Virus record (IMG/VR): IMGVR_UViG_3300021962_000649
Span: 1-23,945 of that record
Source of the DNA: a virus
Strand: one strand, 5' to 3'
Length of the DNA stretch: 23,945 nt
Position 1 is the stretch's first letter, and every line of letters begins with the position of its first letter. Shown in pieces: positions 1 through 23,945 of the stretch. Below the pieces are notes generated by a model. The model saw only the letters and a list, made by a program, of their open reading frames with translations. It did not search any database and had not been told where the DNA came from. A program made the translations under genes and the position numbers.

Positions 1-81
1 CTGAAACACCCTGTGCGTAGGAACAACCGCCCCATCGCCCCAAGCCTCTCGTGCTTTTTGAAAATTGAAATCTGTGCTCAT
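1..81 (-). CDS. Hypothetical protein, N-terminal 27 residues only (cut by window edge)
   Basis: An open frame starts with ATG at position 81 (minus strand) and runs off the left edge without a stop; 27 codons are visible (begins MSTDFNFQKAREAWGDG). The ATG overlaps the TGA of the preceding gene in an ATGA junction, the arrangement used by most neighbouring left-arm genes, which supports it as a real, translationally coupled gene. No family can be assigned from this fragment. Confidence 0.6.
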   Translation of the reverse strand, partial: MSTDFNFQKAREAWGDGAVVPTHRVFQ

Positions 82-305
82 GATGCGTACCCATCCGTTA
101 TGACTTTGTTCTTTGCTTCTTCCAGCGCACCGATCAGCATGAGCCGGTCTGGGACTGTGGACACTTTGATCTTGAACTGGCCCCGGTCTTTCCAGAAGCA
201 CAGCACGATCACGCTGTCTGGCGCTTCATCAGCGGCCTCGTCGAGCACCGCCTTGGCTTGCACCTTGTGGTGGTCAGGTATGGTTAGGGTTTTGAGTTTG
301 CTCAT
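78..305 (-). CDS. Small phage protein, hypothetical (75 aa)
   Basis: The chosen start is the ATG at 305 (MSKLKTLTIPDHH), preceded by AAGGAGAAG at good spacing and overlapping the stop of the upstream gene as ATGA; the longer open frame upstream of this ATG is only read-through within that gene. The C-terminal half (residues ~29-72) contains a SVIVLCFWKDRGQFKI stretch followed by an LMLIGALEEAKNKV helix. This beta-strand/helix pattern resembles a small protein type common in phage early operons and of unknown function. It sits in the distal part of the leftward operon. I do not infer an activity. Confidence 0.75.
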   Translation of the reverse strand: MSKLKTLTIPDHHKVQAKAVLDEAADEAPDSVIVLCFWKDRGQFKIKVSTVPDRLMLIGALEEAKNKVITDGYAS

Positions 306-778
306 GTGTTCTTCTCCTTGAGTTTGGCTTCGATGGCTTTGGCAAACTTGTAGCTGTCGGTGTCTCCACAATCATTCAGCAGTTCAAGTTCCTCATCCGT
401 CAACCCAACCCATTCACGCTGTGACAGGGCGCAATGATGCGTTCCCTCTCTTGTGCTGCGAATGTAGGGGCATGGCTGTGGTTGTGGGGTGGTGTAGAGA
501 GGAATTTTTGGTAAGTTAACTACTGTTGGCGTGTCCCACTTCGTATATTTAGCCCATTCAAGTTTGCGTTGTTCAACATTGATATACGCCACCGGCTCCT
601 GCTTCTCAGCCTGCTCTATGGCTTGGCGTAGGACGGTGACGGCGGGGTCGCACAGGTCATGCGCTTCCAAAACATGGTGCAGCGGCGGGTCAATGTCCCA
701 TGCGCTAAGTTCTTCTGCCAGCGCCTTCTTGCATTTCTCCAACGCCTCCAGCGCCTGTTTCATGGCGGTGATGCTCAT
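302..778 (-). CDS. Hypothetical phage early protein (158 aa)
   Basis: The start is placed at the ATG at 778 (MSITAMKQALEALEK), with AAGGAGAAGTGCAA just upstream and an ATGA overlap with the previous stop. Residues ~1-65 are helical (MKQALEALEKCKKAL, then VLRQAIEQAEKQEPVAYI). A proline-rich linker (PLYTTPQPQPCP) leads to a second helical block ending GLTDEELELLNDCGD and a lysine-rich tail. The sequence type, an 'ALEALE' helix followed by 'AIEQAEKQEPVA' and 'GLTDEE', is one I recognise from many uncharacterised phage proteins. No catalytic motif is visible. It is probably a cytoplasmic accessory protein; function unknown. Confidence 0.8.
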   Translation of the reverse strand: MSITAMKQALEALEKCKKALAEELSAWDIDPPLHHVLEAHDLCDPAVTVLRQAIEQAEKQEPVAYINVEQRKLEWAKYTKWDTPTVVNLPKIPLYTTPQPQPCPYIRSTREGTHHCALSQREWVGLTDEELELLNDCGDTDSYKFAKAIEAKLKEKNT

Positions 779-957
779 TTGCACTTCTCCTTCTTGTCGT
801 CGCACTTACCAGAAACATGCCCCGGAACAATGACAGGCGCAGGTCGCGCTGGCTCTTGATGAGGTGTTACCCTGGCAGGAGCAGGCCGAGGTGCAATGCG
901 AACCGGGGCAGGCCGAGGAGCCACCACAACGGCAGACAAAATAATTGCTTCGATCAT
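775..957 (-). CDS. Small proline-rich protein with hydrophobic N-terminus (60 aa)
   Basis: Starts at the ATG at 957 (MIEAIILSAVVVAPRP), overlapping the stop of the upstream gene, and ends in an ATGA overlap with the next gene. The first ~13 residues are hydrophobic. Residues 14-50 are a run of RPAP / APRPAPAR repeats, and the tail is charged with two cysteines (KCDDKKEKCK). The hydrophobic stretch is short for a transmembrane helix; it may be a weak signal or anchor with a rigid Pro-rich extension. No good Shine-Dalgarno is visible, so translation probably depends on coupling. Function unknown. Confidence 0.6.
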   Translation of the reverse strand: MIEAIILSAVVVAPRPAPVRIAPRPAPARVTPHQEPARPAPVIVPGHVSGKCDDKKEKCK

Positions 958-1166
958 CGCTTCATCCCCCTGACAAAGCAGGCAAAGCTGTCCACCGTGG
1001 ACTGGCCGAACGCGCCCTTGAACCGCTCGATGGCGCGGGCCACCTCCTCTAGCACATCGTTGCGGTAGCACATGATGTCGTCGTCTTCGGCATCTGCAAT
1101 CTGCCGCTTGCGCCAGCCCTGCGCCTTCTCGATCTGCTCGAAGGCTTCGTCTTCATCTGTTCTCAT
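954..1166 (-). CDS. Hypothetical phage protein (70 aa)
   Basis: Starts at the ATG at 1166 (MRTDEDEAFEQIEKAQ) with GGGAGG upstream and ATGA-type overlaps at both ends. It is acidic in the N-terminal half. The C-terminal half forms an amphipathic helix (DVLEEVARAIERF) followed by TVDSFACFVRGMKR. The 'T-x-x-S-F-x-x-F-V/I-R-x-M/L-K' ending is typical of small uncharacterised phage proteins. No enzymatic motif is visible. Part of the leftward small-gene operon. Confidence 0.75.
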   Translation of the reverse strand: MRTDEDEAFEQIEKAQGWRKRQIADAEDDDIMCYRNDVLEEVARAIERFKGAFGQSTVDSFACFVRGMKR

Positions 1167-1351
1167 CTCGCACCTCCCAGGCTACGCACCCACGCAGGCT
1201 CGGGCTCTTTGACGACAGGCGGGGTCATCTTCTCGCTCGGCGGTGTCCAGCCGTACTTGCGCCACGTTGCTTGCACGTCAGCGCCCGATGTCCACTTGTA
1301 CTCAGGATGCCCGACAGGTATCCAGGGTTTGGTTAGTTTTGCGTTGTTCAT
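1163..1351 (-). CDS. Hypothetical phage protein (62 aa)
   Basis: The ATG at 1351 (MNNAKLTKPWIPVGH) is preferred because AGGAGACAAGC lies directly before it. A further in-frame ATG at 1372 lies inside the end of the upstream gene and has no comparable site. The protein is tryptophan/proline-rich (KPWIPVGHPEYKW, then TWRKYGWTPPSEK) and ends in a short basic tail. It overlaps the next start as ATGA. No family recognised. Confidence 0.7.
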   Translation of the reverse strand: MNNAKLTKPWIPVGHPEYKWTSGADVQATWRKYGWTPPSEKMTPPVVKEPEPAWVRSLGGAR

Positions 1352-1364
1352 TGCTTGTCTCCTA

Positions 1365-2051
1365 TTAACCAAAGATCTTCTTCAGCTCGTCGTACAGCTT
1401 GCGTGCTTCCACAATACTCATGTTGTTGAGCACTGATTCAGCGGTGGGCAAGTTGGGTAGCACCGGGGTAGGGGCGGGCTGTAGAGCTGCAATGCCTTGG
1501 GCTGGTTCCACCACCTGCGGTTCTTGCAGGGCCAGCTTTGCTGCCTTGCGCTCGGCTCGCTCTGCTGCCTTCTTGCGCTTGGCTATGTTCGCAGCTCTTG
1601 CCTCACGTGCTTTCTCCAATGCGGCCAGGGCACGTGCACGCTTGTGCTTGGGTGAGTTCTTCATAGCTTTGGCATAGGCGGCGTTGAGTGCTGTGTACTC
1701 ATCGACTGTCGCTGCTAATTTGCCCTCGTCATCACGCACCACCATACCTGCTCTGATGAACTGTGAGATAGCCCCCATCGTTGATCCAGTGTTGAACCCC
1801 TGTTCTTTATTCAGCGTGTGTCCTGTCTCCTGTCCTGTGTATTTGCCTGGGTTGTCTTTGATGAAGGTAAATACGGTCTTGACTAAAGCGCCGTGCTCTC
1901 GTTTAGCTGTTGTTGCTTCTATTGCTTTCTCCTGTTGTGGTTGACGAATCTCTTGCTCTTGCTCTTGCTTATCCCAGTCACTGACGATTGCGTGTAGCTG
2001 GGCGGGTTTGTTGTGGATTGCATTGATCAATGCGGTTTGTAGGTCTGGCAT
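1365..2051 (-). CDS. Hypothetical protein, possible winged-helix domain plus Lys/Ala coiled coil (228 aa)
   Basis: Starts at the ATG at 2051 (MPDLQTALINAIHNK) with AAGGAAACAACC upstream. Residues ~50-125 (ALVKTVFTFIKDNPGKYTGQ ... GAISQFIRAGMVVRDDEGKL) read like a small helix-turn-helix/winged-helix unit: helices, then a short beta-hairpin with a charged turn. Residues ~128-180 are an alanine/lysine/arginine-rich helix, probably coiled-coil or nucleic-acid binding. A proline-rich linker precedes a C-terminal motif (SIVEARKLYDELKKIFG) that looks like a conserved docking helix. DNA binding is an inference from fold pattern only. Alternatives are a structural or regulatory accessory protein. Confidence 0.75.
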   Translation of the reverse strand: MPDLQTALINAIHNKPAQLHAIVSDWDKQEQEQEIRQPQQEKAIEATTAKREHGALVKTVFTFIKDNPGKYTGQETGHTLNKEQGFNTGSTMGAISQFIRAGMVVRDDEGKLAATVDEYTALNAAYAKAMKNSPKHKRARALAALEKAREARAANIAKRKKAAERAERKAAKLALQEPQVVEPAQGIAALQPAPTPVLPNLPTAESVLNNMSIVEARKLYDELKKIFG

Positions 2052-2061
2052 GGTTGTTTCC

Positions 2062-2322
2062 TTACTGATTGTTGTAGATGGCGTCTGTGATGGATGAGGT
2101 GAAGTTGTCGATGCTTTGCGCTATCGTCTGTGCCTGCACAGTCATAGCGGCAGTTCTGAAGTCAGCGTTCATGATGCTTGCCAGTGCAACGACATCAGCC
2201 GCCGTGTAGTCCAGCTCCGAGTCAGCAAGCAGATGACGAGCCTTGCTGAAGAACATTTTTGTGGTATCCATGGATTGCAGGGACAGTAAATCCCAATCCG
2301 CAGTGATTGTGTGTTTTCCCAT
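2062..2322 (-). CDS. Hypothetical protein (86 aa), first gene after the 2355-2383 promoter
   Basis: Starts at the ATG at 2322 (MGKHTITADWDLLSLQS) with a strong TAGGAGAAACCCACA site upstream. It is the first gene downstream of a recognisable leftward sigma70 promoter, with a leader of about 25 nt, so it is likely transcribed strongly together with the genes to its left. The protein is predominantly helical and acidic (TTKMFFSKARHLLADSELDY, DVVALASIMNADFRTAAMTV). No membrane segment, metal site or known motif is visible. Function unknown. Confidence 0.75.
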   Translation of the reverse strand: MGKHTITADWDLLSLQSMDTTKMFFSKARHLLADSELDYTAADVVALASIMNADFRTAAMTVQAQTIAQSIDNFTSSITDAIYNNQ

Positions 2323-2354
2323 TGTGGGTTTCTCCTAAAAATGATGGGCCTCAC

Positions 2355-2383
2355 AGGTTAAGTGAAGCTCGTAAAGTTGTCAA
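2355..2383 (-). promoter_or_regulatory. Sigma70-type promoter, leftward
   Basis: On the minus strand a perfect -35 TTGACA (2383-2378) is separated by exactly 17 nt from TAACCT (2360-2355, TAnnnT form). The predicted start is near 2348, about 25 nt before the ATG at 2322. It lies in the only non-coding gap (2323-2414) of this part of the operon. Confidence 0.75.
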
Positions 2384-2392
2384 GCGTTAGAC
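2379..2392. promoter_or_regulatory. Candidate operator overlapping the -35 box
   Basis: The minus-strand 14-mer GTCTAACGCTTGAC is an imperfect dyad that overlaps the -35 of the leftward promoter. It matches 11 of 14 positions of the perfect palindrome GTCTAATGTTAGAC at 9117-9130 in the switch region. A shared dyad at two control regions suggests a common DNA-binding protein, but only two sites were found. Confidence 0.4.
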
Positions 2393-2414
2393 TTTGGTTT
2401 GCATTTTGTATCTC

Positions 2415-3512
2415 TTAGGCCTCCTTATAAACTTGGTCAAACATACAGCACAGGACTGTGTCGGGGTCATAGGTCTTGCAGTTATCCAGCGCCTCGGCCA
2501 GGACGTGGCCGTCTAGCTTGCGCCGGTCGATGAACATCTCCGCCATCTCGGGGTCCTCGGGGTAAACGGTCTCGGCCAGTAGCTCCACAAGCCATTGCTT
2601 GTTACCGGCCATCGCGTCATAGATTGCGTCACGCAAACCCTCCAGTTCCCACGCCTCGTCGTCATCGTCGAGCAGCCAGTGATTGCCGGAAAGAGAGCTG
2701 ACACTGGTTGCTTTGCCCCACGCCCCCCACGTGTCCCATTTGTTCTCTATCTCAGTCGGGTCGCGGTCGGTGGGTAGTCCGTCCCAGTCGATGTTGACGA
2801 CCCGCTCGGCCAAGGCCAGGAAGTGCACGATGTCAAGAGACTCCCGGTCGCTGTGCTCGTGGGCATAACCCACGCTGATGTTGGTGCACTCAGGAATAAC
2901 ATCGATGAACTCTGCCGTATCTGTATACACACCCGTATCGTCTGGCAGATACATGAGCCTATCATCCTGATTCAAGGAGTCCGCTAAAGCCTGGGCAAAC
3001 AAGTCAGATGCGGTACGCCCCCACCCCTGGTGCGTGATGACGCTGTCGATACCCCGCCGGTCAAACGCAATAGCCCGGTCGAACTGGGAGAGAAGCGTAG
3101 TGTCACGCGCCACATGCCTAGCACCGATACCGCCGCACTCCTCGCCTTGGGTAAATAGGTAGTATGCGGACACGCCGCTGTGAAGCAAGTGCATCAGCAT
3201 CGCACAGCCAGCGCCATCATCTGCACCAAGCGGCGCACCCTCGGCATACCAATGCGTGTTGGTCTTCCTGATCTTGTTGGGGCCAGCCTTCTTGTGGACT
3301 GTGTCAACGTGTGCAGTAAACAGCGTGCGGTTCTCCGGGGTGGTGCGGGTGTCGATGTGCAGGTTGCCTACCTCATCTCGGTGCACCTTGGCGTGTGCTG
3401 GTGCGTTCTCTTGCAGCCAGTCGGTCATGCGTCTAGTCCCCTCGCTATTGTGTGGGCGCATCATGGAGAGTGCGCGGGCTAGGGTCTTGTGCAGGATAGA
3501 GTTCTTGTTCAT
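2415..3512 (-). CDS. M20/M28-type zinc metallopeptidase (365 aa)
   Basis: Predicted di-zinc aminopeptidase/carboxypeptidase-like hydrolase of the cytoplasm. The metal and catalytic residues of the M20/M28 (peptidase T-like) fold appear in order: HVDT (H68, D70), LGADDGAG (D98/D99), GEECGG (E124/E125), AFDRRG (D151) and AHEHSDRE (H218 or H220). All expected ligands seem present, so it is probably active. The region after ~residue 250 is an acidic extension unlike the peptidase core. The ATG at 3512 (MNKNSILHK) is chosen because ACAGGAGAAACATCC precedes it; an alternative ATG at 3539 overlaps the upstream stop and would add nine residues. It lies in a phage early operon directly after the CxxC protein gene. 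The substrate is unknown. Confidence 0.85.
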   Translation of the reverse strand: MNKNSILHKTLARALSMMRPHNSEGTRRMTDWLQENAPAHAKVHRDEVGNLHIDTRTTPENRTLFTAHVDTVHKKAGPNKIRKTNTHWYAEGAPLGADDGAGCAMLMHLLHSGVSAYYLFTQGEECGGIGARHVARDTTLLSQFDRAIAFDRRGIDSVITHQGWGRTASDLFAQALADSLNQDDRLMYLPDDTGVYTDTAEFIDVIPECTNISVGYAHEHSDRESLDIVHFLALAERVVNIDWDGLPTDRDPTEIENKWDTWGAWGKATSVSSLSGNHWLLDDDDEAWELEGLRDAIYDAMAGNKQWLVELLAETVYPEDPEMAEMFIDRRKLDGHVLAEALDNCKTYDPDTVLCCMFDQVYKEA

Positions 3513-3535
3513 GGATGTTTCTCCTGTAGTGTTGG

Positions 3536-4924
3536 TCATTCATTGTCCTGAGATTCAGGTGCATGGTCGGGGTGATACCACTCGCCACCAACTTCTACAT
3601 GGTCAACGGCATCGGTATACCAGTCGCCGGACTCGGCGCACAGCCAGCAGTCCTCCTTTAGCTCATACTGCTCGGTGTCTGCGGCGTAGCATATCTCGTC
3701 TGAGTCACTGGGGTACCACGCATCGGCTGACTCGATGAAGGTAGCGTTGTCACTGTGCGTGTACTCGCCATCCTCAAGCTCGACGATGCTGTTGTCGTCA
3801 AGGTAGTCCTCGTCGTAGTACTCGCCGTCAGCCCCAATGATGTAGTCGTTGTGCACATAGTACTGATACCCACGGCGGCCATACACATAGGTGTAGTTGT
3901 CGATGCAGTTGTCGCACACCGTCGTGTCCTCGCCACGACCGACACAGTACTGATCGTCCTCGTCGTAGATAGAAGCACCGCAGTCCTCGCAGGTGCACAA
4001 GGGAGCGCCCGCCCTGCCGTCTGTGTTGTCACAGCAGTACTCGCCGTTGGCTGATATGGTCAGGTATTGGTCGTTGTAGATGTCGACGTGCCGCTCGTCG
4101 CCGTCAATGTACGGAGCGAGGAACTCGTTGGCGTTTATCTTGTAGTGCATCAGCTTGGCATCTTCTGGCCACCCGCTACGCTTCTCGATGCCCAGGTTCT
4201 TGAGGTACGCCTCGATAGCCTCGTCAACACCTGAGTGCGAACGCTGGTCAGGGCTGCGCTTGTACGAACGCACGAAGCACTTGTACCCCGAGTCGGGGTC
4301 GGTGTAGACAAGACAGCGACCGAGTATCTTGCCGTCTTGTACACGCACCGCCATAGACCAGCCAAGTGATGGGTCATACACAGCGTAGGGGTGACGCTGC
4401 TCGCCATCATCACAGCGGATGTTGAAGTGCCTAGTCATGCAAGAACTGGGGCCGTTCATCACAGCCTCGACCATGTTGGGCAGGTCGTCAACGATCTCGA
4501 TACCGCCCGAGTAGGTATGCCGAGCAACGATGTCACGCAACTCATGGTCAGGCATGGCCTGGAAGTGACGGCGCAGATACTTGCCCAGGGTAGTGATGGT
4601 CTGGCGATCTGCCTCGCCCTTGCGTTCGTTCTCCGTGTACGCTACCCGGTTGGGGTCGGTGACAGACTTGTGCGGCCACTCCAAGAGCAGCTGATGCCAG
4701 TCATCGGGGCGGTAGGTCAGGAACGAGTCATGCACAGCGGGATGCAGGTGGTGCTTGTCGTACTCACGCTTGAACCAGGGGCGTCCGGCGTAGCGTTGCT
4801 CGGTCACGATATAACCGTCTTTGTTACGGACATACTCGTAGTTGTCACCCGCCACGATGCGGGCGGCCTGCATGAACATATCGGTGAACATTTGTGCTTG
4901 TTGCACGTTGCAGTGTTTACACAT
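3536..4924 (-). CDS. Large acidic phage protein with CxxC zinc-ribbon-like pair (462 aa)
   Basis: Starts at the ATG at 4924 (MCKHCNVQQAQMF), preceded by ATAGGAGAAACTAAAA. Three parts can be seen. The N-terminal helical region (1-150) has its own CKHC. A central block (~158-220) contains SCM, then YAVYDPSLGWSMAVRV and DGKILGRCLVYTD, a pattern I recognise from uncharacterised phage proteins. The C-terminal half is extremely rich in D/E/Y and contains paired CxxC motifs (312/315 and 337/340) consistent with a zinc ribbon. After the ribbon it continues with short Tyr/Asp-rich repeats of the type 'ADGEYYDEDYL'. No enzymatic motif is evident. It immediately precedes the peptidase gene, so they are probably co-expressed. 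Function unknown; nucleic-acid mimicry or protein binding is possible from the charge. Confidence 0.8.
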   Translation of the reverse strand: MCKHCNVQQAQMFTDMFMQAARIVAGDNYEYVRNKDGYIVTEQRYAGRPWFKREYDKHHLHPAVHDSFLTYRPDDWHQLLLEWPHKSVTDPNRVAYTENERKGEADRQTITTLGKYLRRHFQAMPDHELRDIVARHTYSGGIEIVDDLPNMVEAVMNGPSSCMTRHFNIRCDDGEQRHPYAVYDPSLGWSMAVRVQDGKILGRCLVYTDPDSGYKCFVRSYKRSPDQRSHSGVDEAIEAYLKNLGIEKRSGWPEDAKLMHYKINANEFLAPYIDGDERHVDIYNDQYLTISANGEYCCDNTDGRAGAPLCTCEDCGASIYDEDDQYCVGRGEDTTVCDNCIDNYTYVYGRRGYQYYVHNDYIIGADGEYYDEDYLDDNSIVELEDGEYTHSDNATFIESADAWYPSDSDEICYAADTEQYELKEDCWLCAESGDWYTDAVDHVEVGGEWYHPDHAPESQDNE

Positions 4925-4952
4925 TTTTAGTTTCTCCTATGGTTGAAAAAGT

Positions 4953-4970
4953 GGGGTGAGTGTTCACCCC
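4953..4970. repeat. Perfect inverted repeat GGGGTGA-N4-TCACCCC (dispersed family, copy 1)
   Basis: Seven-base perfect arms with a 4-nt centre, in the short gap between the genes ending at 4981 and starting at 4924. Related copies are at 6920-6940, 8350-8370 and 8654-8670. There is no T-run on either side, so it is not a classic terminator. Confidence 0.6.
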
Positions 4971-4980
4971 GGTTGCACAC

Positions 4981-5193
4981 TCACACATTCATCTCACGAT
5001 TACGCACGTCACGCATATGCGCCTTGTAGAACCTGACGAACAGGTCATCAAAGGCAGAGAGAAGTTTCTCTCTGTTACTCAGGTCGGCGACATAGAACGC
5101 TCGGGCAATATGCCCGGCGAAGCTACCGCCCTCGCTCTCCATCTTGCGTGCTGCTGATAACAGCATATCGTGGTCTAGTTGCATTGCTTTCAT
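4981..5193 (-). CDS. Hypothetical phage protein (70 aa)
   Basis: The ATG at 5193 (MKAMQLDHDMLLSAARKM) forms an ATGA overlap with the preceding stop and is preferred to an upstream in-frame ATG at 5226 that lies inside the neighbouring gene. The core MESEGGSFAGHIARAFYVAD followed by LLSAFDDLFVRFY matches a small protein type found widely in tailed-phage genomes (EGGSFA-IARA-ADxxNRxxLLxAF-DLF). Compact, helical, no catalytic motif; function unknown. The codons for NREKLLSA contain the palindrome at 5055-5074. Confidence 0.8.
   Translation of the reverse strand: MKAMQLDHDMLLSAARKMESEGGSFAGHIARAFYVADLSNREKLLSAFDDLFVRFYKAHMRDVRNREMNV
5055..5074. repeat. Perfect inverted repeat CAGAGAGAA-GT-TTCTCTCTG
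   Basis: Nine-base perfect arms around a 2-nt centre, inside the coding sequence of the 70-aa gene. An almost identical palindrome (AGAGAGAA-T-TTCTCTCT) lies at 6897-6913. Both lie close to a GGGTGA/TCACCC element. Confidence 0.55.
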
Positions 5194-5390
5194 TTGTGTA
5201 ACTCCGCGAAGTTGTCCCTGACCCAAGTCACCAGCAGGTGAGCATCGAGCGCGGCATCTTTGACCGCTTCAAAATACTCGGGCTGATGGTCGGCAGGGTT
5301 GTCCATGTAGTTGTTCAGGTCGTTGGCGATTGCCATCGTCAGGTCGTGCAGGTGACGCAGTGCGTCGTTGATGTTGTCGGGTCTTTTCAT
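5190..5390 (-). CDS. Hypothetical protein (66 aa)
   Basis: Starts at the ATG at 5390 (MKRPDNINDALRHLHDL) directly after the repeated ribosome binding site GGAGAAAGCAA and overlaps the previous stop as ATGA. The protein is predicted all-helical: DALRHLHDLTMAIANDLNNYM, then EYFEAVKDAALDAHLLVTWVRDNF. No known domain. Its site is one of the best matches to the proposed small RNA at 9226-9325. Confidence 0.75.
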   Translation of the reverse strand: MKRPDNINDALRHLHDLTMAIANDLNNYMDNPADHQPEYFEAVKDAALDAHLLVTWVRDNFAELHK

Positions 5391-5548
5391 TTGCTTTCTC
5401 CTTCCACTTTATTCAGCGCTTCCACAATTGTTACCGCTTCCCACTGAAACAGGCATGGCAGAGTTATTTCCTCATCACCACGCCCAACCACATAGGTAGG
5501 CCCAGCCCCCTCCTCATCGGTTCTTGCGTACCAATAACTAGCTTTCAT
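5387..5548 (-). CDS. Hypothetical protein with GESK C-terminus (53 aa)
   Basis: A 53-codon gene starting at the ATG at 5548 (MKASYWYARTDEEGAG), with AGGAG seven bases upstream. Another ATG at 5554 is only one base from that site and is less likely. It overlaps the genes on both sides as ATGA. The protein looks like a compact beta-rich domain (SYWYARTDEE, PTYVVGRGDEEITLP, LFQWEAVTIVEAL). The last codons GGA GAA AGC AAA TGA are at the same time the ribosome binding site of the next gene. Function unknown. Confidence 0.75.
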   Translation of the reverse strand: MKASYWYARTDEEGAGPTYVVGRGDEEITLPCLFQWEAVTIVEALNKVEGESK

Positions 5549-5640
5549 CTCCATACTCCTACATCTAACATCAACACAATCAGTGCTACGAGTAGCACCA
5601 CCCGAATTACTTTCTCCTCTGTTGTTAACATTGCGTTCAT
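5545..5640 (-). CDS. Single-pass small membrane protein (31 aa)
   Basis: Starts at the ATG at 5640 (MNAMLTTEEK) in an ATGA overlap with the upstream stop and ends in an ATGA overlap with the next gene. After a short charged N-terminus, residues ~11-29 (VIRVVLLVALIVLMLDVGV) form a credible transmembrane helix. The ATG at 5631 (codon 4) is an alternative start, with AAGGA at more normal spacing. Codons 7-12 contain GAGGAGAAAGTAA, close to the operon's repeated ribosome-binding motif. Function unknown. Confidence 0.6.
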   Translation of the reverse strand: MNAMLTTEEKVIRVVLLVALIVLMLDVGVWR

Positions 5641-5903
5641 CCTTTAATTGCGGCGAGCTTGGTGCGCTCTAGTGTGCGGCTCACGAGCAGCATCGACCGG
5701 TCAGGGTACAGATACAGCGCATCGGTTTGAAACCCAGAGGGTTGGCGTTGCTCGGCAAGCAAGCGCCCCGTTGGGAAGTGGTAGGCACGAGCGTTGCGTC
5801 TGTTGTTCTGCCACAGCACACCCCTGCCTATGTTGAACCCATGCTTGGCTATCGTTGTGCACAACCACTTGACGTGGTGTGCGGTGCTCTCAGATTTCTT
5901 CAT
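5637..5903 (-). CDS. Hypothetical protein (88 aa)
   Basis: The ATG at 5903 (MKKSESTAHHVKWLC) follows TAAGGAGAAAGCAA, one of the identical operon sites; in-frame ATGs further upstream lie in the neighbouring gene. The protein is basic. A helix with HHVKWLCTTIAKHG is followed by a beta-rich part (GVLWQNNRRNARAYHFPTG, then DALYLYPDRSMLLVSR). The charge pattern would suit RNA or DNA binding, but no known domain is recognised. Confidence 0.75.
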   Translation of the reverse strand: MKKSESTAHHVKWLCTTIAKHGFNIGRGVLWQNNRRNARAYHFPTGRLLAEQRQPSGFQTDALYLYPDRSMLLVSRTLERTKLAAIKG

Positions 5904-6054
5904 TTGCTTTCTCCTTATATGCTTGCTTGTACCCAGCACGCCATGCGGCGCACCACACCTCGAACATACGCCCTCGGAAGGGGAAGTCCGACACCTTGTA
6001 CTCATCGAACGTGTCCTTACACCATGCGCGGTATGCGCGTTTTATCTCAGTCAT
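5890..6054 (-). CDS. Hypothetical aromatic-rich small protein (54 aa)
   Basis: A 54-codon frame starting at the ATG at 6054 (MTEIKRAYRAWCKDTF), coupled by ATGA to the preceding stop. It ends at 5890, overlapping the next gene by 14 bases, so the repeated ribosome binding site is inside its coding sequence (read here as KEKAN). The composition (FRGRMFEVWCAAWRAGY) resembles the short 'F-x-x-W-x-A-A-W-x-A-G' proteins common in phage early operons. Function unknown. Confidence 0.65.
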   Translation of the reverse strand: MTEIKRAYRAWCKDTFDEYKVSDFPFRGRMFEVWCAAWRAGYKQAYKEKANEEI

Positions 6055-6314
6055 TTCTTCTTCCCTTCAAAAAAGCCAAGCCATTGCGTGCCATCCACCT
6101 GGGGTTGGTAGAAGTTGATCTCGTATTCAGCATCGTAGGGGAGTGGGACTAAGAACAGGTTATACCCGTGCCCCTCTGCCTCCATCAGTTTGATTAACTC
6201 GGGTAGTGTGCGTGTGTCCGTTGTCTGCGCCCAGGTGAACACAGATGCGGCGAAGAAGTGTGTGTTCGCCTGGATGTGTTGCTTGGCGTTGTAGCCTGTC
6301 ATTTGTGGTTTCAT
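6051..6314 (-). CDS. Hypothetical protein (87 aa)
   Basis: Starts at the ATG at 6314 (MKPQMTGYNAKQHIQ) after AAAGGAGAAAGTAA, a one-base variant of the repeated site. It overlaps its neighbours as ATGA at both ends. It is a mixed alpha/beta sequence (ASVFTWAQTTDTRTLPELIK, then YNLFLVPLPYDAEYEINFY) ending in a lysine tail. No family can be named and no active-site pattern is visible. Confidence 0.75.
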   Translation of the reverse strand: MKPQMTGYNAKQHIQANTHFFAASVFTWAQTTDTRTLPELIKLMEAEGHGYNLFLVPLPYDAEYEINFYQPQVDGTQWLGFFEGKKK

Positions 6315-6490
6315 TTACTTTCTCCTTTGGTTTGCTCACACAGTTCATCGAGCGTGAAGTACACGTTCTCGATCTTGCCCTTCACATCGTTGCGTTTGCT
6401 CAAGCTGTCGAGGTTGTCCAACGCATAGCGCAACTGCGCCCTCATGTGATCCAACTCGATGTGCCACTCGTGCTCTTGTCCTTCAGTCAT
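6311..6490 (-). CDS. Helical small protein with GESK C-terminus (59 aa)
   Basis: A 59-codon gene from the ATG at 6490 (MTEGQEHEWHIELDH), preceded by AGAAGGAGAAAGCAA and coupled by ATGA at both ends. It is predicted to be two antiparallel helices (HIELDHMRAQLRYALDNLDSL and GKIENVYFTLDELCEQ). The C-terminal GESK is encoded by the next gene's ribosome binding site. Function unknown. Confidence 0.75.
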   Translation of the reverse strand: MTEGQEHEWHIELDHMRAQLRYALDNLDSLSKRNDVKGKIENVYFTLDELCEQTKGESK

Positions 6491-6822
6491 TTGCTTTCTC
6501 CTTCTAACACTTTGTTGATCGGATGGAACTCAGCGTCCCAGATAGCGAGCACGCCTTTGCTGTCGCCCTCGATGTCGAACGCCCAGTTGGTAGACTCCTC
6601 GTCCTCGTCGTCGTAGCACGCCCTCACCTCGTAGTACGTACCGAAGTCATGCGCGTGTCCCTTGATGGTCAGATACCCACGCTCCGGCTCGCCGTAGTGC
6701 TTGATGATTTGCTTGGCGAACATCTCACACTCGCGCCTGGCACGCTTGGCATAGCCCTCGCTACCTACCTGTGCACAGTCCTCGTCATGGGGCGTAGCCC
6801 CGATCTCTACATACTCTCTCAT
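6487..6822 (-). CDS. Hypothetical acidic protein (111 aa)
   Basis: Starts at the ATG at 6822 (MREYVEIGATPHDEDC) after CTGGAGAAAGCAA and ends with GESK before an ATGA overlap. The first third is a helix with RARRECEMFAKQIIKHYG. The rest is a predicted beta-sheet with acidic turns (GYLTIKGHAHDFGTYYEV, CYDDEDEESTNWAFDIEGD). No conserved enzymatic motif is visible. It appears to be a cytoplasmic early protein of unknown function. Confidence 0.8.
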   Translation of the reverse strand: MREYVEIGATPHDEDCAQVGSEGYAKRARRECEMFAKQIIKHYGEPERGYLTIKGHAHDFGTYYEVRACYDDEDEESTNWAFDIEGDSKGVLAIWDAEFHPINKVLEGESK

Positions 6823-6950
6823 TTGCTTTCTCCAGTTTCAGATGCCGCCCTGTCAAGGTAGGCTCGGCTGTGCGGGCGGCGTAGCACAGCAAAGCCAGAG
6901 AGAATTTCTCTCTCATTCAAACTCGGGTTAACTTTCACCCAACTCCTCAT
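6819..6950 (-). CDS. Possible small protein with GESK C-terminus (43 aa)
   Basis: A frame from the ATG at 6950 (MRSWVKVNPSLNEREIL), inside the 3' end of the upstream gene, with GGAGG three bases before it. It ends with the same GGA GAA AGC AAA TGA / ATGA arrangement as three neighbours, which is the best evidence that this frame is translated. Its start region contains the repeat shared with 8350-8370 and the AGAGAGAA palindrome. An alternative frame from the ATG at 6916 has a hydrophobic start but does not end at the overlap. Moderate confidence only. Confidence 0.45.
   Translation of the reverse strand: MRSWVKVNPSLNEREILSGFAVLRRPHSRAYLDRAASETGESK
6897..6913. repeat. Perfect inverted repeat AGAGAGAA-T-TTCTCTCT
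   Basis: Eight-base perfect arms with a single central base, lying 6 bp from the GGGTTA/TCACCC element at 6920-6940. It is the second copy of the palindrome at 5055-5074. Confidence 0.5.
6920..6940. repeat. 21-bp repeat, present inverted at 8350-8370 (dispersed family, copy 2)
   Basis: This 21-bp stretch, with core GGGTTA-ACTT-TCACCC and left flank AACTC, is exactly the reverse complement of 8350-8370. It covers the stop codon of the 269-aa gene. The two copies flank that gene, the 7738-8086 control region and the 74-aa gene. Confidence 0.65.
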
Positions 6951-7737
6951 CGTCCTCCCCCACACCCTTCTTCTTGGGCACGATGTCCCGCCATGTCTTG
7001 GGTACGGGTGAGGTGCGGGGTAGGCTGTCCAGTTTGTACTGGGCAAGTTGCATTTCCTTTATCAGTTTGCCAAGGCGTGCCTTCTCATCGGGGTCAGTCG
7101 TCACCTCGTACTCACGCTCGGCTGTGCCCTGCTCGGCGCATAGCCTGCCCACCACTAGCTTCTTGGCTCGGTCGTGTTCGCGTGGGGATATGCTCCGCTC
7201 GAACGGCGTCTTGCGTTTGCCCCTGGCTGGGTTGGGTAGGTCGTTGAACAGTTGCTCGACTCGCTTACGCTCGGCATCCTTGACGTAGTCCGTCCAATGG
7301 TTGCCCAACCCTGGGGTTGGCATCTTGCCTGCCTTGCGTAGCATCTCGGCAAACTGCAAGGGTGTCTGCTCGTCTGCCTTTTGCACCCTGCGTAGCTTCT
7401 CGATTACACCCGCCAGGACGGTGTCGTATGCGGCAAGCGCCTCGTACTTGAGGCGATACCCTGAGAACCCGTTGTTCGCCTCGGATGCGGCGCTTGCCTG
7501 CGATTTCATGGTGCGTACCCTGGCCAGCTCACTGCGAGCGGCAAAGAGCAGGTCGTCCCACGCCTGATGTATCGCTGAGGTTTTCAGCTTGGCCCTGCGT
7601 TGTTGCTCTTTGAAATCTCGCACACGATTCACGGCATCAGCCACGAGGGGCGCCGGTAGCTTAAGCACCTCGGTCAGATGGGTGTGCAACTTGGCCTCGC
7701 TCATGGTGAGCCAATGCGGTTTTATGTCTGAGGTCAT
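6928..7737 (-). CDS. Hypothetical helical protein (269 aa)
   Basis: Starts at the ATG at 7737 (MTSDIKPHWLTMSEAK) with TTAAGGAGTTAACACT upstream. The protein is predicted to be almost entirely helical and is rich in K/R/A: helices at ~12-55 (including VADAVNRVRDFKEQQRR), ~57-130, and ~150-235 (AERKRVEQLFNDL, then KARLGKLIKEMQLAQYK), with a proline/lysine-rich tail and acidic end (EDDEELGES). It is the first gene left of the inverted-repeat region at 7738-8086. By position it could be a replication or DNA-associated protein, but no helicase, primase, Walker or zinc motif is visible. Its 3' end overlaps the possible 43-aa gene. I do not recognise the family. Confidence 0.8.
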   Translation of the reverse strand: MTSDIKPHWLTMSEAKLHTHLTEVLKLPAPLVADAVNRVRDFKEQQRRAKLKTSAIHQAWDDLLFAARSELARVRTMKSQASAASEANNGFSGYRLKYEALAAYDTVLAGVIEKLRRVQKADEQTPLQFAEMLRKAGKMPTPGLGNHWTDYVKDAERKRVEQLFNDLPNPARGKRKTPFERSISPREHDRAKKLVVGRLCAEQGTAEREYEVTTDPDEKARLGKLIKEMQLAQYKLDSLPRTSPVPKTWRDIVPKKKGVGEDDEELGES

Positions 7738-7795
7738 AGTGTTAACTCCTTAAAATTATTATTGTCGCAGGTCTGTCCTGTCGTGTCCACAACTT

Positions 7796-8062
7796 TTAAC
7801 ATATTAACGCCGCAGTACGGACAGCCTGGAGCCCGCATGGATACTAGGTTTACGCTGAAATTGTCCGGACATCTACCTCTTGCAGAAACAGCACATCTCA
7901 TAGTATTACGTTTATATATGTGTTGTGCATCTGTCTCTACTTATTAAAGTAATTATCTATCTTTAATAATATTATTTATATATAGATGTCTGGACAAAAA
8001 GAACGCATCGCCAATATCCATGCGGGTTTGCGGCTGTCCGTGGATACGCATTAACGTGTTAA
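7796..8062. repeat. 80-bp imperfect inverted repeat around an AT-rich core; candidate origin or control region
   Basis: The 349-bp gap 7738-8086 has no gene. The left arm 7796-7875 and the reverse complement of 7983-8062 align without gaps over 80 bp with 55 matches by hand count. Blocks ACGGACAGCC, CCCGCATGGATA and GACATCTA are conserved. The 107-bp centre contains a run of almost pure A/T (7941-7984). TGTCC/GGACA pentamers occur at 7774, 7784, 7819, 7862, 7867, 7987-7996 (as TGTCTGGACA), 8035 and 8079. One site (7862-7871) is the perfect palindrome TGTCCGGACA. Iteron-like sites plus an unwinding-prone tract suggest an origin or a multi-operator control region. A decayed mobile element or structured leader RNA is also possible. 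Confidence 0.65.
7969..7997 (-). promoter_or_regulatory. Possible leftward promoter inside the inverted-repeat region
   Basis: On the minus strand, TTGTCC (7997-7992) and TAATAT (7974-7969) are separated by 17 nt, each matching four of six consensus positions. It would give a leader of over 200 nt through the inner loop and left arm before the 269-aa gene. The AT-richness makes chance -10 matches likely. Confidence 0.35.
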
Positions 8063-8086
8063 GTATTGAGGTCGGTCTGGACAGCG

Positions 8087-8311
8087 TCAAATTAGTGACC
8101 ATTGGGTCAGTTGCGCCTTGCGTTGGAGGTAGGCCTCGGCTGAGGCGAAGTGTTCGCCTTGCTTGCCGCCGATGTGGTAGAGGTTGATGAACCAGTAGGA
8201 CTGGTCACGCTTGCCCCTGGGGTAGTAAGCCATTGCGTAGTAGCGGATGCCGTCTACGCCGACAAAGCTGGAGTCGATGGGTTCGAGAGTGGGGATGGAA
8301 AGATTACGCAT
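8087..8311 (-). CDS. Hypothetical protein (74 aa)
   Basis: The ATG at 8311 (MRNLSIPTLEPIDSSF) is chosen because CAGGAGCACACC precedes it; the frame extends upstream only through non-coding sequence. The protein is a mixed sequence with an aromatic beta-rich centre (VGVDGIRYYAMAYYPRGKRDQSYWFINLYHIG) and a helical end (SAEAYLQRKAQLTQW). It may be a small single-domain binding protein. It lies between the switch-proximal gene and the inverted-repeat region. No family recognised. Confidence 0.7.
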   Translation of the reverse strand: MRNLSIPTLEPIDSSFVGVDGIRYYAMAYYPRGKRDQSYWFINLYHIGGKQGEHFASAEAYLQRKAQLTQWSLI

Positions 8312-8349
8312 GGTGTGCTCCTGAAGTGTGAATGAAACGGAACGAAGTG

Positions 8350-8370
8350 GGGTGAAAGTTAACCCGAGTT
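8350..8370. repeat. 21-bp repeat, inverted copy of 6920-6940 (dispersed family, copy 3)
   Basis: Core GGGTGA-AAGT-TAACCC followed by GAGTT on the plus strand, exactly complementary to 6920-6940. It is located in the 116-bp gap between the genes at 8087-8311 and 8428-8838. Confidence 0.65.
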
Positions 8371-8391
8371 GGTTTGACATGGAGTGAAACA

Positions 8392-8414
8392 GCGGCCAGG
8401 ACTCGCCCGGCCGC
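8392..8414 (-). terminator. Strong intergenic hairpin, possible attenuator
   Basis: On the minus strand a 9-bp stem (GCGGCC, a G-U pair, then GG/CC) closes a 5-nt loop CGAGU, just after the stop of the 136-aa gene. The tail is TGTTTC, a weak T-run, so it is more likely a partial terminator or mRNA-end structure than a full stop. Confidence 0.45.
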
Positions 8415-8427
8415 CTTGCGAGAAAAA

Positions 8428-8838
8428 TCACTTGGCAACAGCACGCAGGATGCTGACTGCCTCGGCCACGTTGCCGAACAGCTTGAGATAGGCTTGCGCC
8501 GCCTTACGCAACTCGGGGCTGATGCGGTTGTGCTTCTCGGCTTTCTTGGCCGCCCGAACCTCACGCACACCGGTCGCAACGTCAACCAGATACTTCACTC
8601 GGTTGTACTCGGGTGAATCCTTCTTGAACGTGAGAGCGCCGCCTCGCTGACTCGGGTGAGGTTTCACCCCAGATGCCTCGGCCACATAGATGGTTGCGTA
8701 CACCCGAACGTCAGCACCTACGATGCCTGCCTCGGCAAGGGTTGTAGCGTAGTCCTCGGCCTCGATAGCCTTGAACACTTTGCTTGCCTTGCCGTAGGCG
8801 ACAGCGTTGACGTTGATGAATTGCTTGATGATGCTCAT
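8428..8838 (-). CDS. Hypothetical protein, first gene of the left arm (136 aa)
   Basis: Starts at the ATG at 8838 (MSIIKQFINVNAVAYGK) with TCAAGGAGAAACTTCC upstream. A longer open frame reaching ~9048 is only the absence of stops in non-coding DNA. Predicted mainly helical: KASKVFKAIEAEDYATTLAE, then EYNRVKYLVDVATGVREVRAAKKAEKH and a C-terminal LRKAAQAYLKLFGNVAEAVSIL. A basic KKAEKHNR patch separates two helical blocks. As the first leftward gene after the switch it is probably expressed very early. Early host-takeover or regulatory proteins are often of this size, but nothing in the sequence identifies an activity. Confidence 0.75.
   Translation of the reverse strand: MSIIKQFINVNAVAYGKASKVFKAIEAEDYATTLAEAGIVGADVRVYATIYVAEASGVKPHPSQRGGALTFKKDSPEYNRVKYLVDVATGVREVRAAKKAEKHNRISPELRKAAQAYLKLFGNVAEAVSILRAVAK
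8654..8670. repeat. Inverted repeat GGGTGA-N4-TCACCC (dispersed family, copy 4)
   Basis: Six-base perfect arms, flanked by the same ACTC on the left as copies 2 and 3, but inside the coding sequence of the 136-aa gene (codons for VKPHPSQ). Confidence 0.5.
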
Positions 8839-8980
8839 GGAAGTTTCTCCTTGATGTGAGCGTTGATGCAGTTGGGAACCTCTCTCAACCGCTGACTCTA
8901 TTTTACCTTGAGGGGGTAGCCCTAACGTACTCACTCTGCCGTCAGAGCAGGCGAAACTGAATACTTTGCCGCTACTCAAA

Positions 8981-9002
8981 CCCCACCCTACCCCCACCCC
9001 CC
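8981..9002 (-). other. G-quadruplex-forming tract
   Basis: The minus strand reads G6-T-G5-TA-G3-T-G4, that is four G-runs of at least three with loops of only 1-2 nt, the pattern of a very stable quadruplex. It lies ~145 bp upstream of the first left-arm start codon and would be in the non-template strand for leftward transcription. Confidence 0.6.
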
Positions 9003-9085
9003 GTAATTGACGTGGCCATGACGACCAGCCATGAACACTGTTTTGCACCCGCTCCCACTATTCTGTAATACTTTCTGTCTACCCA

Positions 9086-9103
9086 AAATTTTTCTAAAAA
9101 TTT
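9086..9103. promoter_or_regulatory. AT-rich perfect palindrome
   Basis: AAATTTTT-CT-AAAAATTT, eight-base perfect arms. It sits next to the dyad at 9117-9130. It may be a protein site, a flexible or UP-like element, or a chance AT-rich palindrome. Confidence 0.4.
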
Positions 9104-9116
9104 CAAAAACACCCTT

Positions 9117-9130
9117 GTCTAATGTTAGAC
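9117..9130. promoter_or_regulatory. Candidate operator, perfect dyad GTCTAA-TG-TTAGAC
   Basis: A perfect 6+2+6 palindrome in the divergent region. A related site (11/14) overlaps the -35 box of the leftward promoter at 2355-2383, so a common repressor or activator may bind both. Confidence 0.5.
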
Positions 9131-9225
9131 TGCACCTGCTCGGGCTGAAACGGGTTAGCGCCGTGGCCACTTTTACGAGTGTTGTTCAAACCAACGCTGC
9201 TTCATGCGAGCAGCCCGGGCACCAA

Positions 9226-9257
9226 TAAAAAAACCCCCGACATTGCTGCCGGGGGTT
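9226..9257 (-). terminator. Leftward intrinsic terminator
   Basis: On the minus strand, AACCCCCG (9257-9250) pairs with CGGGGGTT (9239-9232) around a 10-nt loop and is followed by a seven-T run (9233-9227). It can only stop leftward transcription, yet no leftward protein gene lies to its right in this window. Confidence 0.85.
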
Positions 9258-9325
9258 GGAACGGGGGGAGTCAACCCACCAAGAGGAGAAAGCAAAGGGC
9301 AACTGCTAGACTTGCACCGATGCAG
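9226..9325 (-). ncRNA. Candidate leftward small RNA with anti-ribosome-binding-site segment
   Basis: A promoter-like pair at 9332-9360 and the terminator at 9226-9257 would bound an RNA of ~100 nt. Its 5' end can form a small hairpin (TGCA-TCGG-TGCA). A single-stranded-looking segment, UUUGCUUUCUCCUCUU (9296-9281), follows, then the terminator stem. That segment is complementary to the AGGAGAAAGCAAA found before the starts at 5390, 5903 and 6490, to GGAGAAAGCAAA before 6822, and with one G-U pair to the site at 6314. The RNA has not been demonstrated. The same DNA could instead be a relic ribosome binding site of a lost rightward gene. Confidence 0.4.
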
Positions 9326-9341
9326 GAACTAAGTGTACACT
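9312..9341 (+). promoter_or_regulatory. Possible rightward late promoter
   Basis: TTGCAC (9312-9317), 18-nt spacer, TACACT (9336-9341). Predicted start near 9348, about 34 nt before the small terminase ATG. The -35 match is weak (3/6). The -10 is part of the palindrome AGTGTACACT shared with the leftward pair. Confidence 0.4.
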
Positions 9342-9360
9342 GCACGCACCGGGACCGCAA
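9332..9360 (-). promoter_or_regulatory. Possible leftward promoter for the small RNA
   Basis: On the minus strand TTGCGG (9360-9355), 17-nt spacer, TACACT (9337-9332). It is back-to-back with the rightward pair through the palindrome AGTGTACACT (9332-9341). The consensus match is moderate (3/6 and 4/6); the main support is the terminator ~100 nt downstream in the same direction. Confidence 0.35.
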
Positions 9361-9381
9361 CCCGCATCCGTTTAAGGACAA

Positions 9382-10005
9382 ATGCTCGAACACCTGCTTG
9401 ACTTCCAGCCTGAAGTTACATCCAGTACCGAGGCACCGCCCCCGGTAGAAAAAACTACGCCTATACAGGCGCTGGACGGGAAGATTAATACTTCCGACTG
9501 GCTCAAATCCATGGGGGCACCAGACACCGAGGCTGTTGTATCCGAGCTAGAAAAGACCCAGGCCCGTGAAACATTCACGGCGCTGACCACCAACGCCCCA
9601 ACCGCAGACGCACACGCCATGGTTTCCAAGCTGGAGACCCCGCAAGCTGTACGGCACCTGACAAGTATGCTCACTGCATACGACTGGGAATTTATACAGC
9701 AAGCAAAAGAGCTGCGCGGCTACGCCGTGGCCAAGATTCTGGAGGAGTGCGAGCACCCCACCGCCTCAATCCGGCTAAAAGCCCTGGCGCTCCTGGGTAA
9801 GGTGACGGAGGTTGGGCTGTTCACCGAGAAGATAGAGGTCAAGAAGACGGATATGACCGAGGACGAGGTCGACCGCAAGCTAAAAGAGAAGCTCGCCAAG
9901 TTCATGGACGTAACGGATGTGCAGCCGATCGAAGACATTGACGTGATTGATGTCGTGGCCACCCCCGCCCCACCGGAAGACGAACCGGAACAGCCCAGTG
10001 AGTGA
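9382..10005 (+). CDS. terS: Terminase small subunit (putative) (207 aa)
   Basis: Probably the DNA-recognition subunit of the packaging motor. It lies immediately upstream of the large terminase and overlaps it by 8 bp. Starts at the ATG at 9382 (MLEHLLDFQPEV) with TTTAAGGACAA before it; an in-frame stop just upstream excludes a longer form. The central part (~85-150) is helical, including HPTASIRLKALALLGKVTEV followed by GLFTEKIEVK, a pattern I associate with small terminase-like proteins of podovirus-type phages. The C-terminus (~150-207) is a charged helix and an acidic, proline-rich tail that may contact the large subunit. The assignment relies on position plus this motif. Confidence 0.75.
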   Translation: MLEHLLDFQPEVTSSTEAPPPVEKTTPIQALDGKINTSDWLKSMGAPDTEAVVSELEKTQARETFTALTTNAPTADAHAMVSKLETPQAVRHLTSMLTAYDWEFIQQAKELRGYAVAKILEECEHPTASIRLKALALLGKVTEVGLFTEKIEVKKTDMTEDEVDRKLKEKLAKFMDVTDVQPIEDIDVIDVVATPAPPEDEPEQPSE

Positions 10006-11530
10006 GAAGATCCTGACCCCCGAAGAGGCCACAGCCCTCTACCGCAGACTACCCACCATGGGTAAAGTGGAGAAATTGGAGACTTTGGACCTGTTGGACA
10101 AGCAAGAACACTGGCGGGAGCTGAGAAAGAAGCGCCAGGACCCCATCGAGTTTGCAAAACACGTCTATCCGGGGTTCAAGATCGGGCCGCACCACAGGAA
10201 ACTGGCCAAAATCTTCCAGGAAGTGATCTCCGGCCAGAAAAAACGCGTGATTATCAACATCGCGCCACGTATGGGTAAGTCGGAGTTCTCCTCCTACCTG
10301 TTCCCAGCGTTCTTTCTAGGTAATTACCCTGATAAGAAGATCATCATGGGTACGCATACGGCAGGTTTGTCGGAGGACTTTGGCCGTAGGGTGCGGAACT
10401 TGATCGACTCGGAGGAGTACCGTGAGCTTTTTCCAAACACGCTGGTGGCAGACGACCAAAAAGCTGCTGGAAAGTGGTCCACTTCGACCGGCGGGCAATA
10501 TTATGCTGCTGGTGTGGGTGGTGCTTTGGCTGGCCGTGGCGCTGACCTCTTTGTAGTTGACGATCCTCATTCTGAGCAGGACGTAAAGGCGAACTCTCGT
10601 CTCGCGTTCGATACCGCATGGAGCTGGTTCCAGACTGGACCCTTGCAGCGTCTGATGCCGGGCGGGGCGATCATCATTATTATGACCCGCTGGGGGAAGT
10701 TGGACCTGACCGGGCGCCTGCTCGACTATCAAACGCGAAACCCGGAGTCTTTGCCCTGGGAGATCGTGGAGCTACCGGCCATCCTGCACGAGGGCACGGA
10801 CAAGGAGAAGTCCTTGTGGCCAGAGCAGTGGCCTCTGGAAGCGCTGAAGGCAACCAAGGCCAGTATCGACCCACAGTACTGGAACGCCCAGTACATGCAG
10901 CAGCCCACCTCGAACAATGCGGCCATCATCAGCCGGAAATTGTGGCGGATCTGGGAGCCGGAAGAGCCGCCCGAGTGCGACTACGTCATACAGTCCTGGG
11001 ACACGGCGTTCGAGACCAAGAACAACTCGGACTACTCCGCGTGTACGACATGGGGCGTCTTCTACAACGAGGAAGAGAACGACAGGGCGCAGATCATCCT
11101 GCTGGATGCGTTCAAAGACCGCATGGCGTTCCCGGAGCTAAAGCAAATTGCGCTCAAACACTACAAGGAGTGGGAGCCGGACGCGTTCATCGTTGAAAAG
11201 AAGGCGGCAGGAGCGCCGCTCATCCAAGAACTACGGAACATGGGCATACCCGTCCAGGAGACGAACCCTAGCCGTGGCAACGACAAGATGGTACGATTGA
11301 ACGCAGTGGCTGATCTGTTCGCATCCGGCATGGTGTGGGCGCCAGACACACGCTGGGCGCGTGAGGTGATCGAGGAAGTGGCGTCGTTCCCCAACGGCGA
11401 GAACGATGACTTCGTGGATACGACCTCCCAAGCCCTCATGCGGTTCAGACAAGGTGGGTTCATTCGACTTGACTCGGACGAACAAGACGAACCCAGGTTT
11501 TTCAGACGCCGTAGCGCAGCATATTATTAG
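9998..11530 (+). CDS. terL: Terminase large subunit, packaging ATPase/nuclease (510 aa)
   Basis: Motor that translocates DNA into the prohead and cuts the concatemer. Visible motifs, numbered from the GTG start: Walker A APRMGKS (89-95), Walker B LFVVDD (ending D188-D189), coupling motif MTRW (~229-232), and an RNase H-like nuclease with SWDTAF (D335), IVEKKAAG (E400) and DDFVDTTSQAL (D470, D471, D474). The length is usual for the family. The start is taken as the GTG at 9998 (V-SEKILTPEEA), within the end of the small terminase gene; an upstream in-frame ATG at 9947 would sit far inside that gene, and an internal ATG (TMGKVEKL) is less likely. The gene order terS-terL-portal supports the call. 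Confidence 0.95.
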   Translation: MSEKILTPEEATALYRRLPTMGKVEKLETLDLLDKQEHWRELRKKRQDPIEFAKHVYPGFKIGPHHRKLAKIFQEVISGQKKRVIINIAPRMGKSEFSSYLFPAFFLGNYPDKKIIMGTHTAGLSEDFGRRVRNLIDSEEYRELFPNTLVADDQKAAGKWSTSTGGQYYAAGVGGALAGRGADLFVVDDPHSEQDVKANSRLAFDTAWSWFQTGPLQRLMPGGAIIIIMTRWGKLDLTGRLLDYQTRNPESLPWEIVELPAILHEGTDKEKSLWPEQWPLEALKATKASIDPQYWNAQYMQQPTSNNAAIISRKLWRIWEPEEPPECDYVIQSWDTAFETKNNSDYSACTTWGVFYNEEENDRAQIILLDAFKDRMAFPELKQIALKHYKEWEPDAFIVEKKAAGAPLIQELRNMGIPVQETNPSRGNDKMVRLNAVADLFASGMVWAPDTRWAREVIEEVASFPNGENDDFVDTTSQALMRFRQGGFIRLDSDEQDEPRFFRRRSAAYY

Positions 11531-11544
11531 AAAAGGGGAAAGCC

Positions 11545-12210
11545 ATGGATCGTCGCAGCTTTTTGGGATTGCTGGTTGCCGGGGCGGCAACACCCCTGCT
11601 ACCCGCGCTTGCAGACACAACACCACCGCTAGCCAACACACAAATCTGGACTGCTGAGACCTTGGCAGTCGAGATGGAGAAGCTGTTTGCTTGCCGCATC
11701 GGCCCGGCTCAGGGGTTCTTCGAGATGGTGAAGGGTACGGATCAAATTGTTGCGGGCGCGCCTGATGCCACCCCACGCAAGATGGGGGAGCCGCCGGTAG
11801 TGGCAGATGACCGCGTGTATTTTGCCTACAGCACCTACGGCTTTGCTGTTGAGGGAGGAGAATCGTGGGAGGCCGAGCACAGACTCGCCCAAGAGTTTTA
11901 CGCACGGTTCTCGCAGGTAGAGCAAAAGAATCTGGTCTGGCGCAGGAAGCCCTTGTTCGAGACCCAGGAGGTGGCCGAGTATGGCGCAACTTGGGCTACT
12001 CGTGAGCAGATTGAGGACGGGTTTATTGACCTGGCTGACAAACCCCCAGGCGTCGAGCTGGACCCAAACTGGGGCAACTACCGCTACGTGACACGCAAGT
12101 ACCCATTGCATAGAATGACGATGCGGCTGGCCTTTACGGATCAGCCAAGCGAAGAAGAGTTGACTTCGCTTACCCCGCGACCTGAAGGCGCGACCCTACC
12201 AAGGATTTAA
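11545..12210 (+). CDS. Protein with twin-arginine-type signal peptide, unknown function (221 aa)
   Basis: Starts at the ATG at 11545 with AAAGGGGAAAGCC upstream. The N-terminus MDRRSFLGLLVAGAATPLLP has a twin-arginine motif (RRSFLG), a hydrophobic core and a likely AxA cleavage site (ALA-D, residues 21-24), as in Tat-exported proteins. The mature part (24-221) is a mixed domain with a helical WTAETLAVEMEKLFACRIG segment, a YFAYSTYGFAVEGGESW segment and a proline-rich end; no cofactor motif is visible. It lies between terL and portal, an unusual place for an exported protein. If the signal is real, it would act in the periplasm. The alternative is a virion protein with a fortuitously signal-like start. 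Confidence 0.75.
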   Translation: MDRRSFLGLLVAGAATPLLPALADTTPPLANTQIWTAETLAVEMEKLFACRIGPAQGFFEMVKGTDQIVAGAPDATPRKMGEPPVVADDRVYFAYSTYGFAVEGGESWEAEHRLAQEFYARFSQVEQKNLVWRRKPLFETQEVAEYGATWATREQIEDGFIDLADKPPGVELDPNWGNYRYVTRKYPLHRMTMRLAFTDQPSEEELTSLTPRPEGATLPRI

Positions 12211-12215
12211 TAATC

Positions 12216-14699
12216 ATGGCTACCAACATCGACAAGGCCTTATACCAAGCCCCCTCCAGTATGGAGGAGGACGCACTCGACGAGGAGCCGATCGAGATTG
12301 AGATCATTGACCCAGAGGCAGTCAACATCCACGCGGACGGGTTAGACATCTCCATCATGCCGGGCGAAGAGGACGAAGAGAGCTTCTCCGCCAACCTAGC
12401 CGAGACCTTATCTGAGGGTGCCGTGGCAACGCTGGCCGGGGATCTGGCTGGTGACATCGACCAGGACAAGCAGTCGCGCAAGGAGTGGGAGAAGTCGTAC
12501 GTAGAAGGGCTGAAGCTGTTGGGCCTCCAGTACGAGGAGAGAACGGAGCCGTGGCAGGGCGCAAGCGGCGTGTTCCATCCGATGATCACGGAGGCGATTG
12601 TCAGGTTCCAGTCAGAATCCATCACGGAGACGTTCCCAGCACAAGGCCCGGTGCGCACCAAGATATTGGGCAAGGAGACGCCTGAGAAGAAGGCCGCATC
12701 CAAACGCGTTGAGGACGACTTGAACTACGAGTTGACGGACGTCATGAAGGAGTTCCGCCCCGAGCATGAGCGCATGCTGTGGTCGCTCCCCGCTACGGGC
12801 TCCGCGTTCAAGAAGGTGTACTACGATCCCAATTTGGGACGTCAGGTGAGTATGTTTATCCCGGCAGAGGACATCGTCCTGCCGTACGGCACGTCAGACC
12901 TGGACAACTGCTACCGGCTTACGCACGTCATGCGTAAGACCAAGAACGAGATCATCAAGCTCCAGCAAGCTGGGTTCTACCGCGACATCGAGCTGCCGGA
13001 CCCCACGCACAGCCAGGACGACATCAAGAAAGCCAAGGACAAAGAGACGGGCTTTAGCGACATCGACGACGATCGGTACGTGCTGCTGGAATGCCATGTT
13101 GACTTGGTGCTGCCGGGGGACGAAGATGAGGACGATGACGGCGAAGAGACGGGAATCGCGCTGCCATACGTAGTAACCCTTATTAAAGGATCGAACGATG
13201 TCCTGGCCATCCGACGCAACTGGCGAGAAGAAGACCCCCTCAAGCTCAAGCGACAGCACTTCGTCCACTACCAATACATCCCAGGCTTCGGAGCCTACGG
13301 CTTTGGACTCTTCCACCTCATTGGCGGGTTTGCCAAGTCTGCAACCTCCATCATGCGCCAGCTGGTGGATGCGGGTACCCTATCGAACCTGCCCGGGGGA
13401 CTCAAAACCCGTGGGCTTCGGATTAAAGGTGATGACACGCCGATTGCCCCGGGCGAGTGGCGGGACGTAGACATCAGTTCTGGGGCGCTGCGTGACAGCA
13501 TTCTGCCCCTGCCGTACAAGGAGCCAAGCGCCACCCTGTACAACCTGCTGACCACGATCGTCGACGAAGGCCGACGTTTTGCCGCAACAGCCGACATGAA
13601 GGTGTCGGACATGTCCGCCCAGGCACCGGTGGGCACAACGCTGGCTCTTCTGGAGCGACAGCTAAAGGTCATGACGGCGGTCCAGGCTCGCCTGCACTAC
13701 AGCTTCAAGCAAGAACTTAAGCTGCTGGTCAAGATCATCGAGGACTACACCGACCCCGACTACGACTACCAGCCGGAAGAAGGCCGTCGCACGGCCCGCA
13801 AGGAAGACTACTCCCAGGTCGACATCATTCCGGTGAGCGACCCCAACGCGGCGACCATGAGCCAGCGGGTTGTGCAGTACCAGGCGGTGATCCAGATGGC
13901 GCAGATGGCGCCGGACATTTACGACTTGCCGCAGCTGCACCGCCGCATGCTGGAGGTGTTGGGTGTGAAGCACGCTGAGAAGCTCGTGCCCCTGCCTGAC
14001 GACCAGAAGCCCCGCGACCCGGTGGCAGAAAACATGGCTGTGCTCAAAGGCGAGCCGGTCAAGGCGTTCATGTACCAGGACCACGAGGCGCACATCAAGG
14101 TGCACATGGCCGCGATGCAAGACCCCCTGATCATGCAGTTGATCGGCCAAAACCCCCGTGCACCCCAGATGCAGGCAGCGATGCAAGCGCACATCTCCGA
14201 GCACGTCGGGTTTGGCTACCGCCAGAAGATCGAGCAGCAGCTTGGTATGCCCCTGCCCCCGGAAGACGAGAAGCTGCCGCCGGAGGTGGAGGTTGCACTG
14301 TCGGGCATGATGGCCCAGGCAGCACAGCAGGTATTGCAGCAGAACCAGGCGCAAGCTCAACAGCAGCAAGCTCAGCAGCAGGCCCAGGACCCGGTGCTCC
14401 AGATGCAGAAACAAGAGCTGGCTATCCGCCAACAGGAGGCCCAGACCAAGGCGCAGAAGGTGGCCCAGGACGGTCAGATTGCCCAGGCAAAGCTGGCACA
14501 GGACGCTCAACTCGCACAGAAGAAGATGCAGATCGACGCCGCCGACTCGCTGGCAAAGCTACAAACCGAGAAGCAACGCACCGCTGCGCAACTGTTGCAG
14601 CGCCAAAACATCGACGCACGTCGCTTAAATGTGGACTCCATGAAGGCTGTCATGGATGCCCAGTTTAGAAACCAACCAAAGGAGAAGCCCACTAAATGA
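12216..14699 (+). CDS. Portal protein (827 aa)
   Basis: Dodecameric portal through which DNA enters and leaves the capsid. Starts at the ATG at 12216 (MATNIDKALYQAPSS), six bases after the previous stop. Support: position after terL; an acidic N-terminal stretch (~20-60); a core with WEKSYVEGLKLLGLQYEERT, EPWQGASGVFHPMITEAI and EHERMLWSLPATGSAFKKVY; and a later GTTLALLERQLKVMTAVQ helix followed by HYSFKQELKLLVKII, typical of portal stem/wing regions. The final ~120 residues are very rich in Gln and Ala and form a long coiled coil, as in the barrel or C-terminal extension of long podovirus-type portals. It overlaps the next gene by ATGA. Confidence 0.9.
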   Translation: MATNIDKALYQAPSSMEEDALDEEPIEIEIIDPEAVNIHADGLDISIMPGEEDEESFSANLAETLSEGAVATLAGDLAGDIDQDKQSRKEWEKSYVEGLKLLGLQYEERTEPWQGASGVFHPMITEAIVRFQSESITETFPAQGPVRTKILGKETPEKKAASKRVEDDLNYELTDVMKEFRPEHERMLWSLPATGSAFKKVYYDPNLGRQVSMFIPAEDIVLPYGTSDLDNCYRLTHVMRKTKNEIIKLQQAGFYRDIELPDPTHSQDDIKKAKDKETGFSDIDDDRYVLLECHVDLVLPGDEDEDDDGEETGIALPYVVTLIKGSNDVLAIRRNWREEDPLKLKRQHFVHYQYIPGFGAYGFGLFHLIGGFAKSATSIMRQLVDAGTLSNLPGGLKTRGLRIKGDDTPIAPGEWRDVDISSGALRDSILPLPYKEPSATLYNLLTTIVDEGRRFAATADMKVSDMSAQAPVGTTLALLERQLKVMTAVQARLHYSFKQELKLLVKIIEDYTDPDYDYQPEEGRRTARKEDYSQVDIIPVSDPNAATMSQRVVQYQAVIQMAQMAPDIYDLPQLHRRMLEVLGVKHAEKLVPLPDDQKPRDPVAENMAVLKGEPVKAFMYQDHEAHIKVHMAAMQDPLIMQLIGQNPRAPQMQAAMQAHISEHVGFGYRQKIEQQLGMPLPPEDEKLPPEVEVALSGMMAQAAQQVLQQNQAQAQQQQAQQQAQDPVLQMQKQELAIRQQEAQTKAQKVAQDGQIAQAKLAQDAQLAQKKMQIDAADSLAKLQTEKQRTAAQLLQRQNIDARRLNVDSMKAVMDAQFRNQPKEKPTK

Positions 14700-14890
14700 T
14701 CCAAGACTTCGCACGCGTATTGCGCGAACAAATACGCAGCGACCTGAACAACTACGCGGACGACTTGGCGGGTGGTTCATGTCAATCTTTTGAGCAGTAT
14801 CAAAAACTCTGCGGCGTCATCCAGGGTCTGGCGATGGCAGAGCGTTACATCATTGACCTTGCAGAGAAAGTCGAAAAAGCCGATGAGTGA
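14696..14890 (+). CDS. Small head-module protein, unknown function (64 aa)
   Basis: Starts at the ATG at 14696 inside an ATGA overlap with the portal stop, and its own end overlaps the next start by 8 bp, so all three are translationally coupled. Predicted two-helix protein (FARVLREQIRSDLNNYADDL and LAMAERYIIDLAEKVEKAD). Similar tiny helical proteins occur after portal genes in environmental phage contigs. No enzymatic motif. Confidence 0.8.
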   Translation: MIQDFARVLREQIRSDLNNYADDLAGGSCQSFEQYQKLCGVIQGLAMAERYIIDLAEKVEKADE

Positions 14891-15317
14891 AATCCTCCTC
14901 CCCCCAGGTATTCAGTTACCCAACAACATCCAACCCATCGACAAACCAGAAGATGACGCGGATGCTGACACCAAGGCATCCGCCTTGCCTATCCCAGCTG
15001 GCCACAAGCTGCTGTGTATCGTGCCCGAGGTCGATGAAAAGATCGCCGGTACGAGTCTCGACCTGGTTCGAGACGCAACCACCATGCGTCAAGAAGAGAC
15101 TGCCACTACGGTGCTGTTTGTTCTGCGTCTGGGGGCGTCTGCCTACAAAGACCCGGAGCGGTTCCCTACCGGTGCGTGGTGTAAGGAGGGAGACTTTGTT
15201 CTTGTCCGTACCTATACCGGTACGCGTTTCAAGATCTTTGGCAAAGAATTCCGCGTGATCAACGACGATCAAGTGGAGTGTGTTGTGCAAGATCCTCGTG
15301 GTATTACCCGCGCTTAA
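14883..15317 (+). CDS. GroES-like co-chaperonin domain protein (144 aa)
   Basis: The ATG at 14883 (MSEILLPPGIQLPNN) overlaps the preceding gene. After a charged N-terminal arm (1-38), residues ~39-137 read like a GroES beta-barrel: PIPAGHKLLCIVPEV, then TTVLFVLRLGASAYKD, ERFPTGAWCKEGDFVLVRTY, GTRFKIFGKEFRVINDDQV. The KEGDFVLVR...GTRFKI...EFRVINDD pattern corresponds to the GroES K-x-G-D-x-V-L-x...Y-x-G...E-F...I-x-D-D core. Phage GroES-like proteins (for example T4 gp31) partner host GroEL in capsid protein folding, which fits a place between portal and scaffold. A virion-assembly role without chaperonin binding is possible. Confidence 0.7.
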   Translation: MSEILLPPGIQLPNNIQPIDKPEDDADADTKASALPIPAGHKLLCIVPEVDEKIAGTSLDLVRDATTMRQEETATTVLFVLRLGASAYKDPERFPTGAWCKEGDFVLVRTYTGTRFKIFGKEFRVINDDQVECVVQDPRGITRA

Positions 15318-15328
15318 AGGAGTGTTAG

Positions 15329-16294
15329 ATGCCTGACGCATACAGATTTCCAGACGAACTGGAGAATGAAACCCCCGCCCCGGCGGATGACGTCGAGATC
15401 ACCGTCGCCGGAGATGACGTTGAGATCGAGATCGTAGATGACACTCCTGAGAAGGATCGTGGCCGTCGCCCCCTGGACCGTGAAGTTGCGGACCCCACGG
15501 ACGACGAGATTGAGTCATACACCCAGGGTGCGCAGAAACGCATCAAGGAACTGACCCACGCTCGCCACGACGAGCGCCGAGCCAAGGAAGCCCTGGCTCG
15601 TGAGAAAGAGGAGCTTGAGCGTCTTGCTCAGCACATGGTGGAGGAGAACAGACGCCTCAAGGCGTACGTGGACTCTGGCACCCAGCAGTACATGACCATG
15701 GCCAACCAGGCGGCGGAAGCCAAGCTGGAGAAGGCCCGGCGTGAGCTGAAGGCTGCCCAGGAATCTTTTGACGCTGACGCCATCGTTGCCGCCCAGGAAG
15801 CCCTGGCTGAGGCGACATGGGAAGTCAAGAGCGCAAAAAATTTCAAGGCACCCCCTTTACAGCGTGAAGAAGCTGTAGTACAAACTAGTCAATCGCAACC
15901 CCAACGGGTTCAAGCCGACGAAAAGACCTTGCGCTGGCAAGCAAAAAACCAGTGGTTCGGCGCCCAGGGATTCGAGGAAATTACCAGCTACGCACTAGGG
16001 CTGCACCAAAAGCTAGTCAACAACGGGGTAGACCCCCGCTCTGATGAGTATTTCGAGCAGATTGACGCTCGCGTGAAGTCGACGTTCCCCGAGGTTTTCG
16101 GTGGTAAAAGAGACGAGCCGTCCCGTACGGTTGAGACTCCGGCAAGGAAACCTGCCGCCGTGGTCGCACCTGCGACTCGCACAACTGGAGCGAAGAAAGT
16201 ACAGCTGACACCGTCGCAAGCGGCGTTGATCAAGAAGTACAACCTGGACCCCAAGAAGTATGTGGCAGAAGTTTTGAAACTGGAGAATCAATAA
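15329..16294 (+). CDS. Capsid scaffolding protein (321 aa)
   Basis: Starts at the ATG at 15329 (MPDAYRFPDELENE) with AAAGGAGTGTTAG upstream. It has a strongly acidic, proline-containing N-terminus (1-60), a long coiled coil (~60-165; ARHDERRAKEALAREKEELE, then HMVEENRRLKAYV and an E/A/K-rich stretch), a linker, and a C-terminal helical region ending TPSQAALIKKYNLDPKKYV. This is the normal architecture of a scaffold that directs capsid assembly and is then lost. Position before the capsid genes agrees. It has no protease motif. Confidence 0.85.
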   Translation: MPDAYRFPDELENETPAPADDVEITVAGDDVEIEIVDDTPEKDRGRRPLDREVADPTDDEIESYTQGAQKRIKELTHARHDERRAKEALAREKEELERLAQHMVEENRRLKAYVDSGTQQYMTMANQAAEAKLEKARRELKAAQESFDADAIVAAQEALAEATWEVKSAKNFKAPPLQREEAVVQTSQSQPQRVQADEKTLRWQAKNQWFGAQGFEEITSYALGLHQKLVNNGVDPRSDEYFEQIDARVKSTFPEVFGGKRDEPSRTVETPARKPAAVVAPATRTTGAKKVQLTPSQAALIKKYNLDPKKYVAEVLKLENQ

Positions 16295-16746
16295 TGGCTG
16301 AAAATCGTACCCCTCGTGACCTTGAGTCGCGCTCAAAGACCGCTCGGGCTGTATACGTACCGCCCACAAACTTGCCCGATCCGACCCCCGAACCTGGGTA
16401 CTTGTATCGCTGGGTAGCGACACATATCCTGGGCCAGGCTGAACCTACCAACGTGAGTCGCAAGATGCGCGAAGGGTGGGAACCGGTGAAGGCAGTTGAT
16501 CATCCTGAACTTATGCTGCTTGGTAATGAAAAGACCGGAAACGTGGAAATTGGAGGCCTCATGCTCTGCAAGATGCCGATTGAACAAGCCCGTGCCCGCG
16601 ATGAGTACTACTCCAAGCAAGCGTCGGATCAGATGAACTCAGTGGACAACCACTTCATGCGAAACAATGACCCGCGCATGCCTCTGTTCTCGGACCGCAA
16701 GTCCTCGTCCAGTCGCGGAAACGGGTTTGGTTCTGGTTCTAAATAA
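16294..16746 (+). CDS. Head-associated phage protein, unknown function (150 aa)
   Basis: The ATG at 16294 shares bases with the scaffold stop (TAATGG). Sequence blocks TPEPGYLYRWVATHILGQAE, then TNVSRKMREGWEPVKAVDHP and VEIGGLMLCKMPIEQARARD are typical of an uncharacterised protein family found next to the major capsid gene in many aquatic phages. The last ~35 residues are Ser/Gly-rich and flexible. It may be a minor capsid or assembly factor; no direct evidence for a role. Confidence 0.8.
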   Translation: MAENRTPRDLESRSKTARAVYVPPTNLPDPTPEPGYLYRWVATHILGQAEPTNVSRKMREGWEPVKAVDHPELMLLGNEKTGNVEIGGLMLCKMPIEQARARDEYYSKQASDQMNSVDNHFMRNNDPRMPLFSDRKSSSSRGNGFGSGSK

Positions 16747-16760
16747 CAGGAGTTTTTAAC

Positions 16761-17360
16761 ATGGCTTATCCCTCAGTAGCCGCTCCGTACGGCTTCAAGC
16801 CAATTAACCGTCTGGACGGTATGCCCTATGCTGGCGCAACTCGGAAACTTCCGATCGCCAACACTGCTGGCGCCATCTACTTCGGTGACTTGGTTTCGAT
16901 TACGGCTGGCGGTACCGTCGCGCAGTTTGCAGGCACCACCACGGGTTCTCCCGCTGGTGTGTTCATGGGCTGTTCGTACACCAACCCCACGACCAAGCAG
17001 CCTACGTTTGCTCAGTACTGGCCCGCAAACACGGCTATTACCGACGCGCAGGCCATCATCGTTGATGATCCTTACGCAGCCTTCCAGGTTGTCGTTACCA
17101 ACTCTGGTAGCGCGGTCAACTACGCTTACGCCGACTCCGTCGGTTCCAACATGTCCATCATCATCGGAACTGGCAACGCCAACACCGGTGACTCCGGCAT
17201 GTCCGTTTTGGCTGGTAGCCAAGACACCACAAGCACCCTGCCCATCCGTGTGATTGACGTCGTTCCGGCCTCGTCTTACACGACCGGCGGTAACGTTGTG
17301 TACCCCGAGATTATCGTCAAGATCAATCTCCACCAGTACAACAACACCACTGGCGTCTGA
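16761..17360 (+). CDS. Head decoration/stabilisation-like virion protein (199 aa)
   Basis: Starts at the ATG at 16761 (MAYPSVAAPYGFKPINR) with AACAGGAGTTTTTAAC upstream. The N-terminal APYGFKPINRLDGMPYAGA signature and the Thr/Gly/Ala-rich beta-structure (GDLVSITAGGTVAQFAG, then AVNYAYADSVGSNM) are typical of small all-beta virion proteins encoded directly before the capsid gene. Such proteins usually decorate or cement the head. It contains a short YANPTTKQPTF-like surface loop (NPTTKQPTFAQYWPA). The structural role is inferred from position and composition. Confidence 0.75.
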   Translation: MAYPSVAAPYGFKPINRLDGMPYAGATRKLPIANTAGAIYFGDLVSITAGGTVAQFAGTTTGSPAGVFMGCSYTNPTTKQPTFAQYWPANTAITDAQAIIVDDPYAAFQVVVTNSGSAVNYAYADSVGSNMSIIIGTGNANTGDSGMSVLAGSQDTTSTLPIRVIDVVPASSYTTGGNVVYPEIIVKINLHQYNNTTGV

Positions 17361-17373
17361 TAAGGAGTAAACC

Positions 17374-18303
17374 ATGGCAATTTCACGCGCACAACTGCTC
17401 AAGGAACTGCTCCCAGGCCTGAACGCTCTGTTCGGCATGGAGTACGCCCGTTACGGCGAAGAGCACAAAGAGATCTACGAAACCGAGAAGTCGGAGCGTA
17501 GCTTTGAAGAAGAAACCAAGCTGGCTGGCTTCAGTGCAGCGCCGGTTAAGAACGAAGGTTCTGCCATTGCTTATGACAATGCGCAGGAAGCGTTCACCGC
17601 ACGCTACACCCACGAGACCATCGCCTTAGGCTTCTCGATCACCGAAGAGGCGATCGAAGACAACCTGTACGACAGCCTGTCTGCTCGTTACACCAAGGCC
17701 CTGGCCCGCGCCATGTCCTACACCAAGCAGGTGAAAGCCGCCTCCGTTATCAATAACGGTTTCAGCGGTTCTTATCTGGGCGGTGACGGCGTGTCGCTGT
17801 TCGGTGTCAACTCTGGCGGCACTCGCGTGGGTCACCCCCTGGTTAACGGTGGTGTGAACTACAACAGCCCGACCGTGGCCGTTGACCTGAACGAGACCTC
17901 CTTGGAAAACGCTGTGATCCAGATCGCTGCGTGGACCGATGAACGTGGTCTGCTGATCGCTGCCAAGCCGCGCAAGATGGTTGTTCCTCCGGCACTGATG
18001 TTCGTTGCCAAGCGTCTGCTTGACACCGAGCTGCGTGTTGGTACGAACGACAACGACATCAACGCGCTGAAGCAGATGGGTGCTGTGCCGGAAGGTTACA
18101 CTGTCAACCACTTCTTGACCGATAGCAACGCTTGGTTCCTGTTGACCGACGTGCCCAACGGCATGAAGCACTTCGAGCGTATGCCTCTGGCTAACTCGAT
18201 GGATGGAGACTTCGACACGGGGAACGTGCGTTACAAAGCACGTGAGCGTTACAGCTTTGGCTGGAGCGATCCCCTGGGCATCTGGGGCTCCGCTGGAGCT
18301 TGA
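17374..18303 (+). CDS. Major capsid protein, HK97-type fold (309 aa)
   Basis: Starts at the ATG at 17374 (MAISRAQLLKELLPGLN) after ATAAGGAGTAAACC, a strong site fitting the most abundant virion protein. The E-loop-like region and spine helix (~45-130; EEETKLAGFSAAPVKNEG, ITEEAIEDNLYDSL, YTKALARAMSYTKQVKAA) precede VINNGFSGSYLGGDGVSLFG and an A-domain block with PRKMVVPPALMFVAKRLL. The ending RYSFGWSDPLGIWGS is usual for this group. The PPAL-AKRLL motif resembles Mu gpT-like major head proteins. A strong terminator follows 14 bp after the stop. Confidence 0.92.
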   Translation: MAISRAQLLKELLPGLNALFGMEYARYGEEHKEIYETEKSERSFEEETKLAGFSAAPVKNEGSAIAYDNAQEAFTARYTHETIALGFSITEEAIEDNLYDSLSARYTKALARAMSYTKQVKAASVINNGFSGSYLGGDGVSLFGVNSGGTRVGHPLVNGGVNYNSPTVAVDLNETSLENAVIQIAAWTDERGLLIAAKPRKMVVPPALMFVAKRLLDTELRVGTNDNDINALKQMGAVPEGYTVNHFLTDSNAWFLLTDVPNGMKHFERMPLANSMDGDFDTGNVRYKARERYSFGWSDPLGIWGSAGA

Positions 18304-18316
18304 TACTTCGGTATCT

Positions 18317-18343
18317 AAAAAAGGGCCCTACGGGGCCCTTTTT
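18317..18343 (+). terminator. Intrinsic terminator after the major capsid gene (usable in both directions)
   Basis: AAAAAGGGCCC-TACG-GGGCCCTTTTT forms an 11-bp stem with a 4-nt loop and a T-tract continuing as TTTGTTTG. The A-run on the left gives a T-tract for leftward RNA too. It would reduce expression of the genes beyond the capsid gene unless transcription restarts. Confidence 0.92.
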
Positions 18344-18370
18344 GTTTGTCTGTTTGGTGTGTGGTATATT
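18342..18370 (+). promoter_or_regulatory. Promoter for the HNH gene
   Basis: TTGTTT (18342-18347), 17-nt spacer, TATATT (18365-18370, five of six to the -10 consensus). Starts right behind the terminator, with the ATG at 18399 about 20 nt after the expected transcription start. Confidence 0.6.
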
Positions 18371-18398
18371 ACCTGTAACTAAGTCACAGGAGAAACAG

Positions 18399-19019
18399 AT
18401 GGACCACACAAAGCTACCAAAAACCCGGGCCGAGGCCAAAGCCGCAGGCGCCACACACTATTTCACCGGGGAGCCTTGCAAGCATGGCCACATCGCCCCA
18501 CGCAAAACCAAAGGCGCTTGCGTTGAGTGTTTACAGGTGGAATGGGTTAAGAGCAACGAAGTGCGAGCAGCGTACTTCCGCGCATATAACAATCGCCCGG
18601 ACGTCAAGGAACAAAAAAACGCATGGTATCTAGCCAACCGCGACAAAGTTATTCAGGCAGCGGCTACGCGCCCGTTAAAGGTTTTGCGCGAGTATCAAAA
18701 GGCGTGGAAAGACCGAAACACGACATGGGTGCGGGCAGACACCAAAGCACGGCGTCGTAAACATCGTGACGCTACACCGCCTTGGCTCAGCCGTCGTCAG
18801 AAGTCGGAAATTCGCCAGATGTACCAGATTGCCATCACCATGACGCAGACAACTGGCGAACAGTACGTGGTAGATCACATCTACCCGTTGCGGTCGGAAG
18901 CAGTGTGCGGGCTGCATGTGCCGTGGAACTTGCGTGTCATCACCCAGGCTGAAAACCTGCGGAAATCCAATGCGCTACCAAGTGACGACGAAGCGCTTGC
19001 GTTCACCCACAAGGGGTGA
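18399..19019 (+). CDS. HNH endonuclease with N-terminal zinc-binding motif (206 aa)
   Basis: Starts at the ATG at 18399 (MDHTKLPKTRAEAK) with CACAGGAGAAACAG upstream; a longer frame from 18300 runs through the terminator and is not credible. An N-terminal motif, PCKHGHIAPR ... CVEC (C27, H29/H31, C41, C44), is likely a small zinc site for DNA recognition. A basic helical linker (RRRKHRD) leads to an HNH nuclease core: VVDHIYPLRS (H160), GLHVPWNLRVI (H173, N177) and AENLRKSN (N186, N191). Such genes are typically homing-type or free-standing phage endonucleases. It lies between the capsid gene and the next virion gene, with its own promoter, consistent with a mobile gene insertion. Confidence 0.88.
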   Translation: MDHTKLPKTRAEAKAAGATHYFTGEPCKHGHIAPRKTKGACVECLQVEWVKSNEVRAAYFRAYNNRPDVKEQKNAWYLANRDKVIQAAATRPLKVLREYQKAWKDRNTTWVRADTKARRRKHRDATPPWLSRRQKSEIRQMYQIAITMTQTTGEQYVVDHIYPLRSEAVCGLHVPWNLRVITQAENLRKSNALPSDDEALAFTHKG

Positions 19020-19025
19020 TATATT
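18997..19025 (+). promoter_or_regulatory. Promoter at the end of the HNH gene, driving downstream virion genes
   Basis: TTGCGT (18997-19002), 17-nt spacer, TATATT (19020-19025). The spacer is itself a perfect inverted repeat, TCACCC-ACAAG-GGGTGA (19003-19019), overlapping the HNH stop codon. It would restore transcription beyond the terminator at 18317-18343. Confidence 0.55.
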
Positions 19026-19116
19026 GCGATCAAGCCCGGGGTTCCCGGTGCATCAAACTGACCCGGCAGACGACGTACCGATTGATGCGCTGATCTTGTA
19101 CGTAAGGACAATTGAA
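19026..19116 (+). promoter_or_regulatory. Structured leader before the next virion gene
   Basis: Non-coding. It contains CCGGG-GTT-CCCGG (19036-19048) and a perfect distant pair GCATCAA (19050-19056) / TTGATGC (19082-19088), followed by AAGGACAATTGAA and the ATG at 19117. It may form a folded 5' leader; no known riboswitch is recognised. Confidence 0.4.
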
Positions 19117-19572
19117 ATGGCTCTCTCTACCACCCAAAGCATTTGGCGTTCGGGCGGCGGCGACCAGACCCGTACCGCATATTGCGGTTCCGGCGTCATG
19201 GCTGCCTCTTTCTACATTGCTGACGCCTCCCCCGCTGTTGCTGGCACTAACGTGACTGTCTCTAACGGCGGCGCTGCTCTCATTCTCCCCGCTGGCGCAG
19301 TTGTTTTGTCTGTCTCCATCAACGATGGCGGCACGGGCACGTTTGATCTGGGCACCACCGGCTACAACTCTGGCACCGCTTCCGGCGCTTCGATTGCTTC
19401 TGGTCTGGCCGCTACGGTTGGCACCACCAGCGTTGGTTCTGTTGTGACCGGCACCCCCTTGACCGAGATGTCCTACGTTACTGTGACGGACAATACCTCT
19501 GGCGCAGGCACTGTCGGCGGCTACATCACGTATTTCGTTGTTGATCCCCTGCTCGGCCAGCAAAACGTCTGA
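19117..19572 (+). CDS. Virion structural protein, all-beta, hypothetical (151 aa)
   Basis: The ATG at 19117 (MALSTTQSIWRSGGGDQ) follows AAGGACAATTGAA. The open frame reaches further left only through the HNH gene. The protein is dominated by Thr, Gly, Ser, Ala and Val in short beta-strand periodicity (VTVSNGGAALILPAGAVVLS, GTFDLGTTGYNSGTAS, MSYVTVTDNTSGAGTVGGYI), as in head-fibre or decoration proteins. It is followed by a second small beta protein. Exact role unknown. Confidence 0.75.
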   Translation: MALSTTQSIWRSGGGDQTRTAYCGSGVMAASFYIADASPAVAGTNVTVSNGGAALILPAGAVVLSVSINDGGTGTFDLGTTGYNSGTASGASIASGLAATVGTTSVGSVVTGTPLTEMSYVTVTDNTSGAGTVGGYITYFVVDPLLGQQNV

Positions 19573-19584
19573 TAGGAGCATCTC

Positions 19585-19866
19585 ATGACGATGCAAACCG
19601 ATGTCAGTAGTGCGACGGCCACAGGCACGGGTACTATGGTCAGCCAAGGTACCCGTATTAAGGGTATTCTGCTGACGACCACAGGTAGTGCGGGCTCCGT
19701 TGTCTTTCGGGACGGCGGCGCATCGGGCGCAACCAAGATGACCCTCAATACCCCCGGCGTGGCAGAGATGTTCAACGCTTTGCTCCCGGCGGAGGGTGTG
19801 GTCTTTCGTACCGACGTTCATGTAACTATCACGGACGTGGCTTCCGTCACGATCTTTCATGGCTAA
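19585..19866 (+). CDS. Small beta-rich virion-type protein (93 aa)
   Basis: Starts at the ATG at 19585 (MTMQTDVSSATATGTG) with ATAGGAGCATCTC upstream, and overlaps the next gene by 8 bp. The sequence alternates small polar and hydrophobic residues (RIKGILLTTTGSAGSVVFRD, then VVFRTDVHVTITDVASVTIF), suggesting a compact beta-sandwich. Position in the late cluster suggests a minor virion component. No family named. Confidence 0.7.
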   Translation: MTMQTDVSSATATGTGTMVSQGTRIKGILLTTTGSAGSVVFRDGGASGATKMTLNTPGVAEMFNALLPAEGVVFRTDVHVTITDVASVTIFHG

Positions 19867-20104
19867 ATCCCCAGCATGGCAACGCAAGGAAGGCAAGAAT
19901 CCCAACGGCGGCTTGAACGCCAAGGGGCGAGCCTCTGCCAAAAAGCAAGGCATGAACTTGAAACCTCCCCAGCCGGAAGGCGGCTCACGCCGCGACTCTT
20001 TCTGCGCAAGGATGAGTGGGATGAAGAAGAAGCTGACCTCCGCCAAGACAGCAAAAGATCCGAACAGCCGTATCAACAAGAGCCTTCGGGCCTGGAATTG
20101 TTGA
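19859..20104 (+). CDS. Basic conserved phage protein (81 aa)
   Basis: Starts at the ATG at 19859, inside the previous gene. The N-terminus MAKSPAWQRKEGKNPNGGLN followed by AKGRASAKKQGMNLKPP is a strongly conserved type in aquatic tailed phages, function unknown. The protein is very basic and probably partly disordered, with MSGMKKKLTSAKTAKDPNSR in the middle. It is the first of a run of small basic proteins. Nucleic-acid binding or an internal virion role is possible from charge alone. Confidence 0.8.
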   Translation: MAKSPAWQRKEGKNPNGGLNAKGRASAKKQGMNLKPPQPEGGSRRDSFCARMSGMKKKLTSAKTAKDPNSRINKSLRAWNC

Positions 20105-20105
20105 A

Positions 20106-20354
20106 ATGGAGATGATGCTGTGGAACGTCTTGCTGACTACATTCATCGGGTTACTAAGTTGGAATCTGAGAGAGAAGTCAGCCGAGCTAGGCCGAATCAC
20201 GATCCTGTTGAACAGGACGCGGGAGGAGATCGCGCGGGACAACGTGACACAGGCGGAGATCGACAAGATTGTGGCGCACATCGACAGCCGGTTCGACAAG
20301 TTGAACGACAAGATTGACATGTTCATCCGGGAGTCAAGAAGTGCCCTCAACTAG
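20106..20354 (+). CDS. Membrane-anchored coiled-coil protein (82 aa)
   Basis: Starts at the ATG at 20106 one base after the previous stop; ATGs at codons 3 and 4 are alternatives. Residues ~5-19 (LWNVLLTTFIGLLSW) are a hydrophobic N-terminal anchor, followed by a charged coiled coil (SAELGRITILLNRTREEIA, then QAEIDKIVAHIDSRFDKLND). This architecture is shared by holin-associated, spanin-like and hemolysin XhlA-like phage proteins, but there is no second transmembrane helix and no clear lysis neighbour. The call stays structural. Confidence 0.7.
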   Translation: MEMMLWNVLLTTFIGLLSWNLREKSAELGRITILLNRTREEIARDNVTQAEIDKIVAHIDSRFDKLNDKIDMFIRESRSALN

Positions 20355-20664
20355 TCGTAAACAGCACAACTTCATGGAAGCCGTGGCGCACAACCCGGCT
20401 TTTGCGAAGAAGGTAGGTGTCCCACAGTCCGTGGGCAAAGAGTTTTCCAACGCGGACAAGGGCCGCAAATTTTCTAAAGGTGGCGATATGAAAAAGATGT
20501 CTTCCGGTGGTATCACCAAGGCCAAGATGGGCGCAGTCAAGACCGCAGCCCCCAGCAAAGACGGTGTTGCAACCAAGGGTAAAACCAAGGGCAAACAGAT
20601 TGTCATGAGTGGCAGCAAGCCGTTGGGTATGAACAAGGGCGGCTACGCAAAAGGCAAGTGCTGA
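20341..20664 (+). CDS. Basic conserved phage protein, GTG start (107 aa)
   Basis: The start is taken as the GTG at 20341 (reads M-PSTSRKQHNFMEAVAHNP), with CGGGAG seven bases upstream; an ATG at 20314 lies deep in the previous gene. The N-terminal RKQHNFMEAVAHNPAFAKKV followed by GVPQSVGKEFSNADKGR is a well-conserved phage protein start that normally begins exactly here, which supports the GTG. The rest is Lys/Gly-rich, low complexity (KFSKGGDMKKMSSGG). It overlaps the previous gene by 14 bp. Possibly an internal head or DNA-binding protein; not known. Confidence 0.8.
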   Translation: MPSTSRKQHNFMEAVAHNPAFAKKVGVPQSVGKEFSNADKGRKFSKGGDMKKMSSGGITKAKMGAVKTAAPSKDGVATKGKTKGKQIVMSGSKPLGMNKGGYAKGKC

Positions 20665-20665
20665 A

Positions 20666-20941
20666 ATGATGGCCTCCCGTGGGATGGGGACCATCGCTCC
20701 CTCCAAGATGCCCAAGGGCGTGCGTAAAGCACGTCGGGACGATACCGACTTCACGCAGTATGCGGAGGGCGGCAAAGTCAATGCTGCGGGCAACTACACG
20801 AAGCCAGGCTTGCGCAAGCGTATCGTGTCGCAGGTAAAAGCTGCGGCAACCCACGGTACCAAGGCAGGTCAATGGTCTGCGCGTAAGGCACAGCTGGTGG
20901 CCAAGAAGTACAAGGAAGCTGGCGGCGGGTACAAGGACTGA
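20666..20941 (+). CDS. Basic conserved phage protein (91 aa)
   Basis: Starts at the ATG at 20666 (the second codon is also ATG), one base after the previous stop. Recognisable conserved end: AAGNYTKPGLRKRIVSQVKA, then GTKAGQWSARKAQLVAKKYK and GGGYKD, a small basic domain found in many phage contigs. The N-terminal half is less ordered. Function unknown; strongly positive charge suggests contact with nucleic acid. Confidence 0.8.
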   Translation: MMASRGMGTIAPSKMPKGVRKARRDDTDFTQYAEGGKVNAAGNYTKPGLRKRIVSQVKAAATHGTKAGQWSARKAQLVAKKYKEAGGGYKD

Positions 20942-20942
20942 G

Positions 20943-21176
20943 ATGAAAGCACCGCAGAAATCCCTAAAGGACTGGGGCGACCAGAAGTGGCGTACCAAGT
21001 CTGGCAAACCGTCTTCCAAGACGGGGGAGCGGTACCTGCCTGAGAAGGCCATCAAAGCCCTGAGCCCTGCGGAGTACGCAGCCACTACTAAAGCGAAACG
21101 TGCAGGCAAGGCGGCGGGCAAACAGTTTGTCGCGCAGCCAAAAGCAATTGCCAAGAAAACAGCGGGGTTCCGGTAA
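20943..21176 (+). CDS. Basic conserved phage protein (77 aa)
   Basis: Starts at the ATG at 20943 one base after the preceding stop, and its TAA shares bases with the next ATG (TAATGG). Motifs KSLKDWGDQKWRTKSGKPSS, TGERYLPEKAIKALSPAEY and a lysine-rich tail mark a conserved but uncharacterised phage family. Third in the basic cluster, evidently co-translated with its neighbours. Confidence 0.8.
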   Translation: MKAPQKSLKDWGDQKWRTKSGKPSSKTGERYLPEKAIKALSPAEYAATTKAKRAGKAAGKQFVAQPKAIAKKTAGFR

Positions 21177-21352
21177 TGGCCACAAAGAACTGGATCGCAG
21201 GCGCGATCAAAAAGCCCGGGGCCTTGCGCTCCGCGCTAGGTGCCAAGAAGGGTGAGCCAATTCCTGCCAAGAAACTGGCGGCAGCTGCCAAGAAGCCCGG
21301 CAAAATGGGCCAACGCGCTCGTTTGGCGCAGACACTGAAGAAAATGAAGTGA
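21176..21352 (+). CDS. Small basic conserved phage protein (58 aa)
   Basis: A 58-codon gene starting at the ATG at 21176 in a TAATGG junction and ending at the TGA at 21350-21352, just before the adaptor gene. Sequence parts NWIAGAIKKPGALRSALGAK, then GEPIPAKKLAAAAKKPGK and GQRARLAQTLKKMK belong to a widely seen phage protein type. Very basic (about a quarter Lys/Arg). Function unknown. Confidence 0.8.
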   Translation: MATKNWIAGAIKKPGALRSALGAKKGEPIPAKKLAAAAKKPGKMGQRARLAQTLKKMK

Positions 21353-21353
21353 T

Positions 21354-22307
21354 ATGGCAACAACGTCCGGCGTAGCAGGATTCAACCTCGACCTGTCTGA
21401 GATCGTCGAGGAGGCGTTTGAGCGTGCGGGCTCGGAAATGCGCACGGGCTACGACCTGCGCACCGCACGTCGGTCGTTAAACCTTTTGTTTGCAGATTGG
21501 GCCAACCGTGGCGTCAATATGTGGACGTTCGAGCAAAACACCATTAACTTGGTGACCGGACAACCCACGTACGCACTGCCAGACGACACGGTGGACATCC
21601 TGGACCATGTGATTCGTACCCAGGCAAACCAGCCCAGCAATCAGTCGGACCTCACCATTACGCGTATTAGTGTTTCTACCTACGCGACGATCCCCAACAA
21701 GCTAACAACCGGGCGCCCCATCCAGGTCTGGATTCAGCGTTTGACGGCCAACACAGCCCCAACTGCGGCCACAACGACTGGCGGTACGACAGCAGCAAAC
21801 GCTACGACAATCCAGGTCTCGACCCTGGCCGGGCTGCCCACCGCAGGTTTCTTGACGATCGGCACCGAGCTGATCAGCTACAACGAGACCAGCAACCCCC
21901 AGGACGGCGCCCCGTTCTACTTGTACAACTGCTGCCGGGGCCAAGACGGCACCACGGCGGCTTCAATTCCTTCTGGTACGGCCATCAAGCTGACCCAGAA
22001 GCAGTCAATTACGGTCTGGCCAACACCGGACCCCGGGACCCAGTATCAGTTCGTCTACTGGCGTATGCGCCGTATTCAGGATGCTGGCAGTGGCGTGAAT
22101 ATCGCTGACGTCCCGTTCCGGTTTATCCCCTGTCTGGCCGCTGGCCTGGCCTACTACATCGCGCTCAAGGTGCCGGGTGGCATGGAACGCCTGGCGATCC
22201 TGAAAGCCCAGTATGACGAGGCGTGGACTACCGCCGCTGACGAGGATCAAGAACGGGCAGCTATCCGGCTTGTGCCGCGCCAGATGTTCATAGGGGGCGG
22301 TACGTAA
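21354..22307 (+). CDS. Head-tail adaptor/connector-like protein with inserted domain (317 aa)
   Basis: Probably forms a ring below the portal. The helical N-terminus (~10-60; LSEIVEEAFERAGSEMRTGY, RRSLNLLFADWANRGVNMWT), then TYALPDDTVDILDHVIR and a C-terminal part with ITVWPTPDPGTQYQFVYWRM and a final helical region, follow the head-to-tail adaptor (tail tube A / gp4-like) plan. Residues ~131-217 interrupt this plan between VWIQRL and SITVWP with a Thr-rich beta unit (TIQVSTLAGLPTAGFLTIG, ELISYNET, CCRGQDGTTAASIPSGTA), a module also seen in fibre-like proteins. Starts at the ATG at 21354, directly behind the preceding stop. Confidence 0.75.
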   Translation: MATTSGVAGFNLDLSEIVEEAFERAGSEMRTGYDLRTARRSLNLLFADWANRGVNMWTFEQNTINLVTGQPTYALPDDTVDILDHVIRTQANQPSNQSDLTITRISVSTYATIPNKLTTGRPIQVWIQRLTANTAPTAATTTGGTTAANATTIQVSTLAGLPTAGFLTIGTELISYNETSNPQDGAPFYLYNCCRGQDGTTAASIPSGTAIKLTQKQSITVWPTPDPGTQYQFVYWRMRRIQDAGSGVNIADVPFRFIPCLAAGLAYYIALKVPGGMERLAILKAQYDEAWTTAADEDQERAAIRLVPRQMFIGGGT

Positions 22308-22735
22308 TGGGCAACCGGTTTTCGTCCGGCAAAAACTCGATTGCGCAGTGTGACCGGTGTAACTTCCGGTTTAAGCTGCACGAGTTAAAGACGGAGATCA
22401 TCAAGACCAAGCCGTACCAGCTGAAAGTGTGTCGGCAGTGTTGGGACCCGGACCATCCGCAGTTGCAGCTGGGTATGTACCCGGTTGATGACCCGCAGGG
22501 TGTACGCGATCCTCGTCCTGACATCACGTATTTGCTGGGCGGCAACACGGGCTTGCAGATCACTGAGACAGTGGGCACGGGCCCGGATGAGAACGGCACG
22601 CCTTCTGGGGGTAGCCGCATCATCCAGTGGGGGTGGAATCCGGTTGGCGGATCAACGCTTTTTACGTCGGTTGAAACACCAAATAACTTGGTGTCCCGCG
22701 TAGAACTTGGTACAGTATCAGTAGTAACGACGTAA
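22307..22735 (+). CDS. Zinc-ribbon virion-type protein (142 aa)
   Basis: The ATG at 22307 shares bases with the adaptor stop (TAATGG). The N-terminus has two CxxC pairs (QCDRCNFRF at ~14-18 and VCRQCW at ~42-45) spaced as in a zinc ribbon, then PDHPQLQLGMYPVDDPQGVR. The rest is Gly/Thr-rich beta sequence. This protein type regularly follows the adaptor gene in environmental phages and is probably a minor virion or tail-assembly factor. DNA binding is not implied by the ribbon alone. Confidence 0.8.
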   Translation: MGNRFSSGKNSIAQCDRCNFRFKLHELKTEIIKTKPYQLKVCRQCWDPDHPQLQLGMYPVDDPQGVRDPRPDITYLLGGNTGLQITETVGTGPDENGTPSGGSRIIQWGWNPVGGSTLFTSVETPNNLVSRVELGTVSVVTT

Positions 22736-22745
22736 GGAGTCGATC

Positions 22746-22937
22746 ATGGACAAGAAAGACCTGGCGCAAGACAAGAAAATGGTGGCATCCGCTGTGCACA
22801 AGCACGAGGCCAAGATGCACCCGGGCAAGGCCCCGACCAAACTGGCCAAAGGCGGCGTGACCTCCAAGGCCATGATGACCATGGGCCGTAATATGGCTCG
22901 CGCTGCTAACCAACGCAGCTCTGGTCGCGGAGGCTGA
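22746..22937 (+). CDS. Small basic conserved phage protein (63 aa)
   Basis: Starts at the ATG at 22746 (MDKKDLAQDKKMVASAV) after GTAAGGAGTCGATC. Helical N-terminal half with AVHKHEAKMHPGKAPTKLAK, then GGVTSKAMMTMGRNMARAAN and an Arg/Gly tail. It belongs to the set of small basic proteins of this late region and is a familiar conserved phage type. Function unknown. Confidence 0.8.
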   Translation: MDKKDLAQDKKMVASAVHKHEAKMHPGKAPTKLAKGGVTSKAMMTMGRNMARAANQRSSGRGG

Positions 22938-22938
22938 G

Positions 22939-23181
22939 ATGGCAAAGATCAACAACAAGCCCGCGTCAGCATACGCCAAGCCGCACACGATGAGCGGCAA
23001 GGAAGTTACGGTCTCTGCCAACCCTGGCGGCGTGCCGAACAAGAAGTACATGAAGGATGCCAACGTGTCTGTGGCCAATAGCCACAGCAACGACTACAAG
23101 GGCACCAAGACCGACGGCATCAAAATCCGTGGGACTGGCTGCGCTACTAAAGGCGTGATGGCTCGCGGGCCGATGGCTTGA
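22939..23181 (+). CDS. Small conserved phage protein (80 aa)
   Basis: Starts at the ATG at 22939 one base after the preceding stop. Motifs INNKPASAYAKPHTMSGKEV, GVPNKKYMKDANVSVANSHS and DGIKIRGTGCATKGVMARGP are conserved in a phage family typically found beside the previous gene. The IKIRGTGAATKG-type ending is recognisable; here a Cys replaces the usual Ala. Function unknown. Confidence 0.8.
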   Translation: MAKINNKPASAYAKPHTMSGKEVTVSANPGGVPNKKYMKDANVSVANSHSNDYKGTKTDGIKIRGTGCATKGVMARGPMA

Positions 23182-23182
23182 G

Positions 23183-23945
23183 ATGAACTACAGCGAACTT
23201 GTTTCTGCTATTCAGTCGTACACCGAGAACGCGTTCCCGGATACGTACCTCTCGAACGGGACGGTGATTGGGCCAAACGCTCAGATCAACCGTTTCATCG
23301 AGCAGGCAGAGCAACGCATTTACAACACAGTTCAGTTCCCGTCGTTGCGTAAAAACATGACGGGCACCCTGACATCGACCATACCTTATCTGTCTGCGCC
23401 TGACGACTATCTCTCTACGTACTCACTGGCGGTTATCGTCAACGGGTCGTACGAGTACCTTCTCAACAAAGACGTTAACTTCATCCGGCAGGCATACCCC
23501 AATCCGACCACGGACACGGGCGTGCCCAAGTACTATGCGCTATTTGGTCCTACTGTATCTGGCAGCACTATTACCAATGAGCTGTCTTTTATTGTCGGTC
23601 CTACACCCGACAGCAACTACCCAGTTGAACTGCACTTTTACTACTACCCCAAATCTATTGTGCAGTCCTCTATTAACGCGCTAGGCGTTATTGTTGGCGG
23701 CTCTGGGTATACGAACGGCAAGTACTACGGCGTCCCGCTCACGGGCGGCACTGGCCAAGGGGCTGTGGCTGACATTGTCGTTACTGGCGGTGCAGTAGAC
23801 GAGATATTCATTAAGAACTCCGGTTGTCTGTACACGGTCGCCGACAGCCTATCTGCCGACGCTACTTACCTTGGCGGCACGGCTACGGTTGACTTCAGTG
23901 TCCCGATCACCCAGGTCAACAACGCCCAGGGAACCTCTTGGCTTG
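23183..23945 (+). CDS. Virion structural protein with inserted domain, cut by right edge (first 254 aa)
   Basis: Starts at the ATG at 23183 (MNYSELVSAIQSYTENAF) and is open to the window end. The first ~170 residues match a conserved virion protein type of adaptor-tail regions: INRFIEQAEQRIYNTVQFPS, YLSTYSLAVIVNGSYEYLLN, FIRQAYPNPTTDTGVPKYYA, FIVGPTPDSNYPVELHFYYY. After PKSIVQSS, a Gly-rich beta unit of ~80 residues (LGVIVGGSGYTNGKYYGVPL, GGTGQGAVADIVVTGGAV, NSGCLYTVADSLSA) is inserted before the family sequence appears to resume at AQGTSWL. Confidence 0.8.
   Translation, partial: MNYSELVSAIQSYTENAFPDTYLSNGTVIGPNAQINRFIEQAEQRIYNTVQFPSLRKNMTGTLTSTIPYLSAPDDYLSTYSLAVIVNGSYEYLLNKDVNFIRQAYPNPTTDTGVPKYYALFGPTVSGSTITNELSFIVGPTPDSNYPVELHFYYYPKSIVQSSINALGVIVGGSGYTNGKYYGVPLTGGTGQGAVADIVVTGGAVDEIFIKNSGCLYTVADSLSADATYLGGTATVDFSVPITQVNNAQGTSWL

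Follow-up and report, generated by a model that had tools for sequence, protein, structure and literature searches.

The DNA analysed here, referred to as the window, is a virus record of 23,945 bases, and the segment of interest lies within a divergent intergenic region. Rightward from position 9382 run terS (assigned by position) and the genes for TerL (phrog_38), a portal-like protein (phrog_1216) and a capsid protein (PF25209), and leftward from 8838 run numerous small genes and a peptidase, the latter of the M28 family (PF04389, phrog_4191; 2415-3539, minus strand). Pfam and PHROG scans of the predicted target proteins found no function, and the label 'early' for their genes therefore rests on gene order. 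An operator-like palindrome, TGTCTAA(N)nTTAGACA, lies at 9117-9133, between the terminator described below and the first leftward gene; it is also found at the matching region of many relatives (for example L017, L030 and L041) and probably either binds a repressor or belongs to the promoter of the leftward operon.

The first-pass annotation had described, on the minus strand, a promoter-like pair (TTGCGG-N17-TACACT) upstream of a textbook terminator, enclosing an RNA with a segment complementary to a ribosome-binding site repeated before several leftward genes. All of these elements are present (Table 1). The two promoter hexamers are separated by 17 nt, the terminator was recovered independently as a stem followed by seven U residues at 9233-9227, and the segment reads UUUGCUUUCUCCUCUU. 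The repeated site GGAGAAAGCAAA stands before all four starts that had been named, AGGAGAAAGTAAATG is found with its single G-U pair at 6314, and the related motif placed in the first codons of a 31-aa gene was located as GAGGAGAAAGTAA near 5618, at about codon 8 of a small ORF. A generic promoter scan left the leftward promoter unscored (0 found), the element matching fewer than 9 of 12 consensus positions; its support comes from conservation among relatives, described below. A covariance model of the RNA, R1, matches 9319-9227 on the minus strand with 50.1 bits (E 8e-9; the window was outside the seed set), and the predicted RNA has a fold z of -2.6, with a second hairpin that is weak in the window phage and strong in most relatives.

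Table 1. Coordinates in the window of the predicted small RNA, its signals, its candidate target sites and the adjacent terS gene.
Feature	Coordinates	Strand	Basis or remark
Target site AGGAGAAAGCAAA, 66-aa gene	5390..5402	-	13-nt complementarity
Target site AGGAGAAAGCAAA, 88-aa gene	5903..5915	-	13-nt complementarity
Target site AGGAGAAAGTAAA, 87-aa gene	6314..6326	-	one G-U pair
Target site AGGAGAAAGCAAA, 59-aa gene	6490..6502	-	13-nt complementarity
Target site GGAGAAAGCAAA, 111-aa gene	6822..6833	-	12-nt complementarity
Predicted small RNA, ~99 nt	9227..9325	-	start set ~7 nt past the -10
Hairpin 3, intrinsic terminator stem	9232..9257	-	two-sided changes in 7 of 9 pairs
Hairpin 2	9263..9280	-	two-sided changes in 6 of 6 pairs
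Seed UUUGCUUUCUCCUCUU, complementary to ribosome-binding sites, UCUCC unpaired	9281..9296	-	
Hairpin 1, 3' arm carrying the seed half UUUGC	9292..9323	-	MFE fold; two-sided changes in 9 of 12 pairs
Leftward -10 TACACT	9332..9337	-	sequence; TATACT/TACACT/TAAACT in relatives
Leftward -35 TTGCGG	9355..9360	-	sequence; TTG spacing in relatives
Palindrome AGTGTACACT, -10 common to leftward and rightward promoters	9332..9341	.	sequence
Probable rightward terS-operon promoter TTGCAC-N18-TACACT	9312..9341	+	TTG spacing in relatives
terS, terminase small subunit by position	9382..10005	+	relatives of 46-72% identity and above beside nearly every copy

More than 110 distinct homologues were collected from uncultivated phages, located 5' of terS and on the other strand from it. 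All share one architecture, in which a leftward promoter (TTG-N17-TA[T/C/A]ACT) is followed by hairpin 1, by the unpaired anti-Shine-Dalgarno segment UCUCC, by hairpin 2 and by a terminator hairpin with its U-tract. Relatives identified through TerS in IMG/VR, down to about 48% TerS identity, keep this layout upstream of terS, in the order terminator, GGAGAAAGCAA(A) or GGAGAAGCAA, palindromic -10, leftward -35 and terS. Pattern scans that made no use of terS returned 32, at least 120 and 11 stretches, and a TerS homologue adjoins every examined locus among them except L189, a truncated contig; these scans required the seed and are hence silent on its conservation, which the TerS-based set can show. 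The covariance model, built from ten relatives, matched 69 of 85 loci, in one place each and with the window among them, and gave no match at the tested loci of an RNA-less clade (discussed below) or in the tested cultured relatives. Nor was the RNA found in the ~13 kb around terL of the cultured relatives HTVC027P, HTVC023P, DSL-LC04, 023Pt_psg01 and Pag-Yong1, which were chosen by TerL and have TerL identities below 60%. The type-B pattern had zero matches in 84,980 bacterial and archaeal genomes, so that this type was seen in neither prophages nor hosts; searches of annotated phages with terS-region DNA and TerS protein likewise gave no match. Against all 4227 Rfam families the window had no match at gathering score, the best sub-threshold scores being 26.4 of 50 bits in the window (Betaproteobacteria toxic small RNA, RF02278) and 32.8 of 41 bits in L048 (suhB/mmgR). 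Examination of relatives had been put forward as a check that might overturn the proposal, and promoter, complementary segment and terminator were kept together in a large set. The locus has the signature of a trans-acting small RNA, with its own promoter and intrinsic terminator, both recognised as sequence signals only, around a short non-coding stretch, and comparison all but shows that it encodes a conserved phage small RNA.

The predicted structure points the same way. Folding of thirty distinct RNAs gives hairpin 1, the linker UCUCC in unpaired form, hairpin 2 and the terminator. The stem ends of hairpin 2 come in 28 different versions, and in L034 the hairpin-2 region is fused with the terminator. 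The median fold z is -4.1 compared with -2.4 for the reverse complement, and is better in 28 of the 30. On the family alignment 89.9% of paired cells are standard pairs, and two-sided changes occur in 22 of 27 pairs, spread over all three helices. The covariation score is 0.475; structures displaced by one to three columns score no more than 0.092, and shuffles 0.173 +/- 0.008. The alignment was fitted to the covariance model, which favours the model, though hardly on the scale seen. The covariance model was used because a plain MAFFT alignment (A1) misaligned hairpin 2 and the terminator and was unusable for folding. Over 114 sequences the mean unpaired probability of UCUCC is 0.94 (above 0.7 in 112), and the family combines a conserved fold with an accessible seed. 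A point against the pairing model is that the UUUGC half of the seed is hidden by hairpin 1 (0.16). Four otherwise diverged phages (L025, L033, L074 and L075) carry in hairpin 1 an identical self-complementary insert, TTGGCC-TTT-GGCCAA, that resembles a small mobile hairpin.

Complementarity between the seed and the genes of the phage itself is confined to one strand. Five copies of GGAGAAAGCAAA occur in the window, four on the minus strand, each extending to the A of an ATG (5390, 5903, 6490 and 6822), and one on the plus strand at 9285-9296, antisense to the RNA; 100 dinucleotide shuffles of the window contained none. Across 19 genomes, with gene starts taken from a simple script and no trained gene finder, at least nine contiguous Watson-Crick pairs with the genome's own seed were found at 88 of 330 leftward starts and at none of 132 rightward starts, the latter belonging to terminase and structural genes. 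The bias persists among starts containing GGAG (88/278 leftward versus 0/62 rightward) and in the window alone (5/21 versus 0/20). Chance complementarity is ruled out by the shuffles and by these counts. Own seeds also outperform swapped seeds (P about 5e-5 by permutation, uncorrected for relatedness). For the five sites the predicted net energy of interaction ranges from -14.9 to -24.4 kcal/mol; the range at eleven rightward starts is -1.8 to -17.2, so that energy by itself distinguishes the two groups only in part. In long contigs the motif at starts is nearly restricted to one strand, with one further antisense copy in the RNA, a pattern that holds in a relative whose TerL is just 51% identical. 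The complement of AUG is likewise part of the segment in 75 of 122 relatives. Pairing of the RNA with leftward ribosome-binding sites of its own phage is strongly supported. A type-B-like motif, GGAGAAGCATCATG, is also found at the start of a leftward gene in L022 (2429-4222, minus strand) for a protein of ~597 aa with an amidoligase-like domain (PF12224, slightly below cut-off).

A one-base loss in the seed, which turns GCUUUCUCC into GCUUCUCC, tends to be mirrored in the ribosome-binding sites. In 25 genomes with GCUUUCUCC RNAs, 90 of 95 sites are GGAGAAAG; the 50 genomes with GCUUCUCC RNAs have mixed sites, 59 GGAGAAG and 50 GGAGAAAG. The association of seed type with site type has an odds ratio of 21 (Fisher, uncorrected for relatedness), and in disjoint nearest pairs by TerL identity, which correct for relatedness in part only, 14 pairs change as predicted, one goes against prediction and three are ties (P 5e-4). 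The link is real but loose on the type-B side, and the RNA has what is expected of a small RNA acting on distant transcripts, namely a seed complementary to targets encoded elsewhere that co-varies with them.

This coupling is not absolute, because a clade that has no RNA (L053-L069) retains similar sites: 12 of 81 leftward starts are complementary to a type-B seed, and GGAGAAGCAACC is retained at several starts. No antisense copy of the motif was found in the records searched, one of which is 65 kb. The leftward -10 and -35 positions of this clade read TACACC and GTGTAA, with the rightward TACATT kept; RNA, terminator and leftward promoter hexamers are, as judged from the sequences, lost together. 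The clade is nested among RNA-bearing relatives in the TerL tree, so the loss may be recent; the retained sites would be explained by such a recent loss or by a different role of the motif. Within the clade in the same tree fall the RNA-bearing L240 and L127, a hint that terL and the intergenic region have recombined. Conversely, the RNA is present in L052 and in the L070/L073 lineage, where no start reaches 9 nt of complementarity. Thus the original suggestion of a small RNA acting on several early genes through a CU-rich segment is borne out in its conserved architecture, covarying fold and co-variation of segment and site, and is qualified by the sites that persist in the RNA-less clade.

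The position of the promoter bears on when the RNA would be made. The leftward TTG lies exactly 17 nt before the -10 in 103 of 107 distinct relatives, which were selected in part by the leftward -10 consensus itself. A rightward -10-like hexamer overlaps the leftward -10 in all 107, and a rightward TTG lies 18 nt before it in 82; this TTG is also the CAA of hairpin 1 and so has two possible causes of conservation. Because the leftward promoter and the probable terS promoter have a palindromic -10 in common, the RNA and the structural genes are probably made together; the common -10 is likely to make production of the RNA coincident with that of terS mRNA, and also potentially competitive with it. 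Symmetry of the promoter -10 is widespread in bacteria and gives divergent RNA, and competition between the two directions has been studied at bidirectional promoters of E. coli (PMC12825309).

Several other explanations deserve consideration. The RNA could be real but directed mainly at host mRNAs or small RNAs, its phage matches reflecting a common Shine-Dalgarno-like motif; UCUCC by itself is able to pair with many Shine-Dalgarno sequences, bacterial anti-Shine-Dalgarno small RNAs have many predicted mRNA targets (PMC10746234), and the RNA-less clade retains its sites. However, the complementarity runs 4-8 nt past the Shine-Dalgarno core, is limited to leftward genes and follows seed changes within the same genome, and we regard this explanation as unlikely. 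It is very unlikely that the leftward promoter instead drives the leftward operon, with hairpin 3 as a regulated terminator of a leader that has no action in trans. Although the leftward genes are on the same strand, the first of them beginning ~390 nt downstream, the terminator is strong, no alternative antiterminator fold was seen, the conserved TGTCTAA/TTAGACA repeats near 9119 suggest a separate downstream promoter, and the complementarity to distant starts would be left unexplained. The rival named by the first-pass annotation, that the segment is the relic of a rightward gene start whose ATG was lost, lying by chance between promoter and terminator, fails. An ATG does directly follow the plus-strand segment in those 75 of 122 relatives, but the frames behind it range from 3 to 151 codons with no protein in common, the segment is upstream of the rightward promoter, and a relic would neither track ribosome-binding sites nor be kept jointly with promoter, terminator and covarying folds in more than 110 relatives; with no conserved reading frame this reading is rejected as most improbable. 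Divergent transcription from symmetric promoters (PMC12825309) would also allow a targetless by-product of the terS promoter with a terminator that merely shields the leftward operon, which is scarcely credible since a by-product need not keep hairpins 1 and 2, an unpaired UCUCC or co-variation with targets. A signal at the DNA level, for instance a packaging site next to terS, was rejected because it accounts neither for the U-tract and the exact 17-nt spacing within the promoter nor for the unpaired UCUCC and the co-variation with targets.

We consider that the locus probably (with a probability of a little under 0.8) encodes an antisense RNA of the phage that acts in trans to prevent translation of a regulon of leftward, probably early, genes. 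Comparison among relatives shows the RNA family, its fold, promoter and terminator, the strand-specific complementarity and the seed-target co-variation, and from these we infer transcription of the RNA, repression of its targets and early-to-late timing. According to this model, polymerase on the palindromic -10 before terS could start either way, a rightward start giving the terminase and structural mRNA and a leftward start an RNA of ~100 nt ending at the terminator hairpin. The UCUCC exposed between hairpins 1 and 2 would nucleate on the Shine-Dalgarno core of a leftward mRNA, the duplex presumably then extending into UUUGC through strand exchange with hairpin 1, and would cover the mRNA up to the start codon, occluding ribosome binding. 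Since about a quarter of leftward starts have one common ribosome-binding-site sequence and rightward starts lack it, a single RNA could repress the whole leftward (probably early or middle) regulon and spare the packaging and structural genes. That repression falls at the early-late switch is a reasonable inference, somewhat favoured by the evidence. The chances are about even for the fuller proposal of an RNA-based switch, in which the symmetric promoter would fire, from one -10, the terminase and structural operon together with an antisense RNA against the early regulon; the ribosome-binding sites of that regulon would have evolved towards a common address, and the packaging and structural genes would be spared.

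In the open-access literature the functionally nearest systems are RegA/RegB of phage T4 and the alpha-proteobacterial anti-Shine-Dalgarno small RNAs, and the phage RNA is a member of neither. RegA and RegB shut off many phage early mRNAs at translation start and spare late mRNAs; RegB cuts GGAG, with the strong-site consensus GGAGRAYARAA (PMC3014915), close to the target motif GGAGAAAGCAAA. These are proteins, however, whereas here a small RNA would act by base pairing. The alpha-r14/NfeR1 and AbcR RNAs have variable-stem hairpins, an unpaired anti-Shine-Dalgarno or CU motif and many mRNA targets (PMC10746234; PMC5461406). The phage RNA likewise has hairpins, an exposed anti-Shine-Dalgarno segment and multiple predicted targets, but the bacterial RNAs are chromosomal, carry CCUCCUCCC or CUCCCA/GUUCCC and act mostly on host transport genes; in place of the three hairpins each with CCUCCUCCC of alpha-r14/NfeR1, the phage RNA has a single UCUCC(U) linker and no CCUCCUCCC. 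RF02278, which is chromosomal and of unknown function (PMC4603805), is also a small terminator-ended RNA, but its score in the window is far under the gathering threshold and the match is mostly terminator. The c4 RNA of phages P1 and P7, as outlined in part of a 2025 review (PMC12197685), is also an antisense RNA and prevents translation by pairing around a ribosome-binding site of the phage; it acts in immunity on a single mRNA, ant, whereas the RNA described here has several predicted targets in trans, 2.5-4 kb away, and its own promoter and terminator.

The phage small RNAs covered in the sections of that review cited here have single phage genes or host functions as their targets, and not one of them represses many genes of its own phage at a common ribosome-binding site (PMC12197685). 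If confirmed, the RNA would represent a widespread RNA means of turning early genes off, a job similar to one for which T4 uses proteins. It would also provide a clean natural case of co-evolution between a small RNA and its targets across dozens of genomes, and would tie promoter symmetry to a functional divergent RNA.
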